A stretch of 64,000 nucleotides of DNA from Pseudotabrizicola formosa (lineage in GTDB: Bacteria > Pseudomonadota > Alphaproteobacteria > Rhodobacterales > Rhodobacteraceae), in assembly GCF_002900965.1 (NCBI RefSeq), contig NZ_PJOM01000003.1, positions 1 through 64,000 of the forward strand. The letters are read 5' to 3'. The position numbers were made by a program, and so were the translations under genes. How positions within the stretch are numbered: position 1 is the first letter of the stretch; each line of letters starts with the position of its first letter. Below, in pieces: positions 1 to 64,000 of this stretch. The notes beneath the pieces were generated by a model, which worked only from the letters and a program-made list of their open reading frames with translations, did not search any database and was not told where the DNA came from.

Positions 1-2
1 GG

Positions 3-125
<123 letters not shown>

Positions 126-655
126 CGGCAAGGGCCAGAGGGGGCGTCAGCCAAAAGGTGCTGCCTGGCAGTGCCGGTGCGAAATGGCTGACGCTGGATG
201 CCTGTGGAGGCGCGGCAAGGTGAGGTCTGGCAAGGCTTGGGTGCGGCCTGACACGGGCCGCCGCCGCTTTGCCCTGGGCTACGGGCGGTGGAACGCGGGC
301 CAAGGCTGCGCGACGCATACGGGCTGCGCTGCCCGCCCTTGGCCCAAGCGCAGGCAAAGGGCGGAACCTTCTGTTTGCGGGGTGGAAAAGCCCGGTCGTT
401 TCTGCGTCGACTTTTACCCGGAGCGCGGCCGACCGCTTTCGCTCTGCCCGGACCGATCCGATCTTGCGGGTGCAGCCTTGGTCTCGCCAGATGAGATGGA
501 TCGGGATTTGCCGTTACCCCGTGCAGGGTGATAGGGATAGCTGAGGTGCCGCCGATCAGTCCGGGCCGGAACGGGTGTGGTTGCTGCTGCGGTTGGTCCT
601 GTCCGTTCTCTGGTATTCCCCGTCATGGGGGATGTGTTTTTCGCAAGAGGTCTGC
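126..655. other. Long stretch without a supported gene, upstream of the quinate/protocatechuate operon
   Basis: Short open frames exist here (for example 184-531 on the plus strand), but they lack ribosome-binding sites, have weak third-position bias and are unusually rich in Trp, Cys and Arg. I regard them as non-coding or as decayed remnants. The right end should hold the operon promoter. A short inverted repeat, TCCCC-5-GGGGA, lies at about 617-631, just before the ribosome-binding site. No regulator gene for the operon is seen in this stretch. Confidence 0.5.
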
Positions 656-1501
656 ATGCGCGAGCCGATACACCTGGGCCTGATCGGCGATAATATCGCC
701 AAATCGCAATCTCCCCGGCTGCATCGTCTGGCTGGGGCACAGAACGGGCGGCGGGTGATCTATGATCAGCTGGTCCCGGCAGAGCGCGGCCTGCCGTTCG
801 ACGCGCTGTTCGACTGGGTGCGCGACACTGGGTATCGCGGCGTCAATGTGACCTATCCCTACAAAGAGCGCGCGGTTGCCAAGGTGAGGATCGATGATCC
901 GCTGGTGCGGGGGATCGGCGCGGTGAACACGGTGCTGTTCGATGAGGGCGGGCCGCATGGTTTCAACACTGATTATTCAGGCTTCATCGCAGCCTATCGG
1001 CGGGTGCGCGGCGCTGCCTTGCCCGGCCCGGTGCTGATGATCGGAGCGGGCGGCGTTGGCAAGGCGGTGGCCTTTGGGCTGGTGGCGCTCGGCCTGACGG
1101 AGATCCGCATTGCCGACCGCGATCTGCCCAAGGCGCAGGCCCTGGCCGGGGCTTTGAGCGCCGCGCGTCCGGGGCTTACCGCCCAGGCAGGCACCGAGGC
1201 TGCCATCATGGCGGCGGGGGTCAGCGGGATCATCAACTGCACCCCCGTGGGGATGGTGGGCTATGAGGGCACACCCTTGCCGCGTGAAGATCTTGCCGCG
1301 GGTCAATGGGTCTTTGATGCGGTCTACACCCCGGTGGAGACCCGGTTTCTTCAGGACGCCGGCGCTGCCGGTCTGCAGGTCATTTCCGGCTATGAGCTGT
1401 TCTTTGGCCAGGGTGTTGATGCCTGGGGTCTCTTCACCGGGCTGCCCCTGGATGAGGCCCGCATGCGACGCGAGCTGGCCGAGGGAAAGGACGTTACATG
1501 A
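656..1501 (+). CDS. Shikimate/quinate 5-dehydrogenase family protein
   Basis: The 281-residue protein belongs to the AroE/YdiB/QuiB family of NAD(P)-dependent dehydrogenases acting on shikimate or quinate. The N-terminal substrate domain has SQSP (17-20), the catalytic Lys70 in YPYKE, Asn91 and Asp106. The Rossmann domain has the glycine-rich GAGGVG at 130-135 and the NCTPVGM motif further on. ATG 656 is preferred over a GTG at 575 because an AGAGG site lies about 6 bases upstream of it and the family starts here. Its stop overlaps the quiC start as ATGA. As first gene of a catabolic operon that makes protocatechuate, it more likely oxidises quinate or shikimate than serves aromatic amino acid synthesis. 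Cofactor and substrate preference cannot be read from sequence alone. Confidence 0.88.
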   Translation: MREPIHLGLIGDNIAKSQSPRLHRLAGAQNGRRVIYDQLVPAERGLPFDALFDWVRDTGYRGVNVTYPYKERAVAKVRIDDPLVRGIGAVNTVLFDEGGPHGFNTDYSGFIAAYRRVRGAALPGPVLMIGAGGVGKAVAFGLVALGLTEIRIADRDLPKAQALAGALSAARPGLTAQAGTEAAIMAAGVSGIINCTPVGMVGYEGTPLPREDLAAGQWVFDAVYTPVETRFLQDAGAAGLQVISGYELFFGQGVDAWGLFTGLPLDEARMRRELAEGKDVT

Positions 1502-3375
1502 AGACCTCGATCGCCACGGTGTCGATCTCGGGCGGGTTTGCCGAAAAGCTGACCGCTATCGCGGACGCAGGATTTGACGGGATCGAGATCTTTGAACAGG
1601 ATTTCATCGCTTCGGACTTCACCCCTGCCGAAGTGGGGGAGATGGTGCGCGATCACGGGCTGACCATCACCCTGTTCCAGCCGTTCCGCGATTTTGAAGG
1701 CCTGCCCGAACCGTTGCGCAGCCGGGCCTTTGCCCGTGCCGCGCGCAAGTTCGACCTGATGAACCAGCTGGGCACCGATCTGGTTCTGGTCTGCTCATCG
1801 GTTCACCCCGAGGCCATTGGCGGCATAGACCGCATGGCGCAGGATTTCCGCGATCTGGGCGATCTGGCGGCCAGCCACGGGGTGCGTGTCGGATTTGAGG
1901 CCCTGGCCTGGGGCCGGCATGTCAACGATCACCGCGACGCCTGGGAGGTGGTGCGCCGCGCCGATCACCCCCATGTCGGCCTGATCCTTGACAGCTTCCA
2001 CACGCTGGGCCGCAAGATTGACCCTGACACCATCCGCCGCATTCCCGGCGACAAGATCTTTTTCGTGCAGCTGGCCGATGCGCCGGCCATCGACATGGAC
2101 CTGCTGTATTGGTCGCGCCACTTTCGCAACATGCCGGGCGAGGGGGATCTGGATGTCACCGGTTTCATGCGCGCGGTGACGGCAACGGGCTATGCGGGCC
2201 CGCTCAGCCTTGAGATCTTCAACGATCAGTTCCGGGCCGGTGTGCCGCGTCTGGTGGCGACTGATGGGCATCGCAGCCTGATCTCGCTGATGGACACTGT
2301 GCGCCGCACAGAGCCCAGTCTGACAGTGGACCTGCCCGCTTTCCCCGCTGCGGCCCCGGTCGAGCGGATCGAGTTTCTGGAATTTGCCACCGCTTCTGCC
2401 GATGCCCCGGCGCTGGACGCCCTTCTGGCGGCGACCGGGTTCACGCAAAGTGGCACGCATGTGTCGCGCCCCGTGACGCTGTGGCGCCAAGGTGGGATCA
2501 ACATTCTGGTAAACACCGATGCCGAGGGCTTTGCGCGCACCTCTTATGTGGCGCATGGCACCACGGTCTCGGAAGTGGGATTGATGGTGCCGGATGCGCG
2601 GGCCGCCCATGCCCGTGCGCTGGCCCTGCTGGCGCAAGATCATGCCCCGCCCGCCCGCCCGAACGAGCTCGAGATTCCCGCCATTCGCGGTGTGGGCGGC
2701 AGCATGATCCGTCTGCTGGATTCGGGGTCTGAGCTGGCCCGGATCTGGGAGGTGGATTTCCGCACCACACGCAGCGGCGCGGGGGCCGGGCTGACAGGCA
2801 TTGATCACCTTGGCCAGACCATGGCCTATGATGAAATGCTGTCCTGGGCGCTGTATTACACCTCGATCTTCGGCGCGGCCAAGGCACCGATGGTAGATGT
2901 GGCAGATCCGGATGGTCTGGTGCGCAGTCAGGCGGTGCAGTCCGGGGGGCTGCGGGTCACCCTGAATGGGGCAGAGGCACGCCGCACGCTGGCGGGCCGG
3001 TTTGTGGAAGATACCTTTGGTGCATCGGTGCAGCATATCGCCTTTGCCACCCCGGATATCTTTGCCACTGCGGCAGAGCTTGCCAGCCGGGGCTTTCCGG
3101 TGCTGGAAATCGGCGCGAATTATTATGAGGATATCGCGGCGCGGTTCGGGCTGGACCCTGCGCATGTCGCGCGGATGCAGGCTGCAAATGTGCTGTATGA
3201 TGAAGATGCGGGCGGGCAGTTCTTTCAGCTGTATTCTGCATCGCGCCCGGACGGGCTGTTTTTTGAAATCGTGCAGCGGCAGGGCCATTATCAGGGCTAC
3301 GGCGCCGCGAATGCCCCGTTCCGCATCGCCGCGCAAAAGCGCAGCACCCGGCCATCGGGAATGCCGCGGGCCTGA
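1498..3375 (+). CDS. quiC: Two-domain 3-dehydroshikimate dehydratase (QuiC type)
   Basis: This enzyme would convert 3-dehydroshikimate to protocatechuate. The 625 residues form two parts. The N-terminal sugar-isomerase-like TIM barrel (about 1-285) keeps a plausible metal set: Glu134 (GFEALAW), Asp165 (LILDSFH), Gln191 (FVQLADA) and Glu239 (LSLEIF). The C-terminal part (about 290-610) resembles 4-hydroxyphenylpyruvate dioxygenase and retains the 2-His-1-Glu triad His437 (IDHLG), His513 (VQHIAF) and Glu590 (FFEIV). Such fusions are known from Pseudomonas QuiC proteins, where the barrel carries the dehydratase activity. Here both metal sites look intact, so a second activity is possible. The start overlaps the upstream dehydrogenase by 4 bases, and pcaC follows 39 bases downstream, linking quinate use to protocatechuate cleavage. 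Confidence 0.9.
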   Translation: MKTSIATVSISGGFAEKLTAIADAGFDGIEIFEQDFIASDFTPAEVGEMVRDHGLTITLFQPFRDFEGLPEPLRSRAFARAARKFDLMNQLGTDLVLVCSSVHPEAIGGIDRMAQDFRDLGDLAASHGVRVGFEALAWGRHVNDHRDAWEVVRRADHPHVGLILDSFHTLGRKIDPDTIRRIPGDKIFFVQLADAPAIDMDLLYWSRHFRNMPGEGDLDVTGFMRAVTATGYAGPLSLEIFNDQFRAGVPRLVATDGHRSLISLMDTVRRTEPSLTVDLPAFPAAAPVERIEFLEFATASADAPALDALLAATGFTQSGTHVSRPVTLWRQGGINILVNTDAEGFARTSYVAHGTTVSEVGLMVPDARAAHARALALLAQDHAPPARPNELEIPAIRGVGGSMIRLLDSGSELARIWEVDFRTTRSGAGAGLTGIDHLGQTMAYDEMLSWALYYTSIFGAAKAPMVDVADPDGLVRSQAVQSGGLRVTLNGAEARRTLAGRFVEDTFGASVQHIAFATPDIFATAAELASRGFPVLEIGANYYEDIAARFGLDPAHVARMQAANVLYDEDAGGQFFQLYSASRPDGLFFEIVQRQGHYQGYGAANAPFRIAAQKRSTRPSGMPRA

Positions 3376-3414
3376 TCTGGCGGACTGCACACACCATGCG
3401 AAAGGATGTTTGTC

Positions 3415-3798
3415 ATGACTGATCTGACCGCCAAGGGCAAAGCCACCCGCCGCCGCGTGCTGGGAGATGCGCATGTCAACCGGTCCGAGGCGATGGCCTC
3501 CGATCTTGATGCGCCGTTTCAGGCGCTGATCACCGATGCGGCCTGGGGTCATGTCTGGGGCCGTGACACCATCAGCCTGCGGGAACGGTCGATGATGACG
3601 ATTGCGCTGCTGGCCGGTCTGGGCAACGACAATGAACTTGCGCTTCACATCCGCGGCACCCGCAACACCGGGGCGACCCAGGCCGATGTGATGGAGGCGC
3701 TGCTTCACGTGGCCATTTATGCCGGAGTGCCGCGCGCCAATCACGCCATCAAGATTGCCAAAGAGACGTTTGCCGCCATGGCAGAGGAGGACATATGA
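3415..3798 (+). CDS. pcaC: 4-carboxymuconolactone decarboxylase
   Basis: The 127-residue protein has the usual size of PcaC, which decarboxylates gamma-carboxymuconolactone to beta-ketoadipate enol-lactone. Typical features are the segment [17 protein letters not shown], a glutamate and histidine around [14 protein letters not shown], and the C-terminal [13 protein letters not shown] helix. ATG 3415 is chosen because AAAGGA at 3401-3406 stands 8 bases before it. An earlier ATG at 3406 would overlap that site. Its stop overlaps pcaH as ATGA. The protein is not fused to PcaD, and no enol-lactone hydrolase is seen in the window, so that step must be encoded elsewhere. Confidence 0.93.
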
Positions 3799-4517
3799 AC
3801 CCTGCCGGATATTATCAGCGCGACCGTCTGTGGCAGCCGCCTGCGCTGACGCCCGATTACAAGACCTCGGTGGCGCGCAGCCCGCGTCTGGCCCTGCTGT
3901 CGCTGGAGGGATCTCTGTCCGAGATCACTGGCCCGACCTTTGGCCACACGGACATTGATGCCATCGACAATGACCTGATCCGGAATTACGCGACAACGGG
4001 CGATCCGGTGGGTGAGCGCATCATCGTGCATGGCCGGGTGCTGGATGAAAACGGGCGTGGCGTGGCGCACACGCTGGTCGAGATCTGGCAGGCCAATGCT
4101 TCGGGGCGTTACCGGCACAAGAAAGACACCTATCTTGGCGCGCTGGACCCGAATTTTGGCGGCTGCGGCCGCACGCTGACGGATGAGAACGGCCATTACG
4201 CCTTCCGCACCATCAAGCCGGGCGCGTACCCTTGGCGGAACTGGGTGAACAACTGGCGCCCTGCGCATATCCACATCTCGGTTTTTGGGGCGGCCTTCTG
4301 CCAGCGGCTGATCACCCAGATGTATTTTGAGGGCGACCCGCTGATTGCGAAATGCCCCATCGTCAACACCATTCCCGATCCAAGCGCGATCGATCAGCTG
4401 ATCGCACCGCTGGACCTGAACGCGGCGGTCCCGCTGGATTGTCTGGCCTATAAGTTCGACATCGTGCTGCGCGGACGGCGCTCCACGATGTTCGAAAACC
4501 GGCCAGAGGGGAACTGA
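3795..4517 (+). CDS. pcaH: Protocatechuate 3,4-dioxygenase, beta subunit
   Basis: This 240-residue protein is the iron-binding subunit of the intradiol dioxygenase that opens protocatechuate to 3-carboxy-cis,cis-muconate. The expected Fe(III) ligands are visible: Tyr106 (SGRYRHK), Tyr145 (PGAYPWRN), His158 and His160 (RPAHIHIS). The N-terminal dioxygenase segment and the [12 protein letters not shown] strand are typical. Translation starts at ATG 3795 behind a strong GAGGAG site and overlaps the pcaC stop. The pcaG start follows one base after its stop, consistent with equal synthesis of the alpha and beta chains. Confidence 0.96.
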
Positions 4518-4518
4518 C

Positions 4519-5130
4519 ATGGCGCAGCCGTTGACCTATTCCAAGGAATCCGCATCGCAGACGGCGGGCCCCTATGTGCATATCGGGCTTGCGCCGGGGG
4601 CTGCGGGATTTGACATTTACCGGCAGGAACTGGGGCGGGACATTGCCGGCCCGGACGCCCCGGGTGAGCGGATCCAGGTGGAAGGCGTGGTGTTCGACGG
4701 CACCGGTGCCCCGGTGAAGGATGTGCTGCTGGAGGCGTGGCAGGCCGATGCCGCAGGCATCTATCCCCATCCCGAAGACCCGCGCCAGGCGCATTGCGCG
4801 CCGGGATTTCGAGGCTGGGGCCGGATCATCACCGATTTTGAAACCGGGATCTGGGCGTTTGACACCATCAAGCCGGGATCGGTCATGGGCCGCAACGGCC
4901 GCCCCATGGCCCCCCATATCAGCCTGTGGATCGTGGCGCGCGGGTTGAACATCGGGCTGCACACCCGCATGTACTTCGACGACGAAGACAATCATGCCGA
5001 TCCGGTGATCAATCTGATCGAGCATGTGGACCGGCGCGCGACCCTGATCGCCCGCAAGACCGCAGCGGGTCAGTACCGCTTTGACATCCGCCTGCAAGGC
5101 GATGGTGAAACCGTGTTTCTGGATGTGTAG
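4519..5130 (+). CDS. pcaG: Protocatechuate 3,4-dioxygenase, alpha subunit
   Basis: The 203-residue protein pairs with PcaH to form the active dioxygenase. It shares the intradiol fold, with ASQTAGPYVHIGLAP near the N-terminus, LLEAWQADAAGIY in the middle and KPGSVMGRNGRPMAPHISLWI toward the end. As expected for alpha subunits, the full Tyr/Tyr/His/His iron set of PcaH is not present. Its length is normal. It follows pcaH by one base, and three bases separate it from the BKACE gene, so all three are probably one transcript. Confidence 0.95.
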   Translation: MAQPLTYSKESASQTAGPYVHIGLAPGAAGFDIYRQELGRDIAGPDAPGERIQVEGVVFDGTGAPVKDVLLEAWQADAAGIYPHPEDPRQAHCAPGFRGWGRIITDFETGIWAFDTIKPGSVMGRNGRPMAPHISLWIVARGLNIGLHTRMYFDDEDNHADPVINLIEHVDRRATLIARKTAAGQYRFDIRLQGDGETVFLDV

Positions 5131-5133
5131 ACC

Positions 5134-5973
5134 ATGACCACCCCCTGCATCATCTGCGTGGCCATAACCGGGTCGCTGCCGCGCAAGGCCGACAATCCGG
5201 CGGTGCCCATCACCCTGGCCGAGCAGATCGACTCCACCCATGCGGCTTTTGAGGCCGGAGCCACGATTGCCCATTGCCATGTGCGCAACGATGACGAAAC
5301 TCCGTCATCGGACCCTGACAAATTCGCCGCATTGAAAGAGGGGCTGGAAACGCACTGCCCCGGCATGATCGTGCAGCTGTCGACCGGGGGGCGGTCGGGC
5401 GCGGGACAGGCCCGGGGCGGCATGCTGCCCCTGCGCCCCGATATGGCCAGCCTGTCGGTGGGGTCGAACAACTTTCCCACCCGGGTCTATGAAAACCCGC
5501 CCGATCTGGTGGATTGGCTGGCCTCCGAGATGCTGACCTACGGGGTCAAGCCAGAGATCGAGGCGTTTGATCTGTCCCATATTCTGAAAGCCCGAGAGAT
5601 GTGGGACAAGGGCCAGATCAAGGACCGTCCCTATGTGCAGTTTGTGATGGGCGTCAAGAATGCCATGCCCGCAGACCGTGACGTGTTCGAGTATTACATC
5701 AAGACGGTGCAGCGTCTGTTCGGGCCGGATGCACCATGGTGTGCGGCAGGCATAGGGCCGAACCAGATTGTGCTGAACGACTGGGCCGTGTCTTTGGGCG
5801 GGCATGCGCGCACCGGTCTGGAAGACAATGTGCGGCTGGACAAGACCACGCTTGCGCCGTCAAACGCGGCACTGGTCCGGCGCGTGGTCGATTTGTGTGA
5901 CGCATACGAACGCCCCGTCGCCACCTGGCAACAGGCGCGTGCCATCCTTGGGTTGAAGAGCCCTGTTGCCTGA
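5134..5973 (+). CDS. Beta-keto acid cleavage enzyme (BKACE, DUF849 family)
   Basis: The 279-residue protein belongs to the family of 3-keto-5-aminohexanoate cleavage enzymes. These use acetyl-CoA to split a beta-keto acid into acetoacetate and a new acyl-CoA. Hallmarks seen are ITGSLPRKADNPAVPIT at the N-terminus, the metal-binding HCHVR motif (His47, His49), QLSTGG, EAFDLSHI and GIGPNQI. Its place between pcaG and pcaB suggests that the substrate is beta-ketoadipate, which would give succinyl-CoA and acetoacetate and could stand in for PcaIJ and PcaF, none of which are in the window. That substrate is an inference from context. Another beta-keto acid remains possible. Confidence 0.88.
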   Translation: MTTPCIICVAITGSLPRKADNPAVPITLAEQIDSTHAAFEAGATIAHCHVRNDDETPSSDPDKFAALKEGLETHCPGMIVQLSTGGRSGAGQARGGMLPLRPDMASLSVGSNNFPTRVYENPPDLVDWLASEMLTYGVKPEIEAFDLSHILKAREMWDKGQIKDRPYVQFVMGVKNAMPADRDVFEYYIKTVQRLFGPDAPWCAAGIGPNQIVLNDWAVSLGGHARTGLEDNVRLDKTTLAPSNAALVRRVVDLCDAYERPVATWQQARAILGLKSPVA

Positions 5974-6009
5974 TCAAATCCAGTCCCCTGAAGCGAGAGA
6001 GTGCCCCTG

Positions 6010-7338
6010 ATGCCCGCAGCCCCAGCCGATTCCGCACTCTATGGCCGTTTGTTCGGGGATGCCGAGGTGGCCCGTCTGTTTTCGGACAGCGCCGAGGTGC
6101 GGGCGATGCTGCTGGTCGAGGGGGCGTTGGCGCGGGTGCAGGGCGCGTTGGGGTTGATCCCGGCCGATGCGGCCGCGTTCATTGATCGCGCCGCGCATGA
6201 GGTGCAGATCGACCCGTCGGCACTGGCGGATGAAACGGCGCGCAACGGGGTGCCGGTGCCAGCCTTTCTGGCCGCCTTCCGCAAGGCGGCGATGGCCCCC
6301 GAGCTGATGCAATACCTGCATTGGGGCGCGACCAGTCAAGATATCATGGATACGGCTTTCGCCCTGCGCCTGCGCCCGATGCTGGCCTTGTGGAACACCC
6401 GGCTGGAGGGGGTGCTGGGCCATCTTGCAACCCTTGCCGAAGACGGGGCGACACTGCCGATGGCGGCACGGACCTATGGCCAGTTCGCCACCCCCACCAG
6501 CTTTGGGGCGGTGGTGGCGGGCTGGGGCTGGCCCCTGCTGGACTGGCGCACGCGGCTGGCGACCTTGCGCGAAGATGTGCTCAAGGTCTCGCTGTCGGGT
6601 GCCGCAGGGACCTTGTCGGCCATGGGCGATGCAGGGCCGCAGGTGCGAGAACAGCTCGCGCGTGAGCTGGGTCTGGCGGACCCGGGTCACAGCTGGCACA
6701 GTGACCGCAGCGCGCCGGGCCAGCTGGCAGGGTTTGCTGCGGGGCTTGCGGGCAGTCTGGGCAAACTGGGCGAAGATGTGCTGGCGCTGTCGCAATCTGG
6801 CCTGGGCGAGGTCAGCTTTCGGGGCGGGGCGGGCGGGTCTTCGACCATGCCGCAAAAGCAGAACCCGGTGGCGGCGTCAGCACTGGTGGCTCTGGCGCGG
6901 CAGGTGATCGGGCTGGCCGGCCTGGTGCAGGGGGCCGCGCTTCACCGGCAGCAGCGTGACGGGGCAGCCTGGTTCAGCGAATGGCTCAGCCTGCCGCAAC
7001 TGTGCATCAGCACCAGCCGCATGCTCTTTTTGGCAGGCGAGATTGCAGAAACGCTGGTGCCCGATGGCGCTGCCATGACCCTGCTGCTGGAGGAGGGCCA
7101 GGGCCTGATCCATGCCGAGGCGCTGACCTTTGCCCTGGCCCGGCAGATGCCGCGCCCGGACGCGATGGCCGCGGTGAAAGAGATGTGTCTTGAAGCTCAG
7201 GCGACGCAGACCGCGCTGAGCGCACTGGCAAGCGCGCGGTTTCCCGGCACTGATTGGGCAGAGCAATTGGCAACTGGTGGATTGGGGCAGGCACCGGTTG
7301 AGGCAAGGGCCTTTGTGGCGCGGGTGCGGGCAGGCTGA
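6010..7338 (+). CDS. pcaB: 3-carboxy-cis,cis-muconate cycloisomerase
   Basis: PcaB converts the ring-opened product of PcaHG to gamma-carboxymuconolactone. The protein is a member of the fumarase/aspartase superfamily, with TSQDIMDTAFALRL at the second conserved region and the signature GGSSTMPQKQNPVAAS around position 280. At about 442 residues it has normal length. ATG 6010 is chosen because GAGAGA at 5995-6000 lies 9 bases before it. GTG 6001 abuts the same site and is less likely. It is the last gene of the operon. The spacing of 36 bases after the BKACE stop is the second widest in the operon, after the 39 bases before pcaC. Confidence 0.94.
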   Translation: MPAAPADSALYGRLFGDAEVARLFSDSAEVRAMLLVEGALARVQGALGLIPADAAAFIDRAAHEVQIDPSALADETARNGVPVPAFLAAFRKAAMAPELMQYLHWGATSQDIMDTAFALRLRPMLALWNTRLEGVLGHLATLAEDGATLPMAARTYGQFATPTSFGAVVAGWGWPLLDWRTRLATLREDVLKVSLSGAAGTLSAMGDAGPQVREQLARELGLADPGHSWHSDRSAPGQLAGFAAGLAGSLGKLGEDVLALSQSGLGEVSFRGGAGGSSTMPQKQNPVAASALVALARQVIGLAGLVQGAALHRQQRDGAAWFSEWLSLPQLCISTSRMLFLAGEIAETLVPDGAAMTLLLEEGQGLIHAEALTFALARQMPRPDAMAAVKEMCLEAQATQTALSALASARFPGTDWAEQLATGGLGQAPVEARAFVARVRAG

Positions 7339-7378
7339 CCAATGAGCACGGGTCCATGACCGGGCTTGGCCGAAACAG

Positions 7379-7404
7379 GGAACCCTTTCAGACAGTGATG
7401 CGTT
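7379..7404 (+). promoter_or_regulatory. EcfG-type general stress promoter before a 24-aa micropeptide
   Basis: GGAAC at 7379-7383 is followed after 17 bases by CGTT at 7401-7404. This exactly matches the EcfG (ECF15) consensus GGAAC-N16/17-CGTT known from alphaproteobacteria. The predicted start of transcription is near 7411, about 43 bases before the micropeptide ATG at 7454. Confidence 0.7.
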
Positions 7405-7453
7405 GAGGGGGGCAAACAACCCGCCGTCAAGGCGCATTCTTCTGAAGGTCATC

Positions 7454-7528
7454 ATGAACGGAATTATCTATATTGTCGGTCTTGTCGTTGTCGTCCTTGC
7501 CATTCTTTCCTTTTTTGGCCTGCGCTGA
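7454..7528 (+). CDS. 24-aa hydrophobic micropeptide (paralogue of 24620-24694)
   Basis: ATG 7454 to TGA 7526-7528 encodes 24 residues. It begins MNGIIYIVGLVVVVLA and ends FFGLR: a single membrane segment with a positively charged end. AAGG at 7445-7448 lies 5 bases upstream. A second peptide at 24620-24694 on the other strand has the same length and the same pattern (MNxIIYIVG, LSF-GLR), identical at most positions. That repetition, plus the exact EcfG-type promoter upstream, is the main evidence that this is a real gene. Its function is unknown. A stress-induced small membrane protein is a reasonable guess. Confidence 0.72.
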   Translation: MNGIIYIVGLVVVVLAILSFFGLR

Positions 7529-7556
7529 CTGAACTGGCCGCGCACACGCGCAGCGC

Positions 7557-7572
7557 GCCGGGCCTGCCCGGC
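7557..7572. terminator. Possible hairpin between micropeptide and cueR
   Basis: GCCGGGC at 7557-7563 and GCCCGGC at 7566-7572 form a perfect 7-bp inverted repeat between the convergent micropeptide and cueR genes. No T-tract follows on either strand, so termination here is uncertain. Confidence 0.3.
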
Positions 7573-7617
7573 GGCTCAGGCATGAGCTGGCTGGCCCGCA
7601 GTGCGATGCTCTTTGTC

Positions 7618-8034
7618 CTATCGCGGTGAGACCTTTGACAGGATCGGCCCTTTTCCGAGGTCCGCCAGAATCGGGCAGTCGGGCCGGTGGTCGCCGCAGC
7701 ACGCATCTGCAAGATGCTGCAGCGTTTCCTTCATCGCCTGCAACTCGGTAATCTTTCGCTCCAGCCCGTCGATCTGGTCTTGTGCCAGACGCTTGACATC
7801 GGCGCTGTGACGCGATCGGTCCCGCCAAAGCGCCAGCAGATCGGCAATTTTTTCGACGGGGAACCCAAGATCCCGCGACCGGCGGACGAAGCGGAGCATC
7901 TGCACATCGCTGTCTGAATAGACCCGGTACCCTGCACCGGTGCGCCCCGGTGCCGGGATCAGGCCGGTGGACTCGTAATAGCGGATCATCTTGGCCGATA
8001 CGCCCGAGGCTTTGGCGGCATCACCGATGTTCAT
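7618..8034 (-). CDS. cueR: Copper-responsive MerR-family regulator, CueR type
   Basis: The 138-residue protein has an N-terminal MerR winged-helix domain ([21 protein letters not shown]), a dimerisation helix, and a metal loop with Cys112 and Cys120 ([10 protein letters not shown]). These sit at the positions and spacing of the two Cu(I)-binding cysteines of E. coli CueR. An extra Cys113 is present. Its start overlaps the copA stop (ATGA), so it is co-transcribed with the pump it should control. Two divergent 19-bp-spacer promoters with similar dyads lie upstream of copA and of the HMA gene (10561-10660) and are its likely targets. The symbol reflects family likeness. Confidence 0.88.
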
Positions 8035-10526
8035 GACCTTGCTCCTTCCGATGCAACTGGGGCATAGCGGCGCAGGCGCAGCGCATTGCCAAGAACAAAG
8101 ACCGAAGACAGCGCCATCGCCCCGGCCGCAAAGACCGGCGACAACAGAATGCCGAACCCGGGCCAGAGCACCCCCGCCGCCACCGGGATCAGCGCCGCAT
8201 TATAGGCAAAGGCCCAGAACAGGTTCTGCCGGATATTGCGCATCGTGGCCTTGGACAGCGCGATGGCGTCCGGCACGGCCGTCAGCCGCCCCGTCATCAG
8301 CACCACATCCGCCGCTTCGATCGCGATGTCGGTGCCGGTGCCCACGGCAAGCCCCACATCGGCCGCCGCCAGCGCCGGGGCGTCGTTGATGCCGTCGCCG
8401 ACATAGGCCAGCGGCCCCAGGGCGCGCAACCGGGCTACCGCAGCCACCTTGCCGTCGGGCAGCACCTCGGCCACCACCTCGTCAATCCCCAATTGCCGCG
8501 CAATTGCCTGCGCGGTGCGGGCATTGTCGCCTGTGATCATCGCCACCTTCAGGCCAAGCGCATGCAGCGCGGCGATGGCTTGCGGTGTGCTGTCCTTGAT
8601 CGGGTCGGCCACGGCCAGAATGGCGGCCAGCCGCCCGTCGATGGCGGCGTAAAGCGGTGACTTGCCCTCATCCGCGAGCTGTATTGCGATGCTGCCAAAA
8701 GGTGCCACGTCCAGACCGAGCTGAGCCATATAGCGGTCGGCACCGATGTCTACCCGCTGGCCCCCGGCCTGCGCCACAACGCCATAGCCGGTGACTGACG
8801 CAAAGTTGCTGACCTCCGGCAGGGTCAGACCTTCTTCTTCTGCCGCTGCCGCGATGGCGCGGGCAATCGGGTGTTCCGACTTTGCCTCCACCGCTGCCAC
8901 TGCCGCCAGCACCGGTGCCCGCGTGAAGCCCGCCGCAAGATGCAGGTCGGTCAGGCGCGGCCTGCCCATGGTGAGTGTGCCTGTCTTGTCAAAGGCCACG
9001 ACGCGCACATCCTGCAACGCCTGCAACGCCTCGCCCTTGCGGAACAGGACCCCCAGTTCCGCACCCCGCCCGGTGCCGACCATGATCGAGGTCGGCGTGG
9101 CAAGCCCCATCGCACAGGGGCAGGCGATGATCAGGACAGCCACGGCATTGACCAGACCAAAGGTCAGCGCAGGGTCGGGGCCAAAGACCAGCCAGACGGC
9201 AAAGGTCAGCCCGGCCAGCGCCATGACGGCTGGCACGAACCACATCGTTACCCGGTCCACCAAGGCCTGAATCGGCAGCTTGCCGCCCTGCGCCGCCTCG
9301 ACCATGCGGATGATCTGGGCCAGCATGGTCGCCTCACCAACCGCTGTGGCGCGAAAGGTCAAGGCCCCGGTCTGGTTGACGGTGCCGCCGGTGACGGGGC
9401 TGCCGGTGGTCTTTTCCACGGGAACAGGTTCGCCCGAAATCATGCTTTCGTCGATCCAGCTTTGGCCTTCGGTCACCGCACCATCCACCGGCACACGTTC
9501 ACCGGGGCGCAGGTCGATCAGGTCGCCCGGCCGCACCTCGGCCATCGGCACCTCGCGCAGCGCACCATCACGGATCACGCGGGCTGTCTTTGCCTGCAAC
9601 CCCACCAGCCGCTTGATCGCTTCCGAGGTGCGGCCCTTGGCGCGGGATTCCAGATAGCGGCCCAGCAGGATCAGGGTCACGATCACCGCCGCGGCCTCGT
9701 AATAGACGTTCACCGTGCCTGCGGGCAGCAGACCGGGGGCGAAGGTCGCCACCAGCGAATAACCATAGGCCGAAAGTGTGCCGACGGCGACAAGGCTGTT
9801 CATGTCTGGCGCAAGCCGGATCAGCGCGGGAAAGCCTTTGACATAGAACCGCCGGCCCGGGCCAAGCAGAACGGCCGTGGTCAGCGCAAATTGCACCAGC
9901 CAGGCCGCCTGCATGCCGAGGGTGTTCATTACCGCCATATGAACCGCCACAAAGAGGTGTGAGCCCATTTCGAGAACGAAGACCGGCAAGGACAGCGCTG
10001 CGGCGATCCACAAATCGCGCTTCAACGCGGCGTCTTCAGCCAGTTTGCGGGATGTTACCTCTTCCGATACGGCGCTGGCCGACACCGCCCGCCGCGCATC
10101 ATAGCCTGCGGCCTCGATGGCCCGGATCAGGGCCGCTGCATCGGCCTGCCCCGTCACATGCGCCCGTTCTGTCGCAAGGTTGATGCTGGCTCCTGTCACG
10201 CCCGGCACCGCGTTCAGCGCACGCTCCACCCGGGCAACGCAAGAGGCACAGGTCATCCCTTCGATCACCAGATCCACGGGGGCAGAGACGACATCATAGC
10301 CCACATCTTCCACCGCCTTTACCAGCGCGGCCCGGTCGAGATCGGTGCCTGCAACCTCGGCCCGCTCGGTTGCCAGATTGACCGAGGCCGCTTGGACGCC
10401 CGGAACGGCCAGCAGAGCACGCTCTACCCGCCCGACACAGGACGCGCAGGTCATGCCGTCGACCTCGAGGACGATCCTCGCTGCGTCGCCAGCCGGAAGC
10501 ACCCTGTTTCTGGGGCTGATTGTCAT
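8031..10526 (-). CDS. copA: Copper-exporting P1B-type ATPase
   Basis: This 831-residue inner-membrane pump would export Cu(I) from the cytoplasm. It has two N-terminal heavy-metal domains, each with GMTCASC. These are followed by membrane helices, the CPC motif in [15 protein letters not shown], the phosphorylation site DKTGTLTMG, the HP locus ([10 protein letters not shown]) and the [16 protein letters not shown] hinge. The copper assignment rests on the CPC class and on the adjoining cueR. The ATG at 10526 has AAAGG about 10 bases upstream and follows a MerR-type promoter at 10561-10591. The gene runs leftward and overlaps cueR by 4 bases. Confidence 0.95.
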
Positions 10527-10560
10527 GGCGGATCACCTTTGCTGCCTTGCTCCGCTGTGT

Positions 10561-10591
10561 CAGGTAATGCTTCCCATGATGGTAAGGTCAA
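10561..10591 (-). promoter_or_regulatory. CueR-type promoter of copA-cueR
   Basis: Read leftward, TTGACC (complement of 10586-10591) is followed after 19 bases by TACCTG (complement of 10561-10566), and the dyad CTTACC-ATCAT-GGGAAG sits in the spacer. A 19-bp spacer with a dyad is the hallmark of promoters that need a MerR-family activator. It points at copA. Confidence 0.7.
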
Positions 10592-10629
10592 GGGCTTTGG
10601 CAAAAGAATGCCATCACGGCCATGTGCTC

Positions 10630-10660
10630 TTGACCTTCCCACCGTTGGAAGCCCTATCTC
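10630..10660 (+). promoter_or_regulatory. CueR-type promoter of the HMA/DUF305 genes
   Basis: TTGACC at 10630-10635 and TATCTC at 10655-10660 are 19 bases apart, with the dyad CTTCC-CACCGTT-GGAAG between them. The element mirrors the one facing copA and would let the same copper sensor turn on both directions. Confidence 0.75.
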
Positions 10661-10695
10661 TGATGGCGTGAGGCGACAGTCAGAAAGAGGTACTC

Positions 10696-10884
10696 ATGCA
10701 GTTCCATATCGAAACCATGACCTGCGGCGGCTGCGTGCGCAGCGTGACCAAGGTCATCCAGTCCGTCGATCCGACGGCCCAGGTCGCGGCAGACCCGGCG
10801 ACCCGCAAGGTCGACGTAATCTCCACTGCCCCGCGTGAAAAACTGGCCGCCGTGCTGGCGGATGCCGGCTTTGCGCCTGCGTAA
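10696..10884 (+). CDS. Small heavy-metal-associated (HMA) copper-binding protein, CopZ-like
   Basis: The 62-residue cytoplasmic protein is a single HMA domain with the metal site MTCGGC at positions 8-13. It resembles copper chaperones that hand Cu(I) to CopA. An AAGAGG site stands about 7 bases before ATG 10696. It lies divergent from copA, behind a MerR-type promoter, and is followed at once by the DUF305 gene. The two genes are therefore likely co-induced by copper. Copper is inferred from context, since the HMA fold alone does not fix the metal. Confidence 0.85.
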
Positions 10885-10907
10885 TGAATAGCAAAAGGAA
10901 GATGATG

Positions 10908-11345
10908 ATGAAAAAGCGGACTCTTGCCGTGATTGCAGGCGCAATTGCCATCGTGGGCGGGTTGGCCCTTGCGCAGACATCCACCATGGAAGGGATGGAC
11001 CATTCCGCGATGGGCCATTCCGGCATGGCCGGGATGGAGGGCATGGGGATGATGGACCACGGCAGTATGATCCCGCCTGAACTGGCCGACAACCCGGCGG
11101 TACAGGCCTATGCGGCCGCCATGGACGTGATGATGAAGGATATGATGATCCCCTATACCGGGGACGCGGATGTTGACTTCGTCAAGGGCATGATCCCGCA
11201 TCACGAAGCGGCAGTGGCCATGGCGCGTGTCCAGCTGGAGTTCGGTACAGACCCTGAAATCCGTGCCTTGGCCGAAGCGGTGATCGCGGCGCAGGAAACC
11301 GAGATCGCACAGATGAACGCGTGGCTGGCAGCGCGCGGTCTTTGA
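10908..11345 (+). CDS. Exported Met/His-rich DUF305 protein
   Basis: About 145 residues, starting with a signal peptide ([23 protein letters not shown]). A Met- and His-rich stretch ([23 protein letters not shown]) comes next, then the DUF305 core with [15 protein letters not shown] and [16 protein letters not shown]. The family is ferritin-like and is often found beside copper and silver resistance genes, and the Met/His clusters suit Cu(I) binding in the periplasm. In-frame ATGs at 10884, 10902, 10905 and 10908 are possible. 10908 has the best spacing (8 bases) from AGGA at 10896-10899. A perfect inverted repeat follows the stop. Confidence 0.82.
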
Positions 11346-11353
11346 GGGCGATC

Positions 11354-11388
11354 AGCACAGGCGGGTGTGTTTTGCGCACGCCTGTGCT
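11354..11388 (+). terminator. Hairpin after the DUF305 gene
   Basis: AGCACAGGCG at 11354-11363 and its exact reverse complement at 11379-11388 form a 10-bp stem with a 15-base loop, 9 bases after the stop. No long T-run follows. It could still end transcription or stabilise the mRNA, and it lies between two convergent genes. Confidence 0.5.
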
Positions 11389-11426
11389 GTTGCAGGGCCT
11401 TTGCTTCTGGCAATGCTCGGTGCCGT

Positions 11427-12395
11427 TCAGGCCCCGATCATTGCCGACATGTATTGACCGATAGGCGTGTTCAACGCGGCTGCAAACAAGCCGGTGAGCA
11501 CAACCATCTGGCCCGAAAACCGCGTATTTTCGCCCTTGACCAGCGCATAGGCCATCACGCCTGCTCCAAGCGGAGCCCATACCATGATGAGCGACGCGTT
11601 GAGCGCATGAGTCGTAAGGCGCAGGGGTGTGCTGAGGCGCGGAGGGGGCGCTTCAGGCTCGACATAGTTGAAGGCGCTGCGGACGCGGGCAAAGGCAACG
11701 TTATGCGACTCGGGCAGAGACGGTTCGTCCACGATTCGGGGGAAGGGACCGTTGGCGCCGCCCGAAGTGGCAAAATAGGCCCCGCCCCTTGCACGTGCGG
11801 AGGCTGCCCGCGCACGTGCACCGGCGCTTTTCGATCTGGCGACAGAGGCCCGGGTGCTTTGTCGTGGAGCGATCGGACCATCGCCCAGCTGCGCCGGCAA
11901 TGCGCCAGTATCTTTCTCGGGATCTGGTCCATCGGAGGCAAGGCCATCTGAGACGCCCTCAAATGCGGGAACGCCGGGCTTCTGCGGGAGGGATGCCACT
12001 GCGGCGAGCCGGTGATCTTGCACAGAAGGCGCGACAGGATCGGCTGGCCGATGTTTCACGGTGGTCACCCCGGGGTAGCGTCGTTGCAGGTGATCGATCA
12101 CGCTGGCACAGGTTTCTTCGCAGACGGAGCCGAGACCGGCAGGTGATCCGTCGGAGGAGAGGTCGACCGCGACCGTCAGGTGGGTCAACGCGTCGCCGGG
12201 GCAGTTGGCCGTTCTCAACACGATCCGGACATCCGCCACGGTGAAGATCGCCGTGGTCATACCCTCCCATCCGAGGGACACATGGGCACCATCCAGCTGT
12301 GACAGAGTAAGATGCAGATCTTCAGCCACCTGTACGAACCTTTCCGGGTCCGCATCGATCTTCCGAGCCGTGTTGCCGAACATTGATTTGGTCAC
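11427..12395 (-). CDS. Uncharacterised protein with two C-terminal membrane segments
   Basis: I do not recognise this family. About 322 residues: a folded-looking N-terminal part (about 1-115, FVQVAEDLHLTLSQLDGAHVSLGWE and a Cys-containing CEETCASVIDHLQRRYPGV), a long low-complexity linker rich in Pro, Ala, Ser and Arg (about 120-245), and two hydrophobic helices near the C-terminus (HALNASLIMVWAPLGAGVMAYA and VVLTGLFAAALNTPIGQYMS). GTG 12395 is chosen because TGGAG lies 7 bases upstream. ATG 12383 or 12428 are alternatives. It stands alone between two convergent and tandem neighbours, so context does not suggest a role. Confidence 0.65.
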   Translation of the reverse strand: MTKSMFGNTARKIDADPERFVQVAEDLHLTLSQLDGAHVSLGWEGMTTAIFTVADVRIVLRTANCPGDALTHLTVAVDLSSDGSPAGLGSVCEETCASVIDHLQRRYPGVTTVKHRPADPVAPSVQDHRLAAVASLPQKPGVPAFEGVSDGLASDGPDPEKDTGALPAQLGDGPIAPRQSTRASVARSKSAGARARAASARARGGAYFATSGGANGPFPRIVDEPSLPESHNVAFARVRSAFNYVEPEAPPPRLSTPLRLTTHALNASLIMVWAPLGAGVMAYALVKGENTRFSGQMVVLTGLFAAALNTPIGQYMSAMIGA

Positions 12396-12446
12396 TGTTC
12401 CACTCCAATAGCTAACCTGACCCGACATTGTCCGCTAATCTGGAAA

Positions 12447-12504
12447 CAAATGTGGCCGACGCGCGCCTTGAATCGGGGATGTCGCCACTGTTTCGCCACA
12501 TTTG
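12447..12504. repeat. Inverted repeat CAAATGTGGC / GCCACATTTG
   Basis: Perfect 10-base arms at 12447-12456 and 12495-12504 are separated by 38 bases, in the gap between the histidine kinase stop and the start of the unknown membrane protein. The spacing suits a looped protein-binding site better than a terminator, but no function can be assigned. Confidence 0.4.
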
Positions 12505-12558
12505 AGTGGGTCTGCCGGTCCTGGGGGATGTGGCGCGGCAGGCGATGGCGGGTATGCG

Positions 12559-14100
12559 TCAGACCCGTGTTTCGGGGGCTGCGGTCTTGCCCTCGTCTGG
12601 ATAGGGAATATCCAGCCGGATATTGAAATGCGGGGCGCTGCCGATGGTGATTCCGCCATGCCACTTCTGTTCGATTAGGGCGCGAACCATCTTTGACCCG
12701 AACCCCGTGCCCTGCGATACGGCTGGCGCAGAGGAGCCGGGGTCGCTCCAGTCAAAGCTGAACATCCGTGTCCCTTCGCTGTCGACGCGATAGCTCCAAC
12801 TGACACGAATAACGCCCTCAGCCCGTCCCAAAGTGCCGTATTTCATCGAGTTCGTGGCCAGCTCATGCAAGACAAGGCCCATGTCGAAACACAGATCCGG
12901 ATGCAGCAGCACATCCCGGCCAGAGGAAACAATCCGGTCGCCAAACGGTTTCAAAGCCTCTGTGACCAGTTCTGCAAACCGGGTCGAGCTCCACCCCCCG
13001 CGCGAGACGATGTAGTTTGACCGGGCCAGCGCACTGAGCCTTTCGCTGAACGAATGGCGGGCTGTCTTTGGATCTGCGGCGTTGTTCAGGGTCTGACCGG
13101 CGATGCTGTTGACCAGTTGCAGCATGTTTCCGGCACGATGGGCCATTTCGCGCACCAGCAGGCTTTGATGCGTCATCGCGGCCACCTGTCGCGCCGCGCC
13201 CGCGACGATGTTGGCCAGCGACAACAGGAAATCGGCGTCGGTCAGATCGAAATCCCGCAATTCGCGCGCGTGAATGCCAAACACACCAAAGGGCCGGAGA
13301 CCGGACCCCGGTATGATGACGGAAATGCCGCTGACCACGCCATGGTCGTGCAACAGTTGCGGACCGTCGAACCGCGTTTCGCTGCGCAGGTCGGTAACCA
13401 GCACCGGCCCGTCTGCGATCAGTGTATACCCTGCCTGCGATTCACGCTCGATACCCACTTTGCCGTGCCCAACCAAGCCCTCCCGCCAGCCTATGCCTGA
13501 CCGCAGCACAAGATGATCTGCCGTGTCGGAAAACTGCAGGATCTTGGTCAGCGGAACCTTCAGAACGTCGGTGGCGATCTGGACCGCACGGTCCATGACC
13601 TTTTGCAGATCGGGTTCATTCAGGGCGAAGGAGCCAAAGCTGGCAACCGCAGATTGTTGGGCAAGGCGGCGCTTGAGCAGGTGCTCGTTCTTGATGCGGG
13701 CCGTGGCATCGTAGCAGATCCCGGTCAGGTAGCGGGTCCCGTCCGGGGCAGTCACGACCCCACCCGAGGCTTCGATCCAGATATCAGGCGCTTCCGCGCG
13801 GGGCGCGCAGCGGTATACCGTACGATAGGGCTTGCCCGTGTCTACGCTGGCCTTGATCACCTGCCAAACGGCCTGCGCGTCATCGGGATGCAGATCGTTT
13901 TGAAAACTGGCCAGAGTTCCGTCAAAAGACCCTGCGGGAAGGGCGTGGACCGCTTCGAGATTTTGCGTCCACTCAAGAGCATTGCTGTCAATTTTCCAGC
14001 GCCACACCCCAGCGCCGCCCAGACGCAGCCCCTCTGACAAAGCTTGCCCGTCGGTCAGAAAGACGGGAGCCGATGCGTGAACGCTTTGATCTGCTGCCAT
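12559..14100 (-). CDS. PAS-GAF sensor histidine kinase, HWE/HisKA_2 type
   Basis: About 513 residues, no membrane segment. The order is a PAS domain (from LRLGGAGVWRWKID to YLTGICYDATARI), a GAF domain (roughly 150-300, VMDRAVQIATDVLKVP onward), the phosphoacceptor helix with LLVREMAHRAGNMLQLV, and a short ATPase domain with the N-box VLHELATNSMKYGTLG and the G-box GTGFGSKMV. The N-box and short kinase core fit the HWE/HisKA_2 class, which includes kinases that feed the PhyR general stress pathway in alphaproteobacteria. No cognate response regulator is adjacent. Start ATG 14100 is chosen because the preceding residues look unstructured. ATG 14169 is possible. Confidence 0.85.
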   Translation of the reverse strand: MAADQSVHASAPVFLTDGQALSEGLRLGGAGVWRWKIDSNALEWTQNLEAVHALPAGSFDGTLASFQNDLHPDDAQAVWQVIKASVDTGKPYRTVYRCAPRAEAPDIWIEASGGVVTAPDGTRYLTGICYDATARIKNEHLLKRRLAQQSAVASFGSFALNEPDLQKVMDRAVQIATDVLKVPLTKILQFSDTADHLVLRSGIGWREGLVGHGKVGIERESQAGYTLIADGPVLVTDLRSETRFDGPQLLHDHGVVSGISVIIPGSGLRPFGVFGIHARELRDFDLTDADFLLSLANIVAGAARQVAAMTHQSLLVREMAHRAGNMLQLVNSIAGQTLNNAADPKTARHSFSERLSALARSNYIVSRGGWSSTRFAELVTEALKPFGDRIVSSGRDVLLHPDLCFDMGLVLHELATNSMKYGTLGRAEGVIRVSWSYRVDSEGTRMFSFDWSDPGSSAPAVSQGTGFGSKMVRALIEQKWHGGITIGSAPHFNIRLDIPYPDEGKTAAPETRV

Positions 14101-14289
14101 GGTTTTCCAGACTGCTTTCGGTGGGGGCTGCCGGTCGGATGAGCCCGGCGGCAAACTGCCACGTTTCATGCTTAGGGGTCAGGCCCTGCGCGTCAACCTA
14201 GCGCGGCCCAACACATAGTCATCGGGTCGTACATGGGGCTTACGGGCACCATCCAAAGGCCTCGCGCGGCTGTTCCGATCTGCCATGCG

Positions 14290-15480
14290 CTATGTCCTCC
14301 GGTGCTGGGCGAAGAACCGCAACATTTCGCGTGACGCATCGGGGCCGGTCGGGTCGGTATAACTGCCGCCGGGCCTTCCACCGGACCAGGCATGGCCCGC
14401 GCCGTCAATTTCCCAATGTTCGGCAAAGCTGCGGCCCGCCATGTCTTCGTGCCGTGTGTGGCGATAGCTGCGCCCGGCATCTGTTGCGCCAGAGCCCTGC
14501 ACCCGCTTCAGGCCCTTGCAAGACTTGGTGGCCTGCGCGATCACGGCCGTGCCGTTGCTTGGGTGTACCGTGCTGTCGGCAAGGCCATGCAGCACGATTG
14601 TCGGTATCGCCTTGGCCTGTGCTTTGCCGGGTGATCCGCTGCGCATGGCGGAAAACGCTGACATCACGTCTTGCGCTCCGCCGACGGGCAGCCCCGAATG
14701 CACGCCGACCGCTGCGATCAGATCAGGGTAGGCGGCACCCATGATGGCCGCCGCCGCCCCGCCCGCCGACAGGCCGGCCACATACACCCGGCTGGCATCT
14801 ACCGGATGATCCCGCAGGATGTCGCGGATGATCCCGGCAAGCACGGCAGGTTCCCCCCGGTCGCGCGCCTGGTCTTCGGGGCGGAACCAGTTCCAGCATT
14901 TCTGCGCATTTGCACCCTGCGGTTGCGCAGGCCAGGCCACCAGATAGCCCGCGTCCTCGGCCAGGGCATTCATATTGGTCCCGGTCGCGAAATCTTGCGG
15001 TGTCTGGGTGCAGCCATGCAGCATCACGATCAGCGGCATCGGCCTGGCTGATGTTTTGGCCGGCACATAGAGCAGGTAGTCGCGGCTGCCTTGCGCATTC
15101 GTGTGGGACAGGGATAGCAGCTTGGCTCCCTCTGGCAGATCTGGCGGCGCTGAGGCCGGTTTGATCGTCTGCGGCATCCCGCCCGCTGCGATGGTCCGCA
15201 ACGTCTCGCTCAGGCTTTTGCCGGGGCGGGCGGCGCGTTTGGTTGGCTTTGACGAAGGCGGGGCGGCTGACTTGGGCGCTTTTTCATCGACAGGGCTGAA
15301 GGTGCCTTCGATCACGTCCTTATCGGCGAGCGGCACCTGTCCGGCAGCCATGTGCTGCGGGTCGGCGGGTTCGGCGTTGCCCGACAACAGCGACTGGATC
15401 AGCGCCGTCGCCTCGGTCAGCTTGCCGGATCTTGTCAGGTCCGAGGCGCGGGACATGCCTTGCATGAAAGATTTTGTCAT
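14290..15480 (-). CDS. PHB-depolymerase-family esterase (alpha/beta hydrolase)
   Basis: The 396-residue protein has an N-terminal helical, Pro/Lys-rich region of about 115 residues, then an alpha/beta hydrolase of the esterase-PHB family. The nucleophile is Ser238 in GLSAGG, the acid is probably Asp302 (HGLADSTVHP) and the base His363 (GAGHAWSGG). LHGCTQTPQDFATGTNMN is the oxyanion-region motif of this family. No signal peptide is evident, so it may act inside the cell on polyhydroxyalkanoate or another ester. The ribbon-helix-helix gene ends 24 bases upstream on the same strand, which suggests co-transcription and control from the palindrome at 15934-15965. Confidence 0.85.
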   Translation of the reverse strand: MTKSFMQGMSRASDLTRSGKLTEATALIQSLLSGNAEPADPQHMAAGQVPLADKDVIEGTFSPVDEKAPKSAAPPSSKPTKRAARPGKSLSETLRTIAAGGMPQTIKPASAPPDLPEGAKLLSLSHTNAQGSRDYLLYVPAKTSARPMPLIVMLHGCTQTPQDFATGTNMNALAEDAGYLVAWPAQPQGANAQKCWNWFRPEDQARDRGEPAVLAGIIRDILRDHPVDASRVYVAGLSAGGAAAAIMGAAYPDLIAAVGVHSGLPVGGAQDVMSAFSAMRSGSPGKAQAKAIPTIVLHGLADSTVHPSNGTAVIAQATKSCKGLKRVQGSGATDAGRSYRHTRHEDMAGRSFAEHWEIDGAGHAWSGGRPGGSYTDPTGPDASREMLRFFAQHRRT

Positions 15481-15504
15481 GGGGTTACCTTTTGGGGTTA
15501 AATC

Positions 15505-15927
15505 TTAACTAATGCGGTCTGCGAGTGCGGCCTTGACCGCAGCGGACGCGTGGAAGGTACCCAGAATAGACAGGGCGGAAATCGTGGCACGCGCCAGATC
15601 GGCGCTGACATCCGGGGCCACGACGACAAGACCCAGAACTCGGATATCCAGCATCTGGCCCTCTGCCTGTGCGGTCGTCAGTTCGTCACGGGTGATATGC
15701 CGCAACCCAAGATCGACGCTTTTTCGGATCACGATCTGCCGGACGGTGTCGGCATGGCGCTCGATCTGGTTTCGGATCGCGGTGCGGATGAAGTCACTGC
15801 GATTGGAATAGAAGCCTTCCTGCACCAGAAGCTCGATCTGGCCAAGGTCGACAAAGCCAAGATTGATCGTGATCTTTTCGGATTCCGGTGGTTTTGCGAC
15901 CCGGTCTTCCGCGCTGAACTCGGCCAT
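15505..15927 (-). CDS. Ribbon-helix-helix (CopG/NikR-like) transcriptional regulator
   Basis: About 140 residues. The DNA-binding ribbon-helix-helix is seen in EKITINLGFVDLGQIELLVQ followed by FYSNRSDFIRTAIRNQIERH. The remaining C-terminal half (about 65 residues, rich in Val and Ala, LDIRVLGLVVVAPDVS) may be an effector or dimer domain. ATG 15927 is preferred over 15945 because GGAG lies 6 bases upstream. That ribosome-binding site is inside a perfect 14+14 palindrome (15934-15965), a strong candidate autoregulatory operator. The esterase gene follows in the same direction, so the protein probably controls itself and the esterase. Confidence 0.83.
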   Translation of the reverse strand: MAEFSAEDRVAKPPESEKITINLGFVDLGQIELLVQEGFYSNRSDFIRTAIRNQIERHADTVRQIVIRKSVDLGLRHITRDELTTAQAEGQMLDIRVLGLVVVAPDVSADLARATISALSILGTFHASAAVKAALADRIS

Positions 15928-15933
15928 GAATGC

Positions 15934-15965
15934 TCCATATACCATCCGTGTGGATGGTATATGGA
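15934..15965. promoter_or_regulatory. Perfect 32-bp palindrome, probable operator of the RHH regulator
   Basis: The arms TCCATATACCATCC (15934-15947) and GGATGGTATATGGA (15952-15965) are exact reverse complements around a GTGT centre. The site begins 6 bases upstream of the regulator ATG and covers its ribosome-binding site. Ribbon-helix-helix proteins bind short inverted or direct repeats, and binding here would block both transcription and translation of the regulator-esterase pair. Confidence 0.75.
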
Positions 15966-15973
15966 TGTTTTAT

Positions 15974-16002
15974 ACCCTGCACGCAAGACTCGCGTACAGG
16001 GT
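15974..16002 (-). terminator. Hairpin after the catalase gene
   Basis: ACCCTGCACGC (15974-15984) pairs with GCGTACAGGGT (15992-16002) over 11 positions with one mismatch and a 7-base loop. It lies 10 bases past the catalase stop on the minus strand. No clear T-run follows, so it is a moderate terminator candidate. Confidence 0.45.
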
Positions 16003-16012
16003 TTGTCAGTGT

Positions 16013-18106
16013 TCATCCCGCGAACAGGGTTTCCCGGCCCCATACGCGCAGGCCTTTGCAGGCCCCAAGGAAGGACCGGGCAGAGGCGGCATCCCGCAGG
16101 GTGTGGATGCCGTCGTCCGCCGCGCCGGCAAGGCCGCAGGCCTCGACCAGCTCTGCCGCGCTCGCGCTCAGCCCGATGTGCTTGCAATGCACATGAGCGT
16201 CTTTCAGGAAATCGACTGCGGCCGGGGTCGATGCCAGGCCGTCCACCCCCGGCAGAACCGCGACAGCGTCGAACAACACGGAGGGTGCCCCGCTGATCTG
16301 ATCCGTCACAGGATGCAGATTGTCTTTGCTGCACAAGACACCGCCAATGCGCGGGGCCACTGTCCTGATCACGCCTCCCGCCTCGGATACTGCCTTTTCA
16401 AGCGCTGCCAGCAACGCGCCGTCAAAGCCGTCGCTCAGCACAACGCCCAACATTCTGCCCTTGAAGCTGCCCGGAGGGTTCTGCTGAATGCTCAGCGCCG
16501 GGGAAGGGGCCAGGTTCATTTGCGTTGGTTGTGATGTGGGAGCCGCCTTCGGGGTCGTGCCAAGCCCCAGACGGTCAGCGGCAGATTGTGCCAGCCCAAG
16601 GTCGATATTGAGCAAGTGGCTGACCATGCGACTGCGAATGGCCGGTTCCGCACATTTCGACAACTCAAACACCAGCGCGGACAGGATGTGTTCCTGCTCG
16701 GACGGAGTCTGACTGATGTAGAACTGCCGTGCCTGACTGTAATGGTCGGCAAAGCTCTCGGGCCGCAGTCTTGTCTTTGGTCCGGTGACCGGTGCACGGT
16801 AGCTGACATAGCCTTCCAGCGGATGCGCGCGGGGGCCTTCGCCCCAGCCATTGGGTTCATAATTCACCCGGCCCTTGCGGGCGGCGGTCTGCATGTGGCC
16901 GTCCTGTTGATAATTGCTGACCGGGCAGCCTTTGGGCGCATTGACGGGCAGCTTGGTAAAGTTCGGCCCGCCAAGACGTTTCAGCTGGGTGTCCAGATAC
17001 GAAAAGTTCCGGCCCTGAAGCAGCGGGTCATCGGTGAAATCTATGCCCGGGATGACATTGGCGGTGCAGAATGCCACCTGCTCGGTTTCGGCAAAGAAAT
17101 TGTCCACGGCTCGGTCCAGCCGCAGGGTGCCGATGATCTCGACCGGGCAGTCCTCTTCGGGGATCAGCTTGGTCGGGTCCAGCACGTCAAAGGCAAAGTT
17201 GTCAGCGAAGTCCTGATCGAACATCTGTACGCCCAGATCCCACTCCGGGAAATCGCCCCGGTCGATGGCATCCCACAGATCGCGGCGATGACGGTCGGGA
17301 TCGGCACCGTTGCTTTTCACCGCCTCGTCCCACATCACCGATTGCAGGCCCATCCGGGGCTTCCAGTGGAATTTGACAAAGGTGGAAACGCCCTCGGTGG
17401 ACACAAAGCGGAAGGTGTGGACCCCGAACCCCTCCATTGTGGTGAACGAGCGCGGGATGGTGCGATCTGACATCTGCCACATCACCATGTGCATGGATTC
17501 CGGTGTCAGCGAGATGAAATCCCAGAAATTGTCATGCGCCGACTGGGCCTGTGGAAATGCCCGGTCTGGTGCGGGTTTCACGGCATGGACCAGATCGGGA
17601 AATTTGATGGCATCCTGAATGAAGAACACCGGGATATTGTTGCCAACCAGATCCCAGTTGCCTTCGTCGGTGTAGAATTTCACCGAAAACCCACGCACAT
17701 CCCGGGCCAGATCGGCCGAGCCCTTGCTGCCCGCGACGGTCGAGAACCGAACGAAAACCTCGGTCTTCTTGCCGCTGCTGGCAAAGGGTGCGGCGCGGGT
17801 GATGTCTGTCAGGTCACGGGTGCAGGTGAACGTCCCATGCGCGCCATAGCCACGGGCGTGAACCACGCGTTCAGGAATGCGTTCATGATCGAAGTGAAAG
17901 AGTTTTTCGCGCAAGGCGAAATCTTCCATCAGCGTGGGCCCCGGTGCGCCGGCGCGCAGCGAGTTCTGGTTGTCAGCGATCACCACCCCCTGCGCGGTGG
18001 TCAGGCGCTCGTCCTGGCCAACGGCGTGCTGATGGATCTCTCCACCCGCACCCCGCTTTGAGGTCAAAGCTTCGATGCTGGCAGTCTGGCGCGGTGTCTT
18101 GGTCAT
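16013..18106 (-). CDS. katE: Large-subunit catalase (HPII/KatE clade)
   Basis: About 697 residues, the size of clade 2 catalases, which break down hydrogen peroxide with haem. The distal His is in [14 protein letters not shown], the conserved Asn in [19 protein letters not shown], and the proximal haem Tyr in [19 protein letters not shown]. The extra C-terminal 150 residues ([22 protein letters not shown] onward) are the flavodoxin-like domain typical of HPII. ATG 18106 has AGGG 8 bases upstream. ATG 18112 is close behind, and longer frames up to 18232 are unlikely because they would begin inside the predicted promoter at 18228-18252. Stress control by the EcfG-like sigma is inferred. Confidence 0.93.
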
Positions 18107-18227
18107 GGTCATGTCCCTGGGTGCAGATGCACCTTCGCAGATGGCAGCCGACCGGAGCCGATTGCGCGCAAAAGTGGCATCAGGTGATCCGGACCGCATT
18201 CGTGCCACGAGCCGGCTGTGCCAAGAC

Positions 18228-18252
18228 AACACCGCCGGCGCAGGGTTGTTCC
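18228..18252 (-). promoter_or_regulatory. EcfG-like promoter of katE
   Basis: Read leftward, GGAAC (complement of 18248-18252) is followed after 16 bases by TGTT (complement of 18228-18231), one base away from the consensus CGTT. Transcription would begin near 18221, about 115 bases before the katE start. Confidence 0.5.
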
Positions 18253-18345
18253 GCTTCTTCTCGGGTCACCACAGGATTGCGCGCAATGCCAAGGCCGGCC
18301 TTGATGCATGTGAAGGCTGCAAGGGGCCCGGACCCAAAAACGCGG

Positions 18346-18370
18346 GGAACAAAAGGCAAGGCCAAAGGTT
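18346..18370 (+). promoter_or_regulatory. EcfG-like promoter of the stress membrane operon
   Basis: GGAAC at 18346-18350, then 16 bases, then GGTT at 18367-18370 (consensus CGTT, one mismatch). The distance to the ATG at 18471 is about 95 bases. Confidence 0.5.
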
Positions 18371-18470
18371 GTCTCAGCAGCGAAACATGACAGCAGACTT
18401 TCACCGCTTTGGGTCTGCCGCGTCGTGTTCGACCTATCAACCGGCGATTTGTGCCAGAAAGGCCAAAGCA

Positions 18471-18986
18471 ATGACTGAGTCCCACACCCCACACACCGGC
18501 ATCCGACAGGAAGAGGCGTCGATGGTTGGCAGTGTCGCTTCCGACATCAAGACGGCGGCAACCCAGAAACTCGACGAGGCCATGGCCGAGGTCCGGTCCA
18601 GAACCGGTGATGCCAAGGACAGCGTCGCAAATGAAGTGAATGATGTGGCGCAGGCTCTGCGCCGTGCATCGCAAGAGCTGCGCGGCGGGTCTGCCCAAGA
18701 GCGCACGCTTGGCACGCTGGCCAGCAGCCTTGCCGATGTTTCGGATCAGATCCGCGACAAGGATCTGGGCCAGATCGCCCAGATGGTCAGCAAGGTCGCG
18801 CGCGAACATCCTGTGATGTTCCTGGGCGGTGCCGCTCTTCTGGGGTTTGCCGCCAGCCGCTATGCCAAAGCCAGTAGCACAGGCAGTGGCCCGTCTGGCA
18901 CCACCTCCGGCACACAGCAGGGAGCCCGTCCGGCGGCGTCCTTTGTCCGTGGGGGCCCGGATGGTCAAGCACCGGGTGCAGCGTGA
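18471..18986 (+). CDS. Stress-associated membrane-anchored protein, uncharacterised
   Basis: 171 residues. A long amphipathic helical region (about 20-105, VGSVASDIKTAATQKLDEAM onward) leads to one hydrophobic segment near HPVMFLGGAALLGFAASRYA and a Gly/Ser/Pro-rich tail. This layout is seen in DUF883-like and nutrient-deprivation-type proteins, but I cannot place it in a family with confidence. ATG 18471 has AAAGG 8 bases upstream. The next gene starts at GTG 18983, overlapping its stop. The trio with a holin-like DUF1469 protein and a DUF3618 protein is a common stress-linked arrangement in alphaproteobacteria. Confidence 0.8.
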   Translation: MTESHTPHTGIRQEEASMVGSVASDIKTAATQKLDEAMAEVRSRTGDAKDSVANEVNDVAQALRRASQELRGGSAQERTLGTLASSLADVSDQIRDKDLGQIAQMVSKVAREHPVMFLGGAALLGFAASRYAKASSTGSGPSGTTSGTQQGARPAASFVRGGPDGQAPGAA

Positions 18987-19375
18987 CCGGCCCCAAATCT
19001 ACGGGCGAAATGATGGCAGACATCATGGGCAATGTCAGCAATCTGGTCCGCAATGAAACGGATCTCGCCCGTGCAGAGATCGGCGAAAGCCTGACCAAGG
19101 CCGGTGCCTCTTTGGGGTCGATGGCAGTGGCGCTGGTGTTGGCCATAACCGCGTTGAATGTCCTTGCCGCAGCTCTGGTTGCCTTGCTGGTGCAGATGGG
19201 TCTGGAGCCACTTTGGGCCAGTGTGCTTGTCGGGCTTGGTTTACTGGCCATTGCCTTTGCAGTCTTCGCCTCTGCCAAGTCTGCCCTGAAACAGATCGGC
19301 TTCGTGCCGACCCGCACCGCGCGAAATGTATCGCGCGATGTTGCAGCCATAAAGGAATCCCTCAATGACCGTTGA
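18983..19375 (+). CDS. Phage-holin-superfamily (DUF1469-like) membrane protein
   Basis: 130 residues. The N-terminal helix NLVRNETDLARAEIGESLTKAG is followed by two membrane segments (AVALVLAITALNVLAAALVALLV and LWASVLVGLGLLAIAFAVFA) and a short charged tail. This is the pattern of the holin-3_6/DUF1469 family, which despite its name is chromosomal and widely found in stress operons. GTG 18983 overlaps the previous stop (GTGA). ATG 19010 is an alternative start. It overlaps the DUF3618 gene by 11 bases. There are no other phage genes nearby, so a lysis role is unlikely. Confidence 0.8.
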   Translation: MTGPKSTGEMMADIMGNVSNLVRNETDLARAEIGESLTKAGASLGSMAVALVLAITALNVLAAALVALLVQMGLEPLWASVLVGLGLLAIAFAVFASAKSALKQIGFVPTRTARNVSRDVAAIKESLNDR

Positions 19376-20414
19376 TACCCGAAGCTCCGACGACATCGAG
19401 CGCGACATCCGCGAAGAACGGGAGCGGATGAGCGAGTCGATCAACAATCTGCAACAGAAGTTTTCGGTGGATGCCATCGTGAATGACATCGGATCGATGT
19501 TCCGTATGCAAGGCGACGACATCGGGCGCGTCGTCACCCAGACCGTCGGGCGCAACCCGGCTGCGGTGGCGCTGGTCGGAGTTGGTCTTGCCTGGCTGTT
19601 CCTTGGCCAGAACCGGTCCTCCTCGCGTCATGATGATGACTGGGACAGATCGCCCGCCTATCGCCCCTCCCGCGGCAGTGATGACCGTTGGCGCAGAGAG
19701 GTTGGCCCAACCATTCGCTCTGGCAATGAAGACATGGATGATGCCGATCAGCATTGGTATGGCGTGCATCATATGGACCGGGGCCGCATCCATAGGCATC
19801 GGGCAGGGCATTCCGGCCAAGCGGAAGAGTATGGCGGCACCCATGGTACGGCCGAGTCCATTCGCTCTGCGGTGTCAGGCATGGCCGAAGATGTCAGCAC
19901 CACCGCAGCCGACCTGACGGAGCGGTTGTCGCATGGGCTAGAGGACCTGTCGGAAGAGGCGCGCGCCCGCGTTATTGCCGCCCGCCGTGCCGCGCATGAC
20001 GCGCGGATTGCCTCCACGGAAGCCATGCAAAAAGGCATGCGTTCGGCCAACGGCTTCTTTGAAGATCAGCCTCTGGTGGTGGGTGCGCTTGCGGTCGCCT
20101 TGGGCGCTGCGATTGGCGGAGTGCTGCCGCACAGCAAGCTAGAAGACGATACGCTTGGTGACAGCAGCGACCGGTTGTTCGCCGAGGCCCAGGACCTGTT
20201 TTACAGCGAACGGGAAAAAGCCATGGCAATGGCCAGAACCGTGGCGGCGGATGTAAAGGGCGAAATCAAGGAGGCAGGTTCGGATCTTGCCAACCTGCTG
20301 CCCGAAGGCAAATCTGCCGGCGACGTCATTGTAGACCGCGCCGCTGTCGCTGCTACCCGGATCTACGATCATGCCACCGGTGAGGCAAAATCCGGCGATA
20401 AATCCGCCACCTAA
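19365..20414 (+). CDS. DUF3618 family protein
   Basis: 349 residues. The N-terminus DDIERDIREERERMSESINNLQQKFS is the DUF3618 signature. It is followed by a membrane segment (NPAAVALVGVGLAWLFLG), a charged His/Asp/Arg-rich linker, a helical region (about 165-225), a second hydrophobic stretch (PLVVGALAVALGAAIGGVLP) and a C-terminal helical part. Start ATG 19365 has AAAGGAA 7 bases upstream. It is the last gene of its operon, with a strong terminator 17 bases after the stop. The function of the family is unknown. Membrane or envelope maintenance under stress is inferred from its neighbours. Confidence 0.85.
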   Translation: MTVDTRSSDDIERDIREERERMSESINNLQQKFSVDAIVNDIGSMFRMQGDDIGRVVTQTVGRNPAAVALVGVGLAWLFLGQNRSSSRHDDDWDRSPAYRPSRGSDDRWRREVGPTIRSGNEDMDDADQHWYGVHHMDRGRIHRHRAGHSGQAEEYGGTHGTAESIRSAVSGMAEDVSTTAADLTERLSHGLEDLSEEARARVIAARRAAHDARIASTEAMQKGMRSANGFFEDQPLVVGALAVALGAAIGGVLPHSKLEDDTLGDSSDRLFAEAQDLFYSEREKAMAMARTVAADVKGEIKEAGSDLANLLPEGKSAGDVIVDRAAVAATRIYDHATGEAKSGDKSAT

Positions 20415-20430
20415 ACAAAACCGCGAAACA

Positions 20431-20469
20431 AAACTGCGGGCGGGCGTTTTGCCCGCCCGCAGTTTTTTT
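20431..20469. terminator. Strong intrinsic terminator, probably bidirectional
   Basis: A 15-bp perfect stem (20431-20445 with 20451-20465, core CTGCGGGCGGGC) and a 5-base loop, followed by a T-run to 20469. On the other strand the stem is followed by TTTTGTTT, so it can also end the convergent gene at 20495-20947. Confidence 0.92.
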
Positions 20470-20494
20470 GTCCGGCCGCGAGGGTCCGTTAGCC

Positions 20495-20947
20495 TTACAT
20501 ATCCTCCACGGCTGTGCAGATCTCTTCCATCTGGTCCATCGACACGGAAATCTGAATGCGTGAATCGACCGATGGCATCCCGGGAACCGTGGGACCTTCT
20601 GCAACCGTGGTGTCACCGTCCATTGCGGCGGCATCGCTTGCTCCGGCCGTGCCGGCCGACGCCACGGTTGCATCCGCCGGCCCGCTGGAATGCTGCCCAT
20701 AAGCTGCACAATCGCGCTGGACCATGGCCTTGTCTTCTTCTGACAAGGTGATCCACTGCGCGGCCAGTTCAGCCGAGGGGCGCACAGTGCTTCCATCGTC
20801 GCCGAACATGGCTGTTCCGAGTGATGTGGACCAATCACTGCCAAAGCTGATCGGGGTGGTGGTGTCGTTTGCCGCGCTGCTTTGTGCAACGGCTCCGAAA
20901 GCGAGCAGCTGGGATGCAATGGCAAACGGGATGATGGCGGATTTCAT
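20495..20947 (-). CDS. Exported protein of unknown function
   Basis: 150 residues with a signal peptide (MKSAIIPFAIASQLLAFGAVAQ). The mature part has LSEEDKAMVQRDCAAYGQHSSG and CTAVEDM near the C-terminus, so two cysteines could form a disulfide, and a Thr/Ala/Asp-rich middle. I do not recognise the family. ATG 20947 has GGAG 6 bases upstream. An exact EcfG-type promoter lies at 21136-21160, which predicts a leader of about 180 bases and suggests induction in the general stress response. The gene ends at the shared terminator with the DUF3618 operon. Confidence 0.75.
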   Translation of the reverse strand: MKSAIIPFAIASQLLAFGAVAQSSAANDTTTPISFGSDWSTSLGTAMFGDDGSTVRPSAELAAQWITLSEEDKAMVQRDCAAYGQHSSGPADATVASAGTAGASDAAAMDGDTTVAEGPTVPGMPSVDSRIQISVSMDQMEEICTAVEDM

Positions 20948-21280
20948 AGTGGTCTCCAAAGACTAGGGGGGCGTCCTTTAGCCGGCCTGACGCCGGCGGC
21001 AGGGCAAGAGATGCGGCGATGGCCGCTTTCGGGCCTTGCCCGTGGGTTCATCGCCTTGCGGGCGTTCAAAAGTTGTCAGACCATGATGTTGGTCCAGTGC
21101 TGTGGCAGAGCATTTGACCCGGGCTACAGATCTACAACGGTCTGCGGGCCGCCTTGTTCCCTGTGAGGCGAAGAGCCTTGATGGCGCTTTAGAGAAGCGA
21201 TTTACCACGGCCCCGCCGGTATGCGAACCGGCCAACCAAAGTGGGCTCGCAGTGTTCAACCTGACATCCATGGCAGAGGT
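20948..21280. other. Intergenic region with long leader of the exported-protein gene
   Basis: No supported gene. It holds the EcfG-type promoter at 21136-21160 and the roughly 180-base leader. Within the leader a 35-codon Arg/Pro-rich open frame (complement 20944-21051) ends overlapping the next ATG. It has no good ribosome-binding site and is not called. Confidence 0.5.
21136..21160 (-). promoter_or_regulatory. EcfG-type promoter of the exported-protein gene
   Basis: Leftward, GGAAC (complement of 21156-21160), 16 bases, CGTT (complement of 21136-21139): an exact consensus match, in the correct orientation for 20495-20947. Confidence 0.68.
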
Positions 21281-22438
21281 TTAACCTTGCACCGGCTTCA
21301 ACTGCGCCTGCATCAGATGGTGCATCGCGTCCCACGTTTCCTTCCGCGACTGCCGGGCAAGCTCCTTGTCCACCGCTTGCCGCCAGCCTTCGGGTTGAAT
21401 GCCGAGCATGGTTTTGAGCGTCGGCACGATGGTCTGTGCATCGGCAATAGAGACCAGACCCTTTTTGCCATAGGTTTCCACCAGATCAGCCACGGCCGTG
21501 GACGTGACACGCAAGCCCGCCGCCAAAAGCTCCAGAGTCTCGCTGGGGCGGACCGCCCGCGTCGCATCGTTCAACGCAAAGGGCATCCAGGCGGCCTGCC
21601 AGTTGGCCATGTAACCGGGCAGCTCATCATAGGTCTTGCGTCCAAGCCAATGAATGTTCGGAGCCTGTGGCAGAGGATCCGGGTGGGTTCTGGCAATCGG
21701 ACCAATCATCACAAAATGGATCGACGGAAGCGCTTTGGCCGATGAGGCAATCAGATCCAGGTCGATGCGGTCATCGATCACACCGCCAAATCCGACGCGA
21801 GGCGCAGGAATTTCTGCCTGATCGGACGGATCTTCGATCCGCGACCGCGCGCGCGCGAAATGGCTGGTGTCAACGCCGCCGGGAACCCAGTGAACATGCC
21901 GATGCGACCGCGCTTTGGCCGCGACCTGGATTTGGCCCTCCGCAAAGACAAGGTGGGAACAGGCCAACAGCTCGGCCTCCAGTTCGGCGAATTTGGCTTG
22001 GTCGACGCCAAGGGCCAAGGGCTCCTGCATGATGTCATAGATGCGCAGATCGCAGGGAAGATGGCGGCTGAAGTCCAAGGCCATGGGTGTGAAATACCAG
22101 TGAACCAGTGGCGACGGGTCCAGCAGGCTCTGCAACTCCTCCACCAGCAAGCGCTGCTCGCGCAGGACATCGCAGGTCGCGTCACACACAGGCGTCAACA
22201 CCGTTACGCCCGATTGTGCGGTTTTCACCCGAAAATGCGGCGGTCCCTGTGCGACTTCCGGCTCCTCGACAAAGTAAACCCTGTAGTCGCGGGCAGCCTC
22301 GGCCAGCAGGTTTTGTGGTCTTTGACGCACAATCCCCCACTTCAGGTGCGAAAAGCAGACCAAGGCTGGGCGGGGGCCAGCAGGCTTTTCGGCCTCAGCC
22401 CGAAGGCTGGCCCGGAAAAGCGACGGCTGCGTGTTCAT
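21281..22438 (-). CDS. Glycosyltransferase (group 1 type)
   Basis: About 385 residues with a GT-B fold pattern. The N-terminal FSHLKWGIVRQRPQNLLAEA is a motif of a glycosyltransferase subgroup often near UDP-galactopyranose mutase or exopolysaccharide genes. The C-terminal domain has PRVGFGGVIDDRIDLDLI and a donor-binding stretch RPSETLELLAAGLRVTSTAVADL. No signal or membrane segment is seen. ATG 22438 is chosen because AGGAGG lies about 11 bases upstream and because the EcfG-type promoter at 22476-22500 leaves the longer frame (to 22561) partly untranscribed. The acceptor and sugar are unknown. It may modify surface polysaccharide under stress. Confidence 0.82.
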   Translation of the reverse strand: MNTQPSLFRASLRAEAEKPAGPRPALVCFSHLKWGIVRQRPQNLLAEAARDYRVYFVEEPEVAQGPPHFRVKTAQSGVTVLTPVCDATCDVLREQRLLVEELQSLLDPSPLVHWYFTPMALDFSRHLPCDLRIYDIMQEPLALGVDQAKFAELEAELLACSHLVFAEGQIQVAAKARSHRHVHWVPGGVDTSHFARARSRIEDPSDQAEIPAPRVGFGGVIDDRIDLDLIASSAKALPSIHFVMIGPIARTHPDPLPQAPNIHWLGRKTYDELPGYMANWQAAWMPFALNDATRAVRPSETLELLAAGLRVTSTAVADLVETYGKKGLVSIADAQTIVPTLKTMLGIQPEGWRQAVDKELARQSRKETWDAMHHLMQAQLKPVQG

Positions 22439-22475
22439 GACCTGCTGCCTCCTGCGGCGCGATTGCAGAAGGGTT

Positions 22476-22500
22476 AACGCGCGATGGCCCGCTTGGTTCC
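22476..22500 (-). promoter_or_regulatory. EcfG-type promoter of the glycosyltransferase gene
   Basis: Leftward, GGAAC (complement of 22496-22500), 16 bases, CGTT (complement of 22476-22479): an exact match. The transcription start would be about 30 bases before ATG 22438. Confidence 0.7.
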
Positions 22501-22640
22501 ATAGAAAGGGTGAAAGATGTGGTGCCAGGCGCCGCCAGCGCCAGAAGGGACCCGCGGACAAACAGGGCAGCTGTCATGTCTCAACCCAGTCAGGCGTAAT
22601 CTCGTGGAGTCCAGTGCCCTGTCAGTCCATGCTGGCAGTC

Positions 22641-23213
22641 TCACCTTTCGGCAAAACAGCTGGGCGGTTGTGTAGACCCGGGTGATGCACCGCCTGAGCG
22701 TCGCAACCGGTTTTGGCTTAGCGTATCGTCCTGTCCCATCAGCCGTTCCAAAGCGTCTCTGCTGCGGCTTACCCGGCTTTTGATCGTGCCGACCGTGCAG
22801 CCACAGACCTGCGCCGCTTGCTGCTGGGAAAATCCCAGCACGCTCATCAAGACCAATGGCCGGCGTTGATCGAGGGGCAGCCGCGCAATCAGCCCAAGCA
22901 ATTGGGTGAGCGCCACGGCGTGCTCCTGTCTCGGCTCTTCCGACAGGGACTCTGCGCCTATCCCGTCGACATCCTCGACCTCGCGGCGATATTTTCGGAT
23001 CTCAGAAAAGAAGGTATTGCGCAGAATGGTGAACAGCCAGGCGCGCAAATTCGTATCCGGCTGAAAGCTGTCACGGCTGCTCCATGCCTTGAGAAGGGTC
23101 GTCTGCACAAGATCTTCGGCCCGATGCGGGTTCGAGGTCAGCGTCAGCGCCCGGCGGCGCAGGGCCACGGTTTGCAAGGGCAAAAGCGCGTGGAAAGGAT
23201 GCATGTCTGGCAT
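22641..23213 (-). CDS. ECF sigma factor, EcfG (ECF15) type
   Basis: 190 residues. Region 2 spans about 10-75 (RAEDLVQTTLLKAW, NLRAWLFTILRNTFFSEIRKYRREVEDVDG), and region 4 about 105-160 (LPLDQRRPLVLMSVLGFSQQQAA, CGCTVGTIKSRVSRSRDALERLM). The RNTF-SE-RK-RREVEDVDG block and VGTIKSRV are characteristic of EcfG, the general stress sigma of alphaproteobacteria. A 30-residue tail is extra. ATG 23213 is a conservative start with no clear ribosome-binding site. A GTG at 23315 is possible. Exact GGAAC-N16/17-CGTT promoters around the locus are its likely targets. No PhyR or NepR gene is seen beside it or elsewhere in the window. Confidence 0.87.
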   Translation of the reverse strand: MPDMHPFHALLPLQTVALRRRALTLTSNPHRAEDLVQTTLLKAWSSRDSFQPDTNLRAWLFTILRNTFFSEIRKYRREVEDVDGIGAESLSEEPRQEHAVALTQLLGLIARLPLDQRRPLVLMSVLGFSQQQAAQVCGCTVGTIKSRVSRSRDALERLMGQDDTLSQNRLRRSGGASPGSTQPPSCFAER

Positions 23214-23577
23214 GGGATGCGTCTCGCTTTCGGTAAGACCCGGCAGGCCCCTAACCTTTTCCAAGGCAGAACGCGCCACGGCGTCTGATGTCGGTCTGAT
23301 CGCGTGGGTTGGCACGACCGCCGCGCAGGGCAGGGACTTGGCAGACCCAATGCCTGCTGAACTTCTGCTGCGGCCTTCAGGTGTTCTTGTCCCGGTCTGG
23401 CAAGAGCCTTGACGGTCCCGTGTTCTGTTTCAGGGGGCAGTGCCGATTGCGACCGCCCCCTGGAGAGGGCCGGGCTGTGCCGCCCGGCCTCGAAGTTTTG
23501 ACTGACCTGCTGCAGAAGACTTTTGCCAAGGGGTGGCCCATGAGAGCCTTTCCTGTGGAAGCCGCAGCAGGCCAAGC
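23214..23577. other. Region upstream of the sigma factor, no supported gene
   Basis: No open frame here has a ribosome-binding site and plausible coding bias. NepR-like residues were looked for and not seen. It contains two adjacent perfect inverted repeats (23431-23489, separate entry). Confidence 0.5.
23431..23489. repeat. Two tandem hairpins upstream of the sigma factor
   Basis: CAGGGGGC (23431-23438) pairs with GCCCCCTG (23455-23462), and GGCCGGGC (23468-23475) pairs with GCCCGGCC (23482-23489). Both stems are perfect over 8 bp. They lie between the 23-aa peptide gene and the sigma gene. The second could end the upstream peptide operon, and the pair could also structure the sigma leader. 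Confidence 0.45.
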
Positions 23578-23649
23578 TCAGAGCAGAACAGCTATGATGA
23601 TGACAACGAGGAGCGGCGCTCCGAGCAGCCAGGCAATAAGAGCGGGCAT
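23578..23649 (-). CDS. 23-aa hydrophobic micropeptide
   Basis: ATG (complement of 23647-23649) to TGA (complement of 23578-23580) encodes 23 residues beginning MPALIAWLLGAPLLVV, with only hydrophobic residues to the end. It would be a single membrane helix without charged flanks. AAGGA stands about 6 bases upstream. It lies 43 bases after the stop of the 298-aa membrane protein and is probably the last gene of that operon. Its sequence differs from the two 24-aa paralogues. It is too small for standard gene finders. The evidence is the ribosome-binding site, the hydrophobic pattern and the operon position. Confidence 0.6.
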   Translation of the reverse strand: MPALIAWLLGAPLLVVIIIAVLL

Positions 23650-23692
23650 GATCTTTCCTTTCTTCTGTATCGGGGGAACGGGCGGTCCTGCC

Positions 23693-24589
23693 TCAGCGGC
23701 GCACCATCAGAACGTCCAGTCCCAGTCCTTCGTCACGATGACGTCCACCGGCCGCGGCGGCAAAGAAGGCAGCAACGGCACCGATCAGCAGGGTGGCGGC
23801 GGCGATAAAGCCAAAGACCACTCCGGTCACCCGGGCTGCTTCGACGGCGGCAACAGCCTCGTCACGTGCCGCGGCGATCTCTGAATTGACCTCATCAACC
23901 CGCGCGCGCGCTGCGGCTTCATCCAGATCGCTGTTGGCTGCGACAATCTGCGCAAGATAGGCGCTGTCACGTTCTGCCATGTCTCCGGCCACTGCGCTTT
24001 GCGCCAGGATAGCGGCAACCTCCCGCTGAACCGCGGGGTCAGTGGAGGCGGGTCCGGTCGCTTGCGAGGGGGTGTCCGCCGCCGCCGTGCCACGCAGCAT
24101 CAGATCTGCAAAGTAATCCGATGAGGCGGCCTCACCGGCCACTTCCACCGCCGTCGAGGTTGCCGCAGCACCAGCATTGAGCAATCCGCCAACGCCGAAC
24201 GTGGCCAGAATGGTGCCGATCAGCGCGCCTGTGGCCCAGACCAGCAGCCCGTGCACACCGTCACGCGTTTCGACTTCGGATGCGGTCGCGTCACCTGCCT
24301 TGCGGCGCATGCGGCCCGCAATATAGCCGCCCGCTCCGAATCCTGTCACCATGACCCAGGCAAACCAGATGCCAGCCGCGATGGCCACCCAGGCGGCTGA
24401 AACGCCCTCCCCTCTGTAGGGAGAGGTCAGTGAAAGTCCGAGTCCGGTTCCAAAGGTGATCAGCAAAAGCGAAAGTGCCAGGGCAAAAATCCCCCCGGCA
24501 AGAATGGCGGCCCAGTCCACGTAAGACCCTTCTGCGGGCACCGGCGTGGTGCTGACAGGCTGACGGGGGGGCACTGTATCTGACATCAT
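23693..24589 (-). CDS. Multi-pass membrane protein of unknown function
   Basis: 298 residues. Two or three hydrophobic segments lie in the N-terminal half (WAAILAGGIFALALSLLLITFG, AWVAIAAGIWFAWVMVTGFGAGGYIAG, LLVWATGALIGTILATFGVGGLL). A long acidic helical stretch follows (about 165-250, with DLDEAAARARVDEVNSEIAA), then a last membrane helix (VVFGFIAAATLLIGAVAAFFA). GAGGYIAGR resembles glycine-zipper packing. ATG 24589 has AAGGAA 8 bases upstream. It is flanked in the same direction by two micropeptide genes, 30 bases upstream and 43 bases downstream. I do not recognise a named family. The small proteins may associate with it. Confidence 0.8.
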   Translation of the reverse strand: MMSDTVPPRQPVSTTPVPAEGSYVDWAAILAGGIFALALSLLLITFGTGLGLSLTSPYRGEGVSAAWVAIAAGIWFAWVMVTGFGAGGYIAGRMRRKAGDATASEVETRDGVHGLLVWATGALIGTILATFGVGGLLNAGAAATSTAVEVAGEAASSDYFADLMLRGTAAADTPSQATGPASTDPAVQREVAAILAQSAVAGDMAERDSAYLAQIVAANSDLDEAAARARVDEVNSEIAAARDEAVAAVEAARVTGVVFGFIAAATLLIGAVAAFFAAAAGGRHRDEGLGLDVLMVRR

Positions 24590-24619
24590 GTCTGGTTTCC
24601 TTGTATTGAGGCGCGCAAA

Positions 24620-24694
24620 TCAGCGCAGGCCGACAAAGCTGAGCAGGGCGAGCACGATCACAACTGCGCCGACGATGTAGATGATCTGATTCAT
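24620..24694 (-). CDS. 24-aa hydrophobic micropeptide (paralogue of 7454-7528)
   Basis: ATG (complement of 24692-24694) to TGA (complement of 24620-24622) encodes 24 residues beginning MNQIIYIVGAVVIVLA and ending FVGLR. AAGGAA lies about 8 bases upstream. It matches the peptide at 7454-7528 in length, in its start (MNxIIYIVG), in the central V/L run and in its end (LSF-GLR), so one small family is present twice, 17 kb apart. It is the first gene before the 298-aa membrane protein. No EcfG promoter match was found in front of it, unlike its paralogue. Confidence 0.72.
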   Translation of the reverse strand: MNQIIYIVGAVVIVLALLSFVGLR

Positions 24695-25202
24695 GGGGTA
24701 TTTCCTTCGATTGGGGGGAACGATGCCGTGCCAGGGGATGCGCTGGCGTGCCATCGGCAAGGCGGATCACGCAGCACAGGCGCGCGGCCTGCGTGCAGCG
24801 TGAAGACTTGAGAAAATCCGGAAAGCTGGACTGTCCGGGGTAAGAACGGGTCGGTACGGTCAGGGGGCTTGCGCACCGCCCGGTTCCGGTCTCGTCGCGG
24901 CTTTCCGGATTTTCGCAACACTCGTTAGTTTGACAGATCGTACCTCCTTTTGCCTGTATGAGCGGGGCTTGTGCAGCCTCGGAAACTACGCAGTCACAGG
25001 ACATAGCAGCGACAACGCCCGGTGATCCCTTCCCAACCCTGCGCCATGTCGTCTTGGGGTGGGATGAAACTTCCCATGCTCCCTCCATGCTTGATGACGT
25101 GCAGCTGCCTGCGGCTGGTGAGGCCGCGCGGACGTTGGTCGAAGGTTGGTCTTCACGTTCGTCGTGGAAGGGCGGCGTCTTCCGGTCAAAGCCGCCCTCC
25201 CG
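24695..25202. other. About 500-base intergenic region, no supported gene
   Basis: No frame on either strand combines a start, a ribosome-binding site and coding bias. A perfect AGGAGGT motif occurs on the minus strand near 24943-24953 but no start codon follows at a usable distance. The right end has a hairpin after the coiled-coil gene. The promoter of the micropeptide operon must be here but I could not identify it. Confidence 0.45.
25170..25197 (-). terminator. Hairpin after the coiled-coil gene
   Basis: GGGCGGC (25170-25176) and GCCGCCC (25191-25197) form a 7-bp stem with a 14-base loop, 5 bases after the stop on the minus strand. No long T-run follows. Confidence 0.4.
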
Positions 25203-26699
25203 TCAGGGACTTGTCTGAGCCGCAGAAAAGCTCCGTCCGGCCAGAATTTCGCAGCCGGCTTGGTCAGCGGCAACATCAAAGCCGCCAGCCTCAGCCATGG
25301 TAAAATCGCAGTCGATCGGCGGGGCAGCCGTCCCAGCGGACTCTGCCGAAGGTTCAAGCCGCAAGGTTTCGCCGTTTACCGAGTAAGCGCCGGACAGCGA
25401 CTGATCGCCATCCGTCATCTGAAAGCCTCCCGCATCGGTCAGCACCAGGCTCATGCCATCGGAGGTATATTCGCCGGACTGCAGGGTCGGGTCAGCCTCT
25501 GCCGCACCATCCTCTGGGGCTGTGCTGTCGGACGGCGAATTCTGATCTGGCTCGCTGCCCTGAGTTTCGGCAGTCACCGCGTCATCCTGTGGCTCTGCGG
25601 CTTCACCTTCCACACCAGCTTCGGCTTCCCCCGAGCCATCGGTCTGCGCTGCGGCACCGTCTTCAGGCTCAGAGGGGCTGGCGGTCTGGGGCGTGTCGGT
25701 CACCGGGTCTTGTGCCGAAGCGGCATCGTCGGGCTGCTCTGTCTCGGTCCCCGCTCCACCATCAGGCGCGTCGCCGTCCGCCTGGCCAGCCGCACGCTCG
25801 AAACTGTCAGAGCCGCGCGTGATCAGCGTGTTCTGTTGCGCCATAAGGGCTTCCACCTGCTGCTCGATCCGCAACAGATCTTGCGAGCGGATTGCAACAT
25901 CATCCGTCAGACTGCTCAGCACCGCCTGCCTGTCTTCACGCTGGGCCTGAAGGCCTGTCACATCCTCGGTCAGGGTGGCCTGCAAGGCAGTCAGGCGGGC
26001 GACTTCATCGGTAAGGCTGCGCGACTGGTCCTCCAGCCGGAGCGCCTCTTGCCGCAACTGCGCGGTTGTTTCCTCCGTCGCGGCGGCGTCCTGAAGCACG
26101 GTTTGCAGCCGGGTTTCGGCTTCGGCCGCTGTCTCGCTCAGCGTGGCGGACTCAGTTGCAAGATCAGACAACACCTGGCGCACCTCGGCCTCGCGCGCGC
26201 GGGCGTCTTCCAGCCGTGATCCGACCAGTGCCATCTCCTCGGTCTGCGCCGCGACCTGCGCTTCCAGATCGGCGCGGCGCTGCTCATAGCCCGCAAGCTC
26301 GTCTCGCAGCGGTTGAACCTGGGCCTCCAGATCGTCCAGCGCGCTTTGGCCGGCCTCCTGCGCCTGGGTCAAGGTGGTGAGGGCCGCCTGCGCCTCATCG
26401 CGCTGCAGGGTCAACTGGTCCAGTTCGGACTGTACGGCTGCCAATTGGGCGGTCCGGTCCTCCACTTCGGGGGACAGTTGCGCAATGGAAGCGTTCAACT
26501 CTGACAATGTGCCCGACGCGGCGCGTTGGGCTTCAAGGTCTTGCTGAAGTGTGGTGCGATCTGCAAGAGCCGCTTCCAGCTGGTCTGCGGCGTCGCGCTG
26601 CTGAGAGTAGAAATAGATGGTGCCGATCCAGCCGATCACAGCGGCAATCGCAATGACGCTGGTTGTCCTGTTCAATCCGCTTTTGGTGTCATCGGCCAT
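25203..26699 (-). CDS. Membrane-anchored coiled-coil protein with acidic linker
   Basis: About 498 residues. An N-terminal anchor (SVIAIAAVIGWIGTIYFYS, about 14-32) is followed by a long coiled coil (about 35-285, rich in Gln, Glu, Leu and Ala heptads). Next comes an acidic Glu/Asp/Ala/Pro/Thr-rich linker (about 290-400) and a C-terminal globular segment of about 95 residues with two cysteines (PIDCDFTMAEAGGFDV, AGCEILAG). This suits a periplasmic spacer protein. I do not recognise a family. ATG 26699 is chosen because the anchor follows directly. An exact EcfG-type promoter 110-140 bases upstream places it in the predicted stress regulon. Confidence 0.78.
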   Translation of the reverse strand: MADDTKSGLNRTTSVIAIAAVIGWIGTIYFYSQQRDAADQLEAALADRTTLQQDLEAQRAASGTLSELNASIAQLSPEVEDRTAQLAAVQSELDQLTLQRDEAQAALTTLTQAQEAGQSALDDLEAQVQPLRDELAGYEQRRADLEAQVAAQTEEMALVGSRLEDARAREAEVRQVLSDLATESATLSETAAEAETRLQTVLQDAAATEETTAQLRQEALRLEDQSRSLTDEVARLTALQATLTEDVTGLQAQREDRQAVLSSLTDDVAIRSQDLLRIEQQVEALMAQQNTLITRGSDSFERAAGQADGDAPDGGAGTETEQPDDAASAQDPVTDTPQTASPSEPEDGAAAQTDGSGEAEAGVEGEAAEPQDDAVTAETQGSEPDQNSPSDSTAPEDGAAEADPTLQSGEYTSDGMSLVLTDAGGFQMTDGDQSLSGAYSVNGETLRLEPSAESAGTAAPPIDCDFTMAEAGGFDVAADQAGCEILAGRSFSAAQTSP

Positions 26700-26815
26700 C
26701 GTCGATCTTGCCCCCGTGTGAAAACTCTTTGCTCGCCCGTCCAAGACTGCGCCAGCCGGCGTGATGTCCCGGGTGGCAGGTCTGTCTGGCCCGACGGACT
26801 ATGTTCTAGGGAGGC

Positions 26816-26841
26816 AACGACCAGACCCGCCATCAGGTTCC
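26816..26841 (-). promoter_or_regulatory. EcfG-type promoter of the coiled-coil gene
   Basis: Leftward, GGAAC (complement of 26837-26841), 17 bases, CGTT (complement of 26816-26819): an exact match, about 110 bases from predicted transcription start to ATG 26699. Confidence 0.68.
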
Positions 26842-26912
26842 CGGTCTATTGAGATCAGCTGCACGCGCCGCGACCGGGCCGCACCAGCCAGCCCGTCTGC
26901 GGGGGGCGGAGA

Positions 26913-27797
26913 TCAGGGCGTGATTTCTTCGATATCAACGCTGTGGCTGCCCGATTGGTGCCCGTCCAGCCTCAGCCGTCCGGTGACAGGGGCCACATCG
27001 TCGTAATCGCGGCCAAAGCCCACGTCGATATGGTCGGTGCGGACAAAACAGGCATTGGTGGGGTCGTAATCGACCCAGCCCATTTCCTCACCTGTCCAGG
27101 CGCGGACCCAGGCATGCATGGCGTCAGCCCCGATCAGCCGGGGCCGGCCCGGTGGGGGCAGGGTGCGCAGATAGCCGGCGACATAGGCGGCAGGAATGCC
27201 CAGCCTGCGCAAGGCCCCGATCATGATCTGCGCAAAATCCTGACACACCCCCCGACCTTGGACAAACGCATCCTCGGGCGTGGTGTTGACGCTGGTTGCC
27301 TTGGAATCAAAGGTCATATGCTCGTGCAAGGCCAGGCCCAGCGTTTCCACCATGTCCCGGACCGTGCATTGATCGCAGCGCAAATCCTGCGCAAAGGCAC
27401 CAATCCGGGGGGTGGCCGCAATGCGGCGGGATGGCAGGGTGAAGTGATGCGGTGCGCGCGGCCCCACCGTGCGATGGGCCGCCAACTCTGCCGCAAGCCC
27501 TCGCAAGCGGGGCGACAGATCCAGCAAGGCGTCATCCGCGATGCGTTCGACCACCGAATGCATGGTCAGCGCCAGACGGGTCAGGCCGGGCGGCATGGCG
27601 GCCTCGATCACGCTGGTGCCGAAGAAATCCCGGAATTCGCCGCGCTCGCCCACATCGGGTTGAAAGGCGTAGCCCGCCTCGCGCAGCCGTTGCCGGCCCG
27701 GAATATCGGCGGGCAGGATACGGAACAGTTGCCGCCCGGCCCCGGTTGGGCGCGCGAAATCATAGTGTATGGTTTGGCGCACGGCATAGAGCGTCAC
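26913..27797 (-). CDS. Transglutaminase-like protein (bacterial N-terminal beta plus Cys protease-like domain)
   Basis: 294 residues. An N-terminal beta-region (YAVRQTIHYDFARPTGAGRQLFRILP) is followed by the transglutaminase-like core with the catalytic triad candidates Cys in GRGVCQDFAQIM, His in GADAMHAWVRAW and Asp in WVDYDPTNAC. Such bacterial proteins are thought to be peptidases or amide-bond-forming enzymes rather than classical cross-linkers. GTG 27797 overlaps the stop of the upstream ATP-grasp/alpha-E gene (GTGA), so translation is coupled. It is the last gene of a three-gene operon whose members recur together in many bacteria. Confidence 0.88.
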   Translation of the reverse strand: MTLYAVRQTIHYDFARPTGAGRQLFRILPADIPGRQRLREAGYAFQPDVGERGEFRDFFGTSVIEAAMPPGLTRLALTMHSVVERIADDALLDLSPRLRGLAAELAAHRTVGPRAPHHFTLPSRRIAATPRIGAFAQDLRCDQCTVRDMVETLGLALHEHMTFDSKATSVNTTPEDAFVQGRGVCQDFAQIMIGALRRLGIPAAYVAGYLRTLPPPGRPRLIGADAMHAWVRAWTGEEMGWVDYDPTNACFVRTDHIDVGFGRDYDDVAPVTGRLRLDGHQSGSHSVDIEEITP

Positions 27798-30205
27798 CGC
27801 AAATAAGCCTCGGTGAGAAGATCGGAAATTCCGGCGATCTTGCCACGCATGTCCTGCAGGGCAGCGGTTGTGAGCGTGTCCGGCGTGGCGGTGGCAATAT
27901 CGACCTGACAGCGCAACATGGCGCGGCCCAGGGGTGAAAGTTGCCCGTGCGTCGCCGCTCCGGGCAGGGTCTGCACCTGTTCGTTCAGCCCGTCAAACAA
28001 ATGGCGCAGCGAGCGCGGATTCATCGGGTCAAGCGCCAGAAGTTCGATCACGGACTCGCGCGACGACGCCACGCTGAAGCGGCGGCGGTGTGTCAGAACA
28101 GAGTCGCCCAGTTCGATACACAGATCAAGGCCGCCCGCCGCCGACTTGGCATCGGCAAAGGCAGCAAGCGCGCCGGTTATCGAGGAAGACCGCTCCAACT
28201 GCCGCCCGATCGACAGAAAGCGCCACCCGAAAAAGCGGTACATGTTTTCATGCACCAGACCGGAAAACCCCGCAAGCTTGCGCAGCAGCGCCGACAAAGC
28301 GCGGGCCGCATCATCGCCCGGGGTCACGTTGCCCGCCATACGACGCGCGGTCTTGTCCAGATCGTTCAGGGCGGACCAGCCATCCGGGGAAAAGCGGTCG
28401 CGGACCTGTCCGGCGGTGGCCACGGCGGCCCGCAGGGTATCCAGCAGGCCGGGCGGCAGGCCAGCCGTTCCGTCGACATCATAGCCCTTGAGCACCGCAT
28501 CCATCTGCTTTTGCAGCGGCAGAGCCGCGCGTCCGCCTTCGGCTAGCCGGATGTGGCGGGCGCGCAACAGCCGGATGATGCCCTCGGTCCGTTCGACATA
28601 GCGGCCCAGCCAATACAGGTTGTCCGCCGCCCGCGTTGGCAGGGCACCGGGCACCGAGCGGCGGTCTGGCGCATCGGCTGCGGCCACCATGGTGACAGCG
28701 GGCACCTCATCCTTGCTGACGATCCAGACATCTGCTGCACTGCCCCCGCGCTGCATCGCAAGCGCGGTCGGGTCGGTCGAAGCACCGATCCGGGCAAAGC
28801 CGCCCTGCATCACCTGCCAGCCGGTGGGCGTGCGGGCCAGAAACACCCGCAAGCTCATCGGGCGGGGGACGATCCTGCCGTCGATCAGCGCGGGCGTGGT
28901 CGACAGGGTAACCGCCTCTTGCGCCACCAGATCCGGCCCTTCCTGCGCCAACCGCTGCGCCAGCTCTTCCGGGGTCAGGGTCGCCGCTGGCGTGCTTTCG
29001 CCCTGCCGGTCGAAGGGCAGGCCGGTCCCAAGCGCCGCTGACAGCACCAGACGCGCGCGCGCGGCCATAACCTGTGCCTGTTCGGCACGGCCGCCGCACC
29101 ACCAGGTCGCGATATTGGGCATGGCCAGCTTGGTGCCGGTCAGATGCAGGGAGAGCTTGGGCAAAAAGGCCATCAAGGCCCGGGTCTCCAAGATGCCGGA
29201 CCCCAGCGAGTTTACCATGGTCAGCCCGCCCTGTCGCAACACCGCCACCATCCCGGGCGTGCCGATGCGCGAGGCGGGGTCAAGCTCCAGCGGGTCGGCA
29301 TAGCTGCCGTCCAGCCGCCGCCACAGCACATCCAGCGGCCGCAGCCCCGATACGGTGCGCACCATCAACCGGCCATCGGCCACGGTCAGGTCTTCGCCCT
29401 GCACCAGCGACACGCCCATATAGCGCGCGATCCATGCCTGCTCGAAATAGGTCTCGTTCAGCGGGCCGGGGGTCATGATGGCAACCCGACCGTCGCGCGC
29501 GCTGCGCAGGCCCAGCAGCGCATCACGAAACTCGCGGAAAAACGCAGCCAGCCGATGGATGTTCTGGCCGGCAAACACGTCGGTATAGGCGCGCGAGGTG
29601 GCCACCCGGTTTTCCAGCGCATAGCCCGCGCCCGAAGGCGCCTGCGTGCGGTCGGCCAGCACCCACCAGCGCCCATCCGGGCCGCGCCCGATTTCAAACG
29701 CCACAAAATGCAAAAAGTGCCCCGAAGCCGGACGCACACCCACAAGGGGCCGCAGCCATTCCGGATTGCCCGCAACCAGGGCCGCGGGCAGGTGGCCCTC
29801 GGCCACCAACCGGTTGTCTCCATACAGATCCGCCATGACGGCTTCCAGCAGGTCGGCGCGCTGGATCAGCGCCGGGGTCAGCTCGGCCCAGTCGGCCTCG
29901 TCGATCACAACGGGAATATGGCTCAGTGGCCAGGGTCGCTCGACCGACTGGCCTGACCCGTATTGCCGGTAAAACACGCCGGAATCGCGCAGATATTGAT
30001 CGGCCCGGCCGGTGGCGCGGGTCAGCCCCTCATCTGTCAGGCTTTGCAGATGGTCGATCAGCGGCTGCCACAATGGCCGCAGCGTGCCGTCTGCCTTCAC
30101 CAGCTCATCCGGCACGCCGGGCAAGGGGCGATAGGCCGACAGGCCGCGGTCCCGCATCTTGCCGGTGCCTGTCGGTTTCACCTTGTCCGTTCCTGCGCTG
30201 TCCAT
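27794..30205 (-). CDS. Circularly permuted ATP-grasp protein fused to alpha-E domain
   Basis: 803 residues. The N-terminal two thirds (to about 480) are the circularly permuted ATP-grasp type 2 domain, with TPGPLNETYFEQAWIARYMG, RRLDGSYADPLELD and GSGILETRALMAFLPKL. The C-terminal third (about 500-800) is an all-helical alpha-E domain (ADNLYWLGRYVERTEGIIRLLRARH). These two are separate genes in many genomes and fused here. The family is predicted to ligate or modify a peptide using ATP, but the substrate is unknown. ATG 30205 has no strong ribosome-binding site. ATG 30157 is possible. It starts 7 bases after the DUF2126 gene stop. Confidence 0.88.
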   Translation of the reverse strand: MDSAGTDKVKPTGTGKMRDRGLSAYRPLPGVPDELVKADGTLRPLWQPLIDHLQSLTDEGLTRATGRADQYLRDSGVFYRQYGSGQSVERPWPLSHIPVVIDEADWAELTPALIQRADLLEAVMADLYGDNRLVAEGHLPAALVAGNPEWLRPLVGVRPASGHFLHFVAFEIGRGPDGRWWVLADRTQAPSGAGYALENRVATSRAYTDVFAGQNIHRLAAFFREFRDALLGLRSARDGRVAIMTPGPLNETYFEQAWIARYMGVSLVQGEDLTVADGRLMVRTVSGLRPLDVLWRRLDGSYADPLELDPASRIGTPGMVAVLRQGGLTMVNSLGSGILETRALMAFLPKLSLHLTGTKLAMPNIATWWCGGRAEQAQVMAARARLVLSAALGTGLPFDRQGESTPAATLTPEELAQRLAQEGPDLVAQEAVTLSTTPALIDGRIVPRPMSLRVFLARTPTGWQVMQGGFARIGASTDPTALAMQRGGSAADVWIVSKDEVPAVTMVAAADAPDRRSVPGALPTRAADNLYWLGRYVERTEGIIRLLRARHIRLAEGGRAALPLQKQMDAVLKGYDVDGTAGLPPGLLDTLRAAVATAGQVRDRFSPDGWSALNDLDKTARRMAGNVTPGDDAARALSALLRKLAGFSGLVHENMYRFFGWRFLSIGRQLERSSSITGALAAFADAKSAAGGLDLCIELGDSVLTHRRRFSVASSRESVIELLALDPMNPRSLRHLFDGLNEQVQTLPGAATHGQLSPLGRAMLRCQVDIATATPDTLTTAALQDMRGKIAGISDLLTEAYLR

Positions 30206-30212
30206 CGGGGGA

Positions 30213-33200
30213 CTAGAGACCCATGGGCCGCCTCAGGTCAAGCGTCAGCGGGAATTCCCGGTGCGGGCGTTCGGCCACCGGGCGCGGATGATGGCCCGGG
30301 CGGTGGCCGCTTGCTTCAAACCGTGCCAGGCGGCGTGCTTCTGCCTCGTTTCCGTTCACCGGGAAGGTGTCATAGTTGCGCCCGCCCGGATGGGCGACGT
30401 GATAGACACAGCCGCCCAAGGGCCGCCCGGACCAGGTGTCATGGATGTCAAAGGTCAGCGGCGCATCCACCGGCAGCACCGGATGCATGGCGGATGAGGG
30501 CTGCCAAGCCTTGTAGCGCAGACCTGCCACAGCCTCGCCCGCGCCCACATCGGTCAGCGGCATCATGCGGCCATTGCACAGCACGCGGTAGCGCGACGGG
30601 TCGGGCGCGGTCAGCTTGACCTGCAACCGCTCGGTCGAGCTGTCGGTATAGCGCACCGTGCCGCCGATGGCACCGGTTTCGCCCAAGACATGCCACGGCT
30701 CCAGCGCCTGACGCAGTTCCAGATGCACGCCCTCATATTCCACCTCGCCGCAGAACGGAAAGCGGAACTCGGCCTGCGCCTTGAACCAGTCTTCACTCAG
30801 CGCAAAGCCGTGTTGCGCCAGATCTGCCAGTACGTCGCGGAAATCCTGCCAGACATGGTGCGGCAGCATGAAGCGGTCGTGGAGCGCGGTGCCCCAGCGG
30901 GTCATCTCGCCCTGCGCCGGGCTGGCCCAGAACCGGGCGATCAGCGCGCGGATCAGCAGTTGTTGCGACAGGCTCATGCGCGGATCGGGCGGCATCTCAA
31001 AGCCGCGGAACTCGACCAGACCCAGCCGCCCGGTCGGGCCATCGGGGGAAAACAGCTTGTCGATGCAGATCTCGGCCCGGTGCGTGTTGCCGGTGACATC
31101 GGTCAGCATGTTGCGCAGCAGACGGTCCACCAGCCAGGGCATCGGGGCCGGTCCCTGCCCGGGGGCGGGGATCTGCGACAAAGCGATTTCCATTTCATAC
31201 AGCGCGTCATGCCGCGCCTCGTCCATGCGCGGGGCCTGTGACGTTGGCCCGATGAACAGGCCCGAGAACAGGTAAGACAGTGACGGGTGCCGGTTCCAGT
31301 GCAGGATCAGGCTGCGCAACAGGTCCGGGCGGCGCAGGAAGGGGCTGTCGTTCGGCGTGGCACCGCCAACAACCACATGGTTGCCGCCTCCCGTTCCGGC
31401 ATGCTTGCCGTCGATCATGAACTTGTCGGCCCCAAGGCGGCACTGGCGTGCCTCCTCATACACCGCGGATGTGATATCCACGCAGTCCTGCCAGTTATGG
31501 GCCGGATGCACGTTCACCTCGATCACCCCCGGGTCGGGGGCAACGCGGATCACGTTCAGGCGGGGGTCATGCGGCGGGGCGTAGCCTTCGATATGGACCT
31601 GAAGGCCCAACTTCTTGGCCGCCTGTTCTGCCGCGCGCACCAGATCAAGGTAATCCTCGACCGACACAACTGGCGGCATGAACACGCACAGCCGCCCGTC
31701 GCGCGGTTCCACCGACAGGGCCGTGCGGATGTGGCCGTCCAGCTCCGTCTCGCCGCTGCCCTGTTCGACCTGTGCCCCCTGCGCCGAGGCGGCTGTAAAG
31801 CTCGCCGAGGTCTGGGGCCGCTGTTCGGTCACATCCGGGCTGTTGGGCACCGGCAGGGGCGCGCGCTCCACCGTGGGGTCAACCGGATTGATATAGGGAT
31901 ATTGCGACGGCGGCAGCCAGGGCAGGCTTTCCAGCGGCAGGCGGTAACCCACCGGGCTGTCGCCTGGAACCAGGAACATATGGCCGCGCCGCAGCTTCCA
32001 GCGTTCTGTCCTCCAGCGGCGGCCCGAGGCCCGGGTTTGCCAGCTCTGCACCGGCAGCACAAAGCCGGACGGATTGGTGAGGCCCCGGTTGAAGACGGTC
32101 GCCAGACGATGCCGTTCTTCGGGGTCTTTCAGCTTGGAATTGGCAGGCGTCACATTGTCCGGCAGGTTCGCCTCTTTCACCAGCCATTGCGCCGGATCTT
32201 CATAGGCGGGAAGGATGCAATCGGCGTCCAGCGCAAGATCATCGGCGATCTGGGCCAGCAGGCGCTGCGCATCATCGGTGGTCACCCCGGTCTGCGCGCC
32301 TTCCTGGGCAATCAGCGCCGGATCTGACCAGATCGGCTGGCCATCGGTGCGCCAGTAGAGCGAGAAGGTCCAGCGCGGCAGCGTTTCCCCCGGATACCAT
32401 TTGCCCTGCCCGTAATGCAGGAAACCGCCCGGTGCGAAACGGTCGCGCAACCGGCGGATCAGCTGATCGGCCAGCACTCGTTTGGTGGGTCCGACGGCGG
32501 CGGTATTCCACTCTTCCGCCTCGAAATCATCGATGGACACAAACGTCGGCTCGCCGCCCATGGTCAGCCGCACATCGCCCGCCTCCAGCGCCGCATCCAC
32601 CTTTTGCCCCAATGCGTTCAGCTGGTCCCAAGCGTCATCGCTGAAGGGTTTGGTGATGCGCGGATGTTCGGCCACGCGGGCCACGGTCATGTCAAAGGCG
32701 AAATCGACCTCGGCAAAACTTGCCATGCCCGAAATCGGGGCGGCATTGCGATAATGCGGAGTGGCGGCCAGCGGAATGTGGCTTTCCCCGGCCAAGAGAC
32801 CGCTGGTCGGGTCAAGCCCGACCCAGCCCGCCCCCGGCAGATACACCTCGCACCAGGCATGCAGATCGGTGAAGTCCACCTCGGTGCCCGAAGGCCCGTC
32901 CAGCGCCTTCAGATCCGGCTTCAGCTGGATCAGATAGCCCGACACAAACCGCGCCGCAAAACCGAAGTGGCGCAGTGCCTGCACCAGAAGCCAGCTCGAA
33001 TCGCGGCATGATCCGCTTTGCACACCCAGCGTTTCTTCGGGCGTCTGCACGCCCGGTTCCATGCGAATGGTATAGCGCAAGGTGTTCGCCACCATGGCAT
33101 TCAGATTGACCACGAAATCGACGCTGCGAATCCGGTCTTTCGGCACCGTGTCCAGAAACGCCTGCAGCAACGGGCCGGCGGCATCCTTGCGGCGGTAGAT

Positions 33201-33545
33201 CTCCAGATCGTCGGTCAGATCGACCGGATAGTCGAAGGGCCATGTTTCCGCCGCCTCTTCGACAAAGAAGTCGAACGGATTGTAGATCGCCATATCGGCG
33301 ACCAGATCCACCTCGATCTTGAACTCGCGCACCGGTTCGGGAAACACAAAGCGCGCCAGCCAGTTGCCGAAAGGGTCTTGCTGATGATTTACAAAATGCC
33401 CGCCCGGGCTGACCTTGAGCGAATGCGAAATCACCCGGGTCCGGCTGTGCGGGGCAGGGCGCAGACGAATGACCTGCGGTCCCAGCGTGACGGGACGGTC
33501 ATATTTGTAATGCGTCAGATGGTGGATCGCGGCCTTGATTGACAT
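30213..33545 (-). CDS. Transglutaminase-like/DUF2126 protein
   Basis: 1110 residues. The N-terminal part (about 1-300) is a transglutaminase-like domain with Cys in [15 protein letters not shown], His in [15 protein letters not shown] and Asp in GLDPTSG. The remainder is the large DUF2126 region ([33 protein letters not shown], then [22 protein letters not shown] and WHVLGETG). DUF2126 has features of a glutamine-synthetase-like or amide-ligase fold in published predictions, but no activity is established. It is first in the operon, transcribed leftward from the region shared with the LysR gene. Confidence 0.9.
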
Positions 33546-33638
33546 TCGCTTACTTCTCGTGAGGTCAGGATCTGCATAACAGCAGGCGTGGTCTTATTTC
33601 TCCATATAGCCCTGTCTGTCCGGTTTGCCGCATTACTG

Positions 33639-33686
33639 TTGCACAAATCACGATCGTTTCCAAAACTCTGCGCAGATATTGTGCAA
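33639..33686. promoter_or_regulatory. Inverted repeat between divergent LysR and DUF2126 genes
   Basis: TTGCACAA (33639-33646) and TTGTGCAA (33679-33686) are perfect 8-base inverted repeats centred 40 bases apart in the 291-base divergent region. Two helical-turn-spaced half sites fit a LysR-type binding region. The rest of the region shows nothing else clear. Confidence 0.4.
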
Positions 33687-33836
33687 ATGCGGAACCATGG
33701 ACTGTGATCTGCTGTTTCCCCTTCCGGAACGGTGTGTGGGAATTCCCCGGATAGGACGCACAAGTGCCGCGATCCTGCCCGAATTCGGGATCAATACCAA
33801 TTTACGAACCCGTATTGCTGCCTGCTGGGGAAAAAA

Positions 33837-34742
33837 ATGGACCGACTGACTGAAATGGAAGCCTTCGCCACGGTCGTTGACCAGGGCGGCTTCACAGATG
33901 CGGCAAAAAAGATGGGCATTTCCAAATCTGCCGTGTCAAAGCATGTGTCGGCCCTGGAAGCGCGGCTTGGCGCGCGCCTTCTGAACCGGACCACCCGGCG
34001 GGTCAGCCCAACCGAAATTGGTCTTGCCTATTACGACCGCGCCCGCCGCGTTCTGAACGACGCCGGCGAGGCGGATGCGCTGGTCACTTCGATGCAGTCT
34101 GCCCCATCTGGATTGTTGCGCATCAGCGTTGCCACCGATTTCGGGGTCAATCTGCTGTCGCCCATTCTGGGCGATTTCCTGCTCGAATATCCCGATATCA
34201 CCGTCAACATGGTCTTGAACAACCGCTATGTCGAGCTGATCAGCGAAGGCTTTGACATGGCCATCCGCGTGGGAGAGCTGGAAGACAGCTCGTTGCGCGC
34301 CCGCAAGCTCACCGATACGACCAAGCGGATGATCGCCTCGCCCAGCTATTTCCAGCGCTATGGCCGCCCGCTCAAGATCGACGATCTGAACGAGCACAAG
34401 CTGCTGCATTATTCGAATCAGGCCAATGGCAACGTCTGGAAAATCACCGCGCCTTCCGGCGAGAAGCGTCAGGTCCGCACGGCAGGCTGGCTGACGGTGA
34501 ATGATGGCCAGTCGCTGCTGAATGCGGCAATCTCCGGTCTTGGAATCGCTTATCTGCCCAGCTTTCTTTATGCCGAAGCGATGAAGGCCGGACAGATCGA
34601 AGAAGCGCTGCCGGGCCTGCCAACCGAGGTTCTGGGCATCTATGCGGTTTACCCGCCAGGACGGTTTACCCAGCCCAAGGTTCGGGCCTTCATTGACTTT
34701 CTGGCGCGCCGCTACTCGGACAAGGGCCCCGACAAGTGGTGA
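33837..34742 (+). CDS. LysR-family transcriptional regulator
   Basis: 301 residues. An N-terminal winged helix-turn-helix (MDRLTEMEAFATVVDQGGFTDAAKKMGISKSAVSKHVSALEARLGARLLNRTTRR) is followed by a substrate-binding domain (LLRISVATDFGVNLLSP onward, AISGLGIAYLPSFLYAEAM near the end). It belongs to the CrgA-like LysR group, whose targets are diverse. ATG 33837 has GGGG about 6 bases upstream. It is divergent from the DUF2126 operon, which it may control. Its effector cannot be deduced. It ends 4 bases from the convergent OmpA-like gene. Confidence 0.9.
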   Translation: MDRLTEMEAFATVVDQGGFTDAAKKMGISKSAVSKHVSALEARLGARLLNRTTRRVSPTEIGLAYYDRARRVLNDAGEADALVTSMQSAPSGLLRISVATDFGVNLLSPILGDFLLEYPDITVNMVLNNRYVELISEGFDMAIRVGELEDSSLRARKLTDTTKRMIASPSYFQRYGRPLKIDDLNEHKLLHYSNQANGNVWKITAPSGEKRQVRTAGWLTVNDGQSLLNAAISGLGIAYLPSFLYAEAMKAGQIEEALPGLPTEVLGIYAVYPPGRFTQPKVRAFIDFLARRYSDKGPDKW

Positions 34743-34746
34743 TGCG

Positions 34747-35733
34747 CTACTGACTGTCCTGCGCTGGCGGTATCGGGGTCGAGGTCACAATGACTTCGAC
34801 CCTTCTGTTTTTGTCCCGCCCGTCTTCGGTCAGGTTGGTGCTGCGTGGTGCCAGATAGCCCACGCCTTGCGCCGCAACGCGTGCCGCCGGAATGCCCTCC
34901 GCGCTGATCAGAACCTGCCGAACGGCCTCGGCGCGTTGGCGCGACAGGGCGATATTGCCCTCCAGCCCGCCCGAGGCATCTGTGTGGCCAACCAGCGCCA
35001 CCGTCACCGCCGGGTTTTGCCGCAACCAGTCAGCCAGCATGGTCAGCGACGCAAATGGCCCCTCGGACAGCGTGGACGCGCCCGAGGCAAATTCCAGATC
35101 CTCCAGCGCCACCGCCCCGCCCGAGATCAGCCGTTCGCCAAACGGGGTTGGGTCAACACCTGTGGCCACCTTTGCCGGCAGGGCCGTATCCTCAGGGGTT
35201 TTGGTTGATGTGGTCAGCAATGGCGCGGCACTGACCGGCCCGCCGACATGGATCATCTGCACAAATCCCGCCGCCGCCGTCCGGCTGACGATCAGGCTGA
35301 CCACCTCTTCCCCACGCTCTGCCGCGTAAAACCGGTAATCGCCCAGATCGACATGCATTTCAGGTTCCGGAAGGATCTGCGTCGCATAGCGGAAATCAAA
35401 CCCACCACAGGCTGCCGAGTCACATTCAAAAACCGGTGTGAAACCAGCTGTCGTCAGCTGTGCGCGCAGGGGGGCCAGCACTTCCAAGGTCGTGGCCCCG
35501 GCGGCATCAATCCGCCATGCAGTCTGGCGCAGCGGGCCTTCGACCGTGCGGATCGGCACCTCACCATCGGCATAGGCGCCAAGGGGCAAGGCATAAGAGG
35601 ACAGCGCTTCAGTCTTGTCCACGCTGGGAACGGCCGGAAACGGCATCTCCAAAGTCACCGCCTGTGCCAGCCCGATGGGCGGCACCAGTGCCAGCGCGAA
35701 CGCTGCAACAAAGCTCTTTCCGGTCTGTTTCAC
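34747..35733 (-). CDS. OmpA-family outer-membrane/peptidoglycan-binding lipoprotein-like protein
   Basis: 328 residues. It has a signal peptide (KQTGKSFVAAFALALVPPIGLAQA), a unique middle region with a likely disulfide (FECDSAACGGFDF), and a C-terminal OmpA domain (LEDLEFASGASTLSEGPFASL, VGHTDASGGLEGNIALSRQRAEAVR, GYLAPRSTNLTEDGRDKNRRVEV) that binds peptidoglycan. The start is GTG 35733, supported by the signal peptide and by AGAGG about 10 bases upstream. A longer frame to 35934 overlaps the GNAT gene and lacks any export signal. No lipobox is seen, so lipid attachment is unlikely. It probably follows the GNAT gene on one transcript (20-base gap). Confidence 0.85.
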   Translation of the reverse strand: MKQTGKSFVAAFALALVPPIGLAQAVTLEMPFPAVPSVDKTEALSSYALPLGAYADGEVPIRTVEGPLRQTAWRIDAAGATTLEVLAPLRAQLTTAGFTPVFECDSAACGGFDFRYATQILPEPEMHVDLGDYRFYAAERGEEVVSLIVSRTAAAGFVQMIHVGGPVSAAPLLTTSTKTPEDTALPAKVATGVDPTPFGERLISGGAVALEDLEFASGASTLSEGPFASLTMLADWLRQNPAVTVALVGHTDASGGLEGNIALSRQRAEAVRQVLISAEGIPAARVAAQGVGYLAPRSTNLTEDGRDKNRRVEVIVTSTPIPPAQDSQ

Positions 35734-35753
35734 CTGCCGTTGCCTCTTTGGGC

Positions 35754-36464
35754 TTATCGCTGCCGATAGTGATACTGTCCCACAACCCCCATCCCAAGGG
35801 AAGCATAGAGGTTGCGTGCCGGAATATTCGCGACCGTAACCACCATTGCCAGACTGTCTGCCCCGTTCTGTTGCGCCCAGCCTGCCGCTGCCCGCAGGAT
35901 ATGGTGCGCGGAACCCTGCCGACGGGCTTTGCATCGGACCTCCAGCGCATGCAGCATCGCCACCCCGTGATGCATTGCCACAAAGGCAACCCCGGCGGGC
36001 TGGTCATTGACCCGCCCCAGAAGCACGCATTTCGGCCCCGCAGCCCGTTGCATCACCGCCAACCGCGCCGCCCCGATATCGCCTTCGGCCCAGATCTCGG
36101 CGCAGATCGCCAAAGGCGGCCAATGGGCAAAGGCCGACATCGGTGGCGGGGCAGGGTCAGCCAGAACGTGGCACGGCGCTTCATAAGCCACCACCGGATC
36201 GACCACCCGGTAGCCGCGCGATTGCAGCGCCTGATCCAGGGCTCCATCACCCTCCCGGATCAGAAACAGTGGGTCCTGCCCCAGCCCGGTCATTGCCGAC
36301 TCGGCCTCTGGAATGGCCTCATCGCTCCAACCCGGTCCGGCAGTCGCTGCACTCACCCGTTTGCCGCCGCCTTGACCATCGCGAATGCACCATGGCCCGA
36401 CCGCAAAGCGCCGCGCCGGCGGCCAGGTCTGTTCCATCACATCGGCCAATGCCTCGGGCGTCAT
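35754..36464 (-). CDS. GNAT-family N-acetyltransferase
   Basis: 236 residues. The C-terminal half carries the GNAT fold: VAFVAMHHGVAMLHALEV then CKARRQGSAHHILRAAAGWAQ, the acetyl-CoA binding region in degenerate form (R-R-Q-G-S-A), and VTVANIPARNLYASLGMGVVGQYHY. The N-terminal half (about 1-110) is less conserved. The substrate is unknown. The ATG overlaps the stop of the molybdopterin-binding-domain gene upstream (ATGA), so the two are translationally coupled. Confidence 0.85.
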   Translation of the reverse strand: MTPEALADVMEQTWPPARRFAVGPWCIRDGQGGGKRVSAATAGPGWSDEAIPEAESAMTGLGQDPLFLIREGDGALDQALQSRGYRVVDPVVAYEAPCHVLADPAPPPMSAFAHWPPLAICAEIWAEGDIGAARLAVMQRAAGPKCVLLGRVNDQPAGVAFVAMHHGVAMLHALEVRCKARRQGSAHHILRAAAGWAQQNGADSLAMVVTVANIPARNLYASLGMGVVGQYHYRQR

Positions 36465-37204
36465 CCGAACAGCGCTGCCAGCCGGGTCATTGCGGTGTCG
36501 ATCTGCCCGGCATCGGTGCCCCGGATCACCAGATTGGTGCCATGGGCGCCGTTCTGGATGAAGGGATATGACCCCATGCTCAGTTCGGGAAACTCTGCCG
36601 CAAGCTGGCCGAAAGGTCCTGCCACCTCCCCCTCGCCACGATTGACCCGCAGAGACTGGCTCAAAAGCGGTGCGCCGCCGGTCAGGGTGGGCAGCACGCT
36701 GGCCACCATCGCCTGAAAGATATTGGGCACACCGGCCATGACATGCACATTGCCCAGCGTGAACCCCGGCGCGGTGCTCACCGGATTGTCGATAAGCGTC
36801 GCGCCATCGGGAATGCGGGCCATGCGCCTGCGGGCCTCGTTGAACTCCAGCCCCGCGCGCGCGTAATGCGCGGCCAGAAGCGCCAGCGCATCGGCGCGTT
36901 GGCTGATGCCGACGCCAAAAGCCGCAGCAATCGCCTCCGCCGTGATGTCATCATGCGTCGGCCCGATGCCACCGCTGGTGAACAGATGGTCATGGGCGCT
37001 GCGAAGCGCGTTGACCGCCGCAACAATCGTGTCGTGATCATCGGCCACCACCCGCGCTTCCATCAGGCGGATGCCGTGGCGGGTCAACTCGCCGGCAAGA
37101 TAGTGCATGTTGGAGTCGCGCGTGCGGCCCGACAGGATTTCATCGCCAATCACAAGCATTGCCGCGGAAGGATTTCCAGAAGGAGATGCCGCCGTGTTGT
37201 CCAT
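36461..37204 (-). CDS. Molybdopterin-binding-domain protein (CinA N-terminal-like)
   Basis: 247 residues. The MoCF/MoaB-like domain is visible from AAMLVIGDEILSGRTRDSN, with the diagnostic FTSGGIGPTHDDITAEAIAAAFG. The C-terminal deamidase domain of full CinA is absent. Stand-alone forms like this are common and their role is unclear (possible competence/damage-inducible or NMN-related function). ATG 37204 has AAGGA 7 bases upstream and is preferred over 37261. It is the first gene of a leftward operon with the GNAT and OmpA-like genes and is divergent from map, 120 bases away. Confidence 0.87.
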   Translation of the reverse strand: MDNTAASPSGNPSAAMLVIGDEILSGRTRDSNMHYLAGELTRHGIRLMEARVVADDHDTIVAAVNALRSAHDHLFTSGGIGPTHDDITAEAIAAAFGVGISQRADALALLAAHYARAGLEFNEARRRMARIPDGATLIDNPVSTAPGFTLGNVHVMAGVPNIFQAMVASVLPTLTGGAPLLSQSLRVNRGEGEVAGPFGQLAAEFPELSMGSYPFIQNGAHGTNLVIRGTDAGQIDTAMTRLAALFG

Positions 37205-37324
37205 CACATGTTCCTTGTTCTTGATCCTGTCCGGGTATAGGCCGGGCGGCCCGCTTTTCAAACCCTGCTCTGCAGGCGCGCGCCCCTCTGGTCAAGCCGC
37301 CCCGATTTGCCTATCTAGGGCAGC

Positions 37325-38152
37325 ATGCAAGGGATCTATGACATGCACGACACTGCCGGGCGCATCACCAAAGACGGAATCCGCATCTATGAGGATGCCG
37401 ATTTCACCGGAATGCGCCTTGCGGGGCAGGTCGCAGCCGAGATCCTTGACGCGGTGGCCGCTCTGGTGAAACCGGGGGCAACCACCGCAGAACTCGATGA
37501 TTTCATCCGCGAAGACATCGACCGTCGGGGGGCCACGTCCGCCACCATCGGCTACAAGGGCTATCGGCACGCCTCCTGCATTTCGGTCAATCACGTGGTC
37601 TGCCATGGCATTCCGGGTGGCAAGCAGTTGGCCGATGGCGATATTCTCAACATCGATGTCACGGTGATCGTTGATGGCTGGTTCGGTGATACCAGCCGCA
37701 TGTATGTGGCCGGCACTCTGCCCCGCAAGGCCGAGCGGCTGATCGATGTCACCCATGAAGGGCTGATGCGCGGCATTGCCGCCGTGATGCCGGGCAACAC
37801 CTTCGGCGATATCGGTCATGCGATCCAGTCTTACGTCGAGGCGAACCGCATGTCGGTGGTGCGCGATTTCTGCGGCCATGGTCTGGGCCGGGTGTTCCAC
37901 GCGCCCCCCAATGTGCTGCACTATGGCCGGCCAGGCAGCGGCGCGGTGTTGGAGGAAGGCATGTTCTTCACCATCGAGCCGATGGTGAACCTTGGCCGTC
38001 CTGAAACAAAGGTCCTGGCGGATGACTGGACAGCTGTCACCCGTGACCGATCGCTGTCGGCGCAGTTCGAACATTCGGTCGGCGTGACGGCCACGGGTTG
38101 CGAGATCTTTACCCTTTCCCCGGCAGGGCGTTTCCATCCGACTTGGGCCTGA
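37325..38152 (+). CDS. map: Type I methionine aminopeptidase
   Basis: 275 residues. The enzyme removes N-terminal Met from new proteins in the cytoplasm. The two-metal site is recognisable: Asp in LNIDVTVIVDGWFGDTSRM (two aspartates), His in FCGHGLGRVFH, Glu in FFTIEPMVN and Glu in AQFEHSVGV, and the substrate His in NHVVCHGIP. Length is normal for the bacterial type I form. ATG 37325 has AGGG 5 bases before it. The 250 bases after its stop hold no supported gene and only a weak hairpin (38179-38195). Confidence 0.95.
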   Translation: MQGIYDMHDTAGRITKDGIRIYEDADFTGMRLAGQVAAEILDAVAALVKPGATTAELDDFIREDIDRRGATSATIGYKGYRHASCISVNHVVCHGIPGGKQLADGDILNIDVTVIVDGWFGDTSRMYVAGTLPRKAERLIDVTHEGLMRGIAAVMPGNTFGDIGHAIQSYVEANRMSVVRDFCGHGLGRVFHAPPNVLHYGRPGSGAVLEEGMFFTIEPMVNLGRPETKVLADDWTAVTRDRSLSAQFEHSVGVTATGCEIFTLSPAGRFHPTWA

Positions 38153-38402
38153 CGGCCCGATCCGGCGCAGGTTGGGCAGGTGGCACCGCGCCACCAGACG
38201 GCACAGCAGACCTTGCTCGCTTGTGGCAAATCTGCGCCCGTGGTGCCGCAGCCTGTTCAACCGCGCAGCACGGAACATCGCTTCGAGGGTGCCCAGCCCC
38301 CGGCCCGCAGCGGCGGCTATCACCGCCCAGCAAATGGCAGCGGTGGCAAGACCATGGGGTGAAAGCGGGTCATCCAAGGCCAACCCAATGCGCCGACCCA
38401 CC

Positions 38403-39521
38403 TCAATTCACCACAAAATCGGCATGCAGCGCGCCCGCCGCCTTGATGCTTTTCAGAATGTCGATCATGTCATGCGGGGCCACGCCAAGTGCGTTCAGCC
38501 CGGCCACCAACTCTGACAAGGATGTGCCGCCAGACACCTCCGCCAGCCCGGTGCCCGGGGCGCGGTTGATTTCGGCATTGGTGCGCGGCACCACCACCGT
38601 CTCCCCCTCGGCAAAGGGGTTGGGCTGGATCACCAGCGGGGCCTCTTCGATCCGCAGGGTCAGGTTGCCCTGCGCCACGGCGACCCGGCTGATCCGCACA
38701 TCCTGACCGATGACAATGGTGCCCGACCGTTGGTCGACCACAACGCGCGCCCTTGTTTCGGGGGAAATGGTCAGATTTTCAATGCGTCCGATCACATGCG
38801 CGGGCGACCGCAAACCTGCCGCGGCCACGTTCATTTCCACCGTGCCGGAATCCAGCATCACCGCGAATCGCTGTCCGAATTCCTGGTTCAGCACCGTCTC
38901 AATCCGTGCGGCCGTGGTGAAATCCGGGTTGCGCAAGGCCAGACGAATGGACTGCAACATCGTGAAGTCAAAATCAATTTCACGCTCCACCCGCGCGCCG
39001 GAGGGGATGACCCCGGCGGTCGGAACACCTTGCACCACCCGCGCGGCATCCCCCTCGGCGGCAATGCCGCCAGCGATGATCGTTCCTTGCGCAACGGCAT
39101 AAATCTGACCATCCGCACCGTTCAGCGGAGTCATCACCAGCGTGCCGCCGAGCAGGCTGCTGGAATCACCGATGGCCGATACCGTCACATCAATCCGCCC
39201 GCCCGCCCGGGCAAAGGGCGGCAGGCTTGCGGTGACAAAGACGGCTGCAACGTTTCTGGGGCGATAGGCCTCACCCGCCACGTTCACGCCGAGCCGTTCC
39301 AACAGGTTGGACATGATTTCTTCGGTGAAAGGCGCATTGCGGATTCCGTCGCCCGTGCCATCCAGCCCCACAACCAGACCGTAGCCCACAAGATCATTGC
39401 CACGTACGCCGTCGAATTCCACAAGATCCTTGATCCGCACCTGATCGGTCAACCGGAGCTCATCTGCCAGCGCCGGGCCACAGCAGAGCGCGCAGAGGGC
39501 AAGGACGAGCCAGCGGATCAT
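38403..39521 (-). CDS. flgI: Flagellar P-ring protein
   Basis: 372 residues. FlgI forms the periplasmic P-ring around the flagellar rod. It starts with a signal peptide (MIRWLVLALCALCCGPALA) and carries family motifs RIKDLVEFDGVRGNDLVGYGLVVGLDGTGD, SAIGDSSSLLGGTL and IVIGQDVRISRVAVAQGNL. The length is normal. It is the last gene of the flagellar operon seen here, and its start overlaps the flgL stop as ATGA. Confidence 0.97.
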   Translation of the reverse strand: MIRWLVLALCALCCGPALADELRLTDQVRIKDLVEFDGVRGNDLVGYGLVVGLDGTGDGIRNAPFTEEIMSNLLERLGVNVAGEAYRPRNVAAVFVTASLPPFARAGGRIDVTVSAIGDSSSLLGGTLVMTPLNGADGQIYAVAQGTIIAGGIAAEGDAARVVQGVPTAGVIPSGARVEREIDFDFTMLQSIRLALRNPDFTTAARIETVLNQEFGQRFAVMLDSGTVEMNVAAAGLRSPAHVIGRIENLTISPETRARVVVDQRSGTIVIGQDVRISRVAVAQGNLTLRIEEAPLVIQPNPFAEGETVVVPRTNAEINRAPGTGLAEVSGGTSLSELVAGLNALGVAPHDMIDILKSIKAAGALHADFVVN

Positions 39522-40522
39522 CGCAGGAAATCCGTCAGCGACATGCGCGAGAGCCGTGCCGTGATCGCATAAAGCGATTCCAGATTGGTCTGCACGGCTT
39601 CCAACTCCAGGGCGAGGCGTTCGGGATCACTTTTGACAAGGTCACTCTGTTCCATTTCCTGTGCCAGCAGGTCGACCGCAGCGCGGCTGGTGGCAGCGTC
39701 AATCCGGCCTTCGCTGATCCCCAGTTTCGCCGCAAGAAGCGTCATGTCATCATTGCCGGCGATCAGGGCTTCGGCGGACAGGCGCGCGAGGTCCTTGAGG
39801 ATGACGGGCGGCAAAGGCGAGGCGGGGTCATCCAGAAGGGCTGCTGCGCTCATGCCCTTGAGCATGTTGCGAAAGGCCTGATCTTCGGCTGTCACACCCA
39901 TCCAGACCCGGTCAGTCGCGGAGACGGCAACCGGGGTCAACGGCACATCCCCCAGATAGGCCACGGCAACATACCCAGCCGGATCATCGAACCAATCCGA
40001 GATGCGCTGCATCGCGTCTTCCGCCGTGGTGGCACCGACCAGTGCGGCGTTCAGAGCTGTCAGGATTGTGGCGGCATCGGCCACGGCGGGCTGATCGATC
40101 GCTTGCCCGGCAAACAGGGACCGTCCGCCCGAGGCGGCGTTCATCGTGGCAAGAACCGAGTCGAGGCGACCGCGCGCATCTACCCCGGTCAGTTCGACAT
40201 TGTCATCGGTGCTCAGTTGGGACGCCGTCAGCAATTTGCCCACCATTGGCCCGGTTGTCCCCGCAATTGATTGCAGCGCAAGCTGCATCGCTGCACTGTG
40301 GGCGGCAGCCTCCCGTCCGGCCGACAAGTAGCCCTCAGTCATGCCCCGCGCGCGCGACACGGCGGTCAGGCGGGTCAGATCGCCGTTCAAGGTGGCCCCC
40401 ACATCGCTGACCCGACCTTCGGCAAACTCCTTGGTCAATCGGTCCAGCGTGCCCTTGAGCCGGGCGGTGTTTGATTTCAGCAGATAGGATTGGGCCAGGT
40501 CGCCCGATGCGATCATCGTCAT
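39518..40522 (-). CDS. flgL: Flagellar hook-associated protein 3 (flagellin-like)
   Basis: 334 residues. FlgL links hook and filament. The N-terminal helix (SYLLKSNTARLKGTLDRLTKEFAEGRVSD) and C-terminal helix (ALELEAVQTNLESLYAITARLSRMSLTDFLR) match the flagellin-like ends, while the middle contains SGGRSLFAGQAIDQPAV, typical of FlgL. It could in principle be annotated only as flagellin-like, but its place after flgK settles the role. It overlaps flgI by 4 bases and starts one base after flgK ends. Confidence 0.92.
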   Translation of the reverse strand: MTMIASGDLAQSYLLKSNTARLKGTLDRLTKEFAEGRVSDVGATLNGDLTRLTAVSRARGMTEGYLSAGREAAAHSAAMQLALQSIAGTTGPMVGKLLTASQLSTDDNVELTGVDARGRLDSVLATMNAASGGRSLFAGQAIDQPAVADAATILTALNAALVGATTAEDAMQRISDWFDDPAGYVAVAYLGDVPLTPVAVSATDRVWMGVTAEDQAFRNMLKGMSAAALLDDPASPLPPVILKDLARLSAEALIAGNDDMTLLAAKLGISEGRIDAATSRAAVDLLAQEMEQSDLVKSDPERLALELEAVQTNLESLYAITARLSRMSLTDFLR

Positions 40523-40523
40523 G

Positions 40524-41981
40524 TCACAACCCCAGCAGAATGTTGATCAGCTCATCGACGGTCTGGATCACCTTTGCATTCGCTGCATAGGCCTGTTCGA
40601 TCACAAGCAGATTCTGCATTTCCTGATCGGTATCGACTCCGTCGCGCAAGAGAGCGGTGCGCAACCCTTCGGCGCGGGCCGACGCAAAGGCGGCGCTTGA
40701 GTCCGCGCTCAGCCGATTGACCGATTGTGTCGATGCGATGTCGGACGCAAAGCCTGCAAGGCTGCGCGCGCCGGGTGACAAGCCGCCGGAAACTTGCGTC
40801 CGTACGGCGCTCAGCGCATTGGAAAGCGCGCTCAGCCGCTCCGAAAATCCTGGCGGGCCTGCGGTCGGTGCACCTAGCCCGTCACGCAGGCGCCACAGGG
40901 CCCCCCCTGACTCGGGGTCCACCAATGTGTTGAGCTGGATGCGGCTGGCCAACCCCACCTCATCCACCGGGTCAAAACTGGCACCCGCATCGGTGAACAG
41001 CGCCGCTGCGCCCACGGCACGGGTCGGGTCCACCGCCGGATGGGCCACCCGTTCGATCAGGTCGCGGGCCAGCGCATCCAGATTGGCCTGAGCAGCCGGG
41101 GCCTCGCGGTCGCGCAGATCGAACAGGGCTGACAACCGCCCTTCGCCCAGCCTGCCACCGGCAGGCGTGGTGGTCAGCGGCTTGCCGTTCAGCGTCAGGC
41201 CCGACAATGTACCGGCGGCCAGTGACAGATCAGGCGTGATCATCGTGGTCGGCGAGAAGGAGATCTGAACCGGCTGTCCTTCCAACAGGATGGTGCCGCC
41301 GGTGGTATAAAGGGCGATCTTGTCATTTTCGCGCAACGCCTCGCGCACCGGAACGATGGCGGAAATGGAATCCACCAGGCTTTGGCGCTGATCTTTCAGG
41401 GCACTGGTCTCCCGCCCGGATGCCGCAAAAGTCTGAATGCGCAAATTCAGTTCCGCGACCCCAGCCAGCGCGTCATTCAACCGCCTGACATCCAGTGCAA
41501 TCTTGGTATCGGCAGCTTGCCGCTCGGTCTGGATTGCCTCGGCAATCTGACCAATTCCCTGGGTCAGGCTGCGGGCAGCGTCCACCACAGAGGCAAGCCG
41601 TGCATCGACTTCGGGCCTTGCAGCCGCCTCGATCAAGCTGCGTTCAAAGGTGACAATCCGCGCCGACAGGGACCCGTCCTGATCCGCGGTTCCCATCACG
41701 TCATCCATGCGGGACAGAAAGGTCGAAACTGTGGCGCGTTCGCCCATCGCCGCAGATGCCAGCCGAAGATCCTGCAACAGCAAACTGTCGATCTGGCGGG
41801 CAATGCCGGTGATGGAAACCCCGCCACCGCCCAGACCGCGGCTGCTGGCCGACAGTTGCACCTCGCGCCGGGCGTAGCCTTCGGTCAGCGCGTTCGAGAC
41901 GTTGTTGGCGGTGACATCGGCCATCCGCGATGTGGCGGACAGCCCGGACAGAGCCGAGTTTAGCGCGGATGCAATGCTCAT
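40524..41981 (-). CDS. flgK: Flagellar hook-associated protein 1
   Basis: 485 residues. FlgK sits at the hook-filament junction. The N-terminal rod-protein motif (SALNSALSGLSATSRMADVTANNVSNALTEGYARREV) and the C-terminal LLVIEQAYAANAKVIQTVDELINILLGL are the conserved ends of axial proteins, with SLVDSISAIVPVREAL as a FlgK-type middle segment. Normal length. It follows flgE by 10 bases on the same strand. Confidence 0.95.
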   Translation of the reverse strand: MSIASALNSALSGLSATSRMADVTANNVSNALTEGYARREVQLSASSRGLGGGGVSITGIARQIDSLLLQDLRLASAAMGERATVSTFLSRMDDVMGTADQDGSLSARIVTFERSLIEAAARPEVDARLASVVDAARSLTQGIGQIAEAIQTERQAADTKIALDVRRLNDALAGVAELNLRIQTFAASGRETSALKDQRQSLVDSISAIVPVREALRENDKIALYTTGGTILLEGQPVQISFSPTTMITPDLSLAAGTLSGLTLNGKPLTTTPAGGRLGEGRLSALFDLRDREAPAAQANLDALARDLIERVAHPAVDPTRAVGAAALFTDAGASFDPVDEVGLASRIQLNTLVDPESGGALWRLRDGLGAPTAGPPGFSERLSALSNALSAVRTQVSGGLSPGARSLAGFASDIASTQSVNRLSADSSAAFASARAEGLRTALLRDGVDTDQEMQNLLVIEQAYAANAKVIQTVDELINILLGL

Positions 41982-41991
41982 CTAGCGACCC

Positions 41992-43320
41992 TTACCGTTT
42001 GATATTGGTGGTTTCTTGCAACATCTCGTCCACCGTCTGGATCACCTTGGCGTTTGACGAATAGGCCCGCTGTGTGGTGATAAGTGCGGTCAGTTCTGCG
42101 GCGATATCGGTGGTTGACCCTTCGCGGGCAAAGCCCTGAACGCTGCCTGTCGGCCCCTCTCCGGCGTTCCACAGGAAAAAGGCACCAGAGGCGGAGGAGA
42201 TTTCGAACGTCTGCGCACTCAGCGCGGTCAGCCCGTTCAGATTGGGCACATCAACCAGCGGGATCTGATACACCCGGCGGATAAAACCGGTGTCGAAACT
42301 GGCCATGAGATAGCCATTTTCGTCAATCTCAAGCCCCGTCAAAGTGCCGGTGGGCGAGCCGTTCTTCGACACATTGCCGGGCACGAATTTGTCACCCAAC
42401 TGGGTCAACCCTCCCGGCTGGCCGATACGGCCGATGGTCATGACGATCGGGCCGCCGGTTGCGGCAACGGGAAGGGTCATCGCGCCGGTCGCCAGGTCAT
42501 AGGCGCCGCCCGTCACCGTGGTGACGGAGGCCAGCGTGCCGCCAGCCGAACCGGAGGTATCGAACACCAGCGTATATGTTCCGATGACGGCCCCGCCCAG
42601 CGCACTGTCAGTGAATTCAAGCGTCCAGGTATTGGATGCCGCAGTTGCCGGTGGCACCGGCACGGTCGGCGTAAAGCTGATGCCCAGCGACTGGGCGGTC
42701 CCCGTATTGGTATAATATTCCACCTGCAGAGGAATCTCGCCCCCCGGCGACCCGACATTGGTTTCTGCCGCAGGCAGGTTGACCGCCAGACTGACGGCCG
42801 TGGTCGGATCGGCGGCGGTCTGGTTGGTGGCGATCACCACCGGGCGCAGGCCCGATGTCGTATCGCGTGAAAAATCGGGGATATTGCCGTTGCGATCGGC
42901 GGGCACGCCCATGAGCACCAGACCGGAATCGGTGCGCAAGACGCCATCCTTATCCATGCGGAACGATCCGGTCGTGGTCATCAGCATGGGTTGCGCGCCG
43001 CTGGCGTTGCCGGTCAGGCGCACGGCTGGCATCACCGGCAGCATGCCCCGACCCGCCACTGCCAGATCCAGCGCGTTGGCCGTGCCGACAAGGCCACCCT
43101 GTTCATCAATCAGCCGCTGGCTCGAGGCGCGCACGCCGCCTGCCGAGTATTTGCCGCCGCCGCCGCCGCCTGCAGAAAGCACCATGCTTTCAAACTCGGT
43201 GGCGGCCCGTTTGTAGCCATAGGTCGACGCATTGGCGATGTTGTCAGAAATGGTCGCAAGCCTGGTCGCATTTGCGCTCAAGCCTGCGACGCCCGCGTTC
43301 AGCGAGGAAGAGATAGTCAT
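41992..43320 (-). CDS. flgE: Flagellar hook protein
   Basis: 442 residues. FlgE polymerises into the flagellar hook. N-terminus SSSLNAGVAGLSANATRLATISDNIANASTYGYKRA and C-terminus ELTALITTQRAYSSNAKVIQTVDEMLQETTNIKR are the axial-protein signatures. In between, NLPAAETNVG and EIDENGYLMASFDTGFIRRVYQIPLVDVPN fit FlgE. The expected hook-cap gene flgD is not adjacent. A CtrA-like box lies about 60 bases upstream of the start. Confidence 0.95.
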   Translation of the reverse strand: MTISSSLNAGVAGLSANATRLATISDNIANASTYGYKRAATEFESMVLSAGGGGGGKYSAGGVRASSQRLIDEQGGLVGTANALDLAVAGRGMLPVMPAVRLTGNASGAQPMLMTTTGSFRMDKDGVLRTDSGLVLMGVPADRNGNIPDFSRDTTSGLRPVVIATNQTAADPTTAVSLAVNLPAAETNVGSPGGEIPLQVEYYTNTGTAQSLGISFTPTVPVPPATAASNTWTLEFTDSALGGAVIGTYTLVFDTSGSAGGTLASVTTVTGGAYDLATGAMTLPVAATGGPIVMTIGRIGQPGGLTQLGDKFVPGNVSKNGSPTGTLTGLEIDENGYLMASFDTGFIRRVYQIPLVDVPNLNGLTALSAQTFEISSASGAFFLWNAGEGPTGSVQGFAREGSTTDIAAELTALITTQRAYSSNAKVIQTVDEMLQETTNIKR

Positions 43321-43379
43321 CTATACCGCCTTTCTACAGGTCGATGCCTCTATGTGCCTCGCACCTTGCAGGATGGCGA

Positions 43380-43394
43380 TTAACAGCCAGCTAA
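43380..43394 (-). promoter_or_regulatory. CtrA-like box upstream of flgE
   Basis: Read leftward, TTAG-CTGGCTG-TTAA: two half sites seven bases apart, matching the CtrA consensus TTAA-N7-TTAA at 7 of 8 positions. CtrA controls flagellar genes in Rhodobacterales. Position 60 bases before flgE fits an activator site. Confidence 0.5.
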
Positions 43395-43417
43395 CAGCGA
43401 CAGTTTGACAAAACCGG

Positions 43418-44257
43418 CTAGCGATCGTTGCGCAGCAGGATGACCTCCAGCCGGTTGTTGCGGATCACCGAAGGGTCCGGGGTCAGTGGCTTGCGGTCGG
43501 CAAAACCGGTAACGCGGGCAAAGCGGTTGTCCGCCACCCCCTGGTCTTGCAACAGCATGCGCCCCGCCTGGGCCCGCGCGGCCGATAACGGCCAGACCGG
43601 GTTTTCGCGCATCATCATCGGGTAGCTGTGCACATGTCCGCCCACAGCCAGATCATTGCGGGTGGCCTGCAACACGTCGGCCAGCACTTGTGCCAGATCG
43701 CGCAGGGTCTGCGTCGGGGTGGCAGTTTCGGCGTCGAACAGGGGGGCCTGATCCAGGTCGAACAGCTCGATCACCAACCCTTCATCGGTCACCCGCGTCA
43801 CCACATGGCGCAGCAGGCGTTCCATGGTCATGCTTTCGCCACTGCGGGCCAACAGCGCCTTTTGCGCCTGCGCCAGCCGTTCTTCCTCGGCTTCTGCCGC
43901 CTCGCCGGCTTGTCCTGTCTCCCCTTGCGCCTTTTCCTTTGCCGCAGGCGCGCCAGGTGCCGCGCCGGTCCCGCTCTGGGTCAGCGTGTCCTGGGACATG
44001 ATGGAATCGCCGCCAAAGGCGCCATCGCCGCCGCCAGAAACCCGGCTGAGCGGGATGACCGGACTGAAATAGTCCGAGATCCCTTTGCGTTGTTGATCTG
44101 TCGTCGCGTTCAGCAGCCACATCAGCATGAAGAAGGCCATCATGGCCGTCACGAAATCAGCATAGGCAACCTTCCACGCACCCCCGTGGTGGCCACCGCC
44201 GACAACTTTCTTCTTCCGCTTGATGATGACTGGCGCGGCATTTGCTTGCCCTGCCAT
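43418..44257 (-). CDS. motB: Flagellar motor stator protein MotB
   Basis: 279 residues. The N-terminus has a Lys-rich cytoplasmic patch and one membrane helix with the proton-carrying Asp34 (KVAYADFVTAMMAFFMLMWLLN). The C-terminal half is the peptidoglycan-binding OmpA/MotB domain (VIELFDLDQAPLFDAETATPT, NPVWPLSAARAQAGRMLL, NRLEVILLRNDR). A long Ala/Glu/Gly linker separates them. ATG 44257 is chosen. GTG 44260 precedes it. Its partner motA is not in the window. flgE follows 97 bases downstream with its own CtrA-like box. Confidence 0.94.
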   Translation of the reverse strand: MAGQANAAPVIIKRKKKVVGGGHHGGAWKVAYADFVTAMMAFFMLMWLLNATTDQQRKGISDYFSPVIPLSRVSGGGDGAFGGDSIMSQDTLTQSGTGAAPGAPAAKEKAQGETGQAGEAAEAEEERLAQAQKALLARSGESMTMERLLRHVVTRVTDEGLVIELFDLDQAPLFDAETATPTQTLRDLAQVLADVLQATRNDLAVGGHVHSYPMMMRENPVWPLSAARAQAGRMLLQDQGVADNRFARVTGFADRKPLTPDPSVIRNNRLEVILLRNDR

Positions 44258-44302
44258 CACACACCCATTTTCTACACCCGCCCCCGGTCTACAGGGGCGC
44301 GG

Positions 44303-44317
44303 TAAACCGGGGCTTAA
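44303..44317. promoter_or_regulatory. CtrA-like box upstream of motB
   Basis: TAAA (44303-44306), seven bases, TTAA (44314-44317): 7 of 8 matches to TTAA-N7-TTAA, about 45 bases before the motB start. With the flgE site it suggests shared CtrA control. Confidence 0.4.
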
Positions 44318-44345
44318 CGATTGGTGTTTTAGCTATTTCCGGGAC

Positions 44346-45374
44346 CTATTCGGCCGAGGACCTTGCCCACAGGTTAATGTCCTCTTCGGCTGCCACGCTG
44401 TCAATCTGCGCCAGTTCTTCGGCGGTAAAGCTCAGGTTGTGGATGGCCCCGACGCAATCGATCACCTGGTCTGGGCTGGAGGCGCCGATCAGCGCGGTGG
44501 TGATCTTTTCCTCGCGCAAGACCCAGGCAATCGCCATCTGCGCCAATGTCTGCCCGCGCGCCTGTGCCAGGGCATCCAGCGCCTTCACGCTGTCGAGGGC
44601 CCGCGGGGTGATGGTGCCGGGGTTCAGGCTTTTGCCTTGTGCCGCACGGCTGTTTTCAGGAATGCCGCCCAGATATTTCTTGGTCAGAATCCCCTGCGCC
44701 AGTGGGGTAAAGGCAATAGACCCGATCCCAAGCTCGCGCAGCGTTTCGCGCAGACCGTCCTTTTCCACCCAGCGGTTCAGAATATTGTAGCTGGGCTGAT
44801 GGATCACGCAAGGCGTGCCCAGAGATTTCAGAATGGCCGCTGCCTCGCGCGTCTTGGCGCTGGAATAGCTGGAAATGCCGACATAGAGCGCCCGGCCTGA
44901 CCGCACGATCTGGTCCAGCGCCCCCATGGTTTCTTCCAGCGGCGTGTCGGGGTCAAAGCGGTGAGAATAGAAGATATCCACATAGTCCAACCCCATCCGC
45001 TTCAGGCTCTGGTCACAGGAGGCGATCAGGCTCTTGCGGCTTCCCCATTCGCCGTAAGGCCCCTGCCACATCAGATAGCCAGCCTTCGAGCTGATGATCA
45101 GCTCATCGCGGTGCCCGGCAAAATCGCTGCGCAGAATCTCGCCGAACGCCTCTTCGGCGCTGCCGGGCGGCGGGCCATAATTGTTGGCAAGGTCAAAATG
45201 CGTGATCCCGTGGTCAAAGGCGGTGCGGCAGATGTCGCGCTTGGTCTGATGCGGCGTGTCGTGCCCGAAGTTGTGCCACAGCCCAAGGCTGATGGCGGGC
45301 AGTTTCAGCCCCGAGACGCCGCAGCGGCGATAGGTCATGCGGGAATAGCGGTCGGGATGCGGGGCGTAAGTCAT
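44346..45374 (-). CDS. Aldo/keto reductase, YghZ/L-glyceraldehyde-3-phosphate reductase type
   Basis: 342 residues of the AKR barrel. The catalytic tetrad is visible as Asp and Tyr in HFDLANNYGPPPGSAEEAFG, Lys in IISSKAGYLMWQGPYGEWGSRKSL and His in DIFYSHRFDPDTPLEET. The C-terminal cofactor segment is LIGASSPDQVIDCVGA. The MWQGPYGEWGSRKSL segment is typical of the YghZ group, which reduces small aldehydes with NADPH and is linked to methylglyoxal detoxification. ATG 45374 has AGAAGGA about 6 bases upstream. A longer frame to 45458 lacks a ribosome-binding site. It stands alone, convergent to nothing nearby and divergent from the BrkB gene. Confidence 0.9.
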   Translation of the reverse strand: MTYAPHPDRYSRMTYRRCGVSGLKLPAISLGLWHNFGHDTPHQTKRDICRTAFDHGITHFDLANNYGPPPGSAEEAFGEILRSDFAGHRDELIISSKAGYLMWQGPYGEWGSRKSLIASCDQSLKRMGLDYVDIFYSHRFDPDTPLEETMGALDQIVRSGRALYVGISSYSSAKTREAAAILKSLGTPCVIHQPSYNILNRWVEKDGLRETLRELGIGSIAFTPLAQGILTKKYLGGIPENSRAAQGKSLNPGTITPRALDSVKALDALAQARGQTLAQMAIAWVLREEKITTALIGASSPDQVIDCVGAIHNLSFTAEELAQIDSVAAEEDINLWARSSAE

Positions 45375-45507
45375 GGGAAATCCTTCTTCTGGCGCTATCT
45401 TTTCACTGGTGCAGGGCTTGTGCAAGTTGCTCTGACCGTACTGTTGTGCAAGGTGCACCTCTTATGGATAGCCTCTGCAAGAGCGGGCAACAGGCACAGA
45501 TGGGCAG

Positions 45508-46362
45508 ATGATGGGCTGGGTTTTCAAAGCGTGGGACTTTCTCTCGGCAGTCTGGGGCCGGATCAATGACGGCCATTTCGGCCTGATCGCCGCGGGTGTG
45601 GCCTTTTACGCCATGTTCGCGGTGTTTCCCGGCCTTGCCGCCAGCGTCGCGATCTGGAGCCTGATGGCGGACCCGCAGGTGATTCAGGAATACCTTGATG
45701 TGGGCGAACAGTTCTTGCCCACCGATGCGGCGCTGCTGATCCATGATCAGGTCATGGGGCTTTTGGCCACGCCACGCACCACATTGGGCTGGGCCACCTT
45801 TGTGTCTTTGATGATTGCGCTCTATTCGGCGCGCGCCGGGGTATCGGCACTGATCGCCGGCCTCGATGTGGTGAACCGCACCCCCCCGCGCGGCTGGATC
45901 TGGGGCTGGGTGGTCGATATCGCGCTGACCCTGGCCTTGATCTTCGCCATCATCGTCGGGCTTGCCACCATCGTTCTGGTACCGTTTTTGCTGCAATTTC
46001 TCAATTTCGGCCCGGCGGAAGAATGGTTCCTGAGCATTCTGCCATGGGTGGCAATGTTCGTTCTGGTGCTCAGCTGCCTGTCGATCCTGTACCATTTCGG
46101 GCCGAACCTGCCTGCCGGCAACGGGCGGCCATGGGTCAGCGTCGGGGTGGTGGTGGCATCGGTGACATGGTCGGCCGTCAGCTTTGCCTTTTCCGCCTAT
46201 CTGGCAAATTTCGACAGTTACAACCGCATCTACGGCTCCATCGGGGCGGTGGTGGCCTTGCTGATGTGGCTGTATCTGGGGGTGCTTGCGGTGCTGCTGG
46301 GCGGGGCGGTGAATGCCGAGCTGACGGCCCCGCGCCACCGTCAGGTCAATCCGCTGGACTGA
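45508..46362 (+). CDS. YihY/BrkB-family membrane protein
   Basis: 284 residues with about six membrane helices. Family motifs are GHFGLIAAGVAFYAMFAVFPGLAASVAIW near the start, ARAGVSALIAGLDVVNRT in the middle and SYNRIYGSIGAVVALLMWLYLGVLAVLLGGAVNAEL near the end. The family was once named ribonuclease BN in error and is now regarded as an inner-membrane protein of unknown transport or assembly role. ATG 45508 and 45511 are both possible starts. Its 3' end overlaps the convergent ASPIC/UnbV gene by 17 bases. Confidence 0.92.
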   Translation: MMGWVFKAWDFLSAVWGRINDGHFGLIAAGVAFYAMFAVFPGLAASVAIWSLMADPQVIQEYLDVGEQFLPTDAALLIHDQVMGLLATPRTTLGWATFVSLMIALYSARAGVSALIAGLDVVNRTPPRGWIWGWVVDIALTLALIFAIIVGLATIVLVPFLLQFLNFGPAEEWFLSILPWVAMFVLVLSCLSILYHFGPNLPAGNGRPWVSVGVVVASVTWSAVSFAFSAYLANFDSYNRIYGSIGAVVALLMWLYLGVLAVLLGGAVNAELTAPRHRQVNPLD

Positions 46363-47902
46363 CCGTCACGACCCCATTCGCCGGTACATCACGCCAGTCG
46401 CTTATCCGGCCGTCAGGCCAGATCACCCGCACTTCGGCAGTGTCGGCCTGACCAAGGCCAAAGTGCTGCGGCCCCCAGATCCCGCTCACATGGCCGCCGC
46501 CCGAGGTGATCTCGTGCCGTTGCAGATGCTCACCTGTCCGCACTTCGACCCAGGCACCGATGCCGGTGGGGTTCGGACCCGGCTGGCGCAGATCAACGCC
46601 GATCCAGGTGCCGACCGGCCCCGCATTGCGCCAGACCTGTGCCGGACTGTTGCGGTTGACCACAACCAGATCCAGAGCGCCATCGCCGTTCAGATCGACC
46701 ACTGCCCCGCCGCGCGCAGCCTGCGTGCTGGCCACCCCGGCTTTGTCTGCGGCTTCGACAAACACCCCGTCCATCCCCTGCAACAGCAGGTTGTTGGGAT
46801 CGGCCATGGCAAAATCCGGCATTTCCCACACATTGCCCTTGGCCACGAACAGATCGGCCCGCGTGTCATTGTTCACATCGGCAAATTGCGCATGCCAGCC
46901 GGTGGATGGGCGCAGGTCTTCGCCCATAAAGGGCCGGTGCGCGGTCACGCCCTTGGCCCAGGCAATATCGGTGTAATCGGGCAGGGCATCGGGGGCGGGG
47001 TCGGCCAGACGTTGCAGCTTGTTGTCGGCCATGCTGGTCAGGTAGAATTCGGGGTAGCCATCGGCATCCAGATCGGTGCTGGCAATCCCCATTCCCCAGA
47101 TGCGCAGCCGCTTCCAGCCTTCGGCCTCGGTGTACAGGCGCGGCGGCTGGCCCGGGTCCAGATGCCACATCTGTTCCGCACCCCCCTCATAATACTCGCG
47201 GTCATTCGACACCCGCAGCGACTTCACGCCCGACCCGTTCCAATCTGTGAACAGCATCGACAGCGCGCAGAAACTGGGCGTCAGGGGCAGGGGTGGCGCA
47301 TAGGCGGTGCCCTCGGGCCGGTGCAGCCAGTTGTCGGTGCACGACCCCCAAGGATAGGCCTCCTCCCGCCGGTCAATGTAATTGCCGATGGCGAGCGTGG
47401 GCAGCGCCGCGCCCTCCTCCCAGATCGCGGCAAAGGCGGTGGACCATGCGTCACCGCCGTCAAAGCCCCAGTCCTCATTCGCGCGCTCGAAGCGGCAATC
47501 CCCCAGCCCGCGCATCACCACATTCTCGCCAACCCGCAGCAGGACCAGATCAGTGATCCCGTCGCTGTCGATGTCGATCGGATAGGTGCCGGTGACCGCC
47601 TCCATCTCGACACCCGAGTCCACGGCGGCAAAGGCCAGGGCCCCGCCCGGCTGGCTCTGGTTCACAAAGAGTGCCGCAGGCGCGGTGCCGCCTGAAAGCG
47701 CCAGATCGGGCAAAGCATCACCATTGCAATCAAACGCCGCCACGCCGCCACCGACCATATATTCCCATTCGCCGGTGAACCGATGCGCCAGACCCGAAGC
47801 TCCGGTTTCTTCAACGAATTGCGGTACGGTCTGCGCGGCCACAGGGGCCACAGGCGCCGCAAGCAACACCAGACCCAGTGCCCGGACCAGCCCGCCCCTC
47901 AT
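46346..47902 (-). CDS. Exported FG-GAP/VCBS-repeat protein with ASPIC/UnbV domain (CRTAC1-like)
   Basis: 518 residues. A signal peptide (VRALGLVLLAAPVAPVAAQ) precedes a seven-bladed-propeller-like set of FG-GAP/VCBS repeats with calcium-loop motifs such as DCNGDALPDLALSGG, DIDSDGITDLVLL, DLDADGYPEFYLT, DVNNDTRADLFVAKG and DLNGDGALDLVVVNR. The C-terminus is an ASPIC/UnbV domain (TGIGAWVEVRTGEHLQRHEITSGGGHVS, VRVIWPDGR). Such proteins are extracytoplasmic, with a probable binding role. Its start overlaps the haloperoxidase-like gene by 4 bases, so the two are coupled and probably work together. Confidence 0.9.
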   Translation of the reverse strand: MRGGLVRALGLVLLAAPVAPVAAQTVPQFVEETGASGLAHRFTGEWEYMVGGGVAAFDCNGDALPDLALSGGTAPAALFVNQSQPGGALAFAAVDSGVEMEAVTGTYPIDIDSDGITDLVLLRVGENVVMRGLGDCRFERANEDWGFDGGDAWSTAFAAIWEEGAALPTLAIGNYIDRREEAYPWGSCTDNWLHRPEGTAYAPPLPLTPSFCALSMLFTDWNGSGVKSLRVSNDREYYEGGAEQMWHLDPGQPPRLYTEAEGWKRLRIWGMGIASTDLDADGYPEFYLTSMADNKLQRLADPAPDALPDYTDIAWAKGVTAHRPFMGEDLRPSTGWHAQFADVNNDTRADLFVAKGNVWEMPDFAMADPNNLLLQGMDGVFVEAADKAGVASTQAARGGAVVDLNGDGALDLVVVNRNSPAQVWRNAGPVGTWIGVDLRQPGPNPTGIGAWVEVRTGEHLQRHEITSGGGHVSGIWGPQHFGLGQADTAEVRVIWPDGRISDWRDVPANGVVTVSPAD

Positions 47903-49206
47903 GCCACTGTCCTGAGCGCCACCGCATGGGCCCCGATGCAGCGACCCTGCGTCAGACCCTGCGCGATGGCAGAGCGAAAGTGAATGCCGCCATAAAGCCG
48001 CGACTTCCCAGCCTCTTCGGCCGCTTGCCAGAAACTGTCATACCGCCGCGCGTCAAGCCCCTCACGCTCATGGGTGACATCCTCATAGGCATACCCCTCT
48101 CCCAGCGCCGCCGTCAGCACCGTCGCCGCCGCCGCCGAAACGGTGGAATGGCCTGACGGGTATTCGGGAAACGGCGGTGTGGTCAGCAGCGGTTTCCAGG
48201 CCGGGTCGATCACCCGGTTGATATAGGTGACAGGACGCAGCAGGTTATAGGTGGTCTTGTCATGCCAGCAGCCGATGAAGGCATCGGCCATCGCAATGCC
48301 CAGCCGCGCCATCAGATCCACGCTCGCGGCCAGCGGCATCTGCCGCCGGGTGATCAGATCATTGGCGACAAAAATCCAGTGCCCGGGCGGTGTCGATGAC
48401 AGCATCGGATCATCCGACCAGAACCGCGCGATCAGCGCCTGTTCGGGCGTGATCGCCTGTGTCGCCGTGTAAACCTCCATGGCTTCGGCATAAAAGGCCG
48501 AGCCAGGGTCTTCACTATAAGCCGGGGGCGGGGGCAGGGCGCAGGCATTGCCCGCAGGCATCGCAAAGGGCCGGACATTCCCCCAGTCCGGCAACAAAGG
48601 AGCCTGCTGCTGGCGCACCAGCGAGGTGGGCACCCAGGCCGCCGCGTCGTCACGCGCGGTATAGCTGTGCGGAAAGCCCATGTTTTCCACCACCGCGCCG
48701 CCATCGCCATCGGCCCAGTGGCAGACATGCGCGGCAATCGCCTGCCCCAGCGCAGCACTGCGCGCGGCCACCTCCGCAGGCAGACCTTCGGTCACTTTGG
48801 CATTCAACGTGCGGGTCATCGCCGCCATTGCCCGCTGGCCAGACGGTCCGGTGTTGGAAAAGAAATGCGCGACGCCCGCCGAAAGTGCGGATTGCAGCAC
48901 CGCCGCCGCATCATGCAGGCCGTCGCCCGGCGCTGGCAAAGGGGGCAACCCGTTCACCTGCCCGGCAAGGCTGGTCATCGCCCCGTCACAGGCCGCCACG
49001 GCCTCATAGGCGATGACGCCCAGATAGCCAAAGGCCCGCGCCGCCACAGGCGGGGAATAGGTGGCGGTGTGCCGCACCAGTTGCAGCGTCAGCTTGGTCC
49101 AGTTGGTCAGAACCGGCACCGGGTCAGCGGCGGCCATCACCCGCCCCGGCGCAAGCGCGGCAATGCCTGCCGCCGCGCCCAAAGCCAATACCCTGCGCCG
49201 GTCCAT
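47899..49206 (-). CDS. Tat-exported vanadium-dependent haloperoxidase/PAP2-superfamily protein
   Basis: 435 residues. A twin-arginine signal (MDRRRVLALGAAAGIAALAP) indicates folded export. The three vanadate/phosphate-binding motifs are complete: Lys317 and Arg324 in DKTTYNLLRP, Ser351 and His353 in EYPSGHS, and Arg403 and His409 in KSRLYGGIH. The same residues serve acid phosphatases, so it could be a haloperoxidase or a phosphatase. The length and NLLRPVTYINR context favour the haloperoxidase-like group. ATG 49206 has a strong GAGGAGGG site and lies 10 bases after the xylA stop, so it may be the tail of the xylose transcript. Confidence 0.88.
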   Translation of the reverse strand: MDRRRVLALGAAAGIAALAPGRVMAAADPVPVLTNWTKLTLQLVRHTATYSPPVAARAFGYLGVIAYEAVAACDGAMTSLAGQVNGLPPLPAPGDGLHDAAAVLQSALSAGVAHFFSNTGPSGQRAMAAMTRTLNAKVTEGLPAEVAARSAALGQAIAAHVCHWADGDGGAVVENMGFPHSYTARDDAAAWVPTSLVRQQQAPLLPDWGNVRPFAMPAGNACALPPPPAYSEDPGSAFYAEAMEVYTATQAITPEQALIARFWSDDPMLSSTPPGHWIFVANDLITRRQMPLAASVDLMARLGIAMADAFIGCWHDKTTYNLLRPVTYINRVIDPAWKPLLTTPPFPEYPSGHSTVSAAAATVLTAALGEGYAYEDVTHEREGLDARRYDSFWQAAEEAGKSRLYGGIHFRSAIAQGLTQGRCIGAHAVALRTVA

Positions 49207-49216
49207 CAGACCCTCC

Positions 49217-50518
49217 TCAGATGTATTTGTTCCAAAGGTTCTCCAGCCGCTCCTGCCGACCCGAAACCGGCTGTGGTTCCAGACCTTCCGCGTCGACCCG
49301 GGCGGCAGCTGCCTCCAGCCCGCCCGCCAGCATGGCCTTGGCCGCAGGGCTTTCCCATCCCGCATAGCGGGCGCGGCGGTTGGCCTCAAGCTCGTCCGAC
49401 TCCAGCATCGCGGCGGCGCATTTCAGCGCCCGTGCGCAGGTGTCCATCCCGCCGACATGCGCCAGGATCAGGTCTTCGGGGTCAAGGCTCTGCCGCCGGA
49501 TCTTGGCGTCGAAATTGGTGCCGCCGGTGGTATAGCCGCCCGCGCGCAGGATCTCGTAGAACGCCAGCGCCATTTCGGCGTGGTTGTTGGGGAACTGGTC
49601 CGTGTCCCAGCCCGACTGGTAATCATTGCGGTTCATGTCGATCGACCCAAAGATCCCCAGACTTGCCGCCATCGCAATCTCATGCTCGAACGAATGCCCG
49701 GCCAGAATGGCATGGCCCTGTTCGATATTGGTCTGCACTTCCTTTTCCAGCCCGAACTCCTTCAGGAATCCGTAGACCGTCGCCACATCGTAATCATACT
49801 GGTGCTTGCTGGGCTCCTGCGGCTTTGGCTCGATCAGGATCGCGCCCTTGAAACCGATCTTGTGCTTGTACTCCACCACCTGTTGCAGGAACCGGCCCGC
49901 ATGGGCACGTTCGGCTTTCAGATCGGTGTTCAACAGCGTCTCATAGCCTTCACGCCCGCCCCAGAGCACATAGTTCTGGCCACCCAGGCGCATTGTGGCG
50001 TCCATATTGGCCTTCACGGTGGCGGCGGCATAGGCATAGACATCGGGGTCAGGGTTGGTGGCAGCCCCCGACATCCAGCGCCGGTTGGAAAACAGGTTGG
50101 CGGTGCCCCACAGCAGTTTGGCCTTATGGCTTTCCTGCTTCTGGCCAAGGTAATCGACCATCGCCTCCAGATTGCGTTTGCTTTCCGCGAATGTGGCACC
50201 CTCGGGCCGCACATCGGCGTCGTGGAAGCAATAGAAGGGCACGCCAAGAATATCGAACATCTCAAAGGCCACATCGGCCTTCAGCCGGGCCAGATCCATG
50301 CTGTCGCCGAACCATGGCCGCTCAAGGGTCTGGCCGCCGAACGGGTCGCCACCGGGCCAGGCAAAGCTGTGCCAATAGGCCACGGCAAAGCGCAGATGGT
50401 CTTCCATCCGCTTGCCCAGCACCACCTCATCGGGGTTGTAATGGCGGAAGGCGTATTCGCTGGTGGCGCTTTCGCCTTCATATGTGACAGCGGGGATATC
50501 TTTGAAAAACTCGGTCAT
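49217..50518 (-). CDS. xylA: Xylose isomerase
   Basis: 433 residues. It interconverts D-xylose and D-xylulose. Typical motifs are [78 protein letters not shown], and the metal-site segment [21 protein letters not shown]. Normal class II length. The start overlaps xylB by 4 bases (ATGA). It is the last enzyme of the xylose operon, with the haloperoxidase-like gene immediately downstream. Confidence 0.97.
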
Positions 50519-51951
50519 GTCAGGCCCTTGATGGCAGATTGAGCATTAAGGTGGCGGGCATGGCCCGCGTCGAAGGCGTCTTTCAGCGCCGGATCGGGGT
50601 CGATCACCTTGGCAATGGCGGGCAGGGTGGCCACCTCGGCCCCCGCGCCCGTGGCCGCCATCAGCGCCAGCCGCGCCGCTCCGAAGGCCCCGCCGAAATC
50701 ACCCGCCACAGGCACCTGCACCGGGCAGTCCAGCGCGGTGGCAATGGCGCGCAGCCAGTAGTCCGACTTCGACCCGCCCCCCACCGCCAGCAGACGATCC
50801 AGCCTGGTGCCGGTCGCTGCCAGGGCGTCACGGCAATCGCGGAAGGCGAATGTCACGCCCTCCAGAATGGCCCGTGTTGCCGCCTGCCGGTTCGTCGCAT
50901 GTTCCAGCCCGATGAACGCACCGCGCACCGCAGCCGAATTCAACGGCGTCCGCTCGCCCCCCAGATAGGGCAGGAACAGCGTCTTGCCGGGGGCCTGCAA
51001 CGCCCCCAGATCGCCGGTCAGGCTGGCGGCATCGCTGCCGGTCAGCTGCGCAAACCAGTTCAGCGCATCGGTACAGGCAAGGATCACCCCCATCTGATGC
51101 CAGGTGCCCGGCAGCGCGTGGCAGAAGGTATGCACCGCTGTCGCCGGGTCGGGCTGATAGCCGTCATTGGCCGCAAACAACACGCCCGACGTGCCCAGCG
51201 ACACAAACGCCTCCCCGGCGCGCACCACACCGACGCCAACGGCCGAGGCTGCATTGTCGCCGCCGCCCCCCGCCACCACCACGCCCGCTGGCAGGCCCCA
51301 GCGCGCCGCCAGACCCGACCGCAAGGTGCCCGATACCTCGGACCCTTCCACCAGCCTTGGCATGTGGTCGCGGCTCAGCCCGGTTGCGGCCAGCAGATCA
51401 TCCGACCAGTCGCGCGCGCCGGTATCCAGCCAGGCCGTGCCCGCCGCATCCGACATCTCGCCCACATGCTCGCCGGTCAGCCACAGGCGCAGATAATCCT
51501 TGGGCAGCAACACATGGGCCACCTTGGCCCATAGCTCTGGCTCATGCGCCTGAACCCACATCAGTTTCGGTGCGGTGAAACCGGGAAACACGATATTCCC
51601 CGTCAGCCGCCGGAACATCGGGTCATCATCCAGCTCTGCCGCTTCCAGATGGCTGCGGCTGTCGTTCCACAGGATGCAGGGCCGCAACACCTGATCAGAG
51701 GCATCCAGCAGCGTGGCCCCGTGCATATGCCCCGACAACCCGATGCCGCGCACCGCGCCCAACCCCTGCACCGCCAGCGCATCCAGCACCGACTCGGCCG
51801 CCGCGATCCAGTCATTCGGCGATTGCTCGCTCCAGCCCTCTGCCGGGCGCTGCACGGTCAGGGGGGCGGTGACCTCGGCCAGCACCTCTTGCGTCTCCGA
51901 CATCAGGATGCCCTTCAGCCCCGATGTCCCCAGATCCAGCCCGATATACAT
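50515..51951 (-). CDS. xylB: Xylulokinase
   Basis: 478 residues of the FGGY sugar kinase family. It phosphorylates D-xylulose to D-xylulose 5-phosphate. The N-terminal phosphate loop [17 protein letters not shown] and [13 protein letters not shown] are visible, with the C-terminal [21 protein letters not shown] adenosine motif. The start is ATG 51951 in a TGATG overlap with xylG and AAAGG 7 bases upstream, not the TTG at 51954. It overlaps xylA downstream, so the order is xylG-xylB-xylA with coupled translation. Confidence 0.95.
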
Positions 51952-52712
51952 CAATAGGCCTTTGCCGGTTTCTTGCCCATGATGATCATGCCCAGAATGT
52001 CGTCATCCGTGACATCGCCCACATTCACCGTGCCGACCCTTTGTCCGTTCTTCATCACCACCGCCCGGTCGCACAGATCCATCACCGCGTGAATGTCATG
52101 CTCGATCAGGAAGATCCCCAGCCCCTGCCGCTTCAGCTCCTGGATCAGCTCGGCCACCATCTGGGTTTCCTGCGGGCCAAGTGCGGCGGTGGGTTCGTCC
52201 ATGATCAGGATCTTGGCGTTGAAATACACCGCCCGCGCGATGGCGACCGATTGCCGCTGCCCGCCCGACAGGGCCGACACCGGCACGTTGAACTTGCGGA
52301 AGTTCGGGTTCAGCCGCGCCATGATCTTGCGCGTCTCCGCCTCCATCTGCGCGTCATCGACAAACCCGGCGGCCGTCACCAGCTCGCGTCCCAGAAACAG
52401 GTTCGAGGCCGCGTCCAGATTGTCGGCCAACGCCAGCGTCTGGTAAATCGTCTCGATATTGTAGTGGCGCGCATCGCGCGGGTTGCTGATCTCGGCCTTC
52501 TCGCCGTTGATGTAGATCTCGCCCGCATCCTTCTGATAGGCGCCCGACAGGCATTTGATCAGCGTCGATTTGCCGGCCCCGTTATGGCCCAGCAGGCCGA
52601 CAACCTCACCCGGGTGCAGGTCGATGCTGACATGGTCAACCGCCTTGATCCCGCCGAAGGAAATCGAGATGTCGCGCATCTCGACCAGAGGGGTTCCTGT
52701 GTTCGTGGTCAT
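51951..52712 (-). CDS. xylG: Xylose ABC transporter, single-domain ATPase
   Basis: 253 residues, one ABC domain, unlike the two-domain XylG of E. coli (about 500 residues). The P-loop is in [14 protein letters not shown], the signature is [16 protein letters not shown], the Walker [14 protein letters not shown] and the switch His in [12 protein letters not shown]. Start ATG 52712 follows a GAGGAGG site, and a longer frame to 52811 runs into xylH. A shorter ATPase probably works as a homodimer with XylH. Substrate assignment rests on operon context. Confidence 0.9.
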
Positions 52713-52722
52713 ATCTGCCTCC

Positions 52723-54036
52723 TCACTTCGTACGGGCGCGGTAAAGGTTGTCGAGATAGACGGCGAGCACCAGAACCATGCCCACGACGATCCGCTGGAT
52801 GGCGGCGTCAAAGCCGATCAGCACCATCCCCGATTGCAAGGACTGCATCACCAGCGCGCCAAGGATGGCCCCGTAGATCGTGCCAACCCCCCCGGCCAGC
52901 GACGTACCGCCGATCACCGCCGCCGCGATCACGTACAATTCGTCCAGCGTGCCAAGCGCGTTGGTGGCAGAGTTCAGGCGGGCCGAGGCGATCACCGCCG
53001 CAATCCCGGTCAATGCCCCCATCAGCGCAAAGATCTTCAGCGTCATCCAGCGGGTGTTGATCCCCGCCAGCGCCGCCGCCTCCGGGTTGCCGCCGATGGC
53101 AAAGACATAGCGGCCAAAGCGGGTGCGGGTCATCAGAATGGTCATTGCAATGCCGACGGCGATCATGATCAGCACCGGAATGGCAAAGCCGTGCGAGACA
53201 AAGGCATCTTCCGGCAGCTCCAGTCTGCGCAGAATGCCAACCGGCAGCGGATAGGCGTTCATCAGCAGGACCGACCCGAGGATGGCAGCGCAGCCAATGG
53301 CACCAAGGGTCAGCTCGGCCCACATCGGGCGTTTGGGGAAGTCATGCTTGACCCGCTGCTTGCGCCCGTTGATCAGCATCCAGATCACCCCGGCACAGGC
53401 CAGAAGGCCAACAATCCAGCTGCCGGTCGCGCCAATATTGCCGCCTGGTCCCCCACCCAGCAGCGCGAATGTGCTGTCCACGGGAGAGATGGTCTTGCCG
53501 CCATTGGCAATGAAGGCCATGCCGCGCCAGACCATCAACCCGCCCAGCGTGACGATGAAAGACGGTATCCCGCGATAGGCAATCAGCCAGCCGTGCAGGG
53601 CTCCGATCAGCGTGCCGCAGAGGATGCCGGCAGCGCAGGTGAGAATCCAGATCGACCAATGCCCCAGCCCCAGGATCTGCGGCAGCACGTCCACCTGCAG
53701 GATGCCCATCAGCATCCCCGTCACACCGATGATCGACCCGACCGACAGGTCGATGTTGCGGGTGATGATCACCAGCACCATGCCGGTGGCCATGATGGCG
53801 ATGCTCGATGTCTGCACCGACAGGTTCCACAGGTTGCGCGGGGTCAGAAACGCGCCATTGCCGTTCACGACGGCCCCGTAGAGGTGAAAGCCGCCCCAGA
53901 TCAGCAAAAGCGCCGCCAGCATGCCCAGCAGCCGGGTGTCAATCTCGGTGGCCGCCAGAAAGCGTTTCACCGGGTTGGCCGGCGCGGCCGCAGTGGCGGG
54001 CGACGCGGGGGGGGAAGAAAGGGGAGTCTGGGTCAT
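52723..54036 (-). CDS. xylH: Xylose ABC transporter permease
   Basis: About 437 residues with roughly ten membrane helices, of the ribose/xylose permease family (BPD_transp_2). Visible segments are [62 protein letters not shown], and [36 protein letters not shown] 54036 is chosen over 54114 because the upstream part is not membrane-like and GGA lies just before it. It is separated from xylF by 162 bases with a strong hairpin. Confidence 0.93.
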
Positions 54037-54160
54037 GGCATCGTCCAACGCTAGGGGGACAGGGACATCGAGCAAAGACCGCCGCCGCGTGCCGCTGGCC
54101 CGCAGGCCAGTCACGCGCGGGTCTCTGCGCTGGTCAGATGTCGTAAAGGCTCGGAAAACA

Positions 54161-54188
54161 GGTGCGGCGGCCCGATGGCCGCCGCACC
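54161..54188 (-). terminator. Strong hairpin between xylF and xylH
   Basis: A perfect 12-bp stem (GGTGCGGCGGCC at 54161-54172 with its complement at 54177-54188), 4-base loop, 10 bases after the xylF stop. On the minus strand it is followed by TGTTTT. It may act as a partial terminator or an mRNA-stabilising structure so that the binding protein is made in excess over the permease. Confidence 0.65.
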
Positions 54189-54198
54189 CCGTCAGATC

Positions 54199-55224
54199 TT
54201 ATTCGCAGCCGACAACGCCAGCGACAGCGCCTTCGCAGGCCGCTTCCTTGGTGATGTGGCCCGCATCGATGGCCGCATTCAGGTTGGCCTTGGTCAGCGG
54301 GGTCGGAGCCAGCAGGATGGCATTCATCTCGATGCCCTTTTCCCCACCCGAGAACTTCGAAGCGCCCTCGATCGAGTCAAGCGCCGCACCTTCGGCCAGG
54401 GCCGAGGCGATTTCGCCAGCCGCCTTGCCCAGCTGGCGCGCATCTTTCCACACCGAAACGGTCTGGGTGCCACGCGCCACGCGGTTGATCGCGGCATGGT
54501 CGCCGTCCTGGCCGCCGACCGGAATGGTCAGGCCCTGTGCGCCAAGGGCCGCCACAACGCCGCCCGCCATACCATCGTTCTGCGACAGAACAGCAGCCAC
54601 GTCATTGTTGGCCGAGGTCAGGATCTGCTCCATGTTCTTCTGGGCGTTTTCCGGCTTCCAGCCATCCGAGAACGCTTCGCCGACAATGGTGATGTCGCCT
54701 GCATCCACGGCCGCCTGAATGACCGACATCATGCCCTGCAGCAGGAAGCCGGTGTTCGGATCACCCGGATCGCCCTTGATGATGGCATAGTTGCCGGTCG
54801 GGGCTTCGGCGAACACGCTTTCCGCGATGATCCGGCCCACGCCGACGTTGTCAAAGGTCAGATAGAACGTGCGGTCGTCTTCAATCAGACGGTCATAGCC
54901 CACAACCGGAATGCCTTCGTTGGCAGCGGCCTCGATGGCCGGCCCGATGGCATCCTTGTCCCAGGCGTTGATGATCAGCGCGTCAACGCCCTGCGCAATC
55001 AGCGCTTCCACATCGGTCAGCTGCTTGGCCGAAGACGACTCGGCATCGGCCGAAACATATTCATTGCCAGCGGCTTCCAGAGCGGCCTTCACGGCTGCTT
55101 CGTCAATCTTCCAGCGCTCCTCCTGAAAGCTCCCCCAGGAAACGCCGATTTTTTTGCCCTCTGCCAGTGCAGCAGAGGAAAATCCTGTCGCCGCGATCAC
55201 GGCGAGCACGATTGCATTACGCAT
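54199..55224 (-). CDS. xylF: D-xylose-binding periplasmic protein
   Basis: 341 residues with a signal peptide (MRNAIVLAVIAATGFSSAALAE). The mature protein is a type I periplasmic sugar-binding fold with GVSWGSFQEERWKIDEAAVKAALE, NAWDKDAIGPAIEAAANEGIPVVGYDRLI, NDGMAGGVVAALGAQG and VGGQDGDHAAINRVARGTQTVSVWKDARQLG, matching XylF. The ribosome-binding site AGGGAGGA is strong. It is the first gene of the operon. A 3' cysteine pair (CEGAVAGVVGC) may form a disulfide. A much longer frame extending to 56643 runs antisense to xylR and is not real. Confidence 0.95.
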   Translation of the reverse strand: MRNAIVLAVIAATGFSSAALAEGKKIGVSWGSFQEERWKIDEAAVKAALEAAGNEYVSADAESSSAKQLTDVEALIAQGVDALIINAWDKDAIGPAIEAAANEGIPVVGYDRLIEDDRTFYLTFDNVGVGRIIAESVFAEAPTGNYAIIKGDPGDPNTGFLLQGMMSVIQAAVDAGDITIVGEAFSDGWKPENAQKNMEQILTSANNDVAAVLSQNDGMAGGVVAALGAQGLTIPVGGQDGDHAAINRVARGTQTVSVWKDARQLGKAAGEIASALAEGAALDSIEGASKFSGGEKGIEMNAILLAPTPLTKANLNAAIDAGHITKEAACEGAVAGVVGCE

Positions 55225-55282
55225 GTGTATCCTCCCTATGGATGCAGCCAGCGTATGGCTGGTTCGGCAGATTCGCCGAGAC

Positions 55283-55317
55283 GGGCAAAAATTGCCCTTA
55301 TTAAATTCAGTTGTCAA
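55283..55317 (-). promoter_or_regulatory. xylF promoter with overlapping palindrome
   Basis: Read leftward, a consensus TTGACA (complement of 55312-55317) is followed by the 15-bp palindrome GGGCAA-TTT-TTGCCC (55283-55297), which would cover the -10 region. A repressor bound there would block xylF transcription. The site lies in the 213-base divergent region with xylR, whose product is the obvious candidate. Confidence 0.5.
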
Positions 55318-55437
55318 AATAAAAATTATGGGCAAACTTGGGTCTGCGCAAATATGCAGCCGTCTTTCGCTGCTTTGCAGCATTTCTGCGGCGAAGACTC
55401 CACGATCTCGCGGCGAATTTGTTAGGGTGACAAATAA

Positions 55438-56718
55438 ATGTTCACGCAATATGCAGCGGGTGACACGGGCGATGGCCGCAAGGGCGTGGGGCCGCTGATC
55501 CTGCCTCTGGCCGATACCCTGCGCCCCCTGCGGCAACAGGTGTTCGAATGCGTGCGGGCCGCCGGCTTGATCCCACGGGTGCAGGTGGCGAAAGATCTTG
55601 GCGTCAGCCCGGCTTCTGTGACCACGATCACCTCTGAACTGATCGAATCGGGCCTGATCGAAGAGGTGGCCACCCCGCCCCGCGATGGCGAAACGGTGCG
55701 CGGCCGCCCTGCCGTGGCGCTTGGCGTGCGGGCCTCGGCGCATCGCGTGGCCGGGATGAAGATTTCGGACCGCGAACAGACTGCCGTGATCGTCGATTTT
55801 GCCGGCAAGCTGATCGCCGAAGAGTCGATCCCGCGCCGCCCCGGCCCGATGACCGTGGCCGAGCTGCTGGTCGTGATCGAAACCTTGCTGGACCGCGCCT
55901 GCGAAACGGCCGGCCTCCACCGGGCCGATCTGTCGGGTGTGGGAATGGGGATTCCGGGTTTTGTCGATTGTGCCGAGGGCGTCGTGCTGTGGACCCCGCT
56001 GCTCGATACCCGCAACGTGGCCCTGGCCGCACTTGCCGGCGCGCGCTTGGGGTTGCCGGTCTGGGTCGATAATGAAACCAACCTCGTGGCCATGGCAGAG
56101 CTGTGGTTCGGGGCCGGGCGGGGCCTGTCGGATTTCGCCGTGGTCACCATCGAGCACGGCGTCGGCATGGGCTTTGTGATGAACCACCGCATCTATCGCG
56201 GCGCGCAGCGGGTTGGTCTGGAACTGGGTCACACCAAGGTGCAGCTGGATGGGGCGCTGTGCCGCTGCGGCCAGCGTGGTTGTCTGGAGGCATATGTGGC
56301 CGACTATGCCCTGGCGCGCGAGGCGACCACCGCGCTCAACTGGGGCCATAAGGAGGGTCAGAGCATCACCGTCCTGCTGGAAAGCCTCTACGACCATGCC
56401 AAGGCCGGCAATGCCACCGCGCGCAGCATCTTCCGCCGCGCCGGGCGCTATCTGGCGGTGGGGCTGTCCAATGTCGTCAACCTGTTCGACCCGGCGCTGA
56501 TCATCCTGTCGGGCGAACGGATGCGCTATGACTATCTCTACGCCGCCGAAACCCTGGCCGAGATGGACAATCTGATGATCAACACCGGCCGCCCCCGCCC
56601 GCCGATCGAGATTCACGCCTGGGGCGTGCGGCTCTGGGCGCATGGCGCGGCAGCGCTGGCGCTGTCAGCGGTCAGCGAAAGCCTGCTGGCCGCCAACCGC
56701 GAGATCGCCGCGCAATAG
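55438..56718 (+). CDS. xylR: ROK-family transcriptional repressor of xylose genes
   Basis: 426 residues. The N-terminal winged helix-turn-helix (TLRPLRQQVFECVRAAGLIPRVQVAKDLGVSPASVTTITSELIESGLI) is fused to a ROK sugar-kinase-like domain. The latter keeps the structural motifs Glu262-Leu-Gly-His265 (LELGHTKVQ) and the zinc-type CRCGQRGCLEAY (Cys275, Cys277, Cys282). The ROK family includes xylose repressors released by xylose. ATG 55438 lies divergent from xylF. The symbol reflects context and family, not the AraC-type XylR of E. coli. Confidence 0.9.
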   Translation: MFTQYAAGDTGDGRKGVGPLILPLADTLRPLRQQVFECVRAAGLIPRVQVAKDLGVSPASVTTITSELIESGLIEEVATPPRDGETVRGRPAVALGVRASAHRVAGMKISDREQTAVIVDFAGKLIAEESIPRRPGPMTVAELLVVIETLLDRACETAGLHRADLSGVGMGIPGFVDCAEGVVLWTPLLDTRNVALAALAGARLGLPVWVDNETNLVAMAELWFGAGRGLSDFAVVTIEHGVGMGFVMNHRIYRGAQRVGLELGHTKVQLDGALCRCGQRGCLEAYVADYALAREATTALNWGHKEGQSITVLLESLYDHAKAGNATARSIFRRAGRYLAVGLSNVVNLFDPALIILSGERMRYDYLYAAETLAEMDNLMINTGRPRPPIEIHAWGVRLWAHGAAALALSAVSESLLAANREIAAQ

Positions 56719-56881
56719 CCCGCCCCCCTCGGGTGTCGCAGGACAAACCGACCGCGTCTTTTTTGCCATAGTGTCGGCGTCACGCAAAATGTGATGGGTA
56801 AATTTCCGCGCAAGACAAGCGGTTGATTGCACATCGCTGCCGCTGTTGCGATAGTCGGGGTAACCACGCGCGAGGTTTCCA

Positions 56882-58732
56882 GTGCCACAGTGCAGACATC
56901 CATGGCGCAAAAACGCCCTGTCCCGCTTGCCCTTTGTGGCCTGCCTTGCCGCCGCGCTGACCCTGGGGCAGACCGGCCACGCACTGGATCGGGTTGCGTT
57001 TCAGGTCGCCGGCGCCTCGGACGATCTGGAGGATGCCCTGCGCGCGGCCTCCGGCCTGCTGGCCCTCGAAAACGAAGAAGATCAGCCTGATCAGGTGCTT
57101 GCCGCCGCCCGCGCCGAATACGGCCGCCTTGTCGGGGCGCTCTATGCCCAGGGTCACTATTCCGCCGTTGTGTCGGTCCTGCTCGACGGGCGCGAGGCGG
57201 CGGCCATCGCCCCGCTCGATGCCCCTCAGCGCGTCGCGCGGATCGAGGTGCGGGTTGATCCCGGCCCGCAATTCCGCTTTGGCCAGACCGCCATTGCCCC
57301 GCTGGCCCCCGAGACAGAGCTTCCCGATGGCTTCGCGCCCGGCGAACCCGCACAAAGCGGGCTGGTGCGTCAGGCCGTAACCGCCGGGGTCGATGGCTGG
57401 CGCGCGCAGGGCCACGCCAAGGCCCGGGTCACCGGTCAGAATGTTGTGGCGGATCATCCCAATCGCACGCTGTCCGCCGCTGTCGGTCTTGATCCCGGTC
57501 CGCGCCTGCGCTTTGGCCCGGTCGATGTCACCGGCCAGCAACGCACCCGCGAAAACCGCGTGCGCAAGATTGCCGGCCTCCCGCAGGGCGAGGTCTATGA
57601 TCCGGCAGAGGTGGCCCGTGCCGAAGACCGGCTGCGCCGCACCGGCACCTTCGCCTCTGTCACCATCACCGAGGATGAAGGCATCACCCGCCCCGACCTT
57701 TTGGGCACCACCATCACCGTGGTGGAGGAAAAGCCCCGCAACCTCAGCTTCGGGGCCGAAGTCTCCAGCCTCGAAGGGCTGGATCTGACCGCTGCCTTCA
57801 CGCATCGCAACCTCTTGGGCGGGGCGGAGCGTCTGCGCCTCGAAGGATCGGTCACCAATATCGGGGCCAGTGACAATGGCATGGACTATGGTCTTGAACT
57901 GACCATCGACCGCCCCGCCACCCTGACCCCCGATACCACGGCCCGCTTTTCCAGCGAAATCGGCCATCTGGACGAACCCGATTTCCGGGCAGATCTGGCG
58001 CGGCTTGGCATCGGATTTACCCATGTCTTTTCCGACAGCCTGACCGGGCGGGCTGATCTGGCTTACAGCATCATCGACGGAACGGAATTTTCCGACGATC
58101 GCAGCTTTTCCACCGATTTCCGCTTCCGCAGCCTGTCGCTGCCGGTCGGCCTGACCTGGGACCGTCGCAATGACACCAATGACGCGACGCGCGGCTATTT
58201 CATCGAAGCCGAGGTAAAGCCCTTCCTGGGCTTTGGCACCACCGGCTCTGGCCTGCGCGCCACGGCCGATCTGCGGGGCTATCGCGGCTTTGGCGCGGAT
58301 GACCGCTTTGTCGTCGCCGCGCGGATTCAGGCCGGCATCGTGACCGGGGCCGGATTGCTGGAAACGCCGCGCGATGACCTGTTCTATTCCGGGGGTGGCG
58401 GCACTGTCCGGGGGCAGCCGTTCCAGTCGCTGGGGGTCAACGTCCTGCGCGGGCCGATCAGCTACCAGATCGGCGGCAACCATTTCCTTGGCAGCTCGCT
58501 GGAACTGCGCGCCAGGGTCTCGGGCAATATCGGCGTGGTCGGCTTTGTCGATGCGGGCCGGGTGGATGTGGGCAGCTTCTTTGACCCCGCCGGCGACTGG
58601 CACGCCGGGGCGGGCATCGGCGTGCGCTATGCCACAGGCTTTGGCCCGATCCGGCTGGATGTCGCCGGCCCGGTCGGCGGCAATACCGGCAAGGGTGTCC
58701 AGATCTACGTTGGTCTGGGGCAGGCGTTCTGA
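56882..58732 (+). CDS. tamA: Translocation and assembly module protein TamA (Omp85/BamA superfamily)
   Basis: 616 residues. After a signal peptide (FVACLAAALTLGQTGHA) come POTRA-like domains (about 35-290, with RIEVRVDPGPQFRFGQ and LRFGPVDVTGQQRTRENRVRKIAGLPQGEVYDPAEVARAEDRLRRTGTF) and a C-terminal 16-stranded barrel (LSFGAEVSSLEGLDLTAAFTHRNLLGGAERL, then VRGQPFQSLG and GAGIGVRYATGFGPIRLDVAGPV). TamA helps insert autotransporters and other outer-membrane proteins. The start is GTG 56882 with GAGG 6 bases upstream. Its stop overlaps the tamB start as TGATG. Confidence 0.92.
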   Translation: MPQCRHPWRKNALSRLPFVACLAAALTLGQTGHALDRVAFQVAGASDDLEDALRAASGLLALENEEDQPDQVLAAARAEYGRLVGALYAQGHYSAVVSVLLDGREAAAIAPLDAPQRVARIEVRVDPGPQFRFGQTAIAPLAPETELPDGFAPGEPAQSGLVRQAVTAGVDGWRAQGHAKARVTGQNVVADHPNRTLSAAVGLDPGPRLRFGPVDVTGQQRTRENRVRKIAGLPQGEVYDPAEVARAEDRLRRTGTFASVTITEDEGITRPDLLGTTITVVEEKPRNLSFGAEVSSLEGLDLTAAFTHRNLLGGAERLRLEGSVTNIGASDNGMDYGLELTIDRPATLTPDTTARFSSEIGHLDEPDFRADLARLGIGFTHVFSDSLTGRADLAYSIIDGTEFSDDRSFSTDFRFRSLSLPVGLTWDRRNDTNDATRGYFIEAEVKPFLGFGTTGSGLRATADLRGYRGFGADDRFVVAARIQAGIVTGAGLLETPRDDLFYSGGGGTVRGQPFQSLGVNVLRGPISYQIGGNHFLGSSLELRARVSGNIGVVGFVDAGRVDVGSFFDPAGDWHAGAGIGVRYATGFGPIRLDVAGPVGGNTGKGVQIYVGLGQAF

Positions 58733-61700
58733 TGCGCTGGCTTCTGTCCCTTGCCCTGATCTCCGCCCCCTGCATCGCCCTTGCGCAGGCGGATGAACCG
58801 CTGACCGAGGCAGAACGCACCGATCGCGGCACCATTGTCGCCTTTCTGGAAGACACCCTGTCAGGTGCAGGTCGCCAGATCACCCTGCGCGGGTTCGAAG
58901 GGGCCTTGTCGTCGCGTGCGACGGCCACGCAGCTGACCATCGCAGATGAGGAGGGCATCTGGCTCACGCTGAACGACATCGTGCTCGACTGGTCGCGGTC
59001 CTCCCTGCTGGCCGGTCGGGTTGCCATCAATGAACTGACAGCGGGCGAAATCATCATCGCCCGCGCGCCGGTGTCGGATGACACGATGGCCACGCCCGAA
59101 GCCTCGGGATTTTCCCTGCCCGATCTGCCGGTGTCGATCAACATTTCCAGCCTGCAGGCCAATCGGGTGGTGCTGGGCGAACAGCTTTTGGGCCAGCCGG
59201 TCGAAGGCAGCATTCAGGCCTCGGTCTCACTGGCCGGCGGCGAAGGCGCGGCGGATCTGACCATCACCCGCACCGACAGCGGGCCAGAGGGGCTGATCGA
59301 GCTTTCTGCCTCTTACGCCAATGCAAGCACCCAGCTGGCGCTTGATCTGAACGTGGTCGAAGAGGCGGGCGGCATCGCGGCCACGCTGCTCGATCTGCCC
59401 GGCGCGCCTGCGGTGGGGCTGCAAATCAACGGCACCGGCCCGCTGGACAATTTCGCCGCCACCGTCAACCTGACCAGCGATGGTGCGCCGCGTCTGGCGG
59501 GTACCGTCACCCTGTTGGGCACGCAGGATGGCGGCACCCGGTTCAATGCCGATCTGGGCGGCGATCTGGCGCCGCTGTTCCTGCCTCAATACGCCGGCTT
59601 CCTTGGGGATGCGGTGTCTCTGGATGTCAGCGGCCTGCGAACGGCCACCGGCCGCGTTGACCTGTCGGCGCTTGATCTGCGCGCGCGCTCTGTCGAGCTG
59701 CGCGGGCAGACCATCATTGCCGCCGACGGCCTGCCCGAGGTGATCGCGCTGAACGGCTTCCTGCGCGATCCCGATGGCAATCCGGTCATCATCCCCGGCT
59801 TTGATGCCGGGGTTTCGGTCCGCGCCGCCCGGCTGGAGGTTGCCTATGACGCCCGCACTGATGAGTCCTGGCGCGCGGTGATTGACGCCCAAGAGGTGGT
59901 GACCCCCGGCGCACAGATCGCACAGGCCGACCTGCGCGGCTCTGGGCGGATCTCGCGCGGGACGCAAGGCAGGGTGATCGGCGGCACCTTCACGCTGAAT
60001 GGCACTGGCATTGCCTTGCAAGACCCCGGCCTGTCCATGGCGGTCGGAGAGACCGTCACCGCCACCACCCGCCTGTTCTGGCAGGAAGGCTCCGGCGTCA
60101 CCCGCATCGGCGCGCTGGATCTGACCGCCGGGCCGGTCACCCTGTCAGCGGGCGGGGAAATCTCCGGTCTGCAAGATGGCTTCCGCACCCGTGGCCGCCT
60201 GCGCATCGACGCGACAGATCTTGCCCCGCTGTCCGGCCTGGCCGGGCGCCCGCTGTCGGGGCGCGGCACCGTCACCGCCGAAGGACAGGGCAGCCCGCTG
60301 GGCGGCGATTTCGACGTGCAGGCAAGGGTCGCCGGCCAGAACCTGACCCTTGGCATCCCGCAGGCCGACACCCTGCTGCAAGGCGCGTCCAGCATCGCGC
60401 TGGACATCCGCCGCGACACCACCGGCACCGTGTTGCGCAGCTTTGCCATCCGTGCGCCGTCCCTGGCCGCCGATGGTTCTGGCACCGTCACCTCTGATCT
60501 TGCCGATCTGACCCTGACCCTGCGCATGGATGATCTGTCGCGCCTTGGCCCCGATTACGGCGGTGCCATCCGCGGTGATCTGCGGCTGTCTGGCCCGCTG
60601 ACCACCGGTCAGGCCCGCATCGTCACCGATCTGGAAGCCACCGCCCTGCGCCTCGGCCAGCCCGATCTGGACCGCCTGCTCAATGGCGCGTCACAGCTGT
60701 CGCTTGTGGCCGATCTGGACGGGTCTGCGCTGGTGATCGAACAGCTCAACCTCACCACCCCCGGTGCCAGCATCGCCGCCACTGGCACCCTCGCCACCGC
60801 CGGCAGCGATCTGACCGCCCAGCTGTCGGTGCAGGAACTGTCCCGGCTGCGCCCGGGCCTTGGCGGCAGTGTCGCCGCCACCGCCGATTTTACCGGCACC
60901 ACCCAAACGGCCACCCTGACGCTGGACGCCACCGCAAATGCCCTGCGCACCGGTCAGGCGCAGGCCGACCGTCTGCTGGCGGGCGATTCTGCCTTCAGCG
61001 TCGCCCTGCGGCTGGAGGATGGTCTGGTCCGCCTCGACAGCCTGACCCTGACCAGCCCGCAGATCTCCGCCACGGCCACCGGCCGCCTGACAGGCGACCA
61101 GCGTCAGCTTGACCTGTCGGCCCGCCTGGCCAATCTCGGCGTGTTGCTGCCCGAATTCCCCGGCCCCGTCACCCTGTCCGGCACGGCGGTGGATACGGGG
61201 GCCGCCTACACCGTCGCGTTGACCGGCACCGGCCCGGGCAGCATCAACGCCCGCGTTGCCGGCCAGATCGCCCGGTCTTTCGACACCGCCAATCTGACCG
61301 TGCAGGGCTCGGCGCAGGCCGGCCTCGCCAATCCCTTCCTTGGCAACCGTGTCGTTTCCGGCCCGCTGGCCATCGACCTGCGGCTTGATGGCCCCGTCGC
61401 CTTGTCCTCATTGGCAGGCCGGGTCAGCCTGTCGGGCGGCACCTTCGCCGACCCGACACTGCCCTTTTCCCTGCAATCCATCGACGCCACAGCCACCCTG
61501 TCTGGCGGCTCTGCCCAGATCAGCACCACCGCCGCCGTCTCCAGCGGCGGGCGGGTCAGCCTGAGCGGCCCCATCGCCCTGACCGCGCCCTATCGCGCCG
61601 ACCTTGGGCTCACGCTCTCCGGCGTTACCTTGCGCGATCCCCAGCTGTATCAGACCCTTGCCAATGGTCAGCTCCGCATCACCGGGCCGCTCACCGGCGG

Positions 61701-62583
61701 CGCATTGATCGCAGGCCGCATCGCCCTGCCGCAGACCGAAATCCGCATCGCCGCCACCGGCCTTGGCGGGCAAGAGCTGATCGACGGGTTGCAGCACATC
61801 GGCGAACCCGCCGCGGTGCGCGAAACCCGCCGCCGCGCGGGCCTGATCGCAGATCCGGCAGACGCCGCCCGCCGCACGGCAAGACGCCCCTTCGATCTGG
61901 ATATCGAAATCTCGGCCCCCAACCAGCTTTTCATCCGGGGCAGGGGGCTGGATGCCGAACTGGGCGGCACCCTGCGCCTGACCGGCACCACCACGGACAT
62001 CATCCCCTCAGGCTCGTTTGACCTGATCCGTGGCCGCCTTGATATTCTGGGCCGCCGGCTTGACCTTTCCGAGGCCTCCTTGCAGCTTGAAGGCGATTTT
62101 GACCCTCGCCTGCGCGTCGTGGCCAGCAGCGTGAACGACAATGTGACCAGTTCGGTGGTGATCGACGGCTCGGCCAGCGATCCGCAGGTCAGCTTTACCT
62201 CCAACCCGCAACTTCCGCAGGAAGAGGTGCTGTCGCAGCTTTTGTTCGGCCGCCGGCTCGAGTCGCTTTCGGCGCTGCAAGGCTTGCAACTGGCCAATGC
62301 GGTGGCCACCCTCGCCGGTCGCGGCGGCGAAGGTCTGATCAGCCGCCTGCGTCAGGGCTTCGGCCTCGATGATCTGGATGTGCAGACCGATGCCGAAGGG
62401 GCGGCACAGCTGACGGCAGGCAAATACCTGTCGGAAAACGTCTATTCCGAAATCGTCGTGGATCAGGATGGCAAAAGCCAGATCAACCTGAACCTCGACA
62501 TCAGCGAAACCGTCACCCTCAAGGGCCGGGTCGGGGCCGATGGCAACACCGGGATCGGCCTGTTTTACGAACGCGATTACTAA
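58732..62583 (+). CDS. tamB: Translocation and assembly module protein TamB
   Basis: 1283 residues. It has a signal/anchor at the N-terminus (MRWLLSLALISAPCIALA), then a very long periplasmic beta-taco region of repeated strands, and a C-terminal DUF490/TamB domain (SGSFDLIRGRLDILGRRLDLSEASLQLEGDFDPRL, SDPQVSFTSNPQLPQEEVLSQLLFGRRLESLSALQGLQLANAVATL). TamB bridges the inner membrane to TamA in outer-membrane assembly and lipid traffic. It overlaps tamA by one base. The repetitive G/C-rich sequence makes this gene hard to align but there is no break in frame. Confidence 0.93.
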   Translation: MRWLLSLALISAPCIALAQADEPLTEAERTDRGTIVAFLEDTLSGAGRQITLRGFEGALSSRATATQLTIADEEGIWLTLNDIVLDWSRSSLLAGRVAINELTAGEIIIARAPVSDDTMATPEASGFSLPDLPVSINISSLQANRVVLGEQLLGQPVEGSIQASVSLAGGEGAADLTITRTDSGPEGLIELSASYANASTQLALDLNVVEEAGGIAATLLDLPGAPAVGLQINGTGPLDNFAATVNLTSDGAPRLAGTVTLLGTQDGGTRFNADLGGDLAPLFLPQYAGFLGDAVSLDVSGLRTATGRVDLSALDLRARSVELRGQTIIAADGLPEVIALNGFLRDPDGNPVIIPGFDAGVSVRAARLEVAYDARTDESWRAVIDAQEVVTPGAQIAQADLRGSGRISRGTQGRVIGGTFTLNGTGIALQDPGLSMAVGETVTATTRLFWQEGSGVTRIGALDLTAGPVTLSAGGEISGLQDGFRTRGRLRIDATDLAPLSGLAGRPLSGRGTVTAEGQGSPLGGDFDVQARVAGQNLTLGIPQADTLLQGASSIALDIRRDTTGTVLRSFAIRAPSLAADGSGTVTSDLADLTLTLRMDDLSRLGPDYGGAIRGDLRLSGPLTTGQARIVTDLEATALRLGQPDLDRLLNGASQLSLVADLDGSALVIEQLNLTTPGASIAATGTLATAGSDLTAQLSVQELSRLRPGLGGSVAATADFTGTTQTATLTLDATANALRTGQAQADRLLAGDSAFSVALRLEDGLVRLDSLTLTSPQISATATGRLTGDQRQLDLSARLANLGVLLPEFPGPVTLSGTAVDTGAAYTVALTGTGPGSINARVAGQIARSFDTANLTVQGSAQAGLANPFLGNRVVSGPLAIDLRLDGPVALSSLAGRVSLSGGTFADPTLPFSLQSIDATATLSGGSAQISTTAAVSSGGRVSLSGPIALTAPYRADLGLTLSGVTLRDPQLYQTLANGQLRITGPLTGGALIAGRIALPQTEIRIAATGLGGQELIDGLQHIGEPAAVRETRRRAGLIADPADAARRTARRPFDLDIEISAPNQLFIRGRGLDAELGGTLRLTGTTTDIIPSGSFDLIRGRLDILGRRLDLSEASLQLEGDFDPRLRVVASSVNDNVTSSVVIDGSASDPQVSFTSNPQLPQEEVLSQLLFGRRLESLSALQGLQLANAVATLAGRGGEGLISRLRQGFGLDDLDVQTDAEGAAQLTAGKYLSENVYSEIVVDQDGKSQINLNLDISETVTLKGRVGADGNTGIGLFYERDY

Positions 62584-62595
62584 GCGCGGCCGGGG

Positions 62596-63402
62596 TCAGC
62601 CCCAGCCGTCAATCACCGCCACCGCCTCGTCTGCGGTTTCGACAAAGCGGAACAGCTCCAGATCCTCGGGGCTGATCGTCCCGGCCTCGGCCAGCGCCTC
62701 CCAGTTGATGATCTTTTCCCAGAATGCCCGGCCAAACAGCAGAAAGGGAATGGGCTTCATCCGCTTGGTCTGGATCAGGGTCAGCGCCTCGAACATCTCG
62801 TCCAGCGTGCCAAAACCGCCCGGAAACACACAAATCGCACGCGCCCGCATCAGGAAATGCATCTTGCGGATGGCGAAGTAGTGAAAGTTGAAACACAGGT
62901 CCGGCGTGACATAAGGGTTCGGGGCCTGCTCATGCGGCAGCACGATGTTCAACCCGATCGACTGGCCCCCCGCCTCATGCGCGCCCAGATTGCCCGCCTC
63001 CATCACCCCCGGGCCGCCACCGGTCATGATCACATTCTCGCGCCCATAGCTTTGCAGACTGCGGGTCGTCATCAGACAGGCGAATTTCCGCGCCTCGTCG
63101 TAATAGGCCGACAGCGCCGCCAGCCCCGGCGTGCGCCCCTGTTCCGGGCGGGGCGGAATCCGGGCGCCCCCGAACAGCACGATGGTCGACTCGATCCCGC
63201 GCTCATCCATCACCATCTGCGGTTTGAGCAGTTCCAGCTGCAATCGCACCGGGCGCAATTCCTCGCGCGTCATGAAATCCGTGTCGGCAAAGGCCAGCCG
63301 ATACGCGGGCGCGCGGGTCTGCGCCGTGTCGGGGCATTGATCTGCCGCTTTCACATCTTCCAGACTGTCGCGGAACGGGTGGGCGCGGGGTTCGTCTTTC
63401 AT
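62596..63402 (-). CDS. LOG-family protein (TIGR00730-like)
   Basis: About 268 residues. The LOG family includes cytokinin riboside 5'-monophosphate phosphoribohydrolases. The diagnostic segments are [52 protein letters not shown] and [30 protein letters not shown], which contains the catalytic PGGFGTLDE. Bacterial members may cut nucleotide monophosphates. The true substrate is not shown. ATG 63402 is chosen because AAGAG lies 6 bases upstream. ATG 63417 and 63435 are alternatives. The gene is convergent with tamB, 12 bases away. Confidence 0.9.
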
Positions 63403-63482
63403 CAGGTGCTCTTGCATTGCGTGAGGGTGTTCCAAGCCTTATAGGCAGGGCGCAACAGGACCAACCGAAAAAGGGTGACAAC

Positions 63483-64000
63483 ATGTCAAACGCCGCCTTG
63501 GAAGCCGCCATCGAAGCCGCATGGGACACCCGTGACAGCCTGACCCCCGCCACCAAGGGCGAAGCGCGTGACGCGGTCGAGGCCACGCTGGCGGCGCTCG
63601 GTGCCGGCACCCTGCGCGTCGCCGAACGGCGCGAAACGGGCGACTGGCATGTGAACCAATGGGCCAAGAAGGCCGTGTTGCTGGGGTTCCGCCTGCAGGA
63701 CATGGGCCTGCAATCGGGCGGCCCACAGGGCAGCAGCTGGTGGGACAAGGTTGACAGCAAATTCCATGGCTGGGGCGAAGACGACTTCCGCTCTGCCGGG
63801 TTCCGCGCCGTGCCAAACTGCATCGTGCGCAAATCGGCCCATATCGCCAAAGGCGTGGTGCTGATGCCATCCTTCGTCAACCTTGGTGCTTTTGTCGATG
63901 AAGGCACCATGGTTGATACCTGGGCCACCGTCGGCTCCTGCGCGCAGATCGGCAAGAATGTGCACCTCTCCGGTGGCGTCGGCATCGGCGGCGTGCTGGA
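63483..64000 (+). CDS. dapD: 2,3,4,5-tetrahydropyridine-2,6-dicarboxylate N-succinyltransferase, 5' part
   Basis: The first 172 residues are visible and the window ends in frame. DapD is a step of lysine and diaminopimelate synthesis. The N-terminal helical domain ([18 protein letters not shown] onward) is followed by [12 protein letters not shown] and the start of the left-handed beta-helix ([15 protein letters not shown]-type repeats, with [43 protein letters not shown]). ATG 63483 has AAGGGTG about 8 bases upstream. It is divergent from the LOG gene. Confidence 0.95.

Follow-up and report, generated by a model that had tools for sequence, protein, structure and literature searches.

A hydrophobic micropeptide family with two members in Pseudotabrizicola formosa, its general-stress promoter boxes and its pairing with a membrane protein

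Introduction

Several tiny single-helix proteins, among them CydX, KdpF, AcrZ and MgtS, lie beside or act on a larger membrane protein. Other small hydrophobic peptides have been described in connection with stress or with the membrane fraction: (i) YohP of Escherichia coli, which, according to the accessible part of its published description, is a stress-induced peptide of 27 residues that dimerizes through a glycine motif and lowers the membrane potential (PMC12719787); and (ii) SEP6 of Sinorhizobium meliloti, which the accessible text of its source describes as shorter than 30 residues, with a predicted helix, located mainly in the membrane/ribosome pellet and conserved in Hyphomicrobiales (PMC10117765). 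For the general-stress promoters of Sphingomonas melonis, the available portion of the source gives the EcfG motif as GGAAC-N17-20-GTT (PMC6599016).

Here, we consider a stretch of 64,000 nucleotides from Pseudotabrizicola formosa (hereafter referred to as the window), in which an earlier note had pointed to two related hydrophobic peptides of 24 residues. Comparison at the sequence level confirms that both open reading frames (ORFs) are real members of a widespread and apparently undescribed bacterial micropeptide family, which we refer to as type A. One of the two precedes the gene for a membrane protein, termed c0, which at other loci is accompanied by a second group of micropeptides, termed type B.

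By description, the type A/c0 combination resembles CydX, KdpF, AcrZ and MgtS, and it differs from them in that the partner, c0, belongs to an unknown family. Type A peptides resemble YohP, as the accessible part of its source describes it, in size, in their single hydrophobic helix, in their association with stress, and in having glycines within the helix (PMC12719787). However, there is no detectable sequence relation, as the score of YohP with the type A model (8.3 bits) is exceeded by that of shuffled type A members (up to 14.5 bits); moreover, the gene neighbors are different, and the accessible part of the YohP source describes no c0-like partner (PMC12719787). SEP6 may be a member of type A or type B, judged from its description in the accessible text rather than from its sequence (PMC10117765). 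Six sequence strings of each peptide type returned no paper when searched in open-licence full text, a scope outside which most subscription journals and bioRxiv lie, and the accessible portion of PMC5082802 holds no passage on such peptides. Small-protein databases may contain unnamed clusters of these families. While stress micropeptides are a known kind, types A and B and their exchangeable pairing with c0 appear to be new.

Results

Two type A micropeptide genes in the window

Copy 1 (positions 7454–7528, plus strand) and copy 2 (24620–24694, minus strand) each encode a peptide of 24 residues, MNGIIYIVGLVVVVLAILSFFGLR and MNQIIYIVGAVVIVLALLSFVGLR, respectively. Both are preceded by a purine-rich ribosome-binding site (GAAGG for copy 1 and GAAGGA for copy 2), as the earlier note had recorded, and its observation of a conserved protein encoded by different DNA was also borne out: the peptides share 19 of 24 residues, the genes 49 of 72 nucleotides, and among the 23 codons that follow the start, 11 differ synonymously, five change the residue and seven are the same. 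The window contains 60 ORFs of exactly 24 residues that start with ATG, GTG or TTG, and the best pair other than copies 1 and 2 shares eight identities. In view of this difference, and of the coding signals found across the family, an origin of the ORF pair by chance or artefact was rejected. No third copy was found in the source genome by the type A search at E 10. A single transmembrane helix is the membrane topology predicted from the sequence of type A peptides.

Copy 1 lies between a lyase-family gene (6001–7338, plus strand) and a convergent MerR-family gene (7618–8034, minus strand), and is probably monocistronic; E. coli genomes probed with the 101 bases around it gave no match. Upstream of copy 2, we noted a perfect 15-nt inverted repeat (arms at 24812–24826 and 24900–24914, 73 nt apart), of which the genome has no further exact copy. 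A stretch that cuts into one of the repeat arms folds no better than its shuffled versions (z −1.37; 16 of 200 shuffles were as good).

Distribution and coding signals of the type A family

A single peptide used as the query matched 55 of the 295 genomes sampled from the source organism's family. A profile built from 30 sequences detected type A in 71 of these 295 genomes, as well as in 32 of 385 genomes sampled from the class and in 47 of 398 sampled from the phylum, 15 of the latter 47 being outside the class. Conservation therefore extends well beyond the two loci, the opposite of the outcome that the earlier note had named as refuting its proposal. The sample includes one further genome from the organism's genus, and this gave no type A match.

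Statistics were computed on 128 type A members, which derive from 120 fetched loci and copy 2 of the window; the fetched loci were chosen by hand, mostly among the stronger profile matches, and all but one of them (L200) gave at least one member (119 of 120). Lengths are narrowly distributed, with 126 members having 22–25 residues (24 residues in 103 members, 22 in 16, 25 in six and 23 in one) and two members having 21, and the start codon is ATG in 115 members, GTG in 12 and CTG in one. A Shine-Dalgarno sequence is present at −18 to −5 in 120 of 128 members, while six control offsets yielded 12–22 of 128. The entropies of the first, second and third codon positions are 0.88, 0.27 and 1.39 bits, respectively, and pN/pS is 0.33, a value that is biased by selection with a protein profile; the same value of 0.33 was determined for 23 peptides that were located via c0 and not via their own sequence.

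A scan of genome DNA with a degenerate 26-nt stretch corresponding to residues 4–12 detected at least 120 loci. Of the 120 listed, 118 contain a family ORF, with its start and stop at the expected places, and the genera among the matches listed include Cereibacter, Paracoccus, Devosia, Bosea, Rhizobium, Methylobacterium, Phenylobacterium, Variovorax, Polaromonas and Halomonas. Taken across genera, the conserved length, start, stop, Shine-Dalgarno sequence and codon pattern strongly support real translation, which the earlier note had proposed from the two copies in the window.

Gly9 and Gly22 are invariant in all 169 distinct type A members of 24 residues, a result that selection by length and profile partly favors. 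Along the peptide, conservation does not follow a helical periodicity of 100 degrees (p 0.59), so that no preferred packing face was detected. In Pfam and NCBIfam, type A, type B and c0 all scored below every curated cut-off, and a sequence search of solved structures gave no match for type A. Searching plasmids with the 24-residue peptides by tblastn yielded nothing at E 1 or E 10, for which the low-complexity filter is a possible cause.

The clusters of proteins encoded next to type A genes include CsbD, DUF883_C, Phage_holin_3_6 and DUF3618 proteins. Eight shortened pieces of neighbor proteins were also compared with Pfam: two, which include a 25-residue piece and a representative of a type A-adjacent cluster, had no match at E 0.01, and a third had a match below the cut-off only. 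At two loci (L139 and L141), type A genes precede holin-like and DUF3618 genes, an arrangement that presumably resembles that of the E. coli stress genes yqjDEK. Tandem pairs of micropeptide genes with differing sequences were seen at six loci (L100, L121, L128, L206, L207 and L208). Finally, some type A genes lie upstream of atpI, and a link to the atp operon was considered and rejected: we do not read this arrangement as an operon because an opposite-strand gene call intervenes in most of the loci listed.

General-stress promoter boxes

In front of copy 1, pattern matching identified an EcfG-type box, GGAAC-N17-CGTT (7379–7404, plus strand), and the exact stress promoter that the earlier note had assigned to one of the copies is thus present. 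Copy 2, on the other hand, has no GGAAC-type box within 400 nt, even when a loose pattern is allowed. Any single box is weak evidence, because the 111 strict boxes in the genome (spacer 15–18) are fewer than the 344 occurrences of a reversed control pattern. The argument for EcfG is instead carried by enrichment and spacing across the family.

GGAAC-N15-19-CGTT occurs within 150 nt upstream of 41 of the 128 type A genes, compared with 0.32 on average and two at most in shuffled sequences, and control regions contained the strict box in one of 127 cases (250–400 nt upstream) and in none of 128 (downstream). By group, the strict box was found for 26 of 71 members from the organism's own family, 14 of 43 from the remainder of the class, and one of 14 from outside the class; the loose pattern is present for 55 of the 128 genes and absent for 73. 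When any spacer of 5–30 nt between GGAAC and CGTT was allowed, 40 of the 46 resulting cases had a spacer of either 16 nt (23 cases) or 17 nt (17 cases). Both the box and its spacing fit the EcfG motif of S. melonis as given in the available portion of its source (PMC6599016).

The source genome also contains what appears to be the corresponding regulatory locus. A frame of 349 residues matches PF22029 (PhyR_sigma2) at 85.9 bits (C7:332540–332704, minus strand), a divergent frame of 200 residues matches it at 53 bits (C7:333031–333192, plus strand), and two GGAAC boxes lie between them, as expected of a PhyR/EcfG locus. From size and arrangement, we infer that the longer frame is PhyR and the shorter one EcfG.

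Compared with the EcfG (PhyR-NepR-EcfG) regulon, the genome thus has a putative PhyR and an ECF sigma factor and copy 1 has the box, but copy 2 does not, and neither do most type A genes outside the class. Since copy 2 has no box within 400 nt, we claim membership of the regulon for copy 1 only. More generally, many type A members are probably part of the alphaproteobacterial EcfG regulon, their dependence on ecfG being predicted from the boxes. The relation to stress suggested in the earlier note is supported by the box of copy 1, by the boxes across the family and by the PhyR-type match with a second such match beside it; copy 2 has no box of this kind.

The copy 2 operon and its surroundings

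The other copy had been said to lead a membrane-protein operon, and we find that the stop codon of copy 2 is located 30 nt ahead of the ORF for c0 (23693–24589, minus strand), a membrane protein of 298 residues whose model shows four long helices. Following c0 by 43 nt, and preceded by AAAGGA, is a type B-like micropeptide ORF of 23 residues (MPALIAWLLGAPLLVVIIIAVLL; 23578–23649, minus strand), which is absent from the earlier note. Copy 2 therefore apparently heads an operon with the order type A, c0, type B-like. The type B-like ORF scores 9.3 bits against the type B model, and shuffled type A peptides score up to 9.4 bits; because its own profile score is weak, the case for this ORF rests on orthologous loci, two of which (L099 and L104) have near-identical ORFs in the same place, while similar ORFs are found at four others (L384, L211, L170 and L209).

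The upstream neighbor of copy 2 encodes a coiled-coil protein of 513 residues (25203–26744, minus strand) and is itself preceded by an EcfG-type box, identified by pattern match (26816–26841, minus strand). Beyond the operon is an ECF sigma factor gene, identified by family match (22641–23315, minus strand). The stretch from 21 to 27 kb may be a cluster of stress genes that includes an ECF sigma gene of its own. A further EcfG-type box (22476–22500, minus strand) was noted near the start of the gene at 21281–22561.

The c0 proteins have conserved motifs around VDW, GGYxxGRxR, RDGxHG and HRD. Comparison of c0 with Pfam, NCBIfam, PADLOC and PHROGs returned nothing at a meaningful score, and its single match among solved structures, searched by sequence, had an E value of 0.76. 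For the AlphaFold2 model (mean pLDDT 79.4, pTM 0.65), Foldseek found nothing with an E value of 0.001 or lower, and the model's best Z score in VIA-align 2, 6.5, is inside the range that the program's own note calls common. Among the plasmid matches listed for c0, the annotation, where given, is hypothetical protein.

Type B micropeptides

In the first eight plasmid loci, the slot upstream of c0 is occupied by type A in four cases and by type B, for example MGRGILLWLLGIPLPIVILLVLFMR, in the other four; the feature table for these eight loci, which is incomplete by its own description and from which the source records may deviate, has no entry at the micropeptide. Types A and B gave an hhalign probability of 0.5 percent and no BLASTP match, comparisons that have little power over about 24 columns. 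The type B profile matched in 25 of 229 phylum genomes, and a GGAAC-N14-19-[CG]GTT box lies within 200 nt in 13 of 30 type B loci.

A stand-alone type B gene was also detected by profile match in the source genome, outside the window (L460, MKGALAWLIGIPIPIIIILYLIDVF; G000:C8:238725–238802, minus strand), and a GGAAC-N17-CGTT box precedes it by 56 nt. Downstream of this gene, a GC-rich hairpin-like stretch and a T run were noted by eye. Counting both types, the source genome encodes no fewer than four of these micropeptides: two are of type A and two are type B-like, and one of the type B-like pair is a weak match.

Pairing of c0 with micropeptides

To count pairing from the side of the membrane protein, c0 was searched alone in the 385 class genomes, 47 of which had a match at 1e-10. 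Among the homologs that score at least 150 bits, a micropeptide of type A or type B lies within 420 nt, on either side, in 30 of 32 cases, as compared with just two of 25 among those scoring less. The same was determined for 21 of 22 plasmid c0 loci, which represent 21 records and were hand-picked among 90 listed rows. These two counts are less biased than that for 86 non-duplicate c0 loci, which were partly collected through type A, and 83 of which have at least one micropeptide.

The position of the micropeptide is not fixed. The 32 higher-scoring class homologs and the 22 plasmid loci make up 54 loci, eight of which have as their best-scoring peptide a type B located downstream of c0. Seven plasmid loci with such a best-scoring type B are from Beijerinckia, Bradyrhizobium, Methylocapsa, Variovorax, Pantoea and Paraburkholderia (two loci), and c0 of Beijerinckia is flanked by both type A and type B. 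Furthermore, 21 of 56 c0 loci with type A, the window being one of them, have a type B-like ORF downstream, although 12 of these are weak matches.

A c0 tree with 61 rows places all rows that have type A upstream in one clade (support 99/99), and a single clade of type B rows was not rejected (p-AU 0.296). The peptide label changes three times on the tree, compared with a mean of 28.4 for shuffled labels; the labels predate the detection of downstream type B, and at least one row labeled as having none (L405) does have a type B.

Seen from the side of the micropeptide, the association is looser. Only 32 of the 128 type A genes have c0 directly downstream, and of the 96 that have no c0 neighbor, 28 have another same-strand gene within 325 nt and 68 have no such called gene. 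When the listings were compared by hand, nine of the 32 class genomes with type A had no c0 match, two of these being weak type A matches. Because most type A genes are without a c0 neighbor, c0 cannot be their only role. For the putative regulation of a larger membrane protein that the earlier note suggested, the genomic pairing is strong as seen from c0, but three-quarters of the type A genes have no such neighbor.

Discussion

We rank first, and consider somewhat better than an even bet, a model in which type A peptides are EcfG-linked, single-helix micropeptides of the inner membrane that pack on a membrane protein, c0 being the partner at copy 2. Upon stress, the peptide would be inserted into the inner membrane as one transmembrane helix, with its C-terminal arginine presumably in the cytoplasm according to the positive-inside rule, and this helix would pack against a membrane protein. 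At the copy 2 operon, the peptide would stabilize or tune c0, with the type B-like peptide serving as a further small subunit, while copy 1 would supply the same peptide alone under stress, to serve c0 or a different target in the membrane. Given the many type A genes that have no c0 beside them, the family would either have several partners or also act on the membrane itself, as has been proposed for E. coli YohP (PMC12719787).

The explanation that ranks second, which we regard as possible though rather unlikely, is that type A peptides act as YohP does: the peptide would oligomerize in the inner membrane under stress and alter the bilayer or the membrane potential, with no dedicated partner, and c0 and the CsbD, DUF883 and holin-like neighbors would merely be fellow members of the regulon. 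The type A genes that are not followed by c0, the nature of the neighbor clusters, and the invariant glycines, which our selection partly favors, all agree with such a role, as does the stress-induced, glycine-dependent dimer that lowers the membrane potential in the accessible account of E. coli YohP (PMC12719787). However, this explanation does not tell us why c0 should nearly always keep an adjacent micropeptide, in either order, and the score of YohP against the type A model, which shuffled members exceed, lends it no support.

Two other explanations fare far worse. That type A peptides are toxins similar to those of type I toxin-antitoxin systems, depolarizing the membrane, is improbable: their size and hydrophobicity, and the tandem copies in some genomes, would suit such a toxin, but the window contains no Rfam match at or above a family's gathering score, and stress-type promoters and pairing with c0 speak against it. 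Least probable of all is an inert leader peptide, whose translation would control the downstream gene, since, although copy 2 and the other type A genes directly upstream of c0 or of another same-strand gene have the position required, copy 1 and most of the genes without c0 are followed by no same-strand gene, type B is also found downstream of c0, and conservation at the protein level is seen both inside and outside the class.

The pairing itself points to a partnership with a protein and away from a leader peptide: it has been kept despite changes of both peptide family and gene order, which makes coupling or attenuation unlikely and fits a protein-protein partnership. Extending the partner model, we tentatively suggest, with a little less than even confidence, a proteobacterial stress module in which c0 needs a micropeptide subunit of 22–28 residues. 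Types A and B, apparently unrelated to each other, would be interchangeable in this module, swapping sides or occurring together as in the window, and free-standing, EcfG-driven copies would modulate either this complex or different membrane proteins during general stress.

Surveys of general stress regulons usually rely on annotated genes, and genes of 24 codons consequently drop out of them. Our analysis indicates that simple profile searches suffice to trace genes this small both within and beyond a class, and a conserved micropeptide family that is tagged by its promoters and linked to a membrane partner offers a testable entry to the function of stress micropeptides.
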